Of a stretch of 64,000 bases of DNA, positions 1-64,000 are shown in pieces. The position numbers were made by a program, and so were the translations under genes. Within the stretch, counting starts at the first letter, position 1; each line of letters begins with the position of its first letter. Where the stretch lies: contig JASBTI010000036.1 of assembly GCA_030148505.1 (NCBI GenBank), positions 1 to 64,000 of the forward strand, written 5' to 3'. Under the pieces are notes generated by a model, which was not told the origin of the DNA, did no database searches, and saw only the letters and a program-made list of their open reading frames with translations. This DNA is from Rhodanobacter sp. Lineage in GTDB: Bacteria; Pseudomonadota; Gammaproteobacteria; Xanthomonadales; Rhodanobacteraceae.

Positions 1-307
1 GCCAACCTTCTGATCGAATCGCAGATCCGATGGCAAACATCGCGATGCCCGCATTGATCCACGGGGAATGCGATCTAGGCGTCCTGCGCCGCAAAACTGA
101 TCCACGTGATCCGCAAAAGCGTTTTCACACAGCCTGGACCCATAGCGGTCACTTCCTAGCCCACTTCCCACGTCAGGTTATAAGTCTGGTTGTTAGCCGG
201 ACCCAGCAAAGATAAGCTCCAAGCAGAACACGGGGCGCCAAGGGTTCTTGGCACGATCAATTGTGTATCACCGGGCCAGCGGCCCTCATATTCAGTAGCT
301 ATACGTC
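1..307. other. No gene recognised
   Basis: The only open frame is a 61-codon one at 30-215. It has no recognisable ribosome binding site and no family character, so I do not call it. No repeat or clear promoter was seen either. The preceding gene presumably lies outside the window. Confidence 0.5.
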
Positions 308-1132
308 ATGACAGTTCATCGCTTTGAAGGACAAAAGCTCGCCGGAACAACCCTTGATAGCCAAGGCGAACGTCTAACTCTTGAAGACCTTCAAGGCTAT
401 GTTGATTTTTGCAGAGGCAGAAAAGTTCCCCTGCATCAACAGCATCAGATGGGCGAGCCTACGACGGGCTTCATTGAGAACGTCAGGCTTATGCAGGATG
501 ACGAGAGTAATGGCGACTGGACCGTGCTTGGAGACGTAACCGTAGAATCGGGCGCCTTCGAAAAAGGAATGCGCGGATTCAGCATTTCCTTCGTAAGACC
601 TCTTGTTGAGAGGGAGCTGGCAAACTGCTTTCTCGACATCCCGTACCCGCACTACAACAATCAAGAATTTGTTGCGGAACTCGCCTCAGACCTCGACCTT
701 AAGATCGGCAGGTGGGTCAAGAAAAGTGCAGGAAACACTGATTACGCACTTTTCGGCGCCACTATTGCGTTTGCTCTTACCCCTGTATGGGACCACCTTT
801 ACAAGAGTCGGGTGGCACCGATAATTGATCGATTTTTGGACGAACATCTAGATCGACTTACTGCCAAGAGTCTTACCCTGGAGCATATACAAATCGTGCT
901 GCACGGTGGTCACGAAGTAGAGCTTCGTTTTATTTCCGAGCGCGGCAAAGAGCGGTGGTGTTTCGCTCAGCAATGCTTAACTGCAGGCATCACTCTTGTC
1001 GCACAGAAACTCCAAACGAACCCCATGGCTGATGAGCATGGAGTTCAGCGGGTTGTCCTTCGTTACTCAACACCTGATCGTGCTTATGAGGTGTCTCGTA
1101 TCGAGTACCGCAATGGACACATTGACGTATGA
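308..1132 (+). CDS. Orphan protein with prohead-protease-like N-terminus and one membrane segment
   Basis: 274 residues, function unknown. The N-terminal ~100 residues follow a pattern I associate with HK97/herpes-type prohead proteases: His residues in HQQHQMG (about 43-49), then TGFIENV, then an SNGDWTVLGDV strand, then GMRGFSISF, which would carry the nucleophile Ser (about residue 93). After it comes a hydrophobic segment at about 147-162 (ALFGATIAFALTPVW) and a C-terminal alpha/beta region with the strand IQIVLHGGHEVELRF. There are no phage genes around it and its GC looks lower than its neighbours. The ATG at 308 has no good Shine-Dalgarno. The protease resemblance is by eye only. It could equally be an unrelated membrane-anchored protein acquired by transfer. 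Confidence 0.6.
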   Translation: MTVHRFEGQKLAGTTLDSQGERLTLEDLQGYVDFCRGRKVPLHQQHQMGEPTTGFIENVRLMQDDESNGDWTVLGDVTVESGAFEKGMRGFSISFVRPLVERELANCFLDIPYPHYNNQEFVAELASDLDLKIGRWVKKSAGNTDYALFGATIAFALTPVWDHLYKSRVAPIIDRFLDEHLDRLTAKSLTLEHIQIVLHGGHEVELRFISERGKERWCFAQQCLTAGITLVAQKLQTNPMADEHGVQRVVLRYSTPDRAYEVSRIEYRNGHIDV

Positions 1133-1393
1133 CAAGTCATTCAAGCCGAAACCGCTTAGCGGCGCGATTTGATTCAAGCATTCTGCCATAAGAGAGACCC
1201 CGTGAAGGAATTAAAGGGGACGCGGCTAATTAACTGCCCAGCTGTCTAGCCATGCCACTTCAATCGCATGCTACCCGCCATTCGCGCAAGTAACCAAGGC
1301 TAGCCCGCGCCATGCATGGTGCTTAACTAGCCACGTCCCATTTTATCGGTCCATTGGAGCGGCCACGGCGTGGGCTATCACAGGATCGTTGAT

Positions 1394-1588
1394 TCAGGCT
1401 TTTTGTGCCAAAGCTTTTTCGATCTTTTTGTCGGTTTTGTACTGGCTTAAGGCGTAAACAGCCCAGATGGTAGCCGGCAGCCATCCGAGCAGGGTGAGTT
1501 GGAGCAACAGGCAGATCACACCGGCAATCGGCCGACCAATAGTGAAGAACGTCAACCATGGCAGAATCAAAGCAATCAAAAAACGCAT
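1394..1588 (-). CDS. Pmp3/YqaE-type small membrane protein
   Basis: 64 residues with two hydrophobic segments (about 2-21 and 24-47) separated by a short turn, and a charged C-terminal tail (KTDKKIEKALAQKA). Length, two-helix layout and the LLGWLPATIWAVYAL segment match the Pmp3/YqaE stress-induced membrane proteolipid family, whose members influence membrane potential or are induced by osmotic stress. The start is supported by AAGGA about 8 nt upstream of the ATG. It stands alone, with no operon partner. The exact role is not known for bacterial members. Confidence 0.75.
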   Translation of the reverse strand: MRFLIALILPWLTFFTIGRPIAGVICLLLQLTLLGWLPATIWAVYALSQYKTDKKIEKALAQKA

Positions 1589-2121
1589 ATGGCATTCCTT
1601 AGAAGAAAGTAGTTGGAACTAAATTTTCTTCGGTTCCAGCTTTCTCAATCTAGCGACGTGGGCAGGGTTCGGCAAGAAACCGGCAACTCGCCAGTCAGCC
1701 CGCTACCGTAGCGGCCTGACTTAAACCAAGCGCCCTCCACGAAACTCGGGGCGGAGCAGTCACTGGATCCCTGCCTTCGCAGGGATGACGAGATGGAGGC
1801 AGGTAATTCGAGGAAACTCGGGCAGAGTGCCTTTGTTGAGTGGCAGAAACCGGCCGCTGTCCGCCAGTCGCACCCGTCTCTCGCCAACATTGCGTCAATC
1901 TGAAGGCATCGCCAACGTGCAGGATGCATCGGCTCCTGCTTGCGGGTTTCATCGGCATCTGCAGTCGGTGCCCCTGACCGGCCGATGATCCGCCTCCGAC
2001 ATCCCGACAGCCAAAGCGCGTGCGTGGGTTCTGGGGACACATTCTGCGTTGTGGTCGCCAGCGCGGGTGAGGTCACCTGCTGCATTGTGCCGCCCAGCTG
2101 TTTGCCGTGCGGTTTGGCGCG
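1589..2121. other. Intergenic stretch, no gene recognised
   Basis: Open frames here on both strands have no family character. The right part is opposite-strand shadow of the kynureninase 3' end. The only structure seen is the hairpin repeat at 1762-1789. Confidence 0.5.
1762..1789. repeat. Dispersed intergenic hairpin repeat (REP-like)
   Basis: The stretch contains an 8-bp perfect inverted repeat, ATCCCTGC / GCAGGGAT, with a CTTC loop (1767-1786), inside the wider ACTGGATCCC...GGGATGAC frame. This is the layout of the widespread intergenic repeat that reads TGGATTCCCG...CGGGAATGAC in many proteobacteria. Only one copy is in this window, so the family assignment relies on memory of the motif. 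Confidence 0.5.
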
Positions 2122-3417
2122 TTATCGGCGGGTGCGATCCCAGGCGCGTACGGCGTCGGCGAAGGCCAGGCAGTCGGCGAAGCGGTTGTACAGCGGGACC
2201 GGTGAGATGCGGATCACATCGGGTTCGCGCCAGTCGCCGATGATGCCTTGCGCAACCAGGTGGTCGAACAGGGCTCGGCCCGCGGTGCGGCCCGCGATGA
2301 CCCGAATCGAAAGTTGCGCACCGCGGCGCGGCGGATCGGCGGGGGTCACCACCTCCAGCAGGTCGGCCAACTCGGAACGGACCAGCCATTCCAGGTAGCC
2401 GGTGAGCTGCAACGACTTTTCCCGCAGCGCGGGCATGCCGGCGCGACGGAACATCTCCAGCGAAATCCGCAACGGTGCCAGCGCCAGGATCGGCGGATTG
2501 GACAGCTGCCAGCCTTCCGCACCAGGTGTGGGGTCGAACTGCGGTCCCATCTGGAAGCGGGTGGCCTTGTCGTGCCCCCACCAGCCGGCGAAGCGCGGCA
2601 GGTCGCTGCGCGCGTGGCGCTGGTGGATGAAGGCGCCGCCGACGGCACCGGGACCGCCGTTGAGGTATTTGTAGCTGCACCAGATGGCGAAGTCGGCACC
2701 GCTGTCGTGCAGTTGCAGTGGCAGGTTGCCGATGGCATGGGCAAGATCGAATCCCACGGTACAGCCATGCCGGTGCGCCAGCGCGGTGATGGTCTTGAGG
2801 TCGAAGGCCTGACCCGTGCGGTATTGCACGCCCGGCAGCATCACCAGGGCGAGCCGCGAGCCGTGGTCGGCCAGCGCGCGCTCGATCGCGGCGGTCGACA
2901 GGATGCCGTTGGGTTCGTCCGCCTGCAGCTCGATCAGGCAGTTGGCCGGGTCGAAGCCGTGGAAGCGGATCTGCGATTCCACCGCGTAGCGGTCGGTCGG
3001 AAATGCGCCGGCTTCGATCAGGATCGCTGGGCGCGCCTCGGTGGGGCGGTAGAAACTCACCATCATCAGGTGCAGGTTCACGCCCAGTGTATTCATCGCC
3101 ACCACTTCGTCGGCTTCCGCGCCGAGCAGGCTGGCGAGGTCGTCGCGCAGGTTTTCGTGGTAATCCATCCACGGCAGGCGACCCTTGAAGTGCCCTTCGA
3201 CGCCCAGCTCGCCCCAGTAGTCCAGTTCCGCCGTGACCGCCTCGCGCGCGGCCCGCGGCTGCAGCCCAAGCGAATTGCCGCAGAAATAGACGCCGTCGCG
3301 CGACTGTCCCTGGCTGTCGCGGTGCGGCGGGATCAGGAATTCGTCGCGGAACGTGCGCAGTGGATCGGCCGCGTCGCGGGCAGCAGCCCAGTCGGCGGTA
3401 GCCTGGTAGTCGTGCAT
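2122..3417 (-). CDS. kynU: Kynureninase
   Basis: 431 residues, the usual length. A PLP enzyme that hydrolyses L-kynurenine (or 3-hydroxykynurenine) to anthranilate (or 3-hydroxyanthranilate) and alanine. Fold-type I aminotransferase signatures are visible: YFCGNSLGL near residue 44, cofactor-binding Asp224 and His227 in VGFDLAHAIG, and the PLP-Schiff-base Lys250 in CSYKYLNGGPG. It is the last gene of a minus-strand run with the small exported protein (38 nt upstream) and ACMSD, which places it in tryptophan/kynurenine catabolism. Tryptophan dioxygenase, kynurenine monooxygenase and HAAO are not in the window. Confidence 0.95.
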   Translation of the reverse strand: MHDYQATADWAAARDAADPLRTFRDEFLIPPHRDSQGQSRDGVYFCGNSLGLQPRAAREAVTAELDYWGELGVEGHFKGRLPWMDYHENLRDDLASLLGAEADEVVAMNTLGVNLHLMMVSFYRPTEARPAILIEAGAFPTDRYAVESQIRFHGFDPANCLIELQADEPNGILSTAAIERALADHGSRLALVMLPGVQYRTGQAFDLKTITALAHRHGCTVGFDLAHAIGNLPLQLHDSGADFAIWCSYKYLNGGPGAVGGAFIHQRHARSDLPRFAGWWGHDKATRFQMGPQFDPTPGAEGWQLSNPPILALAPLRISLEMFRRAGMPALREKSLQLTGYLEWLVRSELADLLEVVTPADPPRRGAQLSIRVIAGRTAGRALFDHLVAQGIIGDWREPDVIRISPVPLYNRFADCLAFADAVRAWDRTRR

Positions 3418-3454
3418 GGCGATGTCCTGGGTTTTTCTCGACGGAGCGGCGGCA

Positions 3455-3985
3455 CTACTTCAGCCGCGCAGCGATCGCTGCGCAGCCACGATCAAACGCC
3501 TGCGTCCATGTCGCCCCGGCGAGGCTCTGACTAGGGCGCACGCAGCGCAATTGGATCGCATGGCCATCCTTGAACCAGTAGTGTTCGGTGTAGCTGAACT
3601 GCACGCCACTCTCCTGCGCAGTGTAGATGTCGCTGTTGGGGAGGGGGGCAACCTGCGCTTCCTTGTAGCCGGGCAGTTCCAGCGCCTTGGCGGTGGCTTC
3701 GGCCATGTACTGGTGGAAGTCGCTGATGCTTTTGGCGGGTTTTACCGTGACAGTGACGCGAGCCAGGCTGGTCTTGCCGGTGGGCGAGGGGTCGGGGACC
3801 TGGAATACGCGTACTTCCGGATCGCCCTGGGTTTCCATGATGTCGAGCCAGGTGGCTGGCGTACTGAATTTGATACTGCCGTTGGCCATGCTGACGTCGG
3901 TAGCGTGGGCGCTGCCGCTGCCGAGCAGTGATAGGGCAAGAAGCACGTTGGCGGCGAACGATGCGGTGAGGCGCGGGAAACTCAT
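3455..3985 (-). CDS. Small exported protein of unknown function
   Basis: 176 residues from the ATG at 3985, chosen because it overlaps the upstream ACMSD stop as ATGA and gives a clean signal peptide (MSFPRLTASFAANVLLALSL, cleavage probably after AHA near residue 28). The longer frame to 4042 would add 19 residues that are only ACMSD sequence in another frame. The mature part has alternating beta-like stretches (GSIKFSTPATWLDI, ARVTVTVKPA, GVQFSYTEHYW) and two Cys (RCVRPS, DRGCAA) that could form a disulphide. I recognise no family. Coupling suggests co-expression with the kynurenine genes, not a shared function. Confidence 0.75.
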   Translation of the reverse strand: MSFPRLTASFAANVLLALSLLGSGSAHATDVSMANGSIKFSTPATWLDIMETQGDPEVRVFQVPDPSPTGKTSLARVTVTVKPAKSISDFHQYMAEATAKALELPGYKEAQVAPLPNSDIYTAQESGVQFSYTEHYWFKDGHAIQLRCVRPSQSLAGATWTQAFDRGCAAIAARLK

Positions 3986-5016
3986 GCTGACTCCGGAACA
4001 TTGAGGTCGGGGGCAAAGCGATGTCGGGGCAAGCCAAGCCACTCCAGTGCGGTCCCGTGGAACAGTCTGGCACGCGCCTCCTCGTCCAGGCCTAGTGCCT
4101 CGATGCCGCTGCCGGGTTGTTGCTCCCCCAGGGGGAAAGGATAGTCGGTACCGAGCATGACCTGTTCGACGCCCGTCACATCCAGCAGATAGCGCAAGGC
4201 TTGCTGGTCGTGCACGCAGGAGTCGAAGTAGAAGCGCTTGAGGTACTCGCGCGGATTGCGGGGGTTATCGGTGGCGACCAGGTCCGGGCGCATGCGAAAG
4301 CCGTGCTCGATACGTCCGATCGTCGCCGGAAAGCTGCCGCCACCGTGCGCCAGCATTACCCGCAACTTCGGCAACCGCTCCAGTACGCCACCAAAGGCCA
4401 GGCAGCAGGCCGCGCGGGATTGCTCGGCGGGCATGCCGACCAGCCATGGCATCCAATACTTCGGCATGCTGGCGGCTCCCATCATGTCCCACGGATGCAC
4501 CAGCACGGCCGCTCCGAGGTCGGCGGCAGCTTCGAAAAACGGAAACAGTTCAGGCGCGTCCAGGTTCCACTCGCCGCAGTGCGAGCCGACCTGTACGCCT
4601 TGCAGGCCGAGTTCGTCGATGCAGCGTTCGAGTTCACGGATCGCCAGTTTTGGTGCTTGCAGCGGCACCGTGCCCAGACCGGCGTAGTGGCGCGGGTAAT
4701 CGCGGCACAAACCCCCCATGTGGTCGTTGAGATGCCGGTGCAGCTCCAGCGCCTGATAGCCAGGCGCCCAATACGACATCAGCACCGGTACGGTGGAGAT
4801 TACCTGTACGTCGACATCGAAGCGGGCGTAGTCGTCGATACGATGCTGCGGGTCAAACGCCGTATCCCAGACCTCACGAAAGAAGCGGCTGTCCTTGTAG
4901 ATGCGATGCCGCCCATCGGTATGCGTCATCACCGGGAAGCGGTCGTCGCCGTATTTGGCCGCCAGGTTCGGCCAGTCGCCGGGCAGGATGTGCGCGTGAG
5001 TATCGATCTTCAGCAT
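3982..5016 (-). CDS. ACMSD-type amidohydrolase (aminocarboxymuconate-semialdehyde decarboxylase)
   Basis: 344 residues from the ATG at 5016, where the family-typical start MLKIDTHAHILPGDWP begins; an ATG at 5076 is in frame but adds unrelated sequence. ACMSD decarboxylates 2-amino-3-carboxymuconate-6-semialdehyde, diverting 3-hydroxyanthranilate carbon away from quinolinate/NAD. Metal ligands of the amidohydrolase barrel are visible: HAH in THAHILP, His in VLVHPWDMMG, and the late Asp in MLGTDYPFPLG. The VQVISTVPVLMSYW segment is also typical of ACMSD. With kynU downstream the context fits tryptophan degradation by the kynurenine route. Confidence 0.9.
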   Translation of the reverse strand: MLKIDTHAHILPGDWPNLAAKYGDDRFPVMTHTDGRHRIYKDSRFFREVWDTAFDPQHRIDDYARFDVDVQVISTVPVLMSYWAPGYQALELHRHLNDHMGGLCRDYPRHYAGLGTVPLQAPKLAIRELERCIDELGLQGVQVGSHCGEWNLDAPELFPFFEAAADLGAAVLVHPWDMMGAASMPKYWMPWLVGMPAEQSRAACCLAFGGVLERLPKLRVMLAHGGGSFPATIGRIEHGFRMRPDLVATDNPRNPREYLKRFYFDSCVHDQQALRYLLDVTGVEQVMLGTDYPFPLGEQQPGSGIEALGLDEEARARLFHGTALEWLGLPRHRFAPDLNVPESA

Positions 5017-5155
5017 GTGCGCAGTGTAAAACCTGGCCTGGGTCGCGTCGCGCTGCGCTGCACCGTTTGCCGGCATCCGGTGCGAAATGGCGCTCTCGTC
5101 AGGCGGCTATGTCCTTGCGTCAGTCACACCCGTCTCCGCAAGGGTGCGGATCGGC

Positions 5156-5719
5156 TCACGCGCGGCCGGCAAACTCACCTGTCAAGGTATTTACCCAGAC
5201 CTTCTCGTCGTTGCTGATGTATTCGGGGACCTGGATCTCCACGCCGGTGTTGAGCCGGGCCGGCTTGGTCCGCTTGGTCGCACTGGAACCTTTCATTTCC
5301 GGCGCGGTATCGACCACGGTGAGGGCGACGCTGGTGGGTACCTGCAAGCCGACCGGCGCGTCGTCGATCAACTGCACGTAATAGCCTTCCACACCTTCCA
5401 CCACGTAACCGGCGCTGTCACCGACCAGCTCGGGTGACAGCAAATACTGGGTATAGTCCTCTGCATCCATGAACACGAATACCTCGCCGTCCATGTAGGA
5501 AAAATTCGCCGCACGCCGCACCAGGTCCATCTCCCGAAGCTCATCGTCGGCACGGAGGCTGAGGTCGAACTTGCGTCCACCGGGAATCGAATACAAGGTG
5601 AAGCGGAAGGTGACATTGCCGCCACGCGCGCTGGGCGAACTACGCTCGATATCACGCACCTGGTAGACGGTGCCATCGTGTTCGACCACATTGCCTTTCT
5701 TGACGTCGGAAGCTTTCAT
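5156..5719 (-). CDS. efpL: Elongation factor P-like protein EfpL (YeiP)
   Basis: 187 residues, full length for the EF-P family: three beta-barrel domains acting at the ribosomal E/P site to relieve stalling. It is the EfpL/YeiP branch rather than EF-P proper, because the domain I loop reads SPSARGGNV near residues 28-36 instead of the PGKGxA loop that carries the modified Lys or Arg. The domain II segment [11 protein letters not shown] and the C-terminal [12 protein letters not shown] also fit YeiP. It follows the SDR gene on the same strand after a repeat-bearing gap of about 114 nt. Confidence 0.92.
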
Positions 5720-5743
5720 AGGGCCAGAAGTGAGTTGAGAGGA

Positions 5744-5792
5744 GTGAGGAGTGAGGAGTGAGGCGTGAGGCGTGAGGCGTGAGGCGTGAGGC
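5744..5792. repeat. Tandem heptanucleotide array (7 units)
   Basis: Two GTGAGGA units followed directly by five GTGAGGC units fill exactly 49 bp between efpL and the SDR gene. The sequence just after it (5801-5832) contains complementary CTCACTCCTC-type stretches, so the array could fold back as a hairpin. On the minus strand it sits in the untranslated gap between the two genes. Such arrays are prone to length change by slippage. Confidence 0.85.
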
Positions 5793-5833
5793 GAGCCTTT
5801 ACTCGCTTCTCACTCCTCTTCACTCACTCCTCG

Positions 5834-6601
5834 CTACTTGGGCTGCAGGCGAACCGCGCCATCGAGGCGGATCGTCTCGCCGTTGATGTAACGGTTGCCG
5901 AGGATGAAGGCGACCGTATCGGCGTATTCCGTCGGTTGCCCGAGGCGCGAAGGAAACGGAATCGAGGCGCTGAGCGACTGTTGCACCGCCTCGGGCATGC
6001 CGTCGACCATCGGGGTCCAGAAAATCCCCGGGGCGATGGTCGCCACGCGGATGCCGAAGCGTGCCAGTTCGCGCGCCATCGGCAAGGTCATGCCGACCAC
6101 GCCGCCCTTGGAAGCCGAGTAGGCCGCCTGACCGATCTGCCCTTCGTAGGCGGCCACGCTGGCCGTGTTGATGATCACGCCGCGTTCGCCGTCTTCGCCG
6201 GCCTCGTTGTCCTGCATCAGGGCGGCGGCGGCCTTGGCCACGTTGAAGCTGCCGACCAGGTTCACCATTACCGTGGTGGTGAAGTTGGCCAACGGCATCG
6301 GGCCTTCCCTGCCGAGTACGCGGCCCGCCCCGAGAATGCCGGCGCAATTGATCAGCACCGTCAGCCCGCCCATCGCCTCTTTCGCGGCAGCCACATTGGC
6401 GGAGACGCCGTCCTCGGCAGTGACATCGGTGCGGTAAAAGTGTGCGGCATCGCCCAGCTGCAGTGCAGCTTGACGGCCTTTGTCCTCATTGACATCGAAC
6501 AGCGCGACCTTGCCACCGTGCGCGACGAAATGCTCGGCCACCGCGTGGCCGAGACCGGAGGCTCCGCCGGTGATGATCGCCTTGACCTGATTGAGCTGCA
6601 T
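5834..6601 (-). CDS. SDR-family oxidoreductase, 3-hydroxyacyl-CoA dehydrogenase type-2 like
   Basis: 255 residues, standard length for a classical short-chain dehydrogenase. NAD-binding TGGASGLG is at about residues 11-18, NCAG at about 85-88, and the catalytic YSASK follows a Ser in NTASVAAYEG. The overall pattern (GGVVGMTLPMARELARFGIRV, TIAPGIFWTPM) resembles 17-beta-HSD10/type-2 3-hydroxyacyl-CoA dehydrogenases that act in branched-chain acyl-CoA oxidation. That would fit the leucine cluster 1 kb away, but they are not in one operon. Substrate is inferred. Confidence 0.88.
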   Translation of the reverse strand: MQLNQVKAIITGGASGLGHAVAEHFVAHGGKVALFDVNEDKGRQAALQLGDAAHFYRTDVTAEDGVSANVAAAKEAMGGLTVLINCAGILGAGRVLGREGPMPLANFTTTVMVNLVGSFNVAKAAAALMQDNEAGEDGERGVIINTASVAAYEGQIGQAAYSASKGGVVGMTLPMARELARFGIRVATIAPGIFWTPMVDGMPEAVQQSLSASIPFPSRLGQPTEYADTVAFILGNRYINGETIRLDGAVRLQPK

Positions 6602-6902
6602 AACAAAGGGTCTCCTGCCTGAAACGTGAATGGTAGCCCAGTGGCAGGGTGACAGCGAAGCTGCTGCCCGCTAAATGCCCGCGCCAAACGGCGAGGTCGC
6701 CGACTTGGCGCATTCACCTTAGGGTGCGGGAGCAACGGCAATCTTGCAGCGGCGGCCGCGCTGATTGCGTCCCGTGGTTGAGACTGTCAGCCGAGAGGCA
6801 TTTTCGCGCCATGGTGCTGCAAGATCCATTGGCCATCACAGCAGGGTGCGTTACTCATAAAAAAGCCTTGGATGCCACGGCCGATCTGCGCTGCGTTTCT
6901 GA
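6602..6902. other. Intergenic stretch, nothing recognised
   Basis: This lies between the SDR start and the RcnB-like remnant. The frames seen are short and lack family character. It probably holds the SDR promoter, but I cannot point to convincing -10/-35 boxes. Confidence 0.4.
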
Positions 6903-7299
6903 TGTGTTCCACGATTTGCGGCCGTAGCCCAGCCCGTGGGTCGGGAAGATCAGGGGCAGAACGATCACCCGGATCATCGCGACCGCAGTCGGCATCATCA
7001 AAACCAGGGCCGGGATCATCAGGGTCGGGGGCGGGCATGACCGCCAGGGCCGAAATTATCGCGCCGGTCGCGAGGGCCATCATGCGATATGCGAGAGCGG
7101 CCATCGGGAGGGTTGGTACCGGCGCGGTGGCCGTGTGCCGTCCGAGTATCGCGGCGGGTCTTATGTGGTGAACGACTGGCAGAGAGAGCATCTGAGCCGG
7201 CCGCAGTGCGGCTATCAGTGGGTCCGCGGTGACAACGGTGATTTCCTGCTGGTCGCGATCAGTACCGGTGTCATCCTGAACATCCTCTTGCAGCATTGA
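6903..7299 (+). pseudogene. RcnB-like periplasmic protein, frameshifted
   Basis: The frame ending at the TGA at 7297-7299 encodes, from about 7021, a typical RcnB-family C-terminus: WYRRGGRVPSEYRGGSYVV, then an aromatic/charged stretch, QWVRGDNGDFLLVAISTG and a hydrophobic end. The upstream Asp/His/Arg-rich spacer expected in this family (QNDHPDHRDRSRHHQNQGRD) is present but in another frame (about 6954-7037), which ends at a TGA at 7035. The two frames meet in a G-run near 7021-7032, so a single-base indel explains the break. No convincing start or signal peptide remains upstream. RcnB proteins are small periplasmic proteins implicated in Ni/Co or envelope homeostasis. A sequencing error in the G-run is the alternative. 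Confidence 0.6.
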
Positions 7300-7333
7300 A
7301 GCAACACCGGCAACCGCCATTACATGTTCAGAA

Positions 7334-7365
7334 CGGGCAGGCCCGCCCATTGGCAGGCCTGCCCG
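7334..7365. terminator. Intrinsic-terminator-like hairpin after the GNAT/liu run
   Basis: A 10-bp perfect stem, CGGGCAGGCC / GGCCTGCCCG, lies directly downstream (minus-strand sense) of the last gene of the 7375-13099 run. There is no long T-tract, so strength as an intrinsic terminator is uncertain. It may act in both directions. Confidence 0.55.
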
Positions 7366-7374
7366 CTTGTCGAA

Positions 7375-7968
7375 TCAGCCCCGCTGCGACAGATCGCCGA
7401 GCAGGCGATGCAGCGACGGTGAGTCGATCATTTCGGCGAAGGGGATCAGCGGCTGTGGGCTGCCGGCCACAGGTTGCAGCTCCTTCTGCCATACCCCCAC
7501 ATCCCACCAGCGCTGCAGCTTGTAGCCGGCGTTGCGCCAGACGCCAGCGGGGCGGAAACCCATGCTTTCGTGCAGTGCCACGCTGACCGTACCCGGCAGG
7601 GTGATGACGCCCACAGCCTGGTTGATACCCTGCAGGCGCATCACCTCCAGCAGGTAGCCATACAGCCACCGTGCCATGCCACGGCGACGGGCATCGGTAT
7701 GCACATAGATCGAGGTTTCGGCAATCCAGTCGTAGGCGGCGCGTTCACGGAAGCGCCCGGCATAGGCGTATGCCAGCACCTTGCCCGCTTCCTCGCAGAC
7801 CAGCCACGGATAGCGTTGCAATCGGGTGCGGATGCGTTCGCGCATGATCTCGACGCCTGGCAGCGTCGTCTCGAATGTGGCGGTGCCTTCCACGACCGAG
7901 GGGGCGTAGATCGCATGGATCGCGCCGGCATCCTCATCGGCAGCAAGGCGAATGACTGGCGTCGTCAT
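7375..7968 (-). CDS. GNAT N-acetyltransferase, phosphinothricin/methionine-sulfone type
   Basis: 197 residues from the ATG at 7968; the open frame extends upstream to 8220 but there it is only a shadow of the neighbouring acetyltransferase. Family features: IRLAADEDAGAIHAIYAP at the N-terminus, TFETTLP, the acetyl-CoA loop RRRGMARWLYGYLLE and FRPAGVWRNAGYKLQRWWDV near the C-terminus. Together these fit the PAT/YncA group that acetylates the amino group of glutamate-analogue compounds. The C-terminal ~35 residues after WQKEL are extra. It is the last gene of the minus-strand run, 8 nt after the other GNAT. Confidence 0.88.
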   Translation of the reverse strand: MTTPVIRLAADEDAGAIHAIYAPSVVEGTATFETTLPGVEIMRERIRTRLQRYPWLVCEEAGKVLAYAYAGRFRERAAYDWIAETSIYVHTDARRRGMARWLYGYLLEVMRLQGINQAVGVITLPGTVSVALHESMGFRPAGVWRNAGYKLQRWWDVGVWQKELQPVAGSPQPLIPFAEMIDSPSLHRLLGDLSQRG

Positions 7969-7976
7969 CGGCGGGC

Positions 7977-8465
7977 TCACAGATCGAGAAGATAAAACTG
8001 ATCGCAACTGAAGTGGCCGGTGCCACCCATCGGCCCGTCGAGCGGCGTGAAGCCGCTGCGCCGGTACAGTGCCTTGGCCCCGTCCATGCCGGTCAGCGTC
8101 TCCAGGTAGCAGCGCCGGAAGCCGAAGCTGCGGGCGGCGTCCAGGCAGCGCTGCATCATCGCGGTGCCGGCGCCGATACCGCGCGCCTGCGGCAGGAAGT
8201 ACATCTTGCGCAATTCGCACACATCCGCTTCGGCGTTTTCCAGCGGCGCCACACCACCGCCGCCAAGGATCTGTCCGTCGCGCTCGACCACGAAATAGGC
8301 GCTGCGCGGCTGGGCGTAGGCCTGGTACAAAGTATCGACCTCGGCATCGTGGATGGCGAATCCGGGGCCGTCGGCACCGAATTCGGGCATGACCCGACGG
8401 ATGATGGCGGCCATCGCCGCATTGTCGTCAGGGGTAATGGGGCGGATCGTGAAGGTTGCAGACAT
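7977..8465 (-). CDS. GNAT family N-acetyltransferase
   Basis: 162 residues from the ATG at 8465; the open frame to 8579 adds only sequence shadowing liuE. It has GNAT motifs: a central strand YFVVERDGQILGGGGVAPL, then LRKMYFLPQARGIGAGTAMM carrying the acetyl-CoA pyrophosphate loop (Q/R-x-x-G-x-G), and the C-terminal ALYRRSGFTPLDGPMGGTGH. The PMGGTGH end is typical of a small proteobacterial group annotated only as GNAT. The substrate is unknown. It sits 34 nt after liuE and 8 nt before the next GNAT, so probably on the same transcript. Confidence 0.88.
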   Translation of the reverse strand: MSATFTIRPITPDDNAAMAAIIRRVMPEFGADGPGFAIHDAEVDTLYQAYAQPRSAYFVVERDGQILGGGGVAPLENAEADVCELRKMYFLPQARGIGAGTAMMQRCLDAARSFGFRRCYLETLTGMDGAKALYRRSGFTPLDGPMGGTGHFSCDQFYLLDL

Positions 8466-8499
8466 GTGGAGTCTTTCATGGTGGTAAAGGGAGAGTTGC

Positions 8500-9402
8500 T
8501 CAGCTTGCCGTACGGGCGCGGGTGACCCGGCTGGCGGTTTCCTGATGCAACTGCGCGGACAGCCAGGCGCCGGTGGCAATCAGCAGGTCCAGATCGATGC
8601 CGGTAGTTATGCCCATGCCGTGCAGCATGTAGACCACGTCCTCACTGGCGACGTTGCCAGTGGCGCCCTTTGCGTACGGACAGCCGCCGGTGCCTGAGAC
8701 TGCGCTGTCGACCACCCGCACGCCTTCTTCCAGGCAGGCCAGGATATTCGCCAGCGCCTGGCCGTAGGTATCGTGGAAATGTACCGCCAGCGCCCGCATC
8801 GGTACCTCCTTGGCGACTGCCTGCAACATCGCGCGGGCCTTGCTCGGCGTGCCGACGCCAATGGTGTCGCCCAGCGAAACTTCGTAGCAACCCAAATCGT
8901 AAAGTCGCTTCGCCACTCGTACTACTTCGCGCACGGGCACCTCGCCCTGGTACGGGCAGCCGAGCACGGTGGAGACATAGCCGCGCACCTGCACACCATC
9001 AGAGCGGGCCTGCTCGATCACCGGCACGAACCGGTCGATGGATTCGTCGATGGAGGCGTTGATGTTCTTGCGGTTGAACGCTTCCGATGCGGCGGTGAAG
9101 ATGGCGACCTCGGTGGCTCCGACCTCGCGGGCCCGGGCATATCCCTGCGCATTGGGCACCAGGACCGGATAGCTGACCCCCGGCACCTTGCGGATACCGC
9201 GGAACACCTCGGCGGCATCGGCCAGTTGCGGTACCCATTTCGGGCTGACGAAACTGGTGGCCTCGATGGTTGTCAGGCCGGTCGATGACAGCCGGTCGAT
9301 CAGTGCGATCTTTACCGCGGCGGGCAATAGGGTTTTTTCGTTCTGCAGGCCGTCGCGCGCGCCGACTTCGACGATCCGGACGTGAGGGGAGGTGTCGCTC
9401 AT
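8500..9402 (-). CDS. liuE: Hydroxymethylglutaryl-CoA lyase
   Basis: 300 residues, family length. Cleaves HMG-CoA to acetoacetate and acetyl-CoA, the last step of leucine degradation. DRE-TIM barrel features: EVGARDGLQNE (catalytic Arg16, metal ligand Asp17), metal-binding His208 and His210 in AVHFHDTYGQ, and the active-site Cys241 in the flexible loop GTGGCPYAKGATGN. It lies in a minus-strand run after liuC, liuD and the AlaX-like gene (33 nt gap). The symbol liuE follows the Pseudomonas liu naming; mvaB is a synonym. Confidence 0.95.
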   Translation of the reverse strand: MSDTSPHVRIVEVGARDGLQNEKTLLPAAVKIALIDRLSSTGLTTIEATSFVSPKWVPQLADAAEVFRGIRKVPGVSYPVLVPNAQGYARAREVGATEVAIFTAASEAFNRKNINASIDESIDRFVPVIEQARSDGVQVRGYVSTVLGCPYQGEVPVREVVRVAKRLYDLGCYEVSLGDTIGVGTPSKARAMLQAVAKEVPMRALAVHFHDTYGQALANILACLEEGVRVVDSAVSGTGGCPYAKGATGNVASEDVVYMLHGMGITTGIDLDLLIATGAWLSAQLHQETASRVTRARTAS

Positions 9403-9435
9403 GGAAGACTCCTGCAGACGGGCATGGCGTGGATT

Positions 9436-10143
9436 TCAGTCGACAAAGACGATGGCCACACGACGGTTGTGGCTGCCCTTGTTCTCGATCTTGCTGACCC
9501 GTACCGCGCCGATTTCGCCGGTACGTGCCACATGGGTGCCACCACAGGGTTGCAGGTCTACGCCTTCGATCTCGATCAGCCGGATCTGTGGCAGATGCAT
9601 CGGTGGGGTGACTGACATGGTGCGGATCAGCTCGGGCTGGGCCGCCAGTTCGGCACCGCTGATGTGGCTTACGCGCAACGGCAGGTCGGCCTCGACAAGT
9701 TGTTGCAGACCCGCGGTGAGCATGTCGGCATCTAACGTGGAGTCGCCGGTGTCGAAATCGAGCCGGCCGCCGCGATCGGTGAGGTTGCCGCCGGTGACGC
9801 CGGCCTTGACCAGCGAGCCGAGCAGGTGCATGCAGGTATGCATGCGCATGTGCCGATGTCGCCGGACCCAGTCCAGCGTCAGGGTGACCTTGTCACCCGC
9901 CGTCAAGCGCGGTGCATCCGACGCCAGTAGGTGCTGGATCTCGCGCGTCTCACGATCGCGGCGGGTGTCGATGATGGCCAGCTGACGTCCATCGGCCAGT
10001 TGCAGCATGCCGCTGTCGCCGGGCTGACCACCGCCAAGCGGGTAGCACACGGTGTCGCTCAGCACCAGGCCGGCCTCGTCGTGGCGCAGCACCCGCGCCT
10101 CGCACGCACGCTGGTAGGGATCGTCGTAGAACAGCTCGCTCAT
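9436..10143 (-). CDS. AlaX-type alanyl-tRNA editing protein
   Basis: 235 residues from the ATG at 10143; the frame remains open to 10635 only as shadow of liuD. It corresponds to the free-standing editing domain of AlaRS that hydrolyses Ser/Gly-tRNA(Ala). Zinc ligands are visible as HTCMH (HxxxH) near residue 103 and the later CGGTH, with PLGGGQPGDSG near the N-terminus and the SKIENKGSHNRRVAI end. Its place between liuD (20 nt) and liuE (33 nt) puts it inside a catabolic operon, where it has no obvious pathway role. It is probably a passenger, or links amino-acid turnover to translational fidelity. Confidence 0.92.
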   Translation of the reverse strand: MSELFYDDPYQRACEARVLRHDEAGLVLSDTVCYPLGGGQPGDSGMLQLADGRQLAIIDTRRDRETREIQHLLASDAPRLTAGDKVTLTLDWVRRHRHMRMHTCMHLLGSLVKAGVTGGNLTDRGGRLDFDTGDSTLDADMLTAGLQQLVEADLPLRVSHISGAELAAQPELIRTMSVTPPMHLPQIRLIEIEGVDLQPCGGTHVARTGEIGAVRVSKIENKGSHNRRVAIVFVD

Positions 10144-10163
10144 GGCATCGGACCTAGCGGAAA

Positions 10164-12161
10164 TCAGCTGGCGAAACGCACCAGTACGGCGTCGGCCTCG
10201 ACGAAATCGCCCTGGCCGGCGTCGATGCTTTCGAGGGTGCCCGCGCGCGGTGCCTTCAAGGCCAGCTCCATTTTCATCGCCTCCATCACCAGCAGCTCCT
10301 GGCCCTGTTCGACATGATCGCCGGCGCTTGCCTTGATCAGCACGATGCGGCCGGGCATCGGCGCGATGATCTGGTTGCCGCCACTGCTTTCCGTCGACTC
10401 CCAGGCAAACGCGGTGGCGCGGGCGAAGCTGTAACGCTGGCCGTCGGCGTCGTGGATGAGGAGATGTTGCGCATCGCTGCGCACGGCCAGGTGTTGGGCC
10501 TGGTCGTCGTAGCGGGCGCTCAACGTCGCACCGTCGTGGCGAGCGCCATGAACCGTGCAGCTGGCTTCGCCGTGACGTAACTGATAGTCGCCATCGTGGC
10601 CGCGCGCCTCGACCTCGAAACGCTGCTCGCGCCACGACAGTGCCACGATGCGCTTGCCGTGATGGCCAATGCGCCAGGCATCCCCTTTTGCCCAGGGCGA
10701 ATGCGGGTCGCTGCTGGCGGCGACCTCGCCGCGTGCCGCGTGTTCGTCGTGCAGCAGCGCCGCCACGGTGGCGGCGAACAGCACACGCTCGGCAGGCGCT
10801 GTGTCACCGGTCAGGAACTCGTCCAGGTGGCGATCGAGGTAGCCGGTATCGATCCGGCCCTCGACCACGGCCGGATGTCTGGCCAGTCGTTCGAGGAAGC
10901 CGATATTGGATTTCGGTCCAACGATTTCGCAGCCGGCCAGCGCCTCCCGCAGACGCTGCAATGCCTGGCTGCGGTTGGTGTCGAACACGATCAGCTTGGC
11001 GATCATCGGGTCGTAGAAGATCGTCACCGCGTCGCCTTCGACCACGCCACCGTCGATGCGCACATGCGGCGAGCAGGTCGGCAGCCGCAACGTCTGCAGC
11101 CTGCCGGAGCTGGGCAAAAAGTTCTGGTCCGGGTCTTCGGCGTACAAGCGCACCTCGATCGCATGACCGTTTGCGCGCACCTGCTCCTGTCGCCATGGCA
11201 GGGCTTCCCCGGCGGCGATGCGCAATTGCCATTCGACCAAATCCACGCCCAGGGTCAGCTCGGTGACCGGATGCTCGACCTGCAGCCGGGTGTTCATCTC
11301 CATGAAAAAGAATTCGCCGCTCTGCGCCACGATGAATTCGACCGTGCCCGCACCGACGTAGTCGACGGCCTTGGCGGCAGCGACCGCGGCCGCCCCCATG
11401 CTGGCGCGTCGTGCCTCGTCGAGGAACGGCGAGGGCGTTTCCTCCAGTACTTTCTGATAGCGGCGCTGGGCCGAGCATTCGCGCTCGTTCAGATGGATCA
11501 CGTTGCCCTGCGTATCGCCGAACACCTGGAATTCGATGTGTCGGGGATGTTCGACGTAGCGCTCCAGGATCACTCGCGCGTCGCCGAACGCACTGGCCGC
11601 TTCGCGTTGGGCCGAGGCCAGTGCATCGGCGAATGCCTCGACGCTGCGTACGATCCGCATGCCCTTGCCGCCGCCGCCGGCTGCCGCCTTGATCATCAGC
11701 GGGAAGCCGGTAAGCGTGGCCTGTTCGGCCAGATGCGCGGGTTCCTGGCTTGCGCCGTGGTAGCCCGGTACCAACGGCACCGCATGCTTTTCCATCAGCG
11801 CCTTGGCCGCGGCCTTGGAGCCCATCGCTTCGATACTCTCCGGCTTTGGGCCGATAAAGGCGATGCCGGCCTCGGTGCAGGCCCGGGCGAAATCGGTGTT
11901 TTCCGACAGAAAGCCGTAGCCAGGGTGGATCGCCTGGGCACCGGTCTTTTTGGCCACCGCCAGAATCGCCGCGCCGCGCAGGTAGGAATCCCCGGGCCGC
12001 GGACCACCGATTGGCCACGCCTCGTCGGCAAGGCGCACATGTTGCGCACTCGCATCGGCCTCGGAATACACCGCGATGGTGTGGATGCCGAGACGACGGC
12101 AGCTGCGAATCACCCGGCAGGCGATTTCGCCGCGGTTGGCAATCAGTACGCGTTCGAACAT
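10164..12161 (-). CDS. liuD: 3-methylcrotonyl-CoA carboxylase biotin-carboxylase/BCCP (alpha) subunit
   Basis: 665 residues from the ATG at 12161 (MFERVLIANRGEIACRVIRS, the classic family start; the frame to 12221 is not needed). Biotin carboxylase domain at about 1-450: ATP-grasp loop AAAGGGGKGMRIV and the MNTRLQVEHPVTE catalytic segment. A middle BT-type domain follows, then a C-terminal biotinyl domain with VMEAMKMEL, whose central Lys carries biotin. With the beta subunit it carboxylates 3-methylcrotonyl-CoA in leucine catabolism. A propionyl- or acetyl-CoA carboxylase alpha subunit would look similar, but the liuC/liuE neighbours favour MCC. The beta subunit gene (liuB) is not in the window. 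Confidence 0.92.
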   Translation of the reverse strand: MFERVLIANRGEIACRVIRSCRRLGIHTIAVYSEADASAQHVRLADEAWPIGGPRPGDSYLRGAAILAVAKKTGAQAIHPGYGFLSENTDFARACTEAGIAFIGPKPESIEAMGSKAAAKALMEKHAVPLVPGYHGASQEPAHLAEQATLTGFPLMIKAAAGGGGKGMRIVRSVEAFADALASAQREAASAFGDARVILERYVEHPRHIEFQVFGDTQGNVIHLNERECSAQRRYQKVLEETPSPFLDEARRASMGAAAVAAAKAVDYVGAGTVEFIVAQSGEFFFMEMNTRLQVEHPVTELTLGVDLVEWQLRIAAGEALPWRQEQVRANGHAIEVRLYAEDPDQNFLPSSGRLQTLRLPTCSPHVRIDGGVVEGDAVTIFYDPMIAKLIVFDTNRSQALQRLREALAGCEIVGPKSNIGFLERLARHPAVVEGRIDTGYLDRHLDEFLTGDTAPAERVLFAATVAALLHDEHAARGEVAASSDPHSPWAKGDAWRIGHHGKRIVALSWREQRFEVEARGHDGDYQLRHGEASCTVHGARHDGATLSARYDDQAQHLAVRSDAQHLLIHDADGQRYSFARATAFAWESTESSGGNQIIAPMPGRIVLIKASAGDHVEQGQELLVMEAMKMELALKAPRAGTLESIDAGQGDFVEADAVLVRFAS

Positions 12162-12304
12162 GCAGGATCCTCGGGGCTGTTCGTGTCGGTGCAAGCGCAT
12201 CAAATTAACAGATGGACGCATATTTCGGTGGATGAGAGCGCTGGATGGTTTCCGGGGTTCAAGACGTACGCGAGCACACCGGATGCCACGTTACAGACCA
12301 GCGA

Positions 12305-13099
12305 TCAGCTGTTGCCGAGCCATGCTGGTGGTCGTTTTTCCAGAAACGCGGCAAGACCATGCTGTCCCTCCTCGGAGACGCGCAGACGGGCGATCAGCTC
12401 GGCGTTGGCGATATCGAGACGCTCGGCTTGTGTCAGATCGGTACCGCCGATACGCAGCGCCAGCTGCTTGGCTTCGCGCTGGGCCAGCGGACCGGCCTTG
12501 GCCAGCAGCTGCAGCTGTTGTTCGATCGCCTGATCGAGTTCGCTGGCCGGGACGGCGGCATGCAGCAGGCCCATCTGCACCGCGCTGGCAGCGTCGAACA
12601 CCTCGCCGGTGACAAACAGCCGACGCGCCTGGCGCAGGCCGATCGCGGCGATCACGTAGGGCGAGATCACGGCCGGTACCAGTCCGAGCTTCACCTCGGA
12701 GAGCGAGAATTTTGCCTCGTCGCTACCGATCGCGATATCGCAGCAGGCGACCAGACCGACACCACCCCCGTAGGCGGCACCGTTGACCCGGACGAGGGTA
12801 GGCTTGGCGAGGAACTGCAAGGTCCGCATCAGCCGCGCCAGACGTAGCGAGTCGGCACGATTTTCCGTCTCGCTGGCAGCGACCATGCCGCGCATCCAGT
12901 GGAGGTCGGCACCGGCAGAAAAGCTGCGGCCATGGCCGGTCAGCACGATGGCCCGGATTGCCGGATCGGCCTCGGCCTGCTCCAGCGCGATGGTCAATTC
13001 GGCGATCAGAACGTTATCGAACGCGTTGTGCACCTCGGGTCGGTTCAGCGTCAGCCAGGCTGTACTTCCGCGGTATTCCCGCCGGATCGCGTCGCTCAT
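12305..13099 (-). CDS. liuC: Methylglutaconyl-CoA hydratase (enoyl-CoA hydratase/isomerase family)
   Basis: 264 residues. Crotonase fold: NRPEVHNAFD near residue 19, the oxyanion-hole segment GRSFSAGADLHWM, and NGAAYGGGVGLVACCDIAIG with the second oxyanion loop. The EVKLGLVPAVISPYV stretch is typical of the methylglutaconyl-CoA hydratase branch, and the next genes on the strand are liuD and liuE, supporting the leucine pathway step 3-methylglutaconyl-CoA to HMG-CoA. It is the first gene of the run. The usual upstream genes liuA and liuB are replaced here by the divergent feo operon. Confidence 0.92.
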   Translation of the reverse strand: MSDAIRREYRGSTAWLTLNRPEVHNAFDNVLIAELTIALEQAEADPAIRAIVLTGHGRSFSAGADLHWMRGMVAASETENRADSLRLARLMRTLQFLAKPTLVRVNGAAYGGGVGLVACCDIAIGSDEAKFSLSEVKLGLVPAVISPYVIAAIGLRQARRLFVTGEVFDAASAVQMGLLHAAVPASELDQAIEQQLQLLAKAGPLAQREAKQLALRIGGTDLTQAERLDIANAELIARLRVSEEGQHGLAAFLEKRPPAWLGNS

Positions 13100-13160
13100 C
13101 GGTCAAATCCTCAAATGACATCATCATAAACGCTGGACTGCTGCGACATGACGCCTCGGA

Positions 13161-13188
13161 TGCGATAGGCGGGCTTTGGGTCTACAAT
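13161..13188 (+). promoter_or_regulatory. Possible feo promoter
   Basis: TACAAT at 13183-13188 is one mismatch from the -10 consensus, with a poor -35 (TGCGAT, 13161-13166) at a 16-bp spacing. The AT-rich stretch right after it (13189-13205) might hold a degenerate Fur site, expected for ferrous-iron uptake genes, but I cannot score it. Its position argues that feoA starts downstream of 13190, not at the ATG at 13176. Confidence 0.35.
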
Positions 13189-13217
13189 GCGAACAATTCT
13201 TATTTGTGGCGTCACCC

Positions 13218-13460
13218 GTGCGTCTGTCCGACTTGCCCAAAGATGTTCCTGCTGTGGTCGATCATGTGGACGATGCGCAGGCGTCCGATCCGATTGCGCA
13301 GCGTCTGCGCGACCTCGGTTTTGTCGACGGGGAGCCCGTGCGGGTGATCGCCCTCGGCCCACTGGGTGCCGATCCGCTGCTGGTGCAGATCGGCTCGACC
13401 CGCTTCGCGCTGCGTCGTACCGAAGCCTTGCGGGTCAGTGTGAGGCAGCTGGTCGCATGA
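13218..13460 (+). CDS. feoA: Ferrous iron transport protein FeoA
   Basis: 80 residues from the GTG at 13218, chosen because related FeoA proteins begin with the (M)RLSDLP motif. A GTG at 13206 and an ATG at 13176 are also in frame, but the latter overlaps a probable -10 box. FeoA is a small SH3-like cytosolic protein that supports FeoB. Seen here: RLSDLPKDVPAVV, RLRDLGFVDGEPVRVIALGPLG and LLVQIGSTRFALRRTEA, the full SH3-like core. Its stop overlaps the feoB start as ATGA, so the two are translationally coupled. Confidence 0.9.
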   Translation: MRLSDLPKDVPAVVDHVDDAQASDPIAQRLRDLGFVDGEPVRVIALGPLGADPLLVQIGSTRFALRRTEALRVSVRQLVA

Positions 13461-15307
13461 GCGCATCGAGCTTGCGAGTGGCGCTGGTCGGCAATCCCAA
13501 TTGCGGCAAGACCGCCTTGTTCAACCTGTTGACCGGCGGTCGCCAGAAAGTGGCCAATTACGCTGGTGTCACGGTCGAGCGCAAGGAGGGGCGCTTTACG
13601 GCGCCGTCCGGCCGCCTGCTGCAATTGCTCGACCTTCCCGGCACATACAGCCTGGAGGCGAACAGTCCTGACGAAAAAATCACCCGTGACGTCTGCACGG
13701 GTGCGCATCCCGGCGAGCCGGCACCGGATCTGATCGTTTGCGTCGCCGATGCCACCAATCTACGCCTGCACCTGCGTTTTGTGCTGGAGGTCAAGCGGCT
13801 GGGTCGGCCGGTAGTGCTGGCGTTGAACATGATGGATACTGCGCGCCGACGCGGCATCGTGATCGATGTGGACGAAATGCAGCGCCGCCTCGGGGTACCG
13901 GTGGTGGAGACTGTTGCGGTAAAGCGCGGCGGCGCGGAGGCATTGATCGCCCGCGTCGATGGCGAGATCCCGGTCGCTGCGCCGGTCGAGTCGGACGATG
14001 CGGCGAGTCGGGCCGGGTTGCACGCCCAGGTGCGCGAGCTGCTCGCCGCCACCGTGAAGATGCCGCGGGCGACTGCGTCGCTGGACGATGCCATCGACCG
14101 CTGGGCCCTGCATCCGGTGTTTGGTCTGGCCCTCCTCGCCGCGTTGATGTTCCTGATTTTCCAGGCGGTCTTCTCCTGGGCGACGCCATTGATGGACGGC
14201 ATCCAGACAGGTATCACCGCCTTGGGCGGCTGGCTTACCCAGGCGCTACCTGCCCGAAGTGCCTTGCACAGTCTGCTCAATGACGGCATTTTTGCCGGCC
14301 TCGGCGCGGTGCTGGTGTTTTTGCCCCAGATTCTGATCCTGTTCCTGTTCATCCTGGTGCTGGAGGAGTCGGGTTATCTGCCGCGCGCGGCATTCCTGCT
14401 CGATCGGATGATGTTCAAGGCCGGCCTGACCGGGCGCGCGTTCATCCCGTTGCTGTCGAGTTTTGCCTGTGCGATTCCCGGCATCATGGCGACCCGCAGT
14501 ATCACCGATCCGCGCGATCGCCTGACCACGATTCTGGTGGCGCCGCTGATGACGTGTTCGGCGCGCTTGCCGGTATACACGTTGCTGATAGCCGCGTTCA
14601 TACCGCGACAAACCGTGGCCGGGCTGTTCAACCTGCAGGGCATCGTGCTGTTCACGCTGTATGTGGCCGGCATCGTCAGCGCGCTGGTGGTTGCCAGCGT
14701 GATCAAGCGGTTCCGTCGCGACAAGAGCGAGCATGCGTTGTTGATGGAGTTGCCGGCCTATCGCCTGCCGCATGTCCGCGATGTGGCGCTGGGACTGTGG
14801 CAGCGCACGGTGATTTTCATGCGTCGCGTCGGCGGCATCATCCTTTCGCTGACCGTATTGCTGTGGTTTCTGTCCAGCTTCCCCGGCGCGCCGGCCGGTG
14901 CCACAGAGCCGGCGATCAATTTCAGTCTGGCCGGTCGCCTCGGTCATGCCTTGCACTACATCTTTGCGCCGATCGGCTTCAACTGGCAGATCTGCATTGC
15001 CCTGGTGCCGGGTCTGGCTGCCCGCGAAGTGGCGGTATCCGCGCTGGGAACGGTTTATGCGATGTCCGGCAGCGACAGCGTACTGAGCAGCCAGCTCGGG
15101 GTGGTGATCGCACATCAATGGTCACTGGCTACGGCCTTGTCCTTGCTGGCCTGGTACGTGTTTGCGCCGCAATGCATGTCGACTCTGGCGGTGATTCGCC
15201 GCGAGACCAATTCCTGGCGCTATGTGGCAATCAGCGCGGGTTACATGTTCGCACTGGCCTATATGGCTTCGTTGCTTACTTACCAGATCGCGAGGTTGCT
15301 GACATGA
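13457..15307 (+). CDS. feoB: Ferrous iron transporter FeoB
   Basis: 616 residues from the ATG at 13457 (ATGA overlap with feoA); the upstream extension to 13187 is feoA in another frame. N-terminal G-protein domain: GNPNCGKT (residues 12-19, G1), YAGVTVERKEG (G2 region), DLPGTY (G3), LNMMD (G4). A C-terminal transporter domain with two gate regions follows (FLPQILILFLFILVLEESGYLPRAAF, ALVPGLAAREVAVSALG). The length is shorter than E. coli FeoB but usual for Xanthomonadales. It imports Fe(II) across the inner membrane. The 3' end is coupled to the Cys-rich gene. Confidence 0.95.
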   Translation: MSASSLRVALVGNPNCGKTALFNLLTGGRQKVANYAGVTVERKEGRFTAPSGRLLQLLDLPGTYSLEANSPDEKITRDVCTGAHPGEPAPDLIVCVADATNLRLHLRFVLEVKRLGRPVVLALNMMDTARRRGIVIDVDEMQRRLGVPVVETVAVKRGGAEALIARVDGEIPVAAPVESDDAASRAGLHAQVRELLAATVKMPRATASLDDAIDRWALHPVFGLALLAALMFLIFQAVFSWATPLMDGIQTGITALGGWLTQALPARSALHSLLNDGIFAGLGAVLVFLPQILILFLFILVLEESGYLPRAAFLLDRMMFKAGLTGRAFIPLLSSFACAIPGIMATRSITDPRDRLTTILVAPLMTCSARLPVYTLLIAAFIPRQTVAGLFNLQGIVLFTLYVAGIVSALVVASVIKRFRRDKSEHALLMELPAYRLPHVRDVALGLWQRTVIFMRRVGGIILSLTVLLWFLSSFPGAPAGATEPAINFSLAGRLGHALHYIFAPIGFNWQICIALVPGLAAREVAVSALGTVYAMSGSDSVLSSQLGVVIAHQWSLATALSLLAWYVFAPQCMSTLAVIRRETNSWRYVAISAGYMFALAYMASLLTYQIARLLT

Positions 15308-15609
15308 GCGGTTTTGCGTTGATCCAGACTCTGGTGATCGGGACTGTGGTGGTAATCAGTGCATGGCATGCGTTTCGCAAACTGTTGCCGCAAACCAGTC
15401 GGCGGGTGCTCGCGGCCTTTGCCGCGGGGCTGGATTGTCCGGGCCGTTCGACGCCGGTGCGTCGCCTCGGGCGCTGGCTGCAGCCCGCTGAAACCCGCGG
15501 CGGCGGTTGTGGCAGCAGCGGTGACGGTTGCAGCAGTTGTGGTAACTGCGCTACCAACCCATCGACCGCGACAGAGGCGCAGCCACTGGCATTCCGCCCG
15601 CGACGGTAA
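15304..15609 (+). CDS. FeoB-associated Cys-rich membrane protein (DUF6587-like)
   Basis: 101 residues from the ATG at 15304, which overlaps the feoB stop as ATGA. One N-terminal membrane segment (FALIQTLVIGTVVVISAWHAF) is followed by a basic region and a Cys/Gly cluster (GGGCGSSGDGCSSCGNC, four Cys at about 75-85). The coupling to feoB and the Cys cluster fit the small Cys-rich partners found after FeoB in many proteobacteria, which may replace FeoC. Metal binding by the Cys cluster is inferred. An upstream in-frame open stretch to 14554 is feoB shadow. Confidence 0.85.
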   Translation: MSGFALIQTLVIGTVVVISAWHAFRKLLPQTSRRVLAAFAAGLDCPGRSTPVRRLGRWLQPAETRGGGCGSSGDGCSSCGNCATNPSTATEAQPLAFRPRR

Positions 15610-15706
15610 ATCGGCGTGGAGTGACGCCGAGCGAGGGGGACGCCGTTGGCGTTTTATGCGGTCGTCAGCGTAATCGGCGGCTGATCCATGCTGGCAGACG
15701 GGCACG

Positions 15707-15732
15707 AAAAAGGCCGGCTTGCGCCGACCTTT
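15707..15732 (-). terminator. Rho-independent terminator of rpsT
   Basis: On the minus strand a stem AAAGGTCGGC / GCCGGCCTTT with a GCAA loop is followed by a T-run, 28 nt after the rpsT stop. It lies between convergent rpsT and the feo operon and may stop both. Confidence 0.8.
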
Positions 15733-15759
15733 CCTCTCAACGTGAATCGCGGAGCCGAC

Positions 15760-16023
15760 TTATGCCAGTTCGTGGATCTTCGCGTTGAGGCGGCTCTTGT
15801 GCCGTGCCGCCTTGTTCTTATGGATCAGGCCACGCGCCGCGTAACGATCCATCACCGGCTGGGCGACGGTGAACGCGGCGATGGCACCGGCCTTGTCCTT
15901 GGCCTCAATGGCCTTGACGACCTTTCGCAGGGCGGTGCGGACCATGGAGCGGGCGCTGATGTTGCGCAGGCGGCGCTGTTCGGACTGGCGCGCGCGCTTC
16001 TTCGCGGACTTGATGTTGGCCAA
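15760..16023 (-). CDS. rpsT: 30S ribosomal protein S20
   Basis: 87 residues, full length. The start [20 protein letters not shown] and the [19 protein letters not shown] segment are diagnostic for bS20, a three-helix bundle binding 16S rRNA. It is monocistronic, with a near-consensus promoter just upstream and a hairpin terminator downstream. It is divergent from murJ, a common arrangement in gammaproteobacteria. Confidence 0.98.
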
Positions 16024-16061
16024 GGTAGAACTCCGGTGAGCAGGGTTGGAAAAAGACGCTA

Positions 16062-16090
16062 ATTATGCGGTGGAATCCGGGTTGCGTCAA
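16062..16090 (-). promoter_or_regulatory. Sigma-70 promoter of rpsT
   Basis: On the minus strand TTGACG (16085-16090) and CATAAT (16062-16067) are each one base from consensus and exactly 17 bp apart. The predicted start of transcription lies about 30 nt upstream of the rpsT ATG. This is the clearest housekeeping promoter in the window. Confidence 0.8.
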
Positions 16091-16278
16091 TGCGTAAGGA
16101 GGTGATGCACTTGACCTGACAGGATCGTCCCGGCTGCTGAGCTCGGCAATACTGCCTGGATTTTGCCATGTCCGGGCTGTCATCTTGCCTCTGACGGCTG
16201 TCAAACTAGAGGTCGGCGTCCAATCCGATCGGGGGCGTGAAACTTTTCCAGGCCATAGCTCAAGGTTTCTCAAGGCGC

Positions 16279-17886
16279 ATGAAGTCCCCCAGCATGTTAC
16301 GCGGGTTGCTCTCGTTCAGCAGCATGACGATGGTATCGAGGGTACTCGGGTTGATCCGAGACATTTCGATCAGTCATGTATTTGGCGCCAACGCCGCTAC
16401 CGATGCGTTCTGGGTGGCTTTCCGGGTGCCCAATTTCATGCGGCGGCTGTTTGCCGAGGGCTCCTTTTCGACCGCCTTCGTGCCGGTTTTCACCGAAGTC
16501 AAGGAAACCGGTACGCATGAGGACCTGAAGCGGCTGATGGCGCGGGTCTCGGGGACGCTGGGCAGCGTCTTGCTGGTGATCACCGCGCTGGGGTTGATCT
16601 TTGCACCCCAGGTCGCGGCGCTATTCGAGCCGGGGGCGATCGACGAGCCGCACAAGTTCGATCTCACCATCGACCTGCTGCGGCTGACCTTTCCGTTTCT
16701 GCTGTTTGTTTCACTGACGGCGCTGGCCGCCGGTGCGCTGAACAGTTTTCACCGCTTCGCGCTGCCGGCGCTGGCGCCGGTGATCCTCAACCTGTGCATG
16801 ATTGCGGGGGCGCTCTGGCTGGCGCCGAAATTGCACGTGCCGATCATGGCTCTCGGGTGGGCTGTGCTGGTGGCCGGGGTGCTGCAGCTGCTGTTTCTGC
16901 TACCGGCGTTGCACCGCCTGGACCTGCTGTCGCTGCCGCGTTGGGGCTGGCGGCATCCGCTGGTGCGCCGGATCATGCGGTTGATGGTGCCAACCCTGTT
17001 CGGCTCCTCGGTGGCCCAGGTCAACTTGTTGCTGGATACGGTAGTGGCCTCGCTGCTGGTGACTGGGTCACAGAGCTGGCTGTCGTTGTCGACGCGCTTT
17101 CTGGAGCTGCCGCTGGGCGTGTTCGGGGTGGCGCTGGGTACGGTGATCCTGCCGTCGCTGTCGCGTCATCACGTCAGTACCGATCGCGCGGGTTTCTCGA
17201 GGGCGCTGGATTGGGGTATGCGAATCTCACTGCTGATTTCGGTGCCGGCGATGCTGGCGCTGTTGTTGCTGGCCGAGCCGGTGGTGTCCACGCTATTCCA
17301 GAATGGCCGATTCAATGCCTTCGATACGCATATGTCCACGCTGTCGATTCTGGCGTTGTGCTGTGGCTTGCCCGCCTATGCTATGGTCAAGGTATTGTTG
17401 CCGGCGTTCTACGCCCGCCAGGACACGCGTACCCCGGTGCGTGCCGGGGTAATTGCGATGATCGTCAACATGCTGCTGAACGCGGTGTTTCTGGTGATGT
17501 TGTTCGAGCTGTGGGCGTCGCCGGCGTTGAAGCAGCAGAGCTGGCTGGACGGCATCGCGCAGGTACCCGGTCTGCACCTGGCGTTGGGCATGGCCAGCGC
17601 GGTATCCAGTTACCTCAACTTCGCCTTGCTATGGCACTGGCTGAAGCGGGCCGGCGTGTATGACCGACAGCCTGGCTGGTTGGGGCACTGGCTGCGCCTG
17701 GGCGTGTCATGTGCGGTGATGGTGGTGGTGTTGTTGCTGGGTCGCTGGCTGTGGCCGGACTGGACCGAAGCACGAGTGATCACCCGGGCCTGGCATCTCG
17801 CCGTGCTGGTGGCAGCCGGTGCGTCGGCGTATCTGGGCACGCTTTATCTCTGTGGCTTCCGCTTACGTGAATTGCGCGGGGTCTGA
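16279..17886 (+). CDS. murJ: Lipid II flippase MurJ
   Basis: 535 residues from the ATG at 16279 (AAGG just upstream); a GTG at 16237 is in frame and would add 14 residues. MurJ flips lipid II across the inner membrane for peptidoglycan synthesis. MOP-family signature: LLSFSSMTMVSRVLGLIRDI at the N-terminus, ANAATDAFWVAFRVPNFMRRLFAEGSFSTAFVPVF, then about 14 membrane helices, with the basic residues of the central cavity in the expected loops. It lies upstream of ribF in the typical murJ-ribF-ileS-lspA-ispH block. Confidence 0.95.
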   Translation: MKSPSMLRGLLSFSSMTMVSRVLGLIRDISISHVFGANAATDAFWVAFRVPNFMRRLFAEGSFSTAFVPVFTEVKETGTHEDLKRLMARVSGTLGSVLLVITALGLIFAPQVAALFEPGAIDEPHKFDLTIDLLRLTFPFLLFVSLTALAAGALNSFHRFALPALAPVILNLCMIAGALWLAPKLHVPIMALGWAVLVAGVLQLLFLLPALHRLDLLSLPRWGWRHPLVRRIMRLMVPTLFGSSVAQVNLLLDTVVASLLVTGSQSWLSLSTRFLELPLGVFGVALGTVILPSLSRHHVSTDRAGFSRALDWGMRISLLISVPAMLALLLLAEPVVSTLFQNGRFNAFDTHMSTLSILALCCGLPAYAMVKVLLPAFYARQDTRTPVRAGVIAMIVNMLLNAVFLVMLFELWASPALKQQSWLDGIAQVPGLHLALGMASAVSSYLNFALLWHWLKRAGVYDRQPGWLGHWLRLGVSCAVMVVVLLLGRWLWPDWTEARVITRAWHLAVLVAAGASAYLGTLYLCGFRLRELRGV

Positions 17887-17965
17887 GCCAATTCGCGAGA
17901 CCGTCAGGCAATACCCGGCGGGCTGCCAGCCTCAATGGTGCGTCCGCGACCGTTATACTCCGCCG

Positions 17966-18919
17966 ATGATGAGACTTTCCAGGGACGTCGCAGGCCCTTG
18001 CCTGGCGCCGCGCGGCAGTGTGATGGCGATTGGCGCCTTCGATGGCCTGCACCGCGGCCATCAGGCGCTGTTGACACAGGTGCGCGAACGGGCGCAGCAG
18101 CTCGGTTGCGCGCCGTTGGTGGTGAGTTTCGAGCCGTTGCCGCGTGCCTTTTTTTCCCGCGAGCCGCTGCCGCGGCTGTCCAGCGTGCGCGAAAAGCTTC
18201 GCGGTTTCGCGGCGGCGGGGATGGAGCACACGTTGCTGCTGCGCTTCAATACGGCATTGACCGCGATGTCGGCCGAGGATTTCGTGCGTCGCGTACTGGT
18301 CGAGCGTCTGGCGGCGCGCGAGGTCTGGGTGGGCGCGGATTTTCGCTTCGGCCACAAGCGCGCAGGCGATATGGCGTTGCTGGAGCAGATGGGGGCGCAG
18401 TTCGGCTTTGCGGCGTGCACTATGCCGGCTGTGCAACTTGACGGTGCCCGCGTCTCGGCCAGCCGGGTGCGTCTGTTGCTGGCCGCGGGGGAGTTCGCCG
18501 GCGCAGAACCGCTGCTCGGCCGGCCCTTCGTCATCGAGGGCAAGGTTGACTATGGCAAGCAGCTGGGTCGTACCCTCGGCTATCCCACCGCCAATATCCA
18601 TTTGCAGCAACGCGTCAGCCCGGTGCATGGCGTCTTTGCGGTGCGTGTTGGCCTGGGCGAGGGCGAATGCAGCTGGCCGGGCGTCGCCAGCCTCGGTGTG
18701 CGACCGACAGTCAACGAAGTCAGCGAGCCGCTGCTGGAAGTTCACCTGTTCGACTTCGACGGCGACTTGTACGGGCAACGCATGGCGGTGGAGTTTGTCG
18801 CCAAGCTGCGCGATGAGCAGAAGTTCGATGGACTCGAGCCGCTCAAGGTCCAGATGGCCGCCGACGCCCGCATGGCGCGCGAGTTGCTGGGCATGAATCC
18901 ACGTCTGGCACAGGAGTGA
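17966..18919 (+). CDS. ribF: Bifunctional riboflavin kinase/FAD synthetase
   Basis: 317 residues from the ATG at 17966 (a second ATG follows directly). It makes FMN from riboflavin and FAD from FMN. N-terminal nucleotidyltransferase domain: IGAFDGLHRGHQALL (the GxxHxGH-like motif), WVGADFRFGHKRAGD, and SASRVRLLLAAG before the kinase domain. C-terminal flavokinase domain: GKQLGRTLGYPTANI with the conserved PTAN, GVFAVRV, PTVNE and LEVHLFDFDGDLYGQ. It sits between murJ and ileS on the same strand. Confidence 0.95.
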   Translation: MMRLSRDVAGPCLAPRGSVMAIGAFDGLHRGHQALLTQVRERAQQLGCAPLVVSFEPLPRAFFSREPLPRLSSVREKLRGFAAAGMEHTLLLRFNTALTAMSAEDFVRRVLVERLAAREVWVGADFRFGHKRAGDMALLEQMGAQFGFAACTMPAVQLDGARVSASRVRLLLAAGEFAGAEPLLGRPFVIEGKVDYGKQLGRTLGYPTANIHLQQRVSPVHGVFAVRVGLGEGECSWPGVASLGVRPTVNEVSEPLLEVHLFDFDGDLYGQRMAVEFVAKLRDEQKFDGLEPLKVQMAADARMARELLGMNPRLAQE

Positions 18920-19018
18920 GAGACGCCCGACATTTCAGTTTGCTCGGCAATCCACTAACTTGCACCCTCTTTAGCCGGCCGCTGGCTGGCATCAACAGAT
19001 CCGTAATGGCATGACGCA

Positions 19019-21880
19019 ATGACCCACGACTACAAGAGCACGATCAACCTGCCGCAGACCAGTTTCCCGATGCGCGGCGACCTGCCAAAGCGGGAGCCGG
19101 GCTGGTTGGCCGAGTGGGAGCGGGTCGACCGCTATGCGCAGATCCAGCAGCACACGGCAGGCCGCGACAAGGTGTTTGTGCTGCACGATGGCCCGCCGTA
19201 TGCCAACGGGGCGATCCATATCGGCCATGCAGTCAACAAGATCCTCAAGGACATCACGGTCAAGTCGAAACTGCTGGCCGGTCATCGTGCGCCGTATGTG
19301 CCCGGTTGGGACTGCCACGGCTTGCCGATCGAGATCGCGGTGGAGAAGAAGTTCGGCAAGCCGGGCGACAAGCTCGATGCCACCGCGTTCCGCCAGAAGT
19401 GCCGTGAGTACGCTGCCGGGCAGGTCGATACCCAGCGTGCCGACTTCACGCGGCTGGGCGTGCTTGGTGACTGGAAGCGGCCGTATCGCACGATGGATTT
19501 CGCCTACGAAGCCGACATGCTGCGCGCGCTGGCACGGGTGGTGTCCAACGGCCATGTGGTGCGCGGTGCGAAGCCGGTGTTCTGGTGCTTCGATTGCGGC
19601 TCCGCGCTGGCCGAGGCGGAAATCGAATATGCGGATAAGCATTCGCCAGCGGTCGATGTGGCGTACGACGCGGTTGATCCAAAGGCGTTGGCGGGCTGCT
19701 TCGATGTCGATGCAGGAGGGGCGATTGTCGCAGTGCCGATCTGGACCACCACGCCGTGGACGCTGCCGGAAAGTCAGGCGGTGTCGCTCGGTGCCGACCT
19801 GGAGTACGCGCTGATCGAAGGCCCGTCGCGCAACGACCACCGCGTGCTGCTGGTGGTTGCCAGCGCCCTGGTCGAGCGCGTGGCACAACGCTACGGCATG
19901 GAGCAGGCCACGGTGCTGGGGCATGCTGCCGGCAGTGTGCTGGAGGGACTGGCGCTGCGCCATCCGTTTTATCCGCGCGAGGTACCGGTGATTCTCGGCG
20001 AGCATGTTTCGGCCGAGGACGGCACCGGTGCCGTACATACCTCGCCCGACCATGGTGTGGAGGATTTTGCCGTTTCGCGCGAATACGGTATCGAGACCTT
20101 GAATCTGGTGGAGAGCCGCGGCACGTTCCGCGCCGATACGCCGGCGGTCGGCGAGGTGGCACTGGCCGGCCAGCACATCTGGAAGGCCAACGATGCGCTG
20201 GTCGATCTGTTGCGCGCACGCGGTGTGCTGCTGGCCTTCGTGAAGATCGAACACAGTTATCCGCATTGCTGGCGGCACAAGACGCCGGTGATTTACCGCA
20301 CCACCCCGCAGTGGTTCATCTCGATGGAGCAGGCGACGTTGCGAGAGACCGCGCTCAGTGCGATCAAGCAGGTCCGCTGGGTGCCGGGCTGGGGCGAGGA
20401 GCGCATCGCCGGCATGGTCGCCGGGCGGCCGGACTGGTGCATCTCGCGGCAGCGTGTCTGGGGTGTGCCGATCGCGTTGTTCGTGCACAAGGCGACGCAA
20501 GAGCCGCATCCGCATTCGGTCGAGTTGCTGGAACAGGTCGCGCAAAAGGTGGAGCAGGGCGGCGTCGATGCGTGGTTCGCGCTCGATCCGGCGGACCTTC
20601 TCGGTGACGAGGCGAAGGATTACGAGAAAGTCACCGATGTACTGGATGTGTGGTTCGACTCCGGGGTGACCCACTACGCGGTGATCGGCGAGCGCCCTGA
20701 GCTGCAGCAGGGGCGCGCAACCCATTACAAGGTGATGTATCTGGAGGGCTCCGATCAGCATCGTGGCTGGTTCCAGTCCTCGCTGCTGACTTCGTCGGCG
20801 ATCTTCGGACGCGCGCCCTATCAGGACGTGCTGACCCATGGTTTCGCGGTCGATGCCAACGGCCGCAAGATGTCCAAGTCGCTGGGCAACGTGGTGGCGC
20901 CGCAGAAGGTGATGGATACTCTCGGCGCGGATGTGCTGCGGCTGTGGGTAGCCTCGGCCGACTATCGCAACGAGATGACCGTCTCCGACGAAATTCTCAA
21001 GCGCGTCTCCGACACCTACCGACGTATCCGCAATACCGCGAAGTTCCTGCTCGGCAATCTGCACGGCTTCGATCCGGCAAAGCATCTGGTGCCGGTCGAG
21101 GACAGCTTGCTGCTGGATCAGTGGGCAGTGCAGCAGGCCTTCGACGTACAGCAGGCGGTGCTCGCCGCGTACGAGCGCTACGACTTTCCGGAGATCATCG
21201 CGCGAGTGCAGAACTTCTGCACCAACGAGCTCGGTGCGCTGTACCTGGATATCACCAAGGACCGTCTCTACACCATGCCCACCGACAGCCACGGTCGGCG
21301 CAGCGCACAGAGCGCGATGTACCGTATTGCCGAAGCACTGGTGCGCTGGCTGGCACCGGTGTTGAGCTTCACCGCCGAGGAGATCTGGCAGGCATTGCCC
21401 GGCCCGCGCGGCGAGAGCGTCTTGTTCGAAACCTGGTACGACGGCTTGGCGGCAACCCAGGGCTCACCACAGCAGCGCCAATGGTGGGCGGACCTGCTGG
21501 CCATGCGCGAGACTGCCTCGCGTGTGCTCGAAGGCATGCGCAAGGCGGAGCAGATTGGTGCGGCGTTGGAGGCACGGCTGGCGATCCATGCTGACGATGC
21601 GACCCGCGCGCGCTATGCCGAGGTAGGTGACGAACTTCGCTTCTTCTTTATCACTTCCGAGTTGCAACTGGCGCCGCTGACCCCGCGCCCGGACGATGCG
21701 GTGAAGCTGGAGCTGGAGGGGACTGAGGCCTGGGTGTCGGCCAGTGTCAGCGATGCCGCAAAATGCGTGCGCTGCTGGCACCGCCGCGACGATGTCGGCC
21801 GCCATGCCGAACAACCGCAGCTGTGCGGTCGTTGCATCGGCAATATCGAAGGATCCGGTGAGGGCCGCCGCTGGTTCTGA
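19019..21880 (+). CDS. ileS: Isoleucyl-tRNA synthetase
   Basis: 953 residues, full length. Class I aaRS charging tRNA-Ile, with a CP1 editing domain. The HIGH motif reads HIGHA after [10 protein letters not shown] near residue 60, and KMSKS is near residue 618 in [13 protein letters not shown]. The editing domain has [13 protein letters not shown], and the C-terminal zinc finger has CVRCWHRR and LCGRCIGNI. Gene order ribF-ileS-lspA-ispH is conserved in proteobacteria. ATG start at 19019; no oddities seen. Confidence 0.98.
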
Positions 21881-21895
21881 TCGAGTCCGTGTAGG

Positions 21896-21907
21896 GTGCG
21901 CTCCTAC
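21896..21907 (-). repeat. REP-type fragment, copy 1
   Basis: The 12 bases GTGCGCTCCTAC (reverse complement GTAGGAGCGCAC) are the core of a REP repeat common in Xanthomonadaceae and pseudomonads. The same 12 bases recur at 22491-22502, on the other side of lspA, in the same orientation. Confidence 0.55.
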
Positions 21908-21961
21908 CGGCGACCCGTTGTCCATCGGCGCTCAAACAACCTGTCGGATAATTCACCTCCC

Positions 21962-22462
21962 ATGACTTCCAAACCCAATGCACTGACCTGGCTGTGGCTG
22001 TCTGTCATCGTCATCGCGCTCGATCAGCTCAGCAAGTGGTGGGCGCTGCACGCGCTGGCGCCGGCGGGTTTGCCGCATCCGGTAATCCCCGGTTTTCTGA
22101 ACTGGACGCTGGCGTTCAATCGCGGTGCCGCTTTCAGCTTCCTTGCCGACGGTTCCGGTTGGCAGCGCTGGTTCTTCGTGGTACTGGCGGTGCTCATCAG
22201 TACGGTGCTGGTCGCGTGGCTGGCGCGTACGGCGCGACGCGACTGGCGCACCGCGATGCCCCTGGCGCTGATCATCGGCGGCGCCATTGGCAACGTGATC
22301 GACCGTTTGCATGCCGCGCAGGTTACCGATTTCATCCAGGTGTATTACCAGCAGTGGAGCTACCCCGTGTTCAACCTGGCTGATTCCGGCATCACTGTCG
22401 GCGCAGTGATGCTGATCGCATTCGGACTGTTCAGCGGCAAGTCTTCGGGTGGCATGCGATAA
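21962..22462 (+). CDS. lspA: Lipoprotein signal peptidase (signal peptidase II)
   Basis: 166 residues from the ATG at 21962; the frame to 21896 adds a non-homologous lead. This inner-membrane aspartyl protease removes signal peptides from diacylglyceryl-prolipoproteins. Four membrane helices are seen, with conserved ALDQLSKWW near the start, NRGAAFSFL, catalytic Asp in GAIGNVIDRL and second catalytic Asp in FNLADSGITVG. It lies between ileS and ispH as usual; no fkpB-type gene is inserted. Confidence 0.96.
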   Translation: MTSKPNALTWLWLSVIVIALDQLSKWWALHALAPAGLPHPVIPGFLNWTLAFNRGAAFSFLADGSGWQRWFFVVLAVLISTVLVAWLARTARRDWRTAMPLALIIGGAIGNVIDRLHAAQVTDFIQVYYQQWSYPVFNLADSGITVGAVMLIAFGLFSGKSSGGMR

Positions 22463-22480
22463 TTACCAAGGCAAGAGCAT

Positions 22481-22504
22481 CGCGCACGAGGTGCGCTCCT
22501 ACAC
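22481..22504 (-). repeat. REP-type hairpin, copy 2
   Basis: On the minus strand it reads GTGTAGGAGCGCACC followed by TCGTGCGCG, in which GCGCAC and GTGCGC form a short hairpin. It occupies the lspA-ispH gap and shares its core with the copy at 21896-21907. Confidence 0.65.
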
Positions 22505-22527
22505 AGGCCCGACTTACCTGAGACTTC

Positions 22528-23490
22528 ATGGACATCCTGCTTGCCAACCCCCGTGGATTCTGCGCTGGCGTCGATCGCGCCATCGCCATTGTTGAGCGGG
22601 CACTCGAATCATATGGCGCGCCAATCTACGTCCGGCACGAAGTGGTGCATAACCGTTACGTGGTCGACAAGTTGCGTGCCGATGGCGCGGTTTTCGTCGA
22701 GGAGTTGCATGAGGTACCCGATGGGGCAACGGTCATCTTCAGCGCACATGGCGTGTCGCAGGCCGTGCGTGAGGAGGCGGAGCAGCGCGATCTCAAGGTG
22801 TTCGACGCCACCTGTCCGCTGGTTACCAAGGTGCACATGGAGGTCGCACGACTCGGCCGTATCGGGCACAGCGTGATCTTGATCGGCCATGCCGGCCATC
22901 CTGAGGTAGAGGGCACGATGGGGCAGTGGAACCCCGCCAACCGCGGTGAAATACTGCTGGTTGAGTCCCTGGACTGTGTGGTCCGATTGAAGCCCCGGTT
23001 TCCCCAGCAGCTGGCGTATGTGACACAGACAACTTTGTCGGTGGATGACACCAAGGCGATCATTGAGGCGTTGCGCGCACGGTTTCCCGACATCGAGGGG
23101 CCCCGCAAGGACGATATCTGTTATGCCACGCAGAACCGTCAGGATGCCGTGCGTCGCCTGGCGGATGCCGTCGATCTGATGCTGGTGGTCGGCTCGATCA
23201 ATAGCTCCAACTCCAATCGCCTGCGCGAACTGGCCGAAAAGCAGGGTGTGCGCTCGTTTCTGATCGACAACGCCGAGCACATCGAGGCGGGGTGGCTCGA
23301 TGGGGTCAAGCGGATCGGCCTCACCGCCGGAGCGTCTGCGCCGGAGAAGCTGGTACGCGATGTCATCATCCGACTGCAGGCATGCGGTGCGGGCGATGTG
23401 CGTGAGCTGGACGGCGAACCGGAGAACATCACGTTCGCACTGCCAAAGGAGTTACGCATGGTGGGCGGCAACAGCTCGGTCAACTTCTGA
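22528..23490 (+). CDS. ispH: 4-hydroxy-3-methylbut-2-enyl diphosphate reductase
   Basis: 320 residues. Last step of the MEP isoprenoid pathway, producing IPP and DMAPP with a 4Fe-4S cluster. The three cluster cysteines are in [13 protein letters not shown] (Cys12), [11 protein letters not shown] and [10 protein letters not shown]. Conserved HEVVHN, FSAHGVS, the [10 protein letters not shown] segment, [11 protein letters not shown] and TAGASAPE are all present. It ends 84 nt before tRNA-Thr. Confidence 0.97.
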
Positions 23491-23533
23491 TTCGAGGTGG
23501 CGCTGGCCGCGGCCGTCTTGCGTGAGGCATCGC

Positions 23534-23562
23534 TTGCGCCATATTCCCCCGCACCGTAAAAT
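23534..23562 (+). promoter_or_regulatory. Probable tRNA-Thr promoter
   Basis: TAAAAT (23557-23562) is one base from the -10 consensus and is preceded at exactly 17 bp by TTGCGC (23534-23539). Transcription would begin about 6 nt before the mature tRNA. Confidence 0.55.
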
Positions 23563-23574
23563 TCACGGCTGATT

Positions 23575-23650
23575 GCCGGAATAGCTCAGTTGGTAGAGCG
23601 GCGCATTCGTAATGCGTAGGTCGCAGGTTCGACTCCTGTTTCCGGCACCA
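23575..23650 (+). tRNA. tRNA-Thr (anticodon CGT)
   Basis: 76 nt with encoded CCA. The acceptor stem GCCGGAA pairs with TTCCGGC, the D arm has AGCTCAGTTGGTAGAGC, the anticodon loop is TTCGTAA with CGT at positions 34-36, and the T arm has GGTTCGACTCC. It reads ACG codons. The low-GC cytochrome region begins within about 600 bp downstream. Confidence 0.97.
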
Positions 23651-23717
23651 CGTATCGAGAATCTGATCGATTCCCGAGTTGAGATACTTCTCCCGTCTTG
23701 ATGCCAGGACGGACGCC

Positions 23718-23746
23718 AAAAGCCCCGAGGAGACCTTGGGGCTTTT
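23718..23746 (+). terminator. Rho-independent terminator downstream of tRNA-Thr
   Basis: AAAAGCCCC and GGGGCTTTT form a perfect 9-bp stem with an 11-nt loop, ending in a T-run on the plus strand. It lies 67 nt after the mature tRNA end and probably terminates the ispH/tRNA-Thr transcripts. The stem works in both directions. Confidence 0.8.
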
Positions 23747-24344
23747 GCGTTTCCGAAGGACGGTGAGAAGAACCACCGGATGGTTGCCCCTGGGTGCCGG
23801 CCAACAGGTATCTGGAGGGCGAGTGACGAAACCGGTCGTTTTCTGCGATTGCAGATCGAAGGAGGCCGCTATGCAGTGGACGCAAGCCAGCGGGCCGGCA
23901 ATCAGGAGCAGACTCTGCTACCAGCGGTAGCGAGGCCCCCATCAAGGCCTAAAACCGCCGAGCGGATGATCGCGACCCGCTTCCTGCCGTCAATCGAAAA
24001 GGTTGGCCATATCCGTCATGGGAAGCCGCTGGCGCCGGGTGAAGGACGTTGCCCGAATTTCCTGGCGTATGTACCCAAAATCAGCAGCGTCGATTTCCCT
24101 TGATCACTCCGGTGATTGGCGGGCCAGGATGAGGCATGCGGCGGGCTGTCGCAGTGGCCGTTGTTATCGACTCGCAAGTTCATGCAGTTGGCTGCGTTGC
24201 TGGTTGAAGAGGTTGAGCGATTTTCTTTTAAATCAATGAATTGATGATAGCGCTCCGTACTTCAGGGGGGGGTGACAGTCATCAATATAACGCTGTGTCG
24301 TAGATGCAGATGGCGGCGCGATGATGCACATCAACGCGGCGAAT

Positions 24345-24387
24345 TTGATCGAAATCAAGAGGAGCCCCTTCCGACTCAGTTTAAGAT
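24345..24387 (+). promoter_or_regulatory. FNR/Anr-type box with class II promoter spacing
   Basis: TTGATCGAAATCAA (24345-24358) is a perfect match to the FNR/Anr/Dnr half-site pattern TTGAT-N4-ATCAA. A -10-like TAAGAT lies at 24382-24387, which would put the transcription start near 24394 and the box centre near -42, the normal place for an FNR-activated class II promoter. The first substantial gene downstream is the CxxCH membrane protein at 24763, leaving a leader of about 370 nt. Oxygen-limitation control of the cytochrome pair is the natural reading but is inferred. Confidence 0.75.
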
Positions 24388-24762
24388 CAAATCAGCGTCT
24401 CATAGTGAGTTGTAATGCGCTTTCGCCATATCACTACCGAAGAATCCAAACACCATCGCTTGTGGTGGATTCGGTCAGCCTCGAACCTTGAGTCGGGGCT
24501 ATTTCAAGTTGGTCAATACAACCAAGTTGGTAAATACGACATGGTTAGCGTTGGGTGTCAGCGAGCACTTGTTGCAGGCCACAAGTCTAGCCCCAAAACG
24601 ATTGATCGGAGTCGGCGGACGCGAAACATTGCCGGGGTTCCTACACCATCGAGTCGCCGTGGCTGGATATTCGTCATGCGACATTTGCGGCGTCGGTCGA
24701 TCAGTGCATAAAAGTCCGGACTGGGGTTTGCCCATGAGTCCGGATCAAGAGGAAAGTTAAAA

Positions 24763-25881
24763 ATGGTTCAGGATAAATTGCTGAAGAAGCAAAAAATATC
24801 GGCCCGCGCGTCCGGTTTGGTGATTGGTGCAGTGATGGCGGCATCCCCTTGGTACATAAGTGGACCCTATGCGACCCTGAATCATGAAACTTTCTGGAAT
24901 AGCTTGATAACCGGAATCTTGATGATGTCGGTTGCCTCGGTAGCCATTGTGTGGCGTCGTCTATATTGGCCGGCCTGGGTGTTTCTGGTGCTTTCACTGT
25001 GGACAATGCTTTCGCCCGGCACGCTCAGCTTTGCAGTAAAAGAAACGTCGATAATACATTTTATCCTTGGCCTATCCGGATTGGCGGTCTCCATAATATG
25101 GATACGCCGCGTATTTGGGCGACTTCCATCCGGTCGGCCGATAGTAAAAGGAAAGACCTTTCGTGATTGCTCCAGCAGCGAACTTACCCTGTACGGACTG
25201 GTGATGGTGGTTCTCGGCCTTGGCTACGTCATGGCGCTTGGTTATCTTTATCTTACCCATCAAGGGCTCAATGGAAAGCCTGGAATATCCGTTCAGGATA
25301 TTGCAATTTCCTATTATGGAAATCGCAGTGGTACGCGACTTGAAATGATGTTGCGTGGGCCGATGAAAGGCATGAGAAGTCAGCAGGATCTTGATCGGAT
25401 AGTCGCGTGGCTGAAATCCGGAGCGGACGAAAAAGGTTACGATAAAATAATACATCCGATTATCGAAAAAAGGTGTGCAAGATGCCATAGCGAAAAATCA
25501 GGTATGAACCTTCCTGATTTTACTACGTACTCGGGGATTCACGCGGTCGCGAAGGTCGATACCGGGATGTCCATCCAGACTTTGGTAAAGCTATCGCATA
25601 TTCACTTGTTCGGTATCGGCCTGGTAACCTTCGTACTGGGCTTTGTTTTTACGTTGACATCGTTACCCGCATGGCTGAAAAATGTGGTTATTGCGGCGCC
25701 CTTTGTTGGTGTCGTCGTTGATATCGCGACATGGTATTTGACCAAGTGGGATCCTATTTTCGCCTACACCGTGGTTGTTTCTGGTGTGGTGCTGGGTATT
25801 GCATGGGGCATGCAGATAGTCATTTCGCTATATCAGATAGTTTTCTTAAGTATCAGAACAGAGAATATTGTCGCGGGATAA
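24763..25881 (+). CDS. Polytopic membrane protein with SPW-like N-terminus and a CxxCH haem motif
   Basis: 372 residues. The N-terminal half has four membrane segments in an arrangement resembling SPW-repeat proteins (MAASPWYISG near 25-34, LSLWTMLSPGTLSF near 77-90). A fifth segment at about 143-163 is followed by a periplasmic-looking loop with a single CARCH motif (Cys238, Cys241, His242), the attachment site of a c-type haem. Three more helices follow, starting with SHIHLFGIGLVTF; its paired His could be haem or quinone-site ligands. GAGGAAAG precedes the ATG. GC is clearly lower than the surrounding genes. Together with the cytochrome lipoprotein downstream it suggests an electron-transfer module at the inner membrane. 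Partner and substrate are unknown. Confidence 0.8.
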   Translation: MVQDKLLKKQKISARASGLVIGAVMAASPWYISGPYATLNHETFWNSLITGILMMSVASVAIVWRRLYWPAWVFLVLSLWTMLSPGTLSFAVKETSIIHFILGLSGLAVSIIWIRRVFGRLPSGRPIVKGKTFRDCSSSELTLYGLVMVVLGLGYVMALGYLYLTHQGLNGKPGISVQDIAISYYGNRSGTRLEMMLRGPMKGMRSQQDLDRIVAWLKSGADEKGYDKIIHPIIEKRCARCHSEKSGMNLPDFTTYSGIHAVAKVDTGMSIQTLVKLSHIHLFGIGLVTFVLGFVFTLTSLPAWLKNVVIAAPFVGVVVDIATWYLTKWDPIFAYTVVVSGVVLGIAWGMQIVISLYQIVFLSIRTENIVAG

Positions 25882-26025
25882 TTTGTTTTGGGCCGGCGTG
25901 TAGCATGGTTGGATGCACAGCAGATGGTAACGAAGCGATATGCTGAAGGCGTTTTATGGCGATCGGAACCACGGTATTTTGTGGTTATTTTGATTTGATA
26001 TCATGAACGTATGGAGCTTATGATC

Positions 26026-26442
26026 ATGCCTTTGAATAGTTCGGTTTTTTTTGTCATCATAATGTCCCTTTTCATGGTTGCATGTGGTCAGCGCGAAGTA
26101 AGTTACCGTCGCGACGTCAGCCCGATCCTCAAGAAAAACTGTTCGGTATGCCATTCGGCAGGTGGAGTGGGTTACGAGAAAAGTGGGTTCAGCGTTGACA
26201 GCTATCAGGATGTGATGAGGGGCACCCGTTACGGTCGTGTCATTTCACCGGGAAGCAGTGTCGGAAGTACTCTGGTGCGACTCATCAAGCACGAGGCTGA
26301 TTCATCGGTCAACATGCCGAAGAAATACAAGGTTAGCGCGCACAATGCCATGATCATGCCGGAAAGCAATGCACGCTGGTTGCCTAGCCGAGATATTGAG
26401 CTGATTACCCAGTGGGTGGACCAGGGTGCTAAAGATAATTGA
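26026..26442 (+). CDS. c-type cytochrome lipoprotein
   Basis: 138 residues from the ATG at 26026, preceded by GGAG 9 nt upstream; the ATG at 26011 is the alternative. A lipoprotein signal (VFFVIIMSLFMVAC) puts the lipidated Cys at about residue 20. The mature part begins with YRRDVSPILKKNCSVCHSAG, giving one CxxCH haem site, then MPKKY and MIMPESNARWLPSRDIELI, whose Met residues could be the distal ligand, and ends in ITQWVDQGAKDN. This is the layout of the small cytochrome-c domains in which a truncated CxxCH domain ends with WxxQGA. It probably works with the upstream haem membrane protein, 145 nt away on the same strand. Confidence 0.85.
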   Translation: MPLNSSVFFVIIMSLFMVACGQREVSYRRDVSPILKKNCSVCHSAGGVGYEKSGFSVDSYQDVMRGTRYGRVISPGSSVGSTLVRLIKHEADSSVNMPKKYKVSAHNAMIMPESNARWLPSRDIELITQWVDQGAKDN

Positions 26443-26992
26443 GGCGCGAGATGCGGCAATTCTCGATGAATGTCGTGATACGGGGATGATCTCTCAAAGC
26501 CTGCGACTTTAACCTGGTGAAACAGACAGCCCGGGCGGGGCGTCGCAAATTGAAGGTCGACACCAGAGGGTTGTCCACTGGCCGTAGCGTGCTGGCTGGC
26601 GGGTGGTTATACGCTAGCCGTTGGTGATCGGCACCGCGAATACCGTGCTGGTGGTCGCCGAGCGGGCGCATGGTAGGGGACAGCCGGTCGCTTGCCCGAT
26701 TACAGCAAGCTCCGGGCGATTAAAAATCCCGCGCGCGGCATTACCGCCAGAGCCCGACGTACGTCGGGGTCTGCGACAGCCGATCGCGTCACCGCCGGCG
26801 CTTCTGCACCGTGCGAAGGACGTCATTCCCCGAACGTTGGTTTACGCCACGCTGATCCGTAGGGTGACGCCCAGCGTTACTTTTCCGTTGTATGTGAGCC
26901 GCTTATCGGGTAATTCCTACCACCGGTCGGTTGAAGACTGGTTGAAGAAGGCCGGATGCGCGATGGTACCTCCGGGGACTTAGGAGGAATTC
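26443..26992. other. Intergenic stretch upstream of the pilin operon, no gene recognised
   Basis: No open frame here has family character. It should contain the promoter of the minor-pilin operon, but no clear sigma-54 or sigma-70 boxes stand out. It ends with a strong AGGAGGAATTC ribosome binding site for fimT. Confidence 0.45.
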
Positions 26993-27613
26993 ATGCAGGT
27001 TTTGTGGTACCAGCGAGCATTCTCGCGGATGAGGGCTCCGGCGCATCGGCGCACGATGGGGCTTCTCATGGGGCGACGCCGGCGCCAGGGTTTCACTTTG
27101 GTGGAGCTGATGATTACGCTGGCCGTAGCGGTGGTGCTGATCATGATCGCAGTGCCCAGCTTCAGAGCGATAACCCTTTCCAGCAAGCTGACCACGACGG
27201 CCAACGATATGGTGGCCTCGCTCAATCTCGCGCGAATGGAGGCCATCAAACGCAATGCCAACACGCAATTTTGCAGTGATCTTGCAGCCAACAACACCGG
27301 CGGCAGCAGCGATACCCTGGGTAACCGCTGCGGTGCGCAAGCGGGTGCCGTGGTCGCGATGACGGGTACCAGCACTACCGAGGTGCGTGCAGCGACCGTT
27401 GGCTTGTCCACTCCCCTGAGGCTTAATGGCAACATCGTCGCGATCCGTTACGGTGGGCAGGGGCTCGGGCGTCTCATCGGCAGCACTACGCCGTATAGCG
27501 GGACGGTCGCCGATATCTGTACCAGCGTGGTCAGCAGCAATAACCATCGCGTGATCAGCATGGTGGCCGGCTCGATCATTCAGACCACGACAACTACCGG
27601 AGCGTGCCCATGA
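26993..27613 (+). CDS. fimT: FimT/GspH-family minor pseudopilin
   Basis: 206 residues. Type IV prepilin: leader ending RRRRQG, cleavage before FTLVELMITLAVAVVLIMI with the conserved Glu at +5. The GspH/FimT body begins with MVASLNLARMEAIKRN, which is diagnostic of this group. The start at 26993 has a strong AGGAGG 5-10 nt upstream, but this makes a 33-residue leader; an internal ATG at 27068 would give a 7-residue one. FimT-class minor pilins prime pilus assembly, and some bind DNA. It is the first gene of a six-gene operon; the stop overlaps the pilV start (ATGA). No separate fimU is present. Confidence 0.9.
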   Translation: MQVLWYQRAFSRMRAPAHRRTMGLLMGRRRRQGFTLVELMITLAVAVVLIMIAVPSFRAITLSSKLTTTANDMVASLNLARMEAIKRNANTQFCSDLAANNTGGSSDTLGNRCGAQAGAVVAMTGTSTTEVRAATVGLSTPLRLNGNIVAIRYGGQGLGRLIGSTTPYSGTVADICTSVVSSNNHRVISMVAGSIIQTTTTTGACP

Positions 27614-28143
27614 GGCGTGGTTATATTCCGTCGCACGAGACCTGCGCGTTTCCCGCGATATCCGCTCGCAGTCGTTCGCGACGGTGGCGTCGAGGCATAC
27701 GTCAGCAATCCGGTGTCGGCCTTATCGAGGTGCTGGTAGCGGTGCTGGTGCTGTCGATCGGATTTTTGGGCATAGCCGCGCTACAGGTGATGTCGATGTC
27801 CACCAACAACAGTGCGATGGCGCGCAGCATGGCGACGGTGGCCAGCTATTCGATCCTCGATGCGATGCGAGCCGATATCGTCAATGCCAAAGGAGGTGCC
27901 TACAACACGGCGTCCCCCCTCAAGGCCAGCGCCTGTCCGTCGGCCGGTGGCTCACTGGCCAAGTATCAGCTCAATCAATGGTGCACTCAGTTGGGCCAGA
28001 GCCTTGGTCCGGTAGCTACGACGACCGGCCAGATCAACTGCTCGGCAACCGGTGAATGCACCGTCACCATCAGTTTCGACGATAGTCGCGCCGGCGTCGG
28101 GGGCACCAGCAATCAGCAAGTCATTACCAAGGCCATGCTATGA
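27610..28143 (+). CDS. pilV: Type IV pilus minor pilin PilV
   Basis: 177 residues from the ATG at 27610 (ATGA overlap with fimT). Prepilin cleavage is expected in QQSG/VGLIEVLVAVLVLSIGFLG, the PilV-type hydrophobic N-terminus with Glu+5. It is followed by GIAALQVMSMSTNNSAMARSM, typical of PilV. The leader is 35 residues and very basic, with no internal start that would shorten it. It is a minor pilin that joins PilW, PilX and PilE in the priming complex. The stop overlaps the pilW start. Confidence 0.9.
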   Translation: MRRGYIPSHETCAFPAISARSRSRRWRRGIRQQSGVGLIEVLVAVLVLSIGFLGIAALQVMSMSTNNSAMARSMATVASYSILDAMRADIVNAKGGAYNTASPLKASACPSAGGSLAKYQLNQWCTQLGQSLGPVATTTGQINCSATGECTVTISFDDSRAGVGGTSNQQVITKAML

Positions 28144-29180
28144 GTATGCATCGTTTCGCGCGTCGCCAACCCGGCTACTCTCCGCGTCGGCGGTTGCAGG
28201 GGTTCACCCTGATCGAGCTGATGGTAGCCCTGCTGCTGGGGCTGATCGTGATCGCCGGCGTGGTCAGTGTGTTTCTGGCTAACCAGCAGTCCTACCGTAC
28301 CAACGAGGCGATTGGCGATGTGCAAGACGGGTCGCGGCTCGCTTTCGAGATGATGGCGCGTGACATCCGCGATGCCGGGCTCAACGGCTGCGACAACAGC
28401 GGGCGTGTCGCCAACGTGCTCAACAATGGACCGGCGGCTGGGGGCACGACGTGGTGGGCTGATTTCAACAACGCGGTTCATGGCTACGGTGGCAGCCAGA
28501 CCGACCCGGGCGTCCCCACCGGGACGGCGGTAACCGAACGTGTGGCCGGTACCGACTCATTACAGCTGATTGGTGCGGCGGATTCTGGCTTGAGCGTAGC
28601 TAGCAACAACGCAACATCAGCGAACTTCAAACTCAATGAGTCGAGCTCGGACTTGCAGATTGGCGACGCGATTATCGTATGCGATCCCGATCATACGGCA
28701 ATTGCCCAGATCACCAACTACAACAGCCACAACGTTACCTTGGTACACGATACCGGCGTTGGCACTCCTGGGAACTGCTCCAAGGGCCTGGGTTTCCCCC
28801 CAGTATGCACGACCAATGGCAATGGTTATACCTTTTCGCCCAACTCGCAAATTGCCAAGCTGACCGCAGCGGATTGGTATATCGGCAACAACCCGGTAAA
28901 CGGCCGGTCGCTGTATCGCGATTATCTTGAAGTGGTGGGCGGCATTCTCAAGCCGAGACCACAGGAAATGGTGCGCGATGTCACCAACATGCAGATCCTT
29001 TATCACCAGCCCCCCAATGCCAACTTTGTGGCCGCCGCATTGGTAAGCAATTGGGCTATTGTCGATGCGGTCCAGGTCACGTTGACGGTGCAGAGCACCG
29101 ACAAAAGGGCCGGAACCGATGTGCAGCCGATATCACGGACATTTACGGCCACCACCACCGTACGCAATCGGGTGAATTGA
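28140..29180 (+). CDS. pilW: Type IV pilus minor pilin PilW
   Basis: 346 residues from the ATG at 28140 (ATGA overlap with pilV). Prepilin site after Gly21 (RRRLQG/FTLIELMVALLLGLIVI). The PilW body starts QQSYRTNEAIGDVQDGSRLAFEMMARDIRDAG and contains the NGCDNSG stretch common to PilW. The C-terminal part has the predicted beta-rich minor-pilin head, ending FTATTTVRNRVN. Operon position between pilV and pilX is as in Pseudomonas. Confidence 0.9.
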   Translation: MSMHRFARRQPGYSPRRRLQGFTLIELMVALLLGLIVIAGVVSVFLANQQSYRTNEAIGDVQDGSRLAFEMMARDIRDAGLNGCDNSGRVANVLNNGPAAGGTTWWADFNNAVHGYGGSQTDPGVPTGTAVTERVAGTDSLQLIGAADSGLSVASNNATSANFKLNESSSDLQIGDAIIVCDPDHTAIAQITNYNSHNVTLVHDTGVGTPGNCSKGLGFPPVCTTNGNGYTFSPNSQIAKLTAADWYIGNNPVNGRSLYRDYLEVVGGILKPRPQEMVRDVTNMQILYHQPPNANFVAAALVSNWAIVDAVQVTLTVQSTDKRAGTDVQPISRTFTATTTVRNRVN

Positions 29181-29181
29181 C

Positions 29182-29871
29182 ATGAACCATTTCCTCCAGC
29201 ACCAGCGTGCGGAAACCCTTCTTACAAGGCAGAAGGATGTGGGTAATGTAGCGCCGAAGTGGATTTCCGCGCGCGACTGGGCTGTTCGATATCGGTACCC
29301 ACCTCGCCTTGCTACAAGTGGCTCGGCGCAGCGCGGTATCGCATTGGTGGTTGCGCTGATCCTGCTAGTGGTGATTACGCTGGTGGGGCTCGCCGCGGTG
29401 CGTGGCACGATCATGCAGCAAAAAATGGCCTCCAACCTCTATGACCGGGAAGTCAGCTTCCAGAGCGCCGAGGCAGCCCTGCGTGCGGGGGCCGCGCTTG
29501 TCATCACCAATCCCAGTTTGGTGGCACGCAATTGCCAGGCTGGCGGTGTGGTCTGCATGGCCAATCCGTTCACCGACCCGGGCTTGCCGGCCGGCAGCAT
29601 CAAGGATGTGGGGCAAGGGACCGCGGCTGGCCAGTTCACTGCCGGCAGTGCCGCCTTTGGGCAGCCGCAGTACGTCGTGGAAGACATGGGTAACTGGAAT
29701 GATCCCAGTTCCAACACGGGGTTCAATCAAACAGCCAATGCAGCGCAGTACGGGGCTCAGGGCATATCCACGACGGCGATCTATTACCGGGTTACTGCCC
29801 GCAGCGGTGATCCCGCTAAGGTAGGCGATCGCGCCGTGGTGACGTTGCAGGCGATGATCAAACAGGGTTGA
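29182..29871 (+). CDS. pilX: Type IV pilus assembly protein PilX
   Basis: 229 residues. The hydrophobic stretch SAQRG/IALVVALILLVVITLVGLAAV lacks the Glu+5 of classical pilins, which is usual for PilX. It is followed by TIMQQKMASNLYDREVSFQSAEAALRAG, the PilX signature. The leader before the presumed cleavage (Gly52) is unusually long. It begins 1 nt after the pilW stop. PilX works with the PilY1 tip protein encoded next. Confidence 0.88.
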   Translation: MNHFLQHQRAETLLTRQKDVGNVAPKWISARDWAVRYRYPPRLATSGSAQRGIALVVALILLVVITLVGLAAVRGTIMQQKMASNLYDREVSFQSAEAALRAGAALVITNPSLVARNCQAGGVVCMANPFTDPGLPAGSIKDVGQGTAAGQFTAGSAAFGQPQYVVEDMGNWNDPSSNTGFNQTANAAQYGAQGISTTAIYYRVTARSGDPAKVGDRAVVTLQAMIKQG

Positions 29872-29938
29872 TTGTTCTGGATGCCGTTACGCCAGTTATG
29901 GGTTTTCTCATGCAACATTATTGCAGAGTGGTGCCGTC

Positions 29939-32900
29939 ATGAATCTCACCTCGTCCTCGCACAGCAAGATCCGTGGCTTCCTGGGCAAGTTGCTGTATGT
30001 CAGTTTGTCAGTGTGGATGCTTGGCGTCGCCTATGCGCCTGCACAGGCTGCCGTCACGGTCGATCAAGAGCCGTTGATCATTCAGCACCCATTGCCTCCC
30101 AATATCACCTTGATGCTGGATGACTCGGGGTCTATGTCATGGGATTTCATGCCCGATCTTGGGTATCTTAATAATTATTATAATAATGCTGCGATGATAA
30201 ATTCCGACAATAACGGAGTTTATTATAATCCGGCTATCACTTATACCCCTCCTGTCAAGTCGGATGGAACCTTTTACCCGAATGCGCCAAGTCTCACCTC
30301 GGCGTGGCGTGACGGCTTCAATCCATCGTTTGGAAGTGTCGACTTGACGACATATCATGGAGGATCGGATACGGGGTGGGTCGATTATTCGACTACCACT
30401 TCGAGCGATAAATCCATCGTTTATAATTTTGTTTTGAGTAAACGGGCATGTGAACTTCTTTATGATAGCAAGTCCGGGGCATATGATTATTCCTACGACA
30501 AAAAGAAAAATGAATGTACGGTTTATTACCGCGAGGGTTCAAATTATTTTCAATATTCCTCGGGTCCCGCGGCAGGTCCTTATACGGTTCACTATGTAAC
30601 TGATACCAGTTGCAGTGGTCAACCCAATTGTGTGGTGGCTTCTGATACCTCGGGAGTCGCTGCTCCCTCCGGGGTGGCGGCGGGCCAGAATATCGCTAAT
30701 TGGTTTTCCTATTACCATACGCGTATTTTGATGGCCAAGAGCGGCCTAATGGATTCGTTTTTCTCAATCGACCCGACATTCCGTATCGGCTTCGGCTCGA
30801 TCAATGGTAGAAATAATTCGGCGTTGCCAGCACCGACATCCAGCTACAATGGCAAGACGATTGCCAATGTGGAGCCCTTTGGCGACGGCACGTCGGGGAC
30901 TCAGAAGGCGCAGTTCTGGAACTGGCTGGTTGGCGAGTTTCCCAGCGGCGGTACGCCATTGCGGGTCGCGCTGGATGCTGTGGGTCAGTACTACGAATCA
31001 CCGCAACCATGGAAGACTTCGAATACCGACGGCACTGAACTTGCCTGTCGCCAGTCGTACACCATACTGACCACCGATGGCTTCTGGAATGGTTATCTTG
31101 GCGCTGGGCCTGGGAATGCCGATGGAACGGCAGGGCCGAAGATCACCGGCCCGAATGGTCAGAGCTATACTTATAAAAATGTCGCGCCCTATGCGGATTC
31201 CCATAGTGACACGCTGGCCGACGTGGCAATGAAGTATTGGAAGAACGACCTTCGTAGCGGCTCGCTCAACGAGGTTCCGCCAAGCGCTGAGGATCCTGCG
31301 TTCTGGCAGCACATGACGACCTTTACGCTGGGCCTGGGGTTCACTCCAACAGGGCTCAGTCCCAGTGGTACAACGATCAAACAGGTTTTCGCCTGGGCAA
31401 ATGGGGGGGCACCAGTCAGTGGATTCAGCTGGCCCACACCGGCGGCTAACTCAGTCTACAATATTGCCGATTTGGCGCATGCGGCGGTCAACGGTCACGG
31501 TGGTTTCTATTCGGCCAGCAGTCCGAAGACTTTTGTAAGCGGTCTGCGCGACGCGCTGAAGCGTGCCGCCGAGCGTGTGGGTACGGGAGCGAGTTTGGCT
31601 GCTAACTCCAGTCAGCTGAAGACCGGCACGGTCGCCTATCAGGCAAATTACTATACGGCCAAGTGGAAAGGCGATTTGAAGGCTTTCAAGGTGGACCCCG
31701 CTACGGGGGCTATCTCCTCCACGCCGGACTGGACCGCTGTCCACTCGCTCCCGGCCGCCGCCAGCAGGAACATCTATACTTATAACCCAACGGGGCTTCC
31801 GACCAAGCAGTCGGTGGCGTTCACGGCAGCCAATCTCAGCAGCTTGTCCCTCGCAGAGCAAGCGGCCTTGGGAAATACTGTCAGCGAGCGGCAATCGATG
31901 ATCGACTACCTTCGGGGTGATTCGTCGAAGGAGCAGAAAAACGTCGGGGGAACCTATCGAAATCGGGATACACCGTTTGGCGACGTAGTCGACTCACAGC
32001 CGGTATACGTGGGGGCTCCGAACCCAAATCAGTTTTACTCCCAGTCATTCACCGGTTCCGGCACTTTCGGTGCATATGCCAGCAGCAACGTCAATCGGGC
32101 GCCGCTTATTTTCGTGGCGGCCAATGACGGCATGTTACATGCGTTAGATGCGGTCACCGGTGCGGAGACCTATGCCTATATCCCCGCCGCAGTGATCACT
32201 GACGGACTGAAGGAGTTGGCGAACCCGGACTATGGCACGTTCTCGCCACATCAGTATTTCAATGACGGTGAATTGACTGTGGCGGATGCCTATTTCGGGG
32301 GCGCCTGGCATACCGTGGCCGTGGGCACGACGGGGCGTGGCACCGCCAGGGCTGTTTATGCGCTGGATATTACCGACCCGAGCGCCATCAAGTTATTGTG
32401 GGAGCGCTCTGCGGGTGACGGCAAGCTTGGCAGCCAGTTTATCGGCCAGATGAACGGCAAACCGGTTATTTCGCAGACAGCCGACGGGGTCTGGTCGGTG
32501 CTGATCGGTAATGGCTACAACAGTTTGGCGGGGCGCGCGGCCCTGCTTCAGTTCAATCTTCCCGACGGTTCGCTCGATATTCACCTCACCACCGACCTGA
32601 CCCTGGATAACGGACTGGCAGCACCAGTGGTATGGCTTGATGATCCCAGTAACGGCATCAGTTCGGTGGCTTACGCGGGCGACCGCCATGGGCATGTATG
32701 GTCTTTCGCCATCAACACGGGTACGGGTGTACTTAGCGGTACTCCGGTCAGTATCGGAAAGCTGCTTTTTACGGCCAAGGACGCTGCGGGCAAAGTGCAA
32801 CCGATTACCGGAGGCATGCTGGCCGGCAAGGATCCGCAGACCGGCAATGTATGGATATTTTTTGGTACCGGGCAGTATCTGAACTCGGGAGATCTCAGCA

Positions 32901-33544
32901 ATCATGATGTTCAGTCCTGGTACGGATTGATTGTTCAGTCCAGCACTTCCAGTCTGGTCAGCAACCTGTCCTTGGGGCGGGCGGCGCTCAACCAAAGGCA
33001 GATCTTGGCCGAAACACCAGGAAGTCCCGGGGATCCCAGTGCCAGCCCCCCCGTACAGCCAGTGTCTCCGGCTCGGGTAGTGACGCCAACGCCGGTACCC
33101 TCGGACATGACCGGAAAATCCGGCTGGTTTTACGATCTGGTATCACCGGTCAATGGGGTAGAGGGTGAGCGTATGGTCATTCCCAACCAGTTCCAGGGAA
33201 ACCTGTTGCTAGGTACCACGCGGATTCCTCAAGCTGTCGATATCTGCAATCCTTCCGGGAGGGGCTGGGTCATGGCTGTCGATCCTTTCACCGGAACCAA
33301 TCCGTCGTCTAACTTCTTCGATCTCAATGGAGACGGTTTGATCAACTCGTCGGACACTGTCACGGTGGGCGGCAAGTCCTATCCGGCTTCCGGTGTGGGT
33401 TTCAGTGCGTTGCCGAACAATCCGATCTTCGTCGGCAGCACCATGCTAGTCAGCTTCGATAACGGCAGTACCGGCAGTTTCAAGACGTCCGGTACCAGTG
33501 GTGGCGTCAATCGTGTGTCCTGGCGAGAGCTGATCAACAACTAA
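29939..33544 (+). CDS. pilY1: Type IV pilus tip adhesin/biogenesis factor PilY1
   Basis: 1201 residues from the ATG at 29939; an in-frame TTG at 29921 is less likely. A hydrophobic signal (LLYVSLSVWMLGVAYAPAQA) is followed by a von Willebrand A-like region with a MIDAS motif DDSGS (Asp62-Ser65). The C-terminal half is the PilC/PilY1 beta-propeller (APLIFVAANDGMLHALDAVTG, AVGTTGRGTARAVYALDIT). A calcium-binding loop of EF-hand type, DLNGDGLINSSD, is at residues 1128-1139. PilY1 sits at the pilus tip, promotes extension and adhesion, and can sense surfaces. The N-terminal part (about 30130-30830) is much more AT-rich than the rest. Confidence 0.93.
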   Translation: MNLTSSSHSKIRGFLGKLLYVSLSVWMLGVAYAPAQAAVTVDQEPLIIQHPLPPNITLMLDDSGSMSWDFMPDLGYLNNYYNNAAMINSDNNGVYYNPAITYTPPVKSDGTFYPNAPSLTSAWRDGFNPSFGSVDLTTYHGGSDTGWVDYSTTTSSDKSIVYNFVLSKRACELLYDSKSGAYDYSYDKKKNECTVYYREGSNYFQYSSGPAAGPYTVHYVTDTSCSGQPNCVVASDTSGVAAPSGVAAGQNIANWFSYYHTRILMAKSGLMDSFFSIDPTFRIGFGSINGRNNSALPAPTSSYNGKTIANVEPFGDGTSGTQKAQFWNWLVGEFPSGGTPLRVALDAVGQYYESPQPWKTSNTDGTELACRQSYTILTTDGFWNGYLGAGPGNADGTAGPKITGPNGQSYTYKNVAPYADSHSDTLADVAMKYWKNDLRSGSLNEVPPSAEDPAFWQHMTTFTLGLGFTPTGLSPSGTTIKQVFAWANGGAPVSGFSWPTPAANSVYNIADLAHAAVNGHGGFYSASSPKTFVSGLRDALKRAAERVGTGASLAANSSQLKTGTVAYQANYYTAKWKGDLKAFKVDPATGAISSTPDWTAVHSLPAAASRNIYTYNPTGLPTKQSVAFTAANLSSLSLAEQAALGNTVSERQSMIDYLRGDSSKEQKNVGGTYRNRDTPFGDVVDSQPVYVGAPNPNQFYSQSFTGSGTFGAYASSNVNRAPLIFVAANDGMLHALDAVTGAETYAYIPAAVITDGLKELANPDYGTFSPHQYFNDGELTVADAYFGGAWHTVAVGTTGRGTARAVYALDITDPSAIKLLWERSAGDGKLGSQFIGQMNGKPVISQTADGVWSVLIGNGYNSLAGRAALLQFNLPDGSLDIHLTTDLTLDNGLAAPVVWLDDPSNGISSVAYAGDRHGHVWSFAINTGTGVLSGTPVSIGKLLFTAKDAAGKVQPITGGMLAGKDPQTGNVWIFFGTGQYLNSGDLSNHDVQSWYGLIVQSSTSSLVSNLSLGRAALNQRQILAETPGSPGDPSASPPVQPVSPARVVTPTPVPSDMTGKSGWFYDLVSPVNGVEGERMVIPNQFQGNLLLGTTRIPQAVDICNPSGRGWVMAVDPFTGTNPSSNFFDLNGDGLINSSDTVTVGGKSYPASGVGFSALPNNPIFVGSTMLVSFDNGSTGSFKTSGTSGGVNRVSWRELINN

Positions 33545-33551
33545 GGAACGA

Positions 33552-34082
33552 ATGATGAAAGGCTTCTTGTCTGTCAAGAACGACGCGCATGACGGTGGGG
33601 ATCACGGTGCCACGCGCGCGGCATTGTGCACGGGCCGCCTGGGGGATCCTGTATGCCGCAGCGCGGGGTTCACCTTGATCGAGCTGATGATCGTGGTGGC
33701 GATCGTGGCGATCCTGGCCGCGATTGCCTATCCCTCTTACGTCAGCTACATCACCAAGACGCATCGGGTGGCGGCAGAGGGATGCCTGTCGGAGTACGCC
33801 AATTACATGGAGCGGTACTACACCACCAATTTGCGCTACGACACGAGTTCGGCAACCCCTACGGTTGCCAACCCGTTCCCGCAGCTGGATTGCGCAACAC
33901 CCCAGCGGACGGGCGCCAACTACCGCTACAACGACAACACGGTTACGGCTTCCAGCTATATCATCCAGGCGGTGCCGATCAACGCCCAGCTGGCGCGCGA
34001 CACGATGTGTGGAACCCTGTCACTTAACCAGGCCGGAGCACGCACAGTGAGTGGCACCGGTACCGTGGATCAATGCTGGTAG
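33552..34082 (+). CDS. pilE: Type IV minor pilin PilE
   Basis: 176 residues. Prepilin site after Gly39 (CRSAG/FTLIELMIVVAIVAILAAIAYPSY), with Glu+5 and the AYPSY motif typical of PilE-type minor pilins. The ordering EGCLSEYANYMERYY and the C-terminal Cys pair (TMCGTLSL, VDQCW), a likely disulphide loop, also fit. The leader is 39 residues, far longer than usual. It is the last gene of the operon, 7 nt after pilY1, and convergent with recD. Confidence 0.9.
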   Translation: MMKGFLSVKNDAHDGGDHGATRAALCTGRLGDPVCRSAGFTLIELMIVVAIVAILAAIAYPSYVSYITKTHRVAAEGCLSEYANYMERYYTTNLRYDTSSATPTVANPFPQLDCATPQRTGANYRYNDNTVTASSYIIQAVPINAQLARDTMCGTLSLNQAGARTVSGTGTVDQCW

Positions 34083-34142
34083 CGCCGTAGCCCGGGAGCC
34101 GGCTGAGTTCCGCGGCTTGGAGGTGCGGGAGGGCAAGCCGGC

Positions 34143-36116
34143 TCAAGGGTTGACCAACCGCTCAGCCAGACCGGAATAACGCCGGGTGCGTTGGCGGCTG
34201 GCGTGCGCTATAACCGTCTGGCTGCCCAGCAGGCTGAACCAGCGGCGTGCTCGCGTGATGCCGGTATAGAGCAGCTCGCGGGTGAGCAAGAGGTTGGCCT
34301 CTGCCGGCAGGATCAACGCGGTGTGCTCGAATTCCGAACCCTGCGATTTGTGCACTGTCATTGCATAGGTGGTGGTCACTTCGCCCAGACGCGAAGGCAG
34401 CACCTGGCGGACGCGCGCACCGCCGCTTGAGCCCGGTATAGGATGGACCATAAACGCGACGACCAGGCGCATCCGTCCCGCCTCGTCGGGCAGTCGCAGG
34501 CAGATACCGACGTCGCCGTTGGTCAGCCCGAGGCTGTAGTCGTTGCGGGTCACCATGACCGGACGGCCCTCATACCAGCCCACACTGCTCTCGATCAGCC
34601 CGCGCGCATGCAGGGCTTCGGCGATCAGCCGGTTTAGGCCGTCCACGCCGTAAGGGCCGTGGCGCAGCGCGCACAACAGCTGAAAGTGATTGAAGGCGAG
34701 CAGTACGTCGCAGGCCCAGTCATCGTGGGCGCTGCCATGGCGGGTAACCTCCGGGCGTTGTTGCAACCGTTCCAGATAGTGTCGGTAACCACATGGCGCT
34801 GCCTTTCCGTCCTGGTGGCCGAAGTGTTCGCCACCGCCGTCAATGGCCAGCTCGGCAAGCTGCTCGCGGCTGGCGGCCGGCAACCAGGCGAGGTCTTTCG
34901 ACGAGCTGCCGAGCAGGTTTTGCAACCGCGCGATATCGCCGGCATTGACGGCATGGGCCAGTCGGCCTATGCCGCTATCGGCGCCGAAGCGGTGGCTGTG
35001 TCGCAGCATCGCGACTTGCTGATCGAGCGGCTGCGCGTCGTCGCCGGCAAAGTCATCGATGTCGCCGCCGGTGGTGGCCTTCAGCCAGTCGGCCGTGGCC
35101 ATGCTGTAGTGGCCCGCTTCGGCGCGCCGACAGAGGTCGCCGAGCACGGCGCCGGCTTCCACGGAAGAGAGCTGGTCCTTGTCGCCCAGAAGAATCAAGC
35201 GCGCCGAAGCGGGCAGCGCGGCGAGCACTGCAGACATCATTTCCAGATCGATCATCGAGGCTTCGTCAACTACCAGCACATCAAGATGCAGCGGATTGCT
35301 GCGGTCATGGTGGAAGCGCCGCGTCTCGGGACGAGCGCCCAGCAATCGGTGCAGGGTGACGACCTCGGCAGGGATTGCACGACGCACGCTCTCTTCCACG
35401 TCGAGGCGGGCGAGCTGGTTGGCGATCGAGGTATTCAGACGCGCAGCGGCCTTGCCGGTAGGAGCGGCCAGACGGATGCGCAGTGGGCGCGCATGCTCTC
35501 GCAGGTGCAGCGTCTGCAGCAGGCCCAGCAAGCGCACCACGGTGGTGGTCTTGCCGGTACCGGGCCCGCCGGTGATGACGGTAAAACCGCTGCGTGAGGC
35601 CAGCGCGCAGGCGATTTTCGGCCAGTCCGGTCCAGCCTTGCCCCTGGCGGGGAACAGTCGCGAAAGTTCCTCGGCCAGGTTGTCGGGCACCGGCAGGGCT
35701 TGTCCGAGCCGCGCGCTAATGGCCTGGGCTACCATGCGCTCGTGGTTCCAGTAGCGGCGCAGGTGTAGCCGTACACCGTCACGCACCAGCGGTGCCGGCA
35801 GCGGCATACCATCATCGCCATCGGCGACGAGGGTGCAGCCCGTCAGCAGGCGCGGGCGCTCGGTGACGCTACGCAGCAGCTTGCGCCAGCTCGCGGGCCA
35901 CTCCTGTTCGTCAGCCAGGGTGGGGAGGAGTTCCAGGTCCAGGCACAGGTGGCCGTCGGCCAGCTGCCGACTGAGCAGCGCGGCCAACCACAACACCGGT
36001 GCCGCTGCCATCGGATCGCGCTCGCCGAGAAAGCGTGCCAATGCCACATCCAGTGGGCGCAGCCGCTGTTGCGCAACGGACTGGTCGAGCAACGCGAATA
36101 GCGCCTCGCGGGTCAT
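34143..36116 (-). CDS. recD: RecBCD enzyme subunit RecD
   Basis: 657 residues, slightly longer than E. coli RecD. 5'-3' SF1B helicase of the RecBCD complex that resects double-strand breaks and degrades foreign linear DNA. Walker A GGPGTGKTTTVVRLL lies at about 185-199, then VDEASMIDLEMM (Walker B), GDKDQLSSVEAGAVLGD, and the C-terminal TVHKSQGSEFEHTALIL and TRELLYTGITRAR motifs V-VI. The ATG overlaps the recB stop as ATGA. Confidence 0.96.
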   Translation of the reverse strand: MTREALFALLDQSVAQQRLRPLDVALARFLGERDPMAAAPVLWLAALLSRQLADGHLCLDLELLPTLADEQEWPASWRKLLRSVTERPRLLTGCTLVADGDDGMPLPAPLVRDGVRLHLRRYWNHERMVAQAISARLGQALPVPDNLAEELSRLFPARGKAGPDWPKIACALASRSGFTVITGGPGTGKTTTVVRLLGLLQTLHLREHARPLRIRLAAPTGKAAARLNTSIANQLARLDVEESVRRAIPAEVVTLHRLLGARPETRRFHHDRSNPLHLDVLVVDEASMIDLEMMSAVLAALPASARLILLGDKDQLSSVEAGAVLGDLCRRAEAGHYSMATADWLKATTGGDIDDFAGDDAQPLDQQVAMLRHSHRFGADSGIGRLAHAVNAGDIARLQNLLGSSSKDLAWLPAASREQLAELAIDGGGEHFGHQDGKAAPCGYRHYLERLQQRPEVTRHGSAHDDWACDVLLAFNHFQLLCALRHGPYGVDGLNRLIAEALHARGLIESSVGWYEGRPVMVTRNDYSLGLTNGDVGICLRLPDEAGRMRLVVAFMVHPIPGSSGGARVRQVLPSRLGEVTTTYAMTVHKSQGSEFEHTALILPAEANLLLTRELLYTGITRARRWFSLLGSQTVIAHASRQRTRRYSGLAERLVNP

Positions 36117-39100
36117 GCCACGTCTCCTTCGGCAAACAGGCGGTCCATCGCCTCAATCAGTGGCCGCGGCAGGCGCTCGCGATGTACTCCGCGACCCTCG
36201 GCATCGACGCCGCGCAAGTAGAGGTAGAGCACACCGCCCATGTGGTAGTCGTAGTCGTAGCCGGGCAGGCGGGCGCGCAATTGCCGGTGCAGGGCCAGTG
36301 TGTAGATCGCGTACTGCAGGTCGTAACGACTGTGCCTTACCGAGGCGTCCATCGCCTCGGGGGTGTAAGCGCGCGCGTCAGGTCCCAGCCAGTTCGACTT
36401 GTAGTCGACAACGTAAAAACGGCCATCGTGCTCGACCACCAGGTCGATGAAGCCCTTCAACATGCCGTTGATGCGGTCCGGCAGCAGGGCTGGCCGTGGA
36501 CGTGCGTCCAAGGTCTGTGCGGTCACCAGCCGGTCCAGTACCAAGGTGTCGACGTGCGTCGCCTCGAACCAGAACTCCAGCTCGGCGCGACAGCGATCGG
36601 CATCGGCAAGACTCACCCGCCTGCCGTCGGACAGCGGCAGCGGAGTGCGCAGGAAGGCGGGAATCCATGTACTCAATCCATCGGCATGCGCCTGCCAGCC
36701 GCGACGCTGGCAGCGACGTTCGACCCGAGCCAGCAGCGTCTGCGGTGCCTCGGCGGTTGCGGCGAAGCCCTCGTCCGCGGCCCACTCCAGCAGATCGTGC
36801 AGGAAGGTGCCGGCCTCGGCGCCGCGCGGAAAACCGTGGATACCTGCCGCTGGCGTCGAGACAGCGGCAACCGCGCCGCGGCTCTCGGCCATCATCTCGG
36901 TCAGTACGTCCTGCTGCGGGGTGTCCGGTGCGCTGTGTCGTGGCGCCTCGTCGTCGCTGACCACGCGCAGCGCGCTGTAGCTTGCGATCCACCACGGCTC
37001 GATCGGGGTGCCTTGGTAGTGGCGTGCCGGTTGCTGCGCGGGCTTGGCGTAGCGGGATCGATAGCGGGCGCGATCGGGCTCCCCGGACAACGCGACAATA
37101 TGGACGTCAGGATGGCCTTCGGCAAGTTCCTGGAGTTGCGATGCGAGTGCGCCATCGTCGAGCGGCGCGCTGCCGTTGAGCACGTAGCCGAATGCGGACT
37201 TGTGCAGACCTGAGGTCTTTTTCTGGCCATCCTTGAGGTTGGCCACGCCCAGCCAGCAGGTATGCTGGGCGCGGGTCATCGCCACGTAGAACAGGCGCAG
37301 GTCTTCCTGCAACCGTTCGCGATCGGCGCGTTGGCGGGTCTGGTCCGAGGGTTGCAGGTCGAGGGTGGCTTCACCGTCGTCGTCGTGAAGGACGAAGCTG
37401 TCGGCGATTTTTGTCTCACGCATGGTGCACGCGAAAGGCAGCAGCACCAGCGGATATTCCAGTCCCTTGGCCTTGTGGATGGTAATCACCTGGATCAGCG
37501 CGGCCTCACTTTCCAGTCGCACGATTTTCTCATCGGCGGTGTCGGCATGCGGGTCGTTGGCCTGGACAATCTGGCTGGCGAGGTGACGCAACAAGGCGTG
37601 TTCGCCGTCCACCGTAGCGGCAGCCTGCTGCAGCAGTTCGGCCAGGTGCAGCAGGTTGGTTAGTGCGCGTTCGCCGTGGTCGCGGGCGAGCAGTCGTGCA
37701 GGCAGGTCGAACAGGTGCAGCAGTTCGTGCAGCATCGCCAGCACGCCCTGCTTCAGCCAGCGTTCGTGCAGCTGACGGAACCGTTCCCCCATCGCCTCCC
37801 AGTGGTCTTCGTCGCGACTGAGCCGGTCTAGTGCGGCGTAGTCCTGGCCCAGTGTGGCAGTCGCCAGTGCCGCACGCATCGCGCGATCAGAACCAGGCTC
37901 GGCGCAGGCATGCAGCCAAAGCAGAAGGTCGCTGGCTTCAGCCGATGCGTACACGGAATCACGATCGGACAGATAGACGCTGGCCAGCCCGCGCGCCTGC
38001 AGCGCCTGGCGCATGCCGTCAGCCTCGGTGCCGCTGCGGACCAGGATGGCGACGTCACCGGGTGTCAGCGGGCGGAAAGCTCCCCGGTCATTGGCAAAGC
38101 CACAGGTGCCGTGTTGCGCGGCGTCGAGCAGCTTGGTCAGCCACGCGGCAGCATGGTGGGCCAGCCGCCCCTGGTAGGCGGCCTTGCTGATCGGCTCGCG
38201 CTCGCCCAGATGAGCCAGCTGTAGCGCCGGCAATGGCTCGCCATTGAGTAGCAGACGCTCACTGCGACCGCTGGCTTTGACCGGCAGGAACCGCAGCGCG
38301 TTGTCGCCCTTGCCGAAGGCGAACGCCCCCTCGGGGTGCTGCTCGGCATGTGCGAATACACGGTTCACCGCGTTGATCAGGGCCGGGGTGGAACGGTAGT
38401 TGGTATCCAGCGTCCAAGTGGGTGCCTCGATACGGCGGCGTGCCTGCAGATAGGTGTGGATGTCGGCGCCGCGGAAACCGTAGATCGCCTGCTTGGGGTC
38501 ACCAATCAACAGCAGGCCGGTGTCCGCGCGATCGGCGTAGATGCGTTGGAATATGCGCCACTGCAGCGAGTCGGTGTCCTGGAATTCATCGATCAGCGCC
38601 ACCGGGTATTGCCGCGCGATGGTGTGGGCTAGCCGCTCGCCGGTGGTGCCGTACAGCGCCTGTTCGAGCCGCTTGAGCATGTCGTCGTAACCCATTTGCG
38701 CGAGGCGCTGCTTCGCCGCATCCCGTCGTGCGGCAATCCACGGCAGCGCATGGGCGAGGATCAGCGGACGCAGCGGCGGCATGCCGTCGATGAGCTCGAG
38801 CAGGTGATCCATCTGCGCGAACGCGGGGTGTTCGGGCGTCACGCCGTTTCTGTTGGTCGACCGGCTGAGCTTGCTTTGGGAGACCCGTTCTATCACCGCG
38901 CGATCCGGTCGCGCGCCGCCGTCGACCCAGGCGGCGAGTTCGGCCAGATCGCGGTCGAGTTTATCCACCGTATAGGTGCGGCCGTTGAGGGCCTTCGCCT
39001 GCAGCGCTTGGCGCAGCATCGCGGCGATTGCGGGGGCATCGTCGCGCCAGCCCTCGCGTGTCACGGCCTCGGCCTCGCGCAGCGGGGCGAACTGCCGCGT

Positions 39101-39772
39101 CAGCATGCAGGCGATGTTGTCGACGTGCGGCAGCGCACGGCCATCCACGCGCAGCTGTTTCGGTGCCGTGCGCAGCAAGGGCGTCACCGCCTTCTGCAGT
39201 GCGTCCGGACTTGGCCAGAGCGCTGTGATCCGCTCGGCATCGCTGCGATCGAGCGCGAAAAAATGCTGGCGCCAGTAGTCGCGCACGGCTTCGCCCAGCA
39301 GTGCGCCTTCATCGCTGCTGACGTTTTGCACGAACGGGTGGCCGCTGTCGAAGGCGTGTTGAGCCAGCATGCGCTGGCTCCAGCCATGGATGGTGTGCAC
39401 GGCGGCTTCGTCCATCCACTGCGCGGCCAGTTCCAGCTGACGCGCCGCCAGCGCACGTGCATCGGCGTCGGGGCAGGCGTCGATCAGCGCGGCCAGATAG
39501 TCGTCAGGCATGCGTTGTCCGCGAAACGCCTCGGCGGCTTCGGCCAGGCGCATACGGATGCGTTCACGCAATTCCGCCGTCGCGGCCTTGGTGAAGGTCA
39601 CCACCAGGATCTGCGGTGGCAGCAGCGGCGTGCCGCCATCGTAGCGACCCAGTACCAGGCGCAGGTACAGCGCGGCAATGGTCCAGGTCTTGCCGGTACC
39701 GGCGCTGGCCTCGATCAGGCGCAGGCCCTGCAGCGGCAGGCTCAGCGGTTGCAGTGTGGCAGCCGTCGTCAT
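36113..39772 (-). CDS. recB: RecBCD enzyme subunit RecB
   Basis: 1219 residues from the ATG at 39772, which overlaps the recC stop as ATGA; the frame to 39826 is not needed. 3'-5' helicase and nuclease subunit. Walker A EASAGTGKTWTIAALYLRL lies near residues 19-37, LIDEFQDTDSLQWRIF is motif II, GDPKQAIYGFRGADI is motif III and TIHKAKGLEYPLVLLPF is motif V. The C-terminal nuclease domain has LKGFIDLVVEHDGRFYVVD followed by YKSN, giving the catalytic Asp-Asp-Lys triad. The recC-recB-recD order is uninterrupted (no ptrA). Confidence 0.96.
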   Translation of the reverse strand: MTTAATLQPLSLPLQGLRLIEASAGTGKTWTIAALYLRLVLGRYDGGTPLLPPQILVVTFTKAATAELRERIRMRLAEAAEAFRGQRMPDDYLAALIDACPDADARALAARQLELAAQWMDEAAVHTIHGWSQRMLAQHAFDSGHPFVQNVSSDEGALLGEAVRDYWRQHFFALDRSDAERITALWPSPDALQKAVTPLLRTAPKQLRVDGRALPHVDNIACMLTRQFAPLREAEAVTREGWRDDAPAIAAMLRQALQAKALNGRTYTVDKLDRDLAELAAWVDGGARPDRAVIERVSQSKLSRSTNRNGVTPEHPAFAQMDHLLELIDGMPPLRPLILAHALPWIAARRDAAKQRLAQMGYDDMLKRLEQALYGTTGERLAHTIARQYPVALIDEFQDTDSLQWRIFQRIYADRADTGLLLIGDPKQAIYGFRGADIHTYLQARRRIEAPTWTLDTNYRSTPALINAVNRVFAHAEQHPEGAFAFGKGDNALRFLPVKASGRSERLLLNGEPLPALQLAHLGEREPISKAAYQGRLAHHAAAWLTKLLDAAQHGTCGFANDRGAFRPLTPGDVAILVRSGTEADGMRQALQARGLASVYLSDRDSVYASAEASDLLLWLHACAEPGSDRAMRAALATATLGQDYAALDRLSRDEDHWEAMGERFRQLHERWLKQGVLAMLHELLHLFDLPARLLARDHGERALTNLLHLAELLQQAAATVDGEHALLRHLASQIVQANDPHADTADEKIVRLESEAALIQVITIHKAKGLEYPLVLLPFACTMRETKIADSFVLHDDDGEATLDLQPSDQTRQRADRERLQEDLRLFYVAMTRAQHTCWLGVANLKDGQKKTSGLHKSAFGYVLNGSAPLDDGALASQLQELAEGHPDVHIVALSGEPDRARYRSRYAKPAQQPARHYQGTPIEPWWIASYSALRVVSDDEAPRHSAPDTPQQDVLTEMMAESRGAVAAVSTPAAGIHGFPRGAEAGTFLHDLLEWAADEGFAATAEAPQTLLARVERRCQRRGWQAHADGLSTWIPAFLRTPLPLSDGRRVSLADADRCRAELEFWFEATHVDTLVLDRLVTAQTLDARPRPALLPDRINGMLKGFIDLVVEHDGRFYVVDYKSNWLGPDARAYTPEAMDASVRHSRYDLQYAIYTLALHRQLRARLPGYDYDYHMGGVLYLYLRGVDAEGRGVHRERLPRPLIEAMDRLFAEGDVA

Positions 39773-42700
39773 GCCGCGCCCTCCGGCAGGATCGCCTGCG
39801 GCAGTGGCTCGTAGAGCGGCAGCCATGACTCGAAGCCCGCCTGACGCATGTCGTCGAATGCAGGCCAGGCGCGTGCGAGATAGGCGTCCTGCTGGCGTTC
39901 ACCCCGCGCATGGCCGTAGTCGCTGCCGTCATAGCTGAGCGCGGCGGCCGACATCGGGTCCTTGTCCGCGCCGGCGGTGGTGATCCATGCGAAGGCGGTC
40001 CGGCGGGCGATCGGCAGCGGCGCCTGCATGCCCTGGCGCAGCGCATCGAGCAAGGCATCGAGCAGGTCGCCGGCCGCGGCACGCGACAGGGCAGTGAAGA
40101 TCGGTTGCGCATCGATGCCGACCAGCTGGGTCTGCATCGCCAGCCCGTTGGCATTGGCCAGCAGATGGGTGACCCAGGCGTGGGTGAGTTTGTCGAAACG
40201 CAGCACGCCGGCCTTGTCGCGCAATGCGCCGTTGACCAGTTCCAGTCGCCGGCGCCGGCCGTTGCCGTCGTGGCGCAGATCGGTCAGCCAGTCCTCTACC
40301 AGCAGGTCACCGTGAGCGTGGCGCAGCTCGAACTTGTCCTCGTGCGTCCGCCACTCCTGGCAGGCCTGCTGCCACAGCCTGGCCAGCCCGTGCGCCTGCG
40401 CGGCGATGCTTTCCTGCAGCGCGGCGCCGAAACCGCCCGGCGGCAGCAGGCCTTCCTCGCCGAGCCGCTGTACCGCGGTGGCCATACGCTGTTCCTGCAC
40501 CGTGTTGCCGTCGGGGTCGAGTGCGGCACGCAGGACACGGCGCACGGCCTCGTAACGTTGCAGGCCATCGATCGCGAACGGCTCGTCGTTCAGCGCCTCG
40601 TTTTCGCTCTCGCGAAAGTAGACCTTCAGCCGCTGGTTGAAGAAGTAGGCTACCGGCTTGGCCAGAAAGCGCTGCAACTGGCCCAGGCTCAGCGCGGTGT
40701 CCGGTATCCAGGGCTCGAGTGCTGCATGGTCGCCGGGGCCTGCGCCGGCGCGGTGGGCTTGCTGCCACTCGCGAGCGTAGGTGAACACGCGCACATCGTG
40801 GCCGGTTTCGAAGTAGCGGCGGCTGAAGGGCTGCAGCGGGTAGTCGGTGGTCAGTACCTCGAGCAGGTGCTGGCCGGCATCGGGCGCATCCGCCGCCTCG
40901 TCGGCACGGTGCCAGCCGGCGGCGAGGTAGTCGCGGAGTTGGCCGACCAGTACCGAGGGCGGCAGCTCGCTGTTGTCGCGTGCGCTGCGGCCGACCCAGC
41001 TGATATGCAGCGCATCGCGTGCCGACAGCAGCGCTTCGAGGAACAGGTAGCGGTCATCCTCGCGGCGCGAGCGGTCACCGGGACGGTGGTGCCCGGGCTG
41101 TGCCATCAAGTCGAAGTCGGAGGACATCTGTCGACGCGGGTAGTCGCCGTCGTTCATGCCGAGCAGGCAGACCACGCGGAACGGAATCGCCCGCATCGGC
41201 ATCAGCGTACCGAAACTTACCGCGCCGCCCATGAAACGTTGCGACAGCCGGCTTTCGTCGATCGCCTGCAGCCAGTGTTCGCGCACCACGGCGAGCGGAA
41301 TCGGTTCGTCGAAGGCACCTTCGTCACAGGCTTCCATCCAGGCGTCCAGCGCGTCGTGCAGACGGCTCAGGCGCAGCGCGTCCTCGCTGTCTTCGTTGTC
41401 GAAAAAACCGTCCAGCAGCGCGTGGAGGCGCTCGACCCAGATGCCGGGCGTAGTCGGTGTGCCAAGCAGTTGCCAGTAGTGGTCCAGCTGATCAATCAGG
41501 GTGCTCAGCGGCCCGAGCAGGGCAGCATCGAGGCCGCCGACTTCGGCATACGGCGCGATGCCGTCCAGTGTCCCACCGTCGCCCACTGCGTAGCCGAGCA
41601 GCATGCGGCGCAGGCCGAAGCGCCAGCTGTTCTGTTCCAGCGGGGGTAGGTCGAGGCTGCGTTTCTGCGCGCCGTCCAGGCCCCAGCGGATGCCTGCGCC
41701 CTCGATCCAGCGCCGCAGGATCGGCAGGCTGTCCTCATCCAGGTCGAAGCGGCAGCGCAGCGCGGGTACGTCGAGCAAGTCGAGCACATCGCTCACCGCA
41801 AAGCGCGACTCAGGCAATGCCAGCAGATGGGAAAGGGCCACGATCAGCGGTGCGCTGGTGCGCGCCGACTGGTCGGCCACGCTATAGGGAAGGTGGCGTG
41901 GATCGTCCGCTGGCAGATGGCCGAAGACCGCCTGCACGTGAGGGGCGTAGGTCTGGATATCCGGCACCATCACGATCACGTCGCGCGGGGCCAGCGGGTG
42001 GCCATCGCGCGCGGATTGTTCGAACAAGGCCAGCAGCTGGTCGTGCAGCACTTCCACCTCGCGTTGCGGGCTGTGCGCCACATGGAAGCGCAGCGAGACG
42101 TCGTCGGTACTGCATGGGCGTCGCTGTGACGGTTTGGCCGGCAACGGCTGCAGATCCAGCACAGCTTGCTGCATCTGCCGCAGCAAACCCTCGCCTTCCA
42201 CGTCCTGAAATAGGTCGATGCTGCGGCCGATTGCGGCGAACTGGTTTCGATACCGTTCGGGCTGGTCGAAGCTGTCGAGCAGGCGGATGTAGTCGCGGCC
42301 CTGTTTGCCCCACGCCGCCAGCAGCGGGTTGGCGTGCAGGTGCAGCTCCTCGTAGCGTGGCAGCATGGGCAGGCCCGGCTTGTCAGCGTGGCGTCGATGC
42401 TCGGCACGCAGCAGTTCGCGATCCTCGATGATGTCGGCCCAGTAGTGCCGGCAGGGGTTGGCTACCACCAGCAGCACCTGGCTGAAGCGTGCCATGGCGG
42501 TCAGTGCTTCCAGTGTCTGCTGCGGCAGGGAGGACATGCCGAACACCACGATGCGCCGCGGCAGCGTCGCCGGCCGTTCGGCGAGTTCGCCGATCCGCGT
42601 GACGAAGGCACGATGTACGGCGGCGCGGTGATGCGCGCTTTTCGCGGCGCCGATGTCTGCCAGCAGCAGGCGCCACAGCAGCGGCTGCCAGTGCTGGTTG

Positions 42701-43293
42701 GCGTTGATCGGCGTGGCGCGGCTACGCAGGTCGTCGCGCAAGACATCGCGGCCATGCTCCCAGTCGTCCAGCCAGTCGGCACGATACACCTGGTACTGGT
42801 CGAACAGATCGGCGATCTGCATGGCCAGCTGATAGTGCCGTAGCCAATCGGTGCGCTGTTCTTCGCCGGGCGCGATACCCGCATGCAGGAAGTCGCGCAA
42901 CGGTGCGAAACCCTTGTCGTCCAGGTGTTGTGGGATAAGCCGCAGTAGCCGCCACGCCAGTCGCGATTTGTCGAACGGCGAGGTAGTGGCTACCGCATCA
43001 CGGCCCAGTACGGCGCGGTAGGCGGTCCACAGAAACCGCCCCGGCAGTTGTACCTTGATCGCCGCGCTGATGCCCAGGCCGCCCTCGGCAGGCGAGCGTG
43101 CCAGAGCAAGCTTCAGCCACTGCGCGATACCGTTGCTTTGTACCAGCGTCAGCTCATCTTCCAGCGGCTGCAGTGGCGCACGTGCCAGCCAGGCGGCGAG
43201 CAGATCGCGCAAGTCCTCGAGGCGGTTGCCGTGCAACACCATCAGGCCTGGCTCAATCGGTTCGGTTTGCGTGGAGGGCGGGGAGGAGGTCAC
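39769..43293 (-). CDS. recC: RecBCD enzyme subunit RecC
   Basis: 1174 residues from a GTG at 43293, an uncertain start: homology to RecC begins at MVLHGNRLEDLRDLLAAW (ATG at 43242), and an ATG at 43413 is also in frame. RecC is the Chi-scanning subunit, with an inactive helicase/nuclease fold. Seen: LVQSNGIAQWLKLALA near the N-terminus, VVFGMSSLPQQTLEAL, RVVCLLGMNDGDYPRR and LGQLQRFLAKPVAYFFNQRL in the C-terminal half. First gene of the minus-strand recCBD operon. Confidence 0.94.
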   Translation of the reverse strand: MTSSPPSTQTEPIEPGLMVLHGNRLEDLRDLLAAWLARAPLQPLEDELTLVQSNGIAQWLKLALARSPAEGGLGISAAIKVQLPGRFLWTAYRAVLGRDAVATTSPFDKSRLAWRLLRLIPQHLDDKGFAPLRDFLHAGIAPGEEQRTDWLRHYQLAMQIADLFDQYQVYRADWLDDWEHGRDVLRDDLRSRATPINANQHWQPLLWRLLLADIGAAKSAHHRAAVHRAFVTRIGELAERPATLPRRIVVFGMSSLPQQTLEALTAMARFSQVLLVVANPCRHYWADIIEDRELLRAEHRRHADKPGLPMLPRYEELHLHANPLLAAWGKQGRDYIRLLDSFDQPERYRNQFAAIGRSIDLFQDVEGEGLLRQMQQAVLDLQPLPAKPSQRRPCSTDDVSLRFHVAHSPQREVEVLHDQLLALFEQSARDGHPLAPRDVIVMVPDIQTYAPHVQAVFGHLPADDPRHLPYSVADQSARTSAPLIVALSHLLALPESRFAVSDVLDLLDVPALRCRFDLDEDSLPILRRWIEGAGIRWGLDGAQKRSLDLPPLEQNSWRFGLRRMLLGYAVGDGGTLDGIAPYAEVGGLDAALLGPLSTLIDQLDHYWQLLGTPTTPGIWVERLHALLDGFFDNEDSEDALRLSRLHDALDAWMEACDEGAFDEPIPLAVVREHWLQAIDESRLSQRFMGGAVSFGTLMPMRAIPFRVVCLLGMNDGDYPRRQMSSDFDLMAQPGHHRPGDRSRREDDRYLFLEALLSARDALHISWVGRSARDNSELPPSVLVGQLRDYLAAGWHRADEAADAPDAGQHLLEVLTTDYPLQPFSRRYFETGHDVRVFTYAREWQQAHRAGAGPGDHAALEPWIPDTALSLGQLQRFLAKPVAYFFNQRLKVYFRESENEALNDEPFAIDGLQRYEAVRRVLRAALDPDGNTVQEQRMATAVQRLGEEGLLPPGGFGAALQESIAAQAHGLARLWQQACQEWRTHEDKFELRHAHGDLLVEDWLTDLRHDGNGRRRRLELVNGALRDKAGVLRFDKLTHAWVTHLLANANGLAMQTQLVGIDAQPIFTALSRAAAGDLLDALLDALRQGMQAPLPIARRTAFAWITTAGADKDPMSAAALSYDGSDYGHARGERQQDAYLARAWPAFDDMRQAGFESWLPLYEPLPQAILPEGAA

Positions 43294-43960
43294 CGTGGCT
43301 TGAACTCGTGGATGCTCATGGGCTGATTGTCTCCGAGTCCGCGGCGATTGTCGTTGCAGGATGACCGCAAATGCTCTCAGCACGAGCGACGCCGCAACCC
43401 GCAGAGGATGCATTGGCCAAAATGTGGTCTTGACACCGGCGGTGTTGATTTCGTGAAGGTGATCAGGGGCACGACGCCTCCGTCACATAATCTGCGTCTG
43501 TGCACGCGGATGCTTTATGGTAGGGGGCCATTCAGGCCGCGAAAGCTGCCTGCCAGCTCCCGGATGGGATCATCGAAGGACGTCGGGAGTGGACAGAAAA
43601 GTCGAGGCGCTCCGGATCCGACATGCCAGCGGGTCAGCCACGGGGTGACCAAAAATGCTGATACTGACGGTTGGTGGTCAGTCGGCCGATGGTCCGATGC
43701 CGGCCCGGTATACGTTACAGGCTGGCTTGCGGCAACTTTGGAGTGATGGCGCGATTATTGCGTGAATCGACGTTGGAGGCTTGACCATAACCGTTCCGTA
43801 GCTCAATACACGTTGTTCCCCGGTTGACCTCAGTCATCAATGTGATGGTTACCGCCCGCGGGCGGGCATTGGATTGAGGGGACCGGGGCCGCATTGATTG
43901 TGGGAATGGCTTGAAATGGCTTGCCACTACGGGCATTGGTCGTTCTGGAAAGGGTCTGGG
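43294..43960. other. Intergenic stretch between divergent recC and the c-di-GMP genes
   Basis: No recognisable gene. The 139-codon frame at 43327-43746 has no family character. A GC palindrome CGCCCGCGGGCG lies near 43855-43866, about 100 nt upstream of the next start, and could be an operator or a hairpin in the leader. Promoters for both flanking operons are expected here. Confidence 0.45.
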
Positions 43961-46900
43961 ATGGGAATGGGAGGTCAGGGAAAGCTGGACGGAGAGCTCC
44001 GTGAACGCTTTTACCAGAGCGTGGCGGAAACGCTGACGTTGCTGCATGCGGCTCCTGGCCACGATCGGCGGCGGGCTTTACGAGAGGTCGCCAGCACCTT
44101 GGCAATGACCATGGATTTGCCGCTGGTCTGGATTGGGCGGCGGGACATGGGGCAATCCCGGCTGGAGATCATCGCCGCTGGTCCAGCAGCGGACTATGCC
44201 GCGTCGCTCCGGCTCAGCGACGATGAGAACGAGCCCGGGGGGCGCGGGCCGGTGGGCAGGGTGTTGCGTGAGGGTCGTGCGAGGGTAACCCGGGTGGATG
44301 CGCCGGAATACGCCCCCTGGCGTGGGGCGGCACGCCGGTTCGACTTCGGCTCGAGCATTGTGGCGGCGTCGGGGACCGCCGACGGCGGTCAACTCGCATT
44401 GGCAGTCTACTCGCGTGAAGCGGGTCCGGCCCTGACCGACGACTTGCTCGACTGGGCACAACGTCTGGCGGATGAACTGGCGCGCTTCTGGGACGACCAG
44501 GCCTTGCTGGAGCGCAACTTGCGGTTGAGTCGCTATCGCGATGCACATCGCACCATCCAGCGCGGCATGCTCGATCAGCCTGATCCTGCCGAAATTTACC
44601 AGATCCTGGCGAAAACCCTTGTAGAGGTGGCAGATGCTGCGGCCGTCGTGGTCTATGTGCCTGAGGGGGCGGTACTGCGACGGATTGTGCGGGTTGGCAC
44701 CGTTGCCGAGGTCATTGGTGAGCTGCCCGAGCCGCCCACACAGGCAGAGGGTCCGTCGATTTTGACGCCCACACTGACCTTTATGACGGGCGTTCCGACG
44801 GTGCGGATCCGGCCGTCCACGCATCCCGATGTATCTATCGCCTGGCGTACCGAACCACTTGCACGAATGGCGGCGATTGGTTGTTGGCCAGTTTTCTCGA
44901 GCCTCAGCGCCGAGGGACCGCCCGCTTCCGCGCCGGTAGCGGTATTTCTTGTTGTTACTGCCGAGAGCGAAGCCTTCGATGCCGACATGCGCAAGTTGCT
45001 CGATGAGATCGCGGACACGGCGGGTCTGGCGCTGCGGCAGCACAAACACCACCGCGCCCTGTTTGAGGAGCAGGAGCGTCAAACCTATCTGGCGCTGCAC
45101 GATGCATTGACGCATTTGCCCAATCGTCGGGCCCTGGACAATCATCTCGAGCGGGCCCTGGTCCGGGCGGAGCGGCATCAGCGACTGGTAGCCGTCGGAA
45201 TGTTGGATTTGGATGATCTCAAGCCTATCAATGATCGGTACGGGCACGCCGTCGGCGACAGCGTTCTGATCGAGGTGGCAGCGCGATTGCGCGATGCGCT
45301 TCGCTCCGAGGACTACGTGGCCCGGCTTGGGGGCGACGAGTTTGTGCTGGTGTTCGAGGATCTGGCCAGTGAAGCCGATCTGGATGTTCTGCTGGATCGT
45401 TTGGCGCAGTCACTGCAAAAGCCGATCGTGATCGGGGATGTGGTGATCAACGTCATGGTCAGCCTGGGTATTGCGATCTATCCCACCCATGCCGAGGCAC
45501 GCGGCGAGCAACTGTTGCGGCTCGCCGATCAAGCCATGTACGTCATGAAGTCCAACAAACAGCAGCGAACCAACTGGTGGGCATTGGCCTTTTCCGACAC
45601 GACGGCGGATTCGCTGGCGTCGGAAGGCATGGCCGTGCCGGAACCGTATGGCAAGCAGGCCGCCGCGCAATTGCGACCCTGCAGCAATGCATGGCAGTCC
45701 CAGTTGCCGAATCTGGTGGAGCGGTTTTACCTTGCGGTGTCCACACATCCGGGGCTGGCGGAGTTGCTTAAGGCGCTTCCGCCTCCAGCGGTGGATGCCT
45801 TCAAAGCACGGCTTGCGCGACATCTATGCACCTTGCTCTACCCTGAACTGGATTCGCAGGATCAGCGCACCGGTGCGGTCCGGGCGGGGATCTCCCATGC
45901 CGCCAGCGGGGTCGAGGAGATATGGCTGTTGCAGGCCATCTCGCAGTTACGAGACATACTTTCCGGTGCGCTTGGTTCCTGTATGCGCAGCGGTCGGAGC
46001 GCTTTGTCCATTCTGCTGCAGCGCCTTGATCTGGAGCAGCAGTGGCAACTGGAGAGTATGCGCGATCTTCAACGTCGGCGCGGTACGCTGCTGGCGAAGG
46101 TAAGCGCTGTCGCCTGGTCAGCGGACAGCGTTCCGCGACTCATTGAGGGTGTTGTGAGGATTTTGGCAACTCACGAGGAGATTGCTGCTTGCGCGGCATC
46201 GCGCCCTGATCGATCCGGGCAGTTGATTTGCGAAGCGGTGGCCGGTGTAGTGCCTGCGGAACATCTGCGGATAACGAACAGTGGCAACGCACCGCTGCTC
46301 AGGATCGTTGCCGGTGGTCCCGAGGGCGACGGTCCAGTGGGGCGTGCCTGGCGTACTGCCGAGATTCATCGCAGCGCGCACTATGGGAGCGACCCCGACA
46401 TGGCGCCATGGCGCGACACCGCGACACGCCATCGGGTGGTTTCCCTGGCCGCCATTCCGCTATGCATGGCTCCCCGCAAACCGCTGATGGTATTGACCTT
46501 GTACAGCTCCTACGCCGGTGGGCTGCGCAGCGAGGGTCAACGGGCTTTTGTACAGCACGTCAAGACGGTGCTGGACCTTGCCCTGATGCGTATGGGCGCC
46601 TCGTGGCTGGCCACGGCTCCATTGCCCTTTTTTGTGCGCGAGCGTTGGCGCGCCATGATCGCAACCGATGCGTTGCAGATGCACTATCAACCGATGGTCA
46701 GGTTTTCTGATGGTCAGGTTGCCGGGCTCGAAGCTTTGGCGCGATTGCGCGATGAGGTCGGGACCCTGCTGCCGCCAGCGACTTTCCTCCCGGCCTTGGG
46801 TGCCGATGATCTCATGCTGCTGTTCCGTGATGGCCTTGCTCAGGCGCTGGCATTCCGCCAAGCGCTTGCACAGCGTGGAGCGTTGCTGAGCATCTCGGTC

Positions 46901-47719
46901 AATGTGCCACCGGCGGCATTGCAGGATCAGCGTTATGCGGAAATGGCGCAGCGCGCCTTGCAAGCCGGCAGCTATCCTGCAGGCACCGTATTATTCGAGG
47001 TGCTGGAGTCCCCCGGTGAGAGGGAACAGCAGCCGGTGGCGAGGACGGGAGCCCAGTCACTCAACGCGCTGGGCGTTAGCCTGGTCGAGGATGTTCTGGC
47101 CGACGATTATCGCTCGTCGTTGCATCTGGAAGGTTCGTCGTTTGAGCGGATCAAGGTCGATCACACAATCATCATGCAGATGCGACATGATCCGCTGGGC
47201 ACCCTGCGCAAGTTGCGTCAATTGATCCGGGTCGGTCATGACATGGGGCTAGAGGTGGTGGTCGAAGGGCTTGAGTCGCCAGAGGTGATCGAGGCTGCAT
47301 CGATACTTGGGGCAGATTTTGGGCAAGGTTTTGCGCTAGCCCACCCAATGCCACCGGAAGCGATGTCCGTCTGGCTGGCCAGCTTTCAACCTGACGGTCC
47401 GGCCGCCCACCCGGTCAGTGGGCTTGGCGCGCTAGCTGCCGCGCTACGTTGGGGTGAAACGTTTGCGGAGTTGCCGAACGAGCCCCATTTCTACCACAGG
47501 CATGCACAGGCCAGCTGTATGGCAGGGGCTTATCTACGTCACGGAAAAGGCATTTCCGAGGTGCTGCGCAGCACGCACGAGGCCATGCACAACGCTGCCA
47601 GAGGCGGTCCCCTGGATCAGGAGTATTGTCGGCAAAGGGATCGGTTCCTCGCCTTGCTGGTCGAGCATCTACTTGATCAGCAACTTCGTCATGAGGGCAA
47701 CTCTTCTCCTGGAGTATGA
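43961..47719 (+). CDS. Multidomain c-di-GMP protein 1 (GAF-GAF-GGDEF-globin-like-GAF-EAL), EAL degenerate
   Basis: 1252 residues from the ATG at 43961 (GAAAGGG just upstream). Domains in order: two GAF-like regions (about 20-350), diguanylate cyclase with intact GGDEF at 457-461 and an upstream RxxD inhibitory site (RSED), a globin-coupled-sensor-like region at about 575-690 with His621 (ARHLCTLL) and His646, a third GAF (about 720-870), EAL from about 890, and a C-terminal helical tail. The EAL motif itself (924-926) is present, but the DDFGTG metal loop reads EDVLADDYRSS: Asp1044 is kept, the second Asp is Val1045 and the glycines are lost. Phosphodiesterase activity is therefore doubtful. 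It probably makes c-di-GMP under gas or redox control. The next gene is a close paralogue. Confidence 0.88.
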   Translation: MGMGGQGKLDGELRERFYQSVAETLTLLHAAPGHDRRRALREVASTLAMTMDLPLVWIGRRDMGQSRLEIIAAGPAADYAASLRLSDDENEPGGRGPVGRVLREGRARVTRVDAPEYAPWRGAARRFDFGSSIVAASGTADGGQLALAVYSREAGPALTDDLLDWAQRLADELARFWDDQALLERNLRLSRYRDAHRTIQRGMLDQPDPAEIYQILAKTLVEVADAAAVVVYVPEGAVLRRIVRVGTVAEVIGELPEPPTQAEGPSILTPTLTFMTGVPTVRIRPSTHPDVSIAWRTEPLARMAAIGCWPVFSSLSAEGPPASAPVAVFLVVTAESEAFDADMRKLLDEIADTAGLALRQHKHHRALFEEQERQTYLALHDALTHLPNRRALDNHLERALVRAERHQRLVAVGMLDLDDLKPINDRYGHAVGDSVLIEVAARLRDALRSEDYVARLGGDEFVLVFEDLASEADLDVLLDRLAQSLQKPIVIGDVVINVMVSLGIAIYPTHAEARGEQLLRLADQAMYVMKSNKQQRTNWWALAFSDTTADSLASEGMAVPEPYGKQAAAQLRPCSNAWQSQLPNLVERFYLAVSTHPGLAELLKALPPPAVDAFKARLARHLCTLLYPELDSQDQRTGAVRAGISHAASGVEEIWLLQAISQLRDILSGALGSCMRSGRSALSILLQRLDLEQQWQLESMRDLQRRRGTLLAKVSAVAWSADSVPRLIEGVVRILATHEEIAACAASRPDRSGQLICEAVAGVVPAEHLRITNSGNAPLLRIVAGGPEGDGPVGRAWRTAEIHRSAHYGSDPDMAPWRDTATRHRVVSLAAIPLCMAPRKPLMVLTLYSSYAGGLRSEGQRAFVQHVKTVLDLALMRMGASWLATAPLPFFVRERWRAMIATDALQMHYQPMVRFSDGQVAGLEALARLRDEVGTLLPPATFLPALGADDLMLLFRDGLAQALAFRQALAQRGALLSISVNVPPAALQDQRYAEMAQRALQAGSYPAGTVLFEVLESPGEREQQPVARTGAQSLNALGVSLVEDVLADDYRSSLHLEGSSFERIKVDHTIIMQMRHDPLGTLRKLRQLIRVGHDMGLEVVVEGLESPEVIEAASILGADFGQGFALAHPMPPEAMSVWLASFQPDGPAAHPVSGLGALAAALRWGETFAELPNEPHFYHRHAQASCMAGAYLRHGKGISEVLRSTHEAMHNAARGGPLDQEYCRQRDRFLALLVEHLLDQQLRHEGNSSPGV

Positions 47720-48006
47720 GACGTCGTCGTCGATTCCGTTGTTAGTGGCAGCGACCAGCCGGCAGGGGGGCACAACGTTCTCGTTTCGTCGAGTGGCAGT
47801 ACGCCTGCGCCGAGCCGATGGGAGCGACAGCGCAAATAGCGACTTTTTCACATGACGGCAGCCCCGTTCAATCTCGGGTAACCTGAGCAATCATAATGAC
47901 GCGTCTTCAGCCATGCAGCCCGACAGCTGCAGTGATGCGCGCCCTTGCAACCGTTGCCAGGGGCATCGACCGTCGTCATTAGATCTGGAACGGATCGGGG
48001 TAGCCC

Positions 48007-51000
48007 ATGTCGAAACGGAAACAGGTCTCCGAAGAGCTCAGCGAACGCTTCTATCAGAGCGTCGCAGAGACTTTGGCGCTACTGCATACCGCGCCCGGTT
48101 ACGACCGTCGCAAGGCACTCGCTGACGTTGCCGAAACGCTTGCCTCCATCATGGGGCTTCCGCTGGTCTGGATTGGCCGGCTGGAGCCGGATCAATGCGA
48201 TATCTCCGTGCTCGAGGCTGCCGGGCCGGCGGCAGCGTACGCGACTTCCTTGCAGCTGAGCATCGACGAACATGCGGCGGGGGGCAACGGGCCGGTGGCC
48301 CTTGCGCTGCGCGAAGGAGGTGCCAGAGCGACTTCGATTGACGCACCGGAGTTCTCGCCGTGGCGGGAGCAGGCGCGTCGATACGGTCTGCGTTCGTGCG
48401 TCGTGGCAGTATCGGCAACTCGTGACGATGGCTACATGGTGCTGGTTGCCTATGCGTTGCGGGGGGTGGAGACACGCAGTGACCCGTTGTTGGACTGGGC
48501 ACAGCGGCTGGCTGATGAGTTGGTGCGTTTCTGGGATCATCAGGCATTGCTTGAACGTAGTGTTCGGATGAATCGCTATCGGGACGCTCAGCGTACGATT
48601 CAACGTGCATTGCTTGATCAGCCGGACCCCGAAGCGGTGTATCGCACATTGGCACGGGCGTTGGCCGACATCGCAGGCGCCGCCGTGGTCGACGTGTACG
48701 CTGCTGACGATGCGGTGGGCGCAACGCAGGGAATGCTACGCCGGGTTGCCCTGGTCGGTCCGTTGGCGGGGGCCGTACGGGGTTTGCCGATGCCGCCGCA
48801 GCATAGCGACGAGCAGCCCGTTTCGACCCCGACGCTGGTTTTCATGCGCGGAACGCCGGTAGTCCGCACACGCCCTGCAACGCATCCGGAGCTGTCCGCA
48901 GCTTGGCGCAGTGGGCCGCTGTCCCGGACTGGCGCAATCGGCTGCTGGCCGATTTTTGCGGTCACCGAGAAAGATGCCGGTCCCCATCGCAAGCCGGCCG
49001 GCATCTTCATGGTCGTAACCGTCGAGGCCGATGCGTTCGATGCCGATCTGTGTCGCCTCCTCGACGAGATCGCAGAGGCAGCGGGGCTGGCATTACGACA
49101 GCACCGGCAGCGTCATGCCCTCCGCCAGGAGCAGGAACGCCAGACCTATCTGGCCTTGCACGATGACTTGACGAATCTACCCAACCGTCGCGCACTGGAC
49201 CGCCACCTCGAGGGGGTGTTGCTGCGTGCCGAGCAGCACGGCCGGATGGTCGCTGTGGGGTTGCTGGACATGGACGATCTCAAACCGATCAATGACCGTC
49301 ATGGGCATGCTGCAGGCGATCATGTGCTGGTCGAAGTTGCCACGCGGCTGCGTACCGGGCTTCGCTCCACCGACTATGTGGCCCGGCTTGGCGGGGATGA
49401 ATTCGTGCTGGTACTGGAGGAGCTCGAAAGCGAGGACGATCTGGATTTCCTGCTGGGCCGGGTATGGCATCGGCTGCAAATGCCGTTGGCCATTGCCGGC
49501 GATACCGAGCGGATTTCGGCCAGTCTAGGCATTGCCGTGTTTCCCCGCCATGCAAAGGCCAGTGGCGAACAGTTGCTGAGACGTGCCGACCAGGCGATGT
49601 ATCAGGTCAAATCCCAGAAAGAGGGGCGCGCGCGCTGGTGGTCGTTTCCCGCGCAACCGGCGTCGGCGGAGGATCATCCCGTAGAGCCGGAAGGTCCGAT
49701 TTTTTCGCCGTACGGTACCTCGGCTTCTGTGCACCTCGATGCATGGTTCCATGCACGTGAGTCACTGCTTCCATCGCTGCTGCAGGGCTTCCGTGCCGAA
49801 CTGTTGGCACATGAGGGCGTGGCCCAGCTGCTCGGCATGCTTCCCACGGCGGATGTGGAAGCCTTCACACGGCGCATGTATTGGCATCTGGAGACCTTGA
49901 TGCAGCCGGATCTGCAGCTGGCCGCACATCGCAGCATGGCGAGAAAATCCGGATTTTTCCATGCAGCTTGTGGTGTCGAGGAGGTCTGGCTGCTGGATGT
50001 GATGGAACGGCTGCGTGACCTTTTTTCGACCGGCATGGGTACGACCGCCCGCGGTTACAGGGGGGCGTGGCCGCTGAAGATCGTATTGCAACGACTGGCA
50101 CTGGACCGGCAGTGGCAGCTGGAAAGCATGCGTGAGCTGCAACGCCGGCGCGTCGCCATTATTGCCGAGCTCAATGCGCTGGCATGGTCTGCCGAGGGCT
50201 ATCTCGCGCTTATCCAGGGTGTCGTCGACAGCCTGGTCAATCATGACGAGATCATGGCCGTGGCGGTCGGTCGCCCCGACGTTTCCGGTGAATTGACCTA
50301 TGAGGCAGTTGCCGGCGATGCGATCGCGGACTACCTACGGGCACTAGGGAATGGGGAGGCAGCGGCGATCCGTGTCAATCAGGACAGCACGGAAGGCAAT
50401 GGCCCCAGCGGTCGGGCGTGGCGCACCGCGACCATCCAGCGTTGTTTTCATTACGGCAACGATCCGGCGATGGCCTGCTGGAGCGATCGGGCCATGCGTC
50501 TTGGCGTGGTTTCGAATATCGCCATTCCGTTATGCCCGATGCCAAATACGCCTGCCGCGGTATTGACCATCTACAGCTCCTACCCCGGGGGCTTTCAGGG
50601 AGAAGACCAACGGGCTTTTGTCGAACAGATCAAGACGGTGCTGGATTTGGCGCTGGCAAGACTGGTGCCGTCGCGACCAGGCACCGAATTGCTGCCGTTT
50701 TTCATGCGCGAACGGTGGCGGACGAGGGTTACGACCGAAGCACTGCGCATGCACTATCAACCGGTGGTGAGGTTGCACGACGGGCGCGTCACGGAGCTCG
50801 AGGCGCTAGCACGCTTGTGCGACAGCGACGATACCCTGGTGTTGCCGGGTAGGTTCTTGCAGGTGTTGCTGGACGAGGATCTGGTCCTGTTGTTTCGTCA
50901 CGGTTTGCAGCAGGCCACGGGATGTCGCGAAACGCTAAGGGCTGCCGGCTATCCCCTGGACATGTCCGTCAATGCGCCCGCCGCGGCCTTGCAGGACCAC

Positions 51001-51792
51001 CGGTACGCCGCGGTTGCCGCAGCAGTACTGGCCTCCAGCGATTGCCCGGCCGCGGCGCTACTTTTCGAGATTCTCGAGTCCCCCATGGGTACAGAACATT
51101 CGGAACCACTTGCCGAAAACGGCATGCAGGCGCTCAAGGCGCTCGGGGTGCGCCTGGTCGAGGACGATCTAGGGGCAGGTTACAGTTCCTTGATTCGTCT
51201 TCGTCACTGGCCCTTCGACCGGGTGAAAATCGACCAGGCCTTGGTCATGCAGGTCGTCGAGGACCCCTTGCGTACGTTGCGTTTTATTCGGCAGTTGATC
51301 CGCCTGGGCCATGACCTGGGTCTGGAGGTCGTAGTGGAGGGGTTGGAGACGCCTGGGCTGATCGAGGCGGCGTTGATCCTTGGCGCCGACCTTGGTCAGG
51401 GCTATGCACTGGCCCGTCCGATGCCACAGGAAGCCTTGTCGTCATGGTTGTCGCAGTTCCGCTCAGACCTGGATGCCATGCATCCGAAAACCGCACTCGG
51501 CGCCCTGGCCGGTACTTTGCATTGGGAAGAGCAGTTCGCAGCACTCCCGGCCGACGCGGCTTTCTGGCGACGGCATGCACAGGAGGACTCTGCCACAGGC
51601 AGTTATCTGGCGCGTAACAAGGCGATTTCCCAGGAGCTGGCGCAAAGCCATGCGGCCATGCATGAGGCTTCGGTTGCCGGACCGCTGGACCCATTTTATC
51701 GTCGTCAGCGCGACACATTTGTCTCCCTGATGATCGAGCACGTACGGTTGGCGGAGCGCATTCACGGTCGACAGGGGGCGATAGCCGCCTGA
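48007..51792 (+). CDS. Multidomain c-di-GMP protein 2 (GAF-GAF-GGDEF-globin-like-GAF-EAL)
   Basis: 1261 residues with the same domain order as its upstream neighbour, to which it is similar throughout (both begin with ERFYQSVAETL). GGDEF is intact at 462-466 with RSTD upstream as the inhibitory site. The globin-like region has His627 (YWHLETLM) and His652 at the same 25-residue spacing as in protein 1. The EAL domain looks competent: EAL at 932-934, SVNAP, LFEILES, the metal loop EDDLGAGYSS with Asp1053-Asp1054, KID and VVEGLET. It could be bifunctional. A strong hairpin follows the stop. The pair sits next to the integrated element, which begins 46 bp later. Confidence 0.9.
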   Translation: MSKRKQVSEELSERFYQSVAETLALLHTAPGYDRRKALADVAETLASIMGLPLVWIGRLEPDQCDISVLEAAGPAAAYATSLQLSIDEHAAGGNGPVALALREGGARATSIDAPEFSPWREQARRYGLRSCVVAVSATRDDGYMVLVAYALRGVETRSDPLLDWAQRLADELVRFWDHQALLERSVRMNRYRDAQRTIQRALLDQPDPEAVYRTLARALADIAGAAVVDVYAADDAVGATQGMLRRVALVGPLAGAVRGLPMPPQHSDEQPVSTPTLVFMRGTPVVRTRPATHPELSAAWRSGPLSRTGAIGCWPIFAVTEKDAGPHRKPAGIFMVVTVEADAFDADLCRLLDEIAEAAGLALRQHRQRHALRQEQERQTYLALHDDLTNLPNRRALDRHLEGVLLRAEQHGRMVAVGLLDMDDLKPINDRHGHAAGDHVLVEVATRLRTGLRSTDYVARLGGDEFVLVLEELESEDDLDFLLGRVWHRLQMPLAIAGDTERISASLGIAVFPRHAKASGEQLLRRADQAMYQVKSQKEGRARWWSFPAQPASAEDHPVEPEGPIFSPYGTSASVHLDAWFHARESLLPSLLQGFRAELLAHEGVAQLLGMLPTADVEAFTRRMYWHLETLMQPDLQLAAHRSMARKSGFFHAACGVEEVWLLDVMERLRDLFSTGMGTTARGYRGAWPLKIVLQRLALDRQWQLESMRELQRRRVAIIAELNALAWSAEGYLALIQGVVDSLVNHDEIMAVAVGRPDVSGELTYEAVAGDAIADYLRALGNGEAAAIRVNQDSTEGNGPSGRAWRTATIQRCFHYGNDPAMACWSDRAMRLGVVSNIAIPLCPMPNTPAAVLTIYSSYPGGFQGEDQRAFVEQIKTVLDLALARLVPSRPGTELLPFFMRERWRTRVTTEALRMHYQPVVRLHDGRVTELEALARLCDSDDTLVLPGRFLQVLLDEDLVLLFRHGLQQATGCRETLRAAGYPLDMSVNAPAAALQDHRYAAVAAAVLASSDCPAAALLFEILESPMGTEHSEPLAENGMQALKALGVRLVEDDLGAGYSSLIRLRHWPFDRVKIDQALVMQVVEDPLRTLRFIRQLIRLGHDLGLEVVVEGLETPGLIEAALILGADLGQGYALARPMPQEALSSWLSQFRSDLDAMHPKTALGALAGTLHWEEQFAALPADAAFWRRHAQEDSATGSYLARNKAISQELAQSHAAMHEASVAGPLDPFYRRQRDTFVSLMIEHVRLAERIHGRQGAIAA

Positions 51793-51795
51793 AAC

Positions 51796-51827
51796 GCCAA
51801 AGGGTCCGGCAAGTCGGACCCTTTGGC
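51796..51827 (+). terminator. Hairpin terminator after c-di-GMP gene 2
   Basis: A 13-bp perfect stem GCCAAAGGGTCCG / CGGACCCTTTGGC with a 6-nt loop lies 4 nt after the stop codon. The T-tract is weak, but the stem is very stable. It lies 11 bp before the left end of the integrated element. Confidence 0.75.
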
Positions 51828-51837
51828 ATCGATTCAG

Positions 51838-51887
51838 TGGTGGGCGGTGCAAGGATCGAACTTGCGACACCTGCCGTGTGAAGGCAG
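51838..51887. repeat. Left attachment site (50-bp direct repeat, tRNA-Val 3' fragment)
   Basis: Identical over 50 bp to 60013-60062; the next base on either side differs. It contains the complement of the T arm, variable loop, anticodon 3' stem and CCA of tRNA-Val(CAC), but lacks the 5' half, so it cannot be a functional tRNA. Confidence 0.95.
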
Positions 51888-51968
51888 ATTTTAGGGGTAT
51901 CCAGAAGTCTCAAGTTGTTGAAAACCTTGATTTGACGCTATCCGTGAACCCCTAGTAATCCCCCCATG

Positions 51969-51993
51969 TTTTCCGTACTCTTTCCGTACTGGC
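51969..51993 (+). repeat. Left subterminal repeat with two TTTCCGTACT boxes
   Basis: Two TTTCCGTACT decamers lie 11 bp apart start to start and end in GGC. The same 25 bp, with one C-to-T change, occur at 59945-59969 near the right end in the same orientation. The position beside the integrase start and near both attachment sites fits integrase arm-type or excisionase/AlpA binding sites. Confidence 0.75.
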
Positions 51994-52011
51994 GATTTTG
52001 AGGGTGAAATC

Positions 52012-53181
52012 ATGGAACTGGGCACGGTCCGAAGTCGCGAAAAACTCAAGCCACAACGTGAGCCGTACTGGCAGAAATTGGCGGTGGGTCAGCACCTGGG
52101 CTTTCGTCCGTCGAGTGCCGGCGGTGGCGGTACGTGGATCGCCCGCTTCTATGACCCCGACACCGGCAAGAAGCCCTTGCAGTCGCTGGGCGCTTTCGAT
52201 CATCTGCCGGCATCCGAGCGGTTCACTGCCGCGTCCAAGGCGGCGCGGGAATGGTTCAAGCACCTGTCCAGCGGCGGCGCGCACGAAACCATCACTGTTG
52301 GCCAAGCCTGTGAGCGGTACGTGGAGCACTTGAGCCGCGACAAGGGCGAGGTGAAAGCCAATGAAGCCCGCGCCCGGTTCCGGCGCTTTGTCGACGCCGA
52401 TCCGATCGCATCCATTGAGCTGCCGAAGTTGAAGAAGGTGCATCTGCTGGAGTGGCGTCGACGGCTCACTGCCGCCCCGGCTGTCATTGCCAATCGCAAG
52501 GGTGGCAAGCCGACCCGCAAGCGGTCGCCGGCCACCATCAACCGCGATATGGTGCCAGTACGCGCGGCGCTGAATCTGGCGCTGGCGGACGGCTATGCAC
52601 TATCGGCGCTGGCATGGCGTGCGGCACTGAAACCGCTGGAATCGAGCGGGAGGCGCACCGTGTACCTTGATCGTGTCCAACGCCGCGCCCTGCTGGACAA
52701 GCTGCCGGAGGATGTCGCCACGTTCATCACGGCACTGTGTCTGCTGCCGATCCGTCCGGGTGCGCTGGCTGGTCTGACCGTGCGCGACTTCGATGCCCGG
52801 CAAAAGACCCTGCGAATTCACCACGACAAAGCCGGCGGTGGACGTACCATCCTGCTGCCTGACGCGACCGTCAAGCATCTGCGTGCATCTGCACGCGGAA
52901 AGCTGCCGACCGCACCCCTGTTCGCCCGATGGGACGGCAAGGCATGGGACAAGGAAATGTGGAAGAAGCCAATCAAGGAAGCCATGGCGGCGGCTGAGCT
53001 GCCGGAGTCCGCCAGCGCGTACACGCTACGCCATAGCGTCATCACCGATCTGGTCACCGAAGGTCTGGACCTGTTCACCGTGGCGCAAATAAGCGGTACG
53101 TCCGTCGCCATGATCGAAAAGCATTACGGCCACCTGCAACGCGACCGCGCTGCCAAGGCGCTGGCCGGACTGGCGCTGTGA
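52012..53181 (+). CDS. Tyrosine recombinase (site-specific integrase)
   Basis: 389 residues. N-terminal arm-binding part (about 1-90), core-binding SAM-like domain (about 90-180, GQACERYVEHLSRDKGEVKA) and catalytic domain from about 210. Catalytic Arg248 is in LLPIRPGALAGL, the second box reads YTLRHSVITDL (Arg340-His341) and the nucleophile Tyr372 is in AMIEKHYGHLQRD. The usual first His of HxxR is Tyr337 and the later GH is GT (ISGTSVAMIE), a variant seen in this integrase group. It lies next to the left attachment site, at the opposite end from the intact tRNA, and reads into the element. Confidence 0.93.
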   Translation: MELGTVRSREKLKPQREPYWQKLAVGQHLGFRPSSAGGGGTWIARFYDPDTGKKPLQSLGAFDHLPASERFTAASKAAREWFKHLSSGGAHETITVGQACERYVEHLSRDKGEVKANEARARFRRFVDADPIASIELPKLKKVHLLEWRRRLTAAPAVIANRKGGKPTRKRSPATINRDMVPVRAALNLALADGYALSALAWRAALKPLESSGRRTVYLDRVQRRALLDKLPEDVATFITALCLLPIRPGALAGLTVRDFDARQKTLRIHHDKAGGGRTILLPDATVKHLRASARGKLPTAPLFARWDGKAWDKEMWKKPIKEAMAAAELPESASAYTLRHSVITDLVTEGLDLFTVAQISGTSVAMIEKHYGHLQRDRAAKALAGLAL

Positions 53182-53296
53182 GTTGCACATCATGCGACGC
53201 CAGCATGAAGAATCGGGCCTGGCCCGGTAAGCGGCGGCACCGGGTGTTAGTGGCACCCGGTCCGCCTTCCACAACCGTTCGATAGGAGAACGATCA

Positions 53297-53455
53297 ATGG
53301 CAACTGAAAGCGTAACGGATCAACAGGCAATTTGCGGTGACGAGATCGAGGAGGAGTTTCTGCGGGTGTGGTGTCAGCTGGACGTAACCGGCAAGCAACT
53401 GACGATGATCGCCCTGCGGGACATGCTGCGGGAAGGCCAGGGGTGCAGGTCATGA
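53297..53455 (+). CDS. 52-residue protein of unknown function
   Basis: A short acidic protein (MATESVTDQQAICGDEIEEE followed by FLRVWCQLDVTGKQ). It has a strong AGGAGA ribosome binding site 7 nt before the ATG at 53297, and its stop overlaps the next start as ATGA. Those two signals, not any family resemblance, are why I call it. No membrane segment. Probably a small regulatory or accessory protein of the element. Confidence 0.65.
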   Translation: MATESVTDQQAICGDEIEEEFLRVWCQLDVTGKQLTMIALRDMLREGQGCRS

Positions 53456-53727
53456 GCGAACTGCACCAATGCCTGCTGAGGGCGCGCCTTCGTGAAAAAA
53501 TGGGCTGGAAAGCGCCGGCCGCCAAGCTGACGGTCGTCGGCAAACCGGTGCCAATGCCAACCCCCGCTGAAACCTTCCGCGACGCATCCGCGTCCATTGG
53601 CGACTTCGCGCAACGCTGGCGCGATGGCACCGCAACACTGTCAGAAATCGATGACGCCGATATCCAGCTCCTGAGCATGCGTCGATTGCTGAAGGAGAAA
53701 AGGCAGGTGATGGGGGTGCCGGCATGA
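53452..53727 (+). CDS. 91-residue element protein of unknown function
   Basis: Starts at the ATG at 53452 inside the previous stop (ATGA); the longer frame to 53368 is shadow of the preceding gene. Predicted mostly helical and basic (MSELHQCLLRARLREKMGWK), with a C-terminal helix DIQLLSMRRLLKEKRQ. No family recognised. Its own stop overlaps the next gene's ATG, so five consecutive small genes look like one translationally coupled block. Confidence 0.65.
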   Translation: MSELHQCLLRARLREKMGWKAPAAKLTVVGKPVPMPTPAETFRDASASIGDFAQRWRDGTATLSEIDDADIQLLSMRRLLKEKRQVMGVPA

Positions 53728-54071
53728 GCATCTCCATCGACAACGAACTAGACCGCCTTCTATCGCTTGTTTCCGGTGGAAACTGGGTCCGTGCCAGTCT
53801 TGCAAGGTTGTCTTCAGACGGATTGAAATCCGTCGCGAGCCTGGCGGAAAGCAACGCCGAAAACGCAGCATCGCAGTTAATGAAAATAGGCTCAGTGTTA
53901 GGGCGTGGCGGTCTAGAGAACGACGAAGTGAGTGCGCTCGGCTGGATCACGAAGGATCTGGCCGAAAAGGCCGAGGTGTGCAACACATTAGCAGCCTTCG
54001 CGCGCGAGTTTGAGAATCCAGAACTGCGATCCCTTCATATGCAAATTATTAAGGATGGCGCCCCCGCCTAA
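53724..54071 (+). CDS. 115-residue element protein of unknown function
   Basis: Starts by ATGA overlap at 53724. Helix-rich soluble protein (MSISIDNELDRLLSLVSGGN; later ENDEVSALGWITKDLAEKAE, FAREFENPELRSLHM). GC is lower than in the neighbouring integrase. No recognisable family, signal or membrane segment. Confidence 0.65.
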   Translation: MSISIDNELDRLLSLVSGGNWVRASLARLSSDGLKSVASLAESNAENAASQLMKIGSVLGRGGLENDEVSALGWITKDLAEKAEVCNTLAAFAREFENPELRSLHMQIIKDGAPA

Positions 54072-54138
54072 CCGAGCACCACCGCGCCAGCTCGCCCGGC
54101 TGGCGCGGCACATCTTGAAGGGCGCGGAGGTGTGCGAG

Positions 54139-54651
54139 ATGAGTAAAGCAGGTCTGACGTTTCGCGGCGCAGGTGGAGTTAGCCGGATGGATCCAGTGCG
54201 GCTTGAAGCTGCGGACGAATTGGGTCGAAAAATGGTGCGGGGCACCGCATCGATCGAAGTACGCAACGAATTAAGGAAGTTCAACGCCACAGGCAACGGC
54301 GTTCACGCATGGCGCGCGTATGCGCTTGCCCGCAGTGCAGGCCTGCCGATTCATCCCGATGTGCTCGCTTACCTTGATGAGTGCGCTTCTGCAGCAACGC
54401 AAGGCAGCAGCCCGATGACGGTGGTCTCGATGATGCGGCTATCAAATGTACGCGGCGGTGCTCGCGTACAACGTGCCGCCTGCATAACGGATCACCAGCA
54501 CATGCAATTACTGTCCTTGGCGATGGCGTACCTGCACTGTCCCAAAGGGGGAAAAAAGGCAGCGAGGATCCGTGTCGCGGAACAGTACGGCACGACGGAA
54601 GGTTCGCTGTACCAGCTATGGAGGAGGGCAACCAAAGCCGAACCGCTGTAG
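54139..54651 (+). CDS. 170-residue element protein with a possible helix-turn-helix
   Basis: Start set at the ATG at 54139 because GGAGG lies 8 nt upstream; ATGs at 54055 and 54010 are in frame and would overlap the previous gene. The C-terminal stretch AARIRVAEQYGTTEGSLYQL is suggestive of a DNA-binding helix-turn-helix (RVAEQYGTTEGSLYQLWRR), and the middle has QHMQLLSLAMAYLHCPKGGK. A regulator or replication-associated DNA-binding protein is possible. I recognise no named family. Confidence 0.65.
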   Translation: MSKAGLTFRGAGGVSRMDPVRLEAADELGRKMVRGTASIEVRNELRKFNATGNGVHAWRAYALARSAGLPIHPDVLAYLDECASAATQGSSPMTVVSMMRLSNVRGGARVQRAACITDHQHMQLLSLAMAYLHCPKGGKKAARIRVAEQYGTTEGSLYQLWRRATKAEPL

Positions 54652-54742
54652 CTGTACCCGGGGACGTTTCCATACAGCGGCGTTCATGTCATGAAATGCC
54701 CATCAACCCCGGCACATCGCTGGGGATTGGTGGAGAATCACA

Positions 54743-55021
54743 ATGCACGCTTTCGCACTTGCACACCCTGGCCATCTGGCCCTGTTGGACTTCGCGGCGA
54801 TCCGCGAACGTAGCGGAATCAGCCACGCCGAATGGTACCGGCACATGGCACGCGGCACCGCGCCGCGCCCGGTGAAGATCGGCACCGCCAGCCGCTGGCC
54901 TGCCCATGAAATAGATGCACTGATTGCCTCGCGTATCGCCGGCAAGACCGATGCTGAGCTGGTCGAGTTGGTCAAGGCCATGCATGCCGCACGTACCGCC
55001 TCATCGGAGGTGGCGGCATGA
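54743..55021 (+). CDS. AlpA-type helix-turn-helix regulator/excisionase
   Basis: 92 residues. LLDFAAIRERSGISHAEWYR is the first helix-turn-helix, followed by the wing GTAPRPVKIGTASRWPAHEI and DALIASRIAG, the full MerR-like winged-helix signature of AlpA. In P4-like elements AlpA activates integrase expression and helps excision. Its stop overlaps a further start (ATGA at 55018). It is the best marker that this element belongs with satellites or integrative elements rather than full prophages. Confidence 0.9.
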   Translation: MHAFALAHPGHLALLDFAAIRERSGISHAEWYRHMARGTAPRPVKIGTASRWPAHEIDALIASRIAGKTDAELVELVKAMHAARTASSEVAA

Positions 55022-55312
55022 ACGCCCCTAACAAGATAGAGGCCGAGATTGCGGCCATCGTCAAGGATGCCGGAAAACATCACTCCCGACGCGCAAGGGA
55101 ACTTGCCGCAGCTCGCCTGCATCGACTCATTGCTTCAAGGCCTAACGCCTTCAACGCGATTTGCGACGAGCAGCGCCGGCGCGGGGGCACTCGTGCCTAC
55201 GGACGCCCTGAACTCTCCCCGGACCGGATTACCGCCGAGTCCTACACATGGAAAACCAAGGACCGTCAGCACCAGGCGCGAAAATGCTTGCATCAAACGG
55301 GAGGGCCGCACG
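55018..55312 (+). other. Coupled open frame after alpA, possibly a truncated gene
   Basis: ATG at 55018 overlaps the alpA stop. The first ~95 codons look coding (MNAPNKIEAEIAAIVKDAGK, then a basic helix HHSRRARELAAARLHRLIAS). The frame does not end: it stays open through the oppositely framed tail-tip-like gene into the gene at 55747, giving an unbroken 447-codon frame to 56361. I think the real small gene lost its 3' end by deletion, so only the first part is original. Confidence 0.4.
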
Positions 55313-55750
55313 ATGAACGCCGATACTATCACTGTGCTGGCAAAACCCCATGCGCTCCGTCAAGAGCTGGTGCAGGCCCACTTTCCAGCAGGCTGGACCT
55401 TGGCGCAGATGCTTGGCGAGGATGCCCACGAACTGCTACGGGTGACCATCAACAGCGTCGATGTACCGCGCAAGGTCTGGGGTCACCTGAAACCGCGTGC
55501 CGGTTCGACCGTGCATGTCCGCATGGGCCTGCAAGGCGGAAACGGTGGCAAGGTGCTGCGCACGGTGGCGCTCGTGGCCCTTGCGGCGGCAGCGATGTAC
55601 ATCACCATGGGCGGCGCAGCGGGTGCTTATGGCACGTCCGCAACATGGTTTGCGCAAGGCTCTCTTTCCGCTTCCATCTTGTCGGTTGGCGTGACCATGG
55701 TCGGGTCCATGGATGGCGGCTCACTGACGGCACAAGGGGGTGCGGCATGA
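55313..55750 (+). CDS. Tail-tip (TipJ)-like N-terminal fragment
   Basis: 145 residues from the ATG at 55313, with CGGGAGGG about 10 nt upstream; the frame to 55049 is not supported. The N-terminal half is ubiquitin-like (TLAQMLGEDAHELLRVTINS, then VPRKVWGHLKPRAGSTVHVR), followed by the Gly-rich linker MGLQGGNGGKVLRTV and two hydrophobic segments (ALVALAAAAMYITMGG, SASILSVGVTMVGSM). This is the layout of the N-terminus of TipJ/host-specificity tail proteins, normally over 1000 residues, but the gene stops where the rest would start. It is coupled to the next gene by ATGA. Seen in a satellite, it may act on helper-phage tails; that is inference. Confidence 0.7.
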   Translation: MNADTITVLAKPHALRQELVQAHFPAGWTLAQMLGEDAHELLRVTINSVDVPRKVWGHLKPRAGSTVHVRMGLQGGNGGKVLRTVALVALAAAAMYITMGGAAGAYGTSATWFAQGSLSASILSVGVTMVGSMDGGSLTAQGGAA

Positions 55751-56361
55751 GCACCCTTAACGCCTATGTCGGTGACCACCACGCCCTGCTGGCCGTTGAT
55801 ACCTTCGTACAGAAAAACGGCGGCGTGCTGGTTCATGGCCCGAAGCTGTTCCCGATACCGCACGCCAAGGTTGTGGTTGGGGTACGCGGTGACCTGATTT
55901 TCGGCATGCAGGTGTCGAACCACCTGCACCTGGGGCCGGTGGCTGACTTCGACAATGCAGTTACCACGATGCCGGCGATTCTGGACCGCGTAACCGCCGA
56001 CTATTCCCAGCAGCGCAAGGAGCACGGCGACCTGCCATGGGCTGGGGTCGAAATCGCACTGGTGGGATGGTCGAAACGCGCCGGGCGGATGCAGGGCATT
56101 CGCTGGGAAAGCTGGCCCGGTGACAAGCTGTTCAAGACCACCCCGATTGAACCGTGGAGCCTTTCGCCGAACGCCGACTGGCCCGAGATACCCAAGGCAC
56201 CGGACAGTGCCGAGAAGATGGAAGCCCTGGCGCGGGATCAGGTCAAGTTCATTCGCACGCACCTCCCCGGTGCCGTGATTGGGGGTCACCTGCTGCTGGC
56301 TGAGATCACCCGCGAGGCAATGACCATCAAATGCATTGCCGATCTGGAGGCCACCCCATGA
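55747..56361 (+). CDS. Element protein, possible Ntn-hydrolase-like fold
   Basis: 204 residues from the ATG at 55747 (ATGA with the tail-tip-like gene). The start pattern MSTLNAYVGDHHALLAVDTF and PKLFPIPHAKVVVGVRGDLI recalls proteasome/Ntn-hydrolase-like strands and loops found in some phage proteins, but the nucleophile cannot be assigned by eye. The C-terminal part has IGGHLLLAEITREAMTIKCI. No membrane segment. The stop overlaps the zinc-finger gene. I would treat the fold suggestion as a hypothesis. Confidence 0.6.
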   Translation: MSTLNAYVGDHHALLAVDTFVQKNGGVLVHGPKLFPIPHAKVVVGVRGDLIFGMQVSNHLHLGPVADFDNAVTTMPAILDRVTADYSQQRKEHGDLPWAGVEIALVGWSKRAGRMQGIRWESWPGDKLFKTTPIEPWSLSPNADWPEIPKAPDSAEKMEALARDQVKFIRTHLPGAVIGGHLLLAEITREAMTIKCIADLEATP

Positions 56362-56894
56362 ACAGGCCCCAGACACGACAAACCCAGCCGGGCAAGGGCT
56401 GGGTTCAAGATCGCACACACAACAACTCCAGCGCCAAAGTTACCACCATCGGCACCCCTTTGCAGCTGCTGTTGCCGAGGCTTGAAGGGGTCGTCACGAC
56501 CGGCAACGGCTGGCGTGCACGCTGTCCGAACTGCGGCGGTAAAGGGCACAAGCTGGCCATCGTCGAAGGCGACAACGGTACGTTGCTGGTGACTTGTTTC
56601 AGCTGTCACGACACGGGTGCAGTACTTGCCGCAGTCGGCTTGCAGATGGGTGACCTGTTTCAGCGTCGCCACTATCGAAACATGACCCCAGCCGAACGCA
56701 GCCAGCTCCGGCAGGCGGCATTGATTCCTCGTTGGCGCGCTGCCCTGGAGGTGCTGAGCCGCGAGGCCACCGTGCTGCTGATTGCCGCCAACAAGCTTGG
56801 CGATGGTGACCAGTTGGATGATGCCGAGCTGACCCGTATGCGGGTGGCTGCCCTGAAGCTGTTCGATGCACAGGAGGTGCTCAATGCACGCTGA
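56358..56894 (+). CDS. CHC2-like zinc-finger primase-type protein
   Basis: 178 residues from the ATG at 56358 (ATGA). A zinc ribbon of the primase kind is visible: Cys56-x2-Cys59 in RARCPNCGGKGHKLAIVEGD, then Cys80-x2-Cys83 in LLVTCFSCHD, with GTPLQLLLPRLEGV before it. The rest is helical (AERSQLRQAALIPRWRAALE). There is no TOPRIM or archaeo-eukaryotic primase catalytic domain, so it is either a template-recognition subunit or works with the ATPase encoded next, whose start lies inside its 3' end. Confidence 0.8.
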   Translation: MNRPQTRQTQPGKGWVQDRTHNNSSAKVTTIGTPLQLLLPRLEGVVTTGNGWRARCPNCGGKGHKLAIVEGDNGTLLVTCFSCHDTGAVLAAVGLQMGDLFQRRHYRNMTPAERSQLRQAALIPRWRAALEVLSREATVLLIAANKLGDGDQLDDAELTRMRVAALKLFDAQEVLNAR

Positions 56895-58512
56895 GCCAGA
56901 GACCTACAGCGCCAGCATCGATGATCTGGCTGCACGCGAGGAAGCGGCAACATCGATGCCAGAGAGCATCACCTTGTTCGACGACAACGGTCAGCGCAAG
57001 GCGCAATCCACGGTCCTTACCGAGATCGGTCAGCAACACCATCTGTTCCACAATCCCGACAGCGAGGCATTCGCCCGGGTTACGGTGGCCAACCATGCCG
57101 AGGTGTTTCGCGTCGCCGGTAGCGAGTACCGCGACCTGTTGGGCCGCACGTACTACCTGTTGTCAGGCAGTGGCGCGAATCGCAATGCGATTACCGATGC
57201 CGTGGCGACGCTCACGGCCACCGCGCGCTATGCCGGCCCGGAGGAACCCGTGCACCTGCGCGTCGGTGCTACCGATAGCGGCATTGTGATGGATACCGGT
57301 GCCAGCGATTGGGCGGTGATTGAGGTCGACACTTCCGGCTGGCGAATCGTGCGCCAGCATGCTGTGAACTTTCGCCGCACGACGAAGGCGACGGCATTGC
57401 CTGTAGCCGGTCACGCGGACTTCGGCTTGATCTGGAAATACATCAACGTGGAAGTGGCCGACCGCGTACTGGTGGCGGCTTGGCTGCTGGCAGCACTGCG
57501 GCCGCATGGACCGTTTCCGATCCTGCTTCTGTTGGGCGAACAGGGCACCGGCAAGTCCAATTCCAGCCGCACCCTGAAGTCGCTTACCGACCCGTCCGGC
57601 GTGCCATTGCGACCGCCGCCGCGTGATGACCGTGATCTGCTGGTGGCCGCGCTTAATTCATGGGTGCTGGCGCTGGACAACTTGAGCGGCGCGACGCCGC
57701 AACTGTCCGACGCCCTTTGCCGACTCGCTACCGGAGGTGCCCTGGCCGGGCGCAAGCTGTACACCGACAGCGAGGAATCTGCGCACAACATCCAGCGTCC
57801 GGTCATCTTGAACGGGATCGACGACCTGGCCTCACGTCCTGACCTTGCCGAGCGTTGCATCCACCTGACCCTGCCGACGCTCACCACACGCACCACTGAG
57901 GCGGAGTTGGCGGCGCAGTTCAAGGTGGACGCGCCCAAGATCATGGCGGCCTTGCTGGACGGCGTGGTGCTGGCCCTGCGCGACGTGGCTACCGTCAACA
58001 TCGGGGTATTGCCGCGCATGGCCGATTTCGCCAAGTGGGCAGCGGCTGGCGTGCCGGCGCTGGGCTTCACGGCTGAAGCGTTCATCACGGCATATCGGCG
58101 CAATCAGGCTGATGCGGTGGCGCTGGGGCTGGAATCGTCCACCGTGGCCTGCACCATCCGCAGTTTCGCCGAGCGTCACGGGCGCTGGAAAGGCACCGCC
58201 CGGGAGCTGCTGTCACGGCTGAATCAGGAAGCCGAGGCCGACCGGAATATGCCCGGCTGGCCACATTCGCCGAAGGGTTTACAGACGATCTTGCGGCGGC
58301 TGGCACCGTCACTGCGCAGCATTGGCATCCACGTCGAGCGTGACCGCAATGCCGAAGGTCGATATCTGACCCTATCGTGCCAACCCCGTGGGCAAGTGTC
58401 ACAAGTGTCACAACTGACACCAGCACCGCTATTGAATGACGGAATGACACATATGACACTTCCCCGCGAACCTAGCACGGTCGCCCCCACCCCGGAGGCT
58501 TTCGACCTATGA
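56884..58512 (+). CDS. P-loop ATPase, replication-helicase-like
   Basis: 542 residues from the ATG at 56884, overlapping the primase-like gene by 11 nt. After an N-terminal domain with EVDTSGWRIV-type strands, the ATPase core has Walker A GEQGTGKS (218-225), a Walker B-like VLALDNLS (Asp265), a sensor-like ILNGIDDLASRPDLAERC and a C-terminal helical region. This organisation resembles the ATPase (DUF927-like or SF3-like) part of phage-satellite and plasmid primase-helicases, here as a separate polypeptide. The likely job is origin unwinding for element replication. Confidence 0.85.
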   Translation: MHAEPETYSASIDDLAAREEAATSMPESITLFDDNGQRKAQSTVLTEIGQQHHLFHNPDSEAFARVTVANHAEVFRVAGSEYRDLLGRTYYLLSGSGANRNAITDAVATLTATARYAGPEEPVHLRVGATDSGIVMDTGASDWAVIEVDTSGWRIVRQHAVNFRRTTKATALPVAGHADFGLIWKYINVEVADRVLVAAWLLAALRPHGPFPILLLLGEQGTGKSNSSRTLKSLTDPSGVPLRPPPRDDRDLLVAALNSWVLALDNLSGATPQLSDALCRLATGGALAGRKLYTDSEESAHNIQRPVILNGIDDLASRPDLAERCIHLTLPTLTTRTTEAELAAQFKVDAPKIMAALLDGVVLALRDVATVNIGVLPRMADFAKWAAAGVPALGFTAEAFITAYRRNQADAVALGLESSTVACTIRSFAERHGRWKGTARELLSRLNQEAEADRNMPGWPHSPKGLQTILRRLAPSLRSIGIHVERDRNAEGRYLTLSCQPRGQVSQVSQLTPAPLLNDGMTHMTLPREPSTVAPTPEAFDL

Positions 58513-58913
58513 GCGCTATTCAGCTGATCCGCGAATGCCGGGACGCGGGAATCCGCCTACAAGCACACGGTGACCGCCTTCACGTCGAAGCACCAGCTGG
58601 CAGTATCACCCCGGAACTACGGCGGGCACTGGCCGAGCACAAGGCCGATCTGCTGGCGCTGCATGCGATCCGCACCCGTCTGCTGGCCTTGGCCGTCAGG
58701 ATGGGCATACCCCGTTGCGTAGTGGATGAACTGCCGGTGGAGGAACTGGAAGCCACGGCACAGCAGGCCGCGTGGTGCGAGGGCCACACCGCCGCCAATG
58801 GCGACCCGCTACCGCACGCACTGCTGGTGTTCTACCTGCGCACCCTGGCTGATCGCATGGACGCGTCACAGGGCAGCCCTGCGCCGGCTGGTGGAGGCTC
58901 GTCGAATGGGTAG
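58509..58913 (+). CDS. TubC_N-like docking-domain protein
   Basis: 134 residues, ATGA overlap with the ATPase. The first ~60 residues (LIRECRDAGIRLQAHGDRLH, EAPAGSITPELRRALAEHKA, DLLAL) match the TubC N-terminal docking domain of NRPS/PKS enzymes, which also appears alone in phage and satellite replication modules. The C-terminal half is helical, ending in YLRTLADRMDA and a Gly/Ser-rich tail. In this setting it probably mediates protein-protein contacts in replication, not peptide synthesis. Confidence 0.75.
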   Translation: MSAIQLIRECRDAGIRLQAHGDRLHVEAPAGSITPELRRALAEHKADLLALHAIRTRLLALAVRMGIPRCVVDELPVEELEATAQQAAWCEGHTAANGDPLPHALLVFYLRTLADRMDASQGSPAPAGGGSSNG

Positions 58914-59008
58914 GGGTAGGGGGGTCAAATCTCTAGGTTGAACGTCCTGAAAACCGCGCACGCCCCTTCGTTTTCGTAACCCGCAACAATTTTCGGAAAG
59001 CCGTGACC

Positions 59009-59179
59009 ATGAAAACCGCACCTGTAGCCCAATGGCGCATACCCCGATGCAAGCACTGTGGCCAACCGCTGGGTGTGTTCAGTCTGCGCAAGACGTGCTC
59101 CGACCGATGTAGGCAGGCGCTGAGCCGCGCGACACGTCGGGGGTCCACCGAAGTCTCAACCAGTCGCAGAGGGCGCTGA
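59009..59179 (+). CDS. 56-residue zinc-finger-like small protein
   Basis: Starts at the ATG at 59009. Four cysteines in the pattern Cys14-x2-Cys17 ... Cys30-x3-Cys34 (RCKHCGQ, KTCSDRC) make a likely zinc-binding fold of the CxxCG...CSDxCR type common in small satellite and phage proteins. No strong ribosome binding site was seen (CGGAAAG about 10 nt upstream). The 3' end runs into the ParB-type remnant, so its C-terminus may be altered. Confidence 0.6.
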   Translation: MKTAPVAQWRIPRCKHCGQPLGVFSLRKTCSDRCRQALSRATRRGSTEVSTSRRGR

Positions 59180-59445
59180 TCGCGGCTGGGTTTCTGGAGT
59201 ACGAAAAGGAGCAGGCGAAATCACGACAAGGGTCGCGCAATGACATGGTGGAAACATTTCCACCAGGTGAAGAAGGTAAGGCCCGCGACAAGGCCGGCGA
59301 GCGCATGCACGTATCCGGTCGCACGGTCGATGACGCCGCCAAGGTCATCGCCAAGGCCGTCCCCGAGATCATCGAAAAAGTCCGCAGCGGAGAGATGAGT
59401 GTGAGCGCTGGCGGATCACTGCGCCGCTTTGACCCTCACCCATTC
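59140..59445 (+). pseudogene. Remnant of a ParB/partition-type replication gene
   Basis: Frame 1 here encodes RSLNQSQRALIAAGFLEYEK, then QAKSRQGSRNDMVETF and GEEGKARDKAGERMHVSGRT and VDDAAKVIAKAVPEIIEKVR, ending in SGEMSVSAG. This is the HTH part of ParB-type proteins on phages and plasmids: an S/NQRA start, a KARDKAGE block, a VSGRTV helix-turn-helix and VPE(I/L)xExVxSGExSVSA. The N-terminal ParB nuclease domain and the C-terminus are absent. The frame overlaps the small zinc-finger gene on the left and a convergent membrane-protein gene on the right. Most simply explained as the leftover of an internal deletion. Confidence 0.65.
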
Positions 59446-59862
59446 CCTCTTCAAGATCGACTGCGACAAGGCGATGAATGCTGGGATATCGGTCTTGTCT
59501 TCATAGCCGGCCTGGTGAATGCCCTTGGCGGCATCCCCAACCAACACAAGCAATAGTTGGTGATCTTTTTCTGCGGGATTCAACATTAACGCGATCTTCG
59601 TTCGACACAACTGCATCTTGGCTGTCTTGTCGAGTGTGTTTTGGCCGCTATACATGCCTGTGCGCGCTATCGTGTTTAGCTCGACAGCGAGAGTGACAAA
59701 CTCCGCGAGCAACTGCCTGAGTTCATCAATCCAGCGTTGCCGATTGGCAGACAAAACGGTAGCTCGGATCTGCCGCTTCGCGATGGACAGTTGAATGAGC
59801 GGCCCGAAGAAGACCGCCAGCGCAGCGATGACGAGGGGCAGCACAGCGGTCAGTGTTGGCAT
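59416..59862 (-). CDS. Membrane protein with a helical cytoplasmic tail (possible cargo gene)
   Basis: 148 residues from the ATG at 59862, chosen for GGAGGG 6 nt upstream; the ATG at 59907 is less likely. One N-terminal hydrophobic helix (LTAVLPLVIAALAVFFGPLI) is followed by a long basic and helical region (NRQRWIDELRQLLAEFVTLA). It is the only minus-strand gene in the element, next to the right end, the usual place for cargo genes of satellites. No family recognised. A host-protective or interference role is possible but not shown. Confidence 0.75.
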   Translation of the reverse strand: MPTLTAVLPLVIAALAVFFGPLIQLSIAKRQIRATVLSANRQRWIDELRQLLAEFVTLAVELNTIARTGMYSGQNTLDKTAKMQLCRTKIALMLNPAEKDHQLLLVLVGDAAKGIHQAGYEDKTDIPAFIALSQSILKREWVRVKAAQ

Positions 59863-59930
59863 ACAGCGCCCTCCGGTTTGATCTGCTGAGTGTCCACGCC
59901 GCCTCACATCATGATCAAGAAAAAAACCGC

Positions 59931-59948
59931 CTTTTGAGGGGCGGTTTT
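59931..59948. terminator. Hairpin near the right end of the element
   Basis: AAAAACCGCC and GGCGGTTTT form a stem with a TTTTGAG-type loop between the membrane-protein gene and the right subterminal repeat. It could end transcription arriving from either side. Confidence 0.65.
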
Positions 59949-59969
59949 CCGTATTCTTTCCGTACTGGC
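59945..59969 (+). repeat. Right subterminal repeat with TTTCCGTAYT boxes
   Basis: Same 25 bp as 51969-51993 with one substitution (the first decamer reads TTTCCGTATT). Both copies are also followed within 30 bp by GTGAAATCA. The same orientation at both ends suggests integrase or accessory-factor sites that flank the attachment core. Confidence 0.75.
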
Positions 59970-60012
59970 AACTTCGCAGGTAGTGAAATCACCGGTAAGT
60001 CTTTGAAATCAT

Positions 60013-60062
60013 TGGTGGGCGGTGCAAGGATCGAACTTGCGACACCTGCCGTGTGAAGGCAG
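60013..60062. repeat. Right attachment site (50-bp direct repeat)
   Basis: Perfect copy of 51838-51887, forming the 3' two thirds of tRNA-Val(CAC). The crossover probably lies in the anticodon or T-arm part, as for other tRNA-targeting integrases. Confidence 0.95.
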
Positions 60063-60087
60063 TGCTCTACCGCTGAGCTAACCGCCC
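60013..60087 (-). tRNA. tRNA-Val (anticodon CAC), integration site
   Basis: 75 nt on the minus strand with encoded CCA (60013-60015). The acceptor stem GGGCGGT pairs with ACCGCCC, the D arm has AGCTCAGCGGTAGAGC, the anticodon loop is TTCACAC with CAC at 34-36, and the T arm has AGTTCGATCC. It reads GUG codons. Its 3' 50 bp (60013-60062) are the right copy of the direct repeat, so the element leaves the gene intact. Confidence 0.97.
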
Positions 60088-60101
60088 GCCGGAAGCGCGC
60101 A

Positions 60102-60130
60102 ATCTTAGGTGGAGTCAACCTGCGGGTCAA
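60102..60130 (-). promoter_or_regulatory. Promoter of tRNA-Val
   Basis: On the minus strand TTGACC (60125-60130) and TAAGAT (60102-60107) are 17 bp apart; -35 matches 5 of 6 and -10 matches 4 of 6. Transcription would start near 60095, 8 nt before the tRNA. It lies outside the element, in host DNA. Confidence 0.65.
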
Positions 60131-60210
60131 TGCCTGGGGCGAATTTCAGGCGAGGTGTGTGGTGCGGGTTGCTAGACTTGCGCACCCCTCACCACCGAAA
60201 AATCGCCGCG

Positions 60211-60552
60211 ATGGACATTTTGACGACCCACCTGACTTCCATCCTGCACGCACTCCATCAGTTTCATCTCACTCCCTGGAAAATGGTGGGTTATGCAGGG
60301 ACGCTGCTATTTACCAGCCGCTGGTTCGTGCAGCTGTACTACACCCGAAAGTACAAACGCGTAGTCATGCCGTTGGCATTCTGGTGGTTGTCGGTATTCG
60401 GCAGCGCCCTGTTGCTGGCGTATTTCGTCGTTGGCAAGAACGACTCGGTGGGGATTCTTTCCAATTTCTTTCCGGTATTCGTGTCGGTATACAACCTGGT
60501 TGTTCATCTTCGACATCGCCGGAACCGGATCACCGGTGACGCCACGGTGTGA
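60211..60552 (+). CDS. LAB_N-type (lipid-A-disaccharide synthase N-terminal-like) membrane protein
   Basis: 113 residues from the ATG at 60211; the frame to 60109 is not needed. Three membrane segments: KMVGYAGTLLFTSRWFVQLY, VVMPLAFWWLSVFGSALLLA and DSVGILSNFFPVFVSVYNLV, with YYTRKYKRVVMP between the first two. This is the three-helix LAB_N domain, found alone in gammaproteobacteria and implicated in lipid or glycan modification of the envelope. It is convergent with metH and unconnected to the element except by position. Confidence 0.85.
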   Translation: MDILTTHLTSILHALHQFHLTPWKMVGYAGTLLFTSRWFVQLYYTRKYKRVVMPLAFWWLSVFGSALLLAYFVVGKNDSVGILSNFFPVFVSVYNLVVHLRHRRNRITGDATV

Positions 60553-60566
60553 CAGGGACGTGGCGG

Positions 60567-63275
60567 CTAGTCGGGGTCGTAATCGAGGTTCGAGGCCAGC
60601 CAGCGCTCGGCCTCGGCCACGGTCCAACCCTTGCGTTTCGCGTAATCCGAGACTTGTTCCTTGCCCAGGCGGCCGACTACGAAATACTGGCTGTCAGGGT
60701 GCGCGTAATACCAGCCTGAGACGGCGGCGGTAGGGTACATGGCGAAACCTTCGGTCAGCTCGATGCCGGTATTAGCGGTGACGTCGAGCAGTTGGAACAA
60801 AGTGGTTTTTTCGGTGTGGTCGGGGCAGGCCGGATAGCCCGGAGCAGGGCGGATGCCGCGGTATTTCTCGGCGATCAGTGCCTCGTTGTCCAGGGACTCC
60901 GCCGGCGCAAATCCCCAGAACTCGCGACGAACCCGTTCGTGCAGGTGCTCGGCAAAGGCCTCGGCAAGGCGGTCGGCCAGTGCCTTGAGGGTAATCGAGG
61001 CATAGTCGTCGTGATCGGCGTCGAAGCGCGCCAGATGCGCTTCGATGCCGATGCCGGCAGTAACCGCGAAGCCACCGATCCAGTCGGGTTTGCCGAACTC
61101 TTTGGGCGCGATGAAGTCGGCCAGGCAGAGATTGGGCCGCTCAATCGGCTTGTCGGCCTGCTGACGCAGGCTGTACAGCGTGGCCAGCAGTTTTCCCTTC
61201 CCCTCCGGGCGGTCGGCGGAAAGGGCATAAACCTCCACATCGTCGCCGATGTTGGCCGCGGGCCACAAGCCGATCACCGCGCGTGCGGTCAACCATTTCT
61301 CGGCGATGATCCGGTCCAGCATCGCCTGTGCGTCGCGAAACAGTTCACTGGCCTGGTCTCCCACCACCGCGTCGGTGAGGATGGCCGGATAGTGACCGGC
61401 GAGCTCCCACGCCTGGAAGAACGGTGTCCAGTCGATGTAGGGACGAAGGGTTGCCAGGTCGTATTCATCGAACACGGTTATGCCAGGCTGGTTCGGTTGC
61501 GGTGGTTCGTAGCTCGCCCAGTCGCAGCGGAAACGTTGCGCACGCGCCTTGTCGAGCGCCACCAGTTTTTTGCCGGGCCCGCGGTTGCGATGGCGTTCGC
61601 GCACATCGGCATAGTCGGCTCGTACTTTCGCCAGGAAATCCTCGACCAGCTCCTGGCTGACCAGTGACTGGGCGACGCCGACGGCGCGCGAGGCGTCTTT
61701 CACCCAGACCGTGCCGGCCTTGTAGTGCGGCTCGATTTTCAGTGCGGTATGGGCGCGTGAGGTGGTGGCGCCGCCGATCATCAGCGGGATGTGGAAATCC
61801 TGCCGTTGCATCTCGCGGGCGACCTGGCTCATTTCCTCCAGCGATGGGGTGATCAGGCCGGACAGGCCGATGATGTCGGCGTTTTCGGCGATCGCGGTTT
61901 CCAGGATCTTTTGTGCCGGCACCATCACGCCGAGATCGATCACCTCGAAGTTGTTGCAGCGCAGTACCACGCCGACGATATTTTTCCCGATGTCGTGGAC
62001 GTCGCCCTTCACCGTGGCCATCACGATCTTGCCGTTATTCTGGGCGGTATCGCCGGTGCGCAGCTTTTCTTCTTCAATGTACGGCAACAGGTAGGCCACC
62101 GCCTTCTTCATGACCCGCGCGGATTTGACCACTTGCGGCAGAAACATCTTGCCTGCACCGAACAGGTCGCCGACCACATTCATGCCGTCCATCAGGGGAC
62201 CTTCGATCACGTCGAGTGGGCGCGAGGACATCTGTCTTGCCTCCTCGGTGTCTTCGACCACATATTGGTCGAGGCCGTGCACCAGCGCGTGGCTGATCCG
62301 CTCGCGCACCGGTTTTTCGCGCCAAGCGAGCGTCTCGACGACGGCTTCACCGCGCTTCCCCTTGTAGTTGTCAGCGATCTCCAACAGTCGTTCGGTGGCA
62401 TCGTCGCGGCGGTTCAGCACTACATCTTCGACACGCTCGCGCAGCGGCGGGTCGATGTCGTCCATGATCGTCAGCGCACCGGCGTTGACGATGCCCATGT
62501 CCATGCCGGCCTTGATCGCGTGATAGAGGAACACCGAGTGGATCGCCTCGCGCACGACGTTATTGCCGCGGAACGAGAACGACACGTTGGAGACGCCGCC
62601 GGAGATATGGCAGTCGGGGAAGCGCCTCTTCAGCTCGCGGGTGGCTTCGATGAAATCCACAGCGTAATTGTTGTGTTCCTCGATGCCGGTGGCGATGGCG
62701 AAGATGTTCGGATCGAAGATGATGTCTTCGGGCGCAAAGTCCAGTTCCCTGGTAAGCAGTTCGTGGGCGCGCGCGCAAATTTCCACCTTGCGCTCGCAGG
62801 TGTCGGCTTGGCCCTGTTCGTCGAACGCCATCACTACGGCGGCGGCACCGTACTGTTGCACCTTGCGCGCGTGTTCGAGGAACTGCTGTTCACCTTCCTT
62901 CATCGAGATCGAGTTGACGATGCCCTTGCCCTGCAGGCAGCGCAGGCCGGCCTCGATCACCGTCCACTTCGACGAGTCGATCATGAACGGCACGCGGGCG
63001 ATATCCGGTTCGGAAGATATCAGGTTGACGAAACGGGTCATCGCCGCCTCGGAATCGATCAGGCCCTCGTCCATGTTGATGTCGATGATTTGCGCGCCGT
63101 TGGCCACCTGCTGCCGCGCGACTTCCACCGCTTCGTCGTAGCGATCCTCCTTGATCAGCTTCTTGAACTGCGCCGAGCCGGTGACATTGGTGCGCTCGCC
63201 AACGTTGATGAACAGCAGGTCGGGGGTGATGATCAGCGGCTCAAGGCCGGATAGCCGGGTGTAGCGGGTAATCAT
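60567..63275 (-). CDS. metH: Cobalamin-dependent methionine synthase, C-terminal half (pterin, B12, activation domains)
   Basis: 902 residues starting [14 protein letters not shown], about the length of MetH without its first domain. Pterin-binding domain: [18 protein letters not shown] and [12 protein letters not shown]12 domain: [13 protein letters not shown], holding the lower-axial His of the DxHxxG motif, and [16 protein letters not shown]-binding activation domain: [10 protein letters not shown] and the C-terminal [15 protein letters not shown]. It transfers the methyl of methyl-THF to homocysteine together with the separate N-terminal half encoded upstream at 63520. Confidence 0.95.
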
Positions 63276-63519
63276 GGGGATGGGTTTCTTGCGTTGGCAT
63301 CGTCTCTCCTTAGGGGAGACGATGGAAGTGAGGTACGGCTGCTCGCCATGAGCATGCCCTTTGTATATGCCGCCTTTCCCCGAGGGGGAGAGCGTTGAGG
63401 TGAGGGGCGGGTGCTCGCGGGACAGCTCAACGAAGCCTGCTTCGACAAAACTTCATTGCCAGCGCAGCCCCTTACCCCAACCCTCCCCCCCAAGGGGAGA
63501 GGAAGCAGGGCATTGGCGC
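63276..63519. repeat. Intergenic repeats between the two metH halves
   Basis: The 244-bp gap contains two dispersed-repeat-type elements: TCTCCTTAGGGGAGA, an inverted repeat near 63305-63319, and a CCCCAACCCTCCCCCCAAGGGGAGAGG-type block near 63476-63502 that resembles the CCCTCTCCC...GGGAGAGGG repeat common in high-GC proteobacteria. An open frame on the minus strand reads through them ([13 protein letters not shown]) but is a known artefact of such repeats. Confidence 0.6.
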
Positions 63520-64000
63520 TCATGCCGCCTCCGCCGCGCCCGATGGCAACGCGCGCGGCGCGCAGCCGCGTACGGCGGCGGCAATCGCGCTGATATGGTC
63601 GGGGGTGGTGCCGCAGCAGCCGCCGACCATGTTGAGAAGCCCCTCGCGGGCAAAGCTGCCGATGATGCCGGCCATATGTTCGGGGCTCTCGTCGTATTCG
63701 CCGAACGCATTCGGCAGGCCAGCATTCGGGTGCGTGCTGACATGACTTTCGGCGATGCCGGCCAAGGTCTGGATATGCGGCCGCAGGTCGTCGGCACCGA
63801 GCGCGCAGTTGAAACCTACCGACAACGGACGGGCATGACGAACCGAGTAGTAGAAGGCTTCTGCGGTCTGTCCGGAAAGGGTGCGGCCGGAGCGGTCGGT
63901 GATGGTGCCGGAGATCATCACCGGCATGCGCGCGCCACGTTGATGGAACAACTCGCTGAGCGCGAACAGCGCGGCCTTGGCATTGAGCGTGTCGAAGATG
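63520..64000 (-). CDS. Homocysteine S-methyltransferase (MetH N-terminal half), 5' end outside window
   Basis: Only the C-terminal ~160 residues are in view; the gene continues past 64000. Zinc-ligand cysteines of the barrel are seen in [15 protein letters not shown] and [15 protein letters not shown], and the [20 protein letters not shown] segment is typical of MetH module 1. Together with the 902-residue protein it forms a two-polypeptide methionine synthase, the split layout found in Xanthomonadales. The start and any upstream cobalamin riboswitch are outside the window. Confidence 0.92.

Follow-up and report, generated by a model that had tools for sequence, protein, structure and literature searches.

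A tRNA-Val island of Rhodanobacter as a putative capsid-less phage satellite with a tail-tip-derived gene pair

What kind of mobile element is the 8.2-kb island that occupies a tRNA-Val gene of an environmental Rhodanobacter in the 64-kb stretch of DNA analysed here (the window)? The sequence-only reading had taken it for a satellite-like element without virion genes. From the repeat comparison, it is clear that the island is bounded by perfect 50-bp direct repeats of the tRNA-Val 3′ part, the right copy lying in the intact gene as had been claimed; the repeat extends to 54 nt if one mismatch is allowed (Table 1). Between the two copies lies a second direct-repeat pair (38 nt, 84%), both members of which contain doubled TTTCCGTACT motifs. 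With at most one mismatch, TTTCCGTACT has six matches in the window against 1.04 expected (maximum of four in 100 shuffles), four of them within the 38-nt pair. As in a PICI, a site-specific integrase and attachment repeats are thus both present. Direct repeats of at least 18 bp were seen in 9 of 13 element loci tried, and not in L010, L043, L087 and L089; in L002, L004 and L042 the repeat is 19–20 bp long and neither copy lies at a tRNA. The whole island has no near DNA match among phages or plasmids, and its exact circular-junction 58-mer was not found in viral contigs.

Table 1. Features of the island and its attachment site (window coordinates)
Feature	Position	Strand	Evidence or remark
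attL, 50-bp copy of tRNA-Val 3′ part	51838-51887		repeat comparison
Probable integrase arm-type sites, left (TTTCCGTACT twice)	51968-52005	+	role presumed
Tyrosine integrase, 389 aa	52012-53181	+	PF00589 5e-11, phrog_1 3e-37
o2, small ORF	53297-53455	+
o3, small ORF	53452-53727	+
o4, small ORF	53724-54071	+	no L003 counterpart
o5, no assigned family	54055-54651	+	96% identical in L003
AlpA-like regulator/excisionase (candidate)	54743-55021	+	weak profile matches
o7, extra ~286-bp segment	55018-55312	+	missing from L003
o8, stand-alone N-terminal domain of tail-tip protein J, 145 aa	55313-55750	+	profiles, alignments
o9, partner ORF, 204 aa	55747-56361	+
o10, primase-type zinc-finger protein	56358-56894	+	phrog_6088 DNA primase 3.5e-7
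o11, SF3/D5-like helicase-type ATPase, 542 aa	56884-58512	+	predicted fold
o12, TubC_N-domain protein	58509-58913	+	PF18563 4.8e-15
o13, small protein	59009-59179	+	weak treble-clef match below cut-off
o14, variable right-end cargo	59245-59556	+
o15, variable right-end cargo	59416-59907	-
Probable arm-type sites, right-hand	59944-59981	+	role presumed
Intact tRNA-Val(CAC)	60013-60087	-	attR = 60013-60062

The integrase gene indeed stands at one end, opposite the intact tRNA. The idea that it is misplaced was dropped, because the tRNA-site relatives (L037, L088, L090, L122 and L123) have the same layout. One tRNA site hosts elements of one integrase family both with terminase genes (L122) and without them (the island and its counterpart L003). 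The AlpA-like regulator of the sequence-only reading survives as a candidate ORF with weak matches (PF05930, E 0.0055, below the cut-off; phrog_66, 1e-4).

Another species carries a related island at this tRNA (L003); a check for the same gene order at other tRNA-Val loci had been proposed. In two backbone segments, of 3865 and 951 bp, identity is 97.8% and 98.4%, whereas the flanks reach 77.3% (798 bp) and 86.4% (1594 bp, a segment that covers the tRNA and the final ~100 bp of the island). Since the backbone is so much closer than the flanks, these identities indicate that the island has recently been transferred between species. Among 30 genus loci, drawn from 30 of the 45 genus genomes (each of the remaining 15 matched but yielded no locus), 11 have the neighbouring GGDEF gene ending less than 500 bp from the tRNA, which leaves no room for an element; in three of these the distance is within 115 bp, and the count becomes nine without L095 (51% identical) and L120 (tRNA inverted). 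For eight genes (o5 left out), dN/dS between the island and its L003 counterpart is 0.02–0.39, with 0.16 for o8 and 0.19 for o9, values that come from one pair with few changes and carry no significance test. The o7 frame is open through to the end of o9, without a stop. At the right-end cargo position L003 has a lipoprotein gene (PF03923) instead; by eye, o14 resembles a gene fragment. A defence-gene scan of nine window proteins and one of L003 gave one weak match, which was not used.

The claim that virion genes are absent was checked with fourteen structural queries (capsid, protease, portal, TerL, TerS, TMP, tube and J) at E ≤ 1e-4. In the 64-kb window they gave a single match, J, at 55316-55702, and at this sensitivity the statement that capsid, portal and terminase are lacking holds. 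The Pfam and phrog scans and these queries found no capsid, portal or terminase genes of the island's own, as a cf-PICI would have, and of the head, tail and packaging modules of a prophage only a J N-terminal domain. The phrase 'without virion genes' is slightly off, as o8 matches the N-terminal domain of J and recurs with o9 in a capsid-bearing element (L037). No lysis family occurred among the matches of the general Pfam and phrog scans of the island, and no relaxase or conjugation family among the profile-scan matches. The latter result and the lack of a near plasmid match speak against an integrated plasmid-like or mobilizable element, which the compact replication-type module might suggest and which we consider very improbable.

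The zinc-finger primase-like protein, the separate ATPase gene and the TubC_N-like protein named earlier were all recovered (o10, o11 and o12). No Pfam family matches o10 above the cut-off. The AAA family matches of o11 all fall below the cut-off, and its model is SF3/D5-like: the predicted fold resembles D5-type helicases and primase-helicases, including SaPI5 (7ola, E 4.4e-4) and PriRep1 (7pds, 2.7e-5), with TM-scores of only 0.3–0.4. By sequence, o11 matches solved structures in the P-loop surroundings only, mostly of ABC transporters, and this comparison was not used. Candidates for the replication gene expected of a PICI are the primase-type zinc finger and the predicted SF3/D5-like fold of low TM-score. 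Since o11 has relatives in records of several phyla, the proposed 'lineage of Xanthomonadales' is too restrictive where the replication module is concerned. A 28% relative lies in a 48-kb Microbacterium phage, so the ATPase alone is no satellite marker; in viral contigs o11 has no match. Of 20 comparison loci, among them those from which the queries were taken, 19 match the structural queries; of 16 ATPase loci only one does, through the J piece of L003. These 16 leave out L011–L014 (weaker or partial), short genome-search loci and L079 (a 3.3-kb contig), and silence in L005–L009, from other phyla, means little since the queries come from proteobacterial elements.

The kin of the integrase are mostly different from those of the replication module, and judged by these relatives the island is a mosaic. 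Integrases 34–52% identical occur in 16 IMG/VR records of 8–32 kb, 13 of which have an HK97 capsid gene, a figure biased because IMG/VR is selected for viral genes and open to the possibility that the records are fragments. Capsid, protease and portal queries all match in 9 of the 16 integrase-kin loci, as in capsid-forming satellites; L148 has the order int-AlpA-primase-capsid-protease-portal-(135 aa)-TerL, and L155 combines a 38% integrase relative with a 43% relative of the zinc-finger protein o10, capsid, portal and TerL. In L144, the closest capsid-bearing kin (52%), capsid and protease accompany a tape measure, and the portal and TerL queries have no match. In the parts of the records compared, o8 and o9 are absent from the capsid-bearing integrase kin. 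The capsid genes of these kin, the origin of o8 in a late phage gene and the fragment-like look of o14 would fit a decayed cf-PICI or prophage that has lost its head genes; we regard such a remnant as improbable, however, since the main ORFs are open, the eight compared genes look constrained, a close copy exists in another species, and the ATPase occurs in 16 loci without structural matches apart from the J piece of L003.

The sequence-only reading overlooked one gene of virion origin, o8. The o8 protein matches the N-terminal domain of siphophage J, the match stopping about where the body of J starts; it aligns along its length to J of two prophages (in genomes G083 and G004) and is weakly lambda I-like. 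In L037, a second satellite-like element carrying the pair, relatives of o8 and o9 (the latter 38–42%) are again adjacent, together with a capsid (2.9e-31), an HNH gene and a terminase small subunit (8e-7). The L037 copy has a nearer relative in a prophage J (54% over 72 aa) than in the window o8 (35%), so there may have been more than one capture of o8. Relatives of o9 at 24–29% occur in seven same-order genomes; four such neighbourhoods were read by eye, two of them (L038 and L046) without clear phage genes, and in L040 the o9 relative sits between a J-like ORF and an integrase. Among 369 class genomes, an o9 profile matched just two, the own genome and another of the same order. Neither protein has a tblastn match in phage records; in viral contigs o8 has one match (29%) and o9 none. 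Against solved structures, sequence searches gave no match for o8 and nothing convincing for o9, whose predicted model (pLDDT 47.8) is too poor for a fold search. The label 'terminase large subunit' for o9 (phrog_13702, E 3.5e-5, a 218-position profile) was rejected because Pfam shows no terminase domain in it. By homology, the pair may have a tail-tip role.

A co-resident helper prophage, which the sequence-only reading had suggested looking for, did not emerge from the own genome: phrog_2 (TerL) matched twice, weakly and in frames judged unrelated; PF04860 (portal) had no match; phrog_31 (J) had none at 1e-10 and at 1e-3 picked up o8 and an ORF at a contig edge. If a helper exists, it is probably exogenous, as judged with one TerL, one portal and one J profile. 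An island that merely hitchhikes would be excised by its integrase and spread either by transformation or by transduction (general or through a jumbo phage), and it would carry o8/o9 only as anti-phage cargo. In its available part, one published account (PMC12595487) describes tmRNA islands that carry integrase and AlpA but lack recognised transfer genes; a jumbo phage had moved one of them. The present island has no recognisable terminase, capsid-size or packaging gene; its replication-type module with a predicted D5-like fold and an integrase family common to capsid-forming elements argue against hitchhiking, which we hold to be rather unlikely.

Taken together, the island is probably a PICI-like phage satellite that lacks a capsid and has a two-gene module derived from the tail tip. 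The satellite reading draws support from the recent transfer, the helicase-type fold apparently shared with SaPI, the cf-PICI-like integrase family and the ATPase kin without virion-gene matches. Phage infection would induce AlpA, which would help the integrase to cut the island out at its 50-bp repeats; replication would fall to the zinc-finger protein and the D5-like helicase, and packaging to a tailed helper phage. The o8/o9 pair may then act at the helper's tail tip, o8 mimicking the domain by which J (or lambda gpI) joins the tail-initiation complex and so blocking the tip or permitting a chimeric tail. We suggest, only tentatively, that capsid-less and capsid-bearing satellites share a J N-terminal-domain/partner module that seizes or blocks the helper J-initiation complex and so decides whose tails form.

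Gram-negative PICIs are small site-specific islands with an integrase, an AlpA-like gene, a replication-type gene and no capsid. The island resembles them in size, site-specific integration, integrase and lack of a capsid match, has candidates for the AlpA-like gene (a weak match) and the replication-type gene, and differs in having separate zinc-finger and D5-like ATPase genes, a TubC_N gene and the J-domain/o9 pair. The cf-PICIs have capsid, protease, portal and terminase genes of their own; the island shares their integrase family and, by a weak match, AlpA, and in L155 the zinc-finger gene too, but none of those four kinds of gene has a match in it. P4-like satellites carry capsid-size (Sid/Psu) genes and a P4-type primase-helicase alpha, families that did not appear among the profile-scan matches.

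The PICMIs, minimalist satellites of Vibrionaceae, are alike in int, AlpA (a weak match in the island), a primase-type gene, small size and the lack of a capsid-remodelling gene; their models, in the sections available (PMC10803314), rely on a DUF3987/DUF5906 primase and on the fis site, whereas the Pfam scan of the island (E up to 1) has neither domain and the site is tRNA-Val. Tail pieces encoded by a satellite are also a feature of PLEs, which build chimeric tails, and some cf-PICIs have putative tape-measure genes; within the accessible text of that very recent finding of satellite tail piracy (PMC12987554), PLE11 encodes a tape measure, a chaperone and a baseplate hub, whereas the island has a siphophage J N-terminal domain. 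Should the o8/o9 pair act on J, the siphophage host-recognition tip and elements without a capsid gene would come within the range of tail piracy, and the pair would be a simple two-gene system to test. By analogy, o8 may share with Tab the function of blocking the tails of incoming phages; Tab, however, an 83-residue prophage protein, is described in the portion of the report at hand (PMC10884400) as having no similarity to proteins of known function and acting via the tape measure.

The island at the tRNA-Val gene is likely a phage satellite, as the sequence-only reading had proposed, in view of where it integrates, its recent transfer, genes under constraint, a helicase-like ATPase fold and a J-type domain with a recurring partner (J being the siphophage tail-tip protein). 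The boundaries given in that reading are confirmed: 8.2 kb are flanked by two perfect 50-bp copies of the tRNA-Val(CAC) 3′ part, the right one belonging to the intact tRNA. Doubled TTTCCGTACT motifs close to either end look like putative integrase arm sites. All genes from the integrase through o13 point rightward, many neighbours sharing a few bases of overlap, and small cargo occupies the right end.

Coordinates of the island, its main genes and compared elements
Feature	Coordinates	Description
Island	51838-60062	
Integrase	52012-53181	
o4	53724-54071	
o7	55018-55312	
o8	55313-55750	J-like piece
o9	55747-56361	partner of o8
o10	56358-56894	zinc-finger protein
o11	56884-58512	ATPase
o12	58509-58913	TubC_N protein
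o13	59009-59179	
L122	3216-12961	island of G044
L103	2277-2572	partial tRNA-Val copies
L127	4583-4906, reverse strand	partial tRNA-Val copies
L037	2039-12194	tRNA-Pro element of G221
L002	7214	ATPase element
L004	6680	ATPase element
L042	6102	ATPase element

The same island occupies the same tRNA in another species (L003, genome G019). Backbone identity between the two copies is 97.8% across 3865 bp and 98.4% across 951 bp, and that of the block of integrase and o2-o3 91.5% across 1908 bp (98.2% for the integrase gene alone); the left chromosomal flank shows 77.3% identity over 798 bp, and the right block, in which the tRNA and ~100 bp of the island's end are counted, 86.4% over 1594 bp. In L003, ~0.8 kb of other DNA separates the GGDEF gene from the left repeat. 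This comparison indicates that the island moved between species recently. As is usual for mosaic mobile elements, the copies diverge at o4, in the o7 segment and in the cargo at the right end. The dN/dS values of 0.02-0.39 across eight genes, from this single pair with few changes, point to island genes under constraint.

The tRNA-Val site is an integration hotspot, since genomes G044 and G008 carry other islands or scars there; that of G008 has an integrase 48% related to the window's and split over two frames. There is no space for an element at 11 of the 30 genus loci examined, because the GGDEF gene ends <500 bp from the tRNA (within 115 bp in 3 of them; the count drops to 9 without L095, at 51% identity, and L120, with an inverted tRNA). 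The different island of G044 (L122) has a 38% related integrase and an AlpA-like gene, and also encodes a helicase/primase-type ATPase and a large terminase as two overlapping ORFs. At L103 and L127, the intact tRNA is accompanied by two or three incomplete copies of the tRNA-Val 3′ part with a ~125-bp period, each followed by a nearly identical spacer; they may be either integration scars or a tandem array.

Within the replication module, o10 is similar to the zinc-binding region of phage primases (PHROG match), and o11 matched no family above the cut-off in family scans. An AlphaFold model of o11 (mean pLDDT 73.8), built on an alignment of ten proteins from the window and named loci, has viral D5-type helicases and primase-helicases as its closest PDB structures; TM-scores scaled to query length lie at 0.3-0.4, and E-values are 4.4e-4 for the satellite SaPI5 protein 7ola and 2.7e-5 for PriRep1 7pds. 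The nearest BFVD models were those of a phage 'ATP-binding protein', at 3.7e-30, and of a helicase from a Microbacterium phage, at 1.1e-29. Judged by this model, o11 probably has a helicase-type fold. Since the same Microbacterium phage, of 48 kb, encodes a 28% relative of o11, such ATPases are found in full phages too.

Relatives of o11 occur at 13 named loci in several phyla; with the own genome counted both times, 8 genomes among the 299 of the order (at 1e-20) and 6 among the 45 of the genus also have one, a single genus match being weak. The closer loci combine an integrase, small genes, often an AlpA-like gene (matched by sequence in L003, L010 and L043, by eye elsewhere), a zinc finger and the ATPase, with a TubC_N gene additionally at L002-L004, L010 and L042. 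Fourteen structural queries (capsid, protease, portal, large and small terminase subunits TerL and TerS, tape measure, tail tube and J) matched in 1 of 16 ATPase loci, namely L003 with the J piece only, and in 19 of 20 comparison loci, a set containing the query source loci; silence in five ATPase loci of other phyla means little, because the queries are proteobacterial. The ATPase elements L002, L004 and L042, from three genomes, are bounded by 19-20-bp repeats of nearly identical sequence with no tRNA at either copy; by eye, the left copy forms the 3′ terminus of a small protein-coding gene.

The earlier statement that the island lacks virion genes has to be corrected, as o8 matches the J N terminus. 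In Pfam it matches lambda tail protein I weakly, under the cut-off, and among PHROG families it matches tail fibre J at 2.2e-5. The G083 and G004 prophages each encode a J, identified by the J profile phrog_31 (1.4e-80 and 2.2e-84), beside genes labelled tube, tape-measure and NlpC/P60 by eye; o8 can be aligned over its length to roughly the first 130 amino acids of these proteins and stops at about the start of the J body. Of the 299 order genomes, a profile built from three sequences (window, L003 and L037) picked out eight: the own genome, G221, five in frames of 836-2797 aa and G063 in a 367-aa frame. The J-like ORF of G005 (L143) is broken by three in-frame TAG codons, and the remaining long frames carry no clear sign of a recoded genome.

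The adjoining o9 (204 aa) has no Pfam domain. Most of its length is matched by PHROG family 13702, whose label of terminase large subunit may be wrong, o9 being without a terminase domain. A relative at 38-42% is found in G221 and others at 24-29% in seven further same-order genomes; of four neighbourhoods read, L040 and L041 are prophage-like by eye and L038 and L046 are not. G221, of the same family and another genus, carries a ~10-kb tRNA-Pro element (L037) with the island's layout, in the order HK97 capsid, cold-shock-domain gene, o8 (35%), o9 (38%), HNH and TerS; no PF04860 portal was found in this genome, and the element is a candidate partial-virion satellite. These comparisons indicate that o8 is a J-type domain with o9 as recurring partner, and because the pair is present in two satellite-like elements, it looks like a module, not a chance scrap. 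The L037 o8 shares 54% identity with the G004 J across 72 residues, more than it shares with the window o8, so o8 may have been acquired more than once from the J genes of helpers.

Phage records contain nothing close to the window integrase: 7 matched, with coverage of ≤66%. Relatives at 34-52% identity lie in 16 IMG/VR loci, 14 of them in records of 8.2-15.1 kb, and the records are possibly fragments. An HK97 capsid gene (PF05065) is present in 13 of the 16, a proportion biased because IMG/VR selects for virion genes, and capsid, protease and portal queries all match in nine; the integrase–capsid link itself is unaffected by this bias. L148 runs integrase, AlpA, primase, capsid, protease, portal, an unmatched 135-aa ORF and TerL, the layout of capsid-forming PICIs (cf-PICIs). 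L155 joins a 38% related integrase and a 43% o10 relative to capsid, portal and TerL, and L144, the closest integrase relative (52%), has capsid and protease together with a tape measure. L144, L153 and L159 are records of 9.9-11.1 kb with the window's integrase family, a capsid gene and a tail tape-measure gene; portal and TerL queries found no match in the part examined of any of the three. Integrase kin in capsid-bearing records, together with ATPase kin lacking virion-gene matches, argue that the window element is a mosaic, its integrase being of the cf-PICI type and its replication module of a kind otherwise seen in islands without such matches.

A phage arriving by infection is the likely helper, judging from a search of the own genome with phrog_2 (TerL), PF04860 (portal) and phrog_31 (J) only. 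PF04860 gave no match there, nor did phrog_31 at 1e-10; at 1e-3 the latter picked up o8 and a single ORF at a contig edge (1.5e-8) that aligns to profile positions 878-966 only and adjoins repeats that are RHS-like by eye. Two weak phrog_2 matches, inside long frames, were judged unrelated. Across the genus, phrog_31 matched at 1e-10 in 8 of 45 genomes, spanning the J body in G004 and G005 and only positions ~878-1058 in the other six.

Limited searches within an open-access collection, which lacks most subscription papers, found none that joins Rhodanobacter, prophage and satellite, and, on satellites and tail tips, no title describing a stand-alone J domain. Upon phage infection, the island would be excised with the help of AlpA, replicate and be packaged in the helper's head, and o8/o9 would act at the tail tip. 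AlpA-assisted excision upon phage infection is shown for PICMI (PMC10803314), PLE satellites form chimeric tails from their own tail proteins and restrict the phage's tails by a separate protein, Rta (PMC12987554), and the prophage-encoded Tab blocks tails via the tape measure (PMC10884400). By analogy, o8 could serve either the blocking of tails or the making of chimeric tails, in both cases at the J step.
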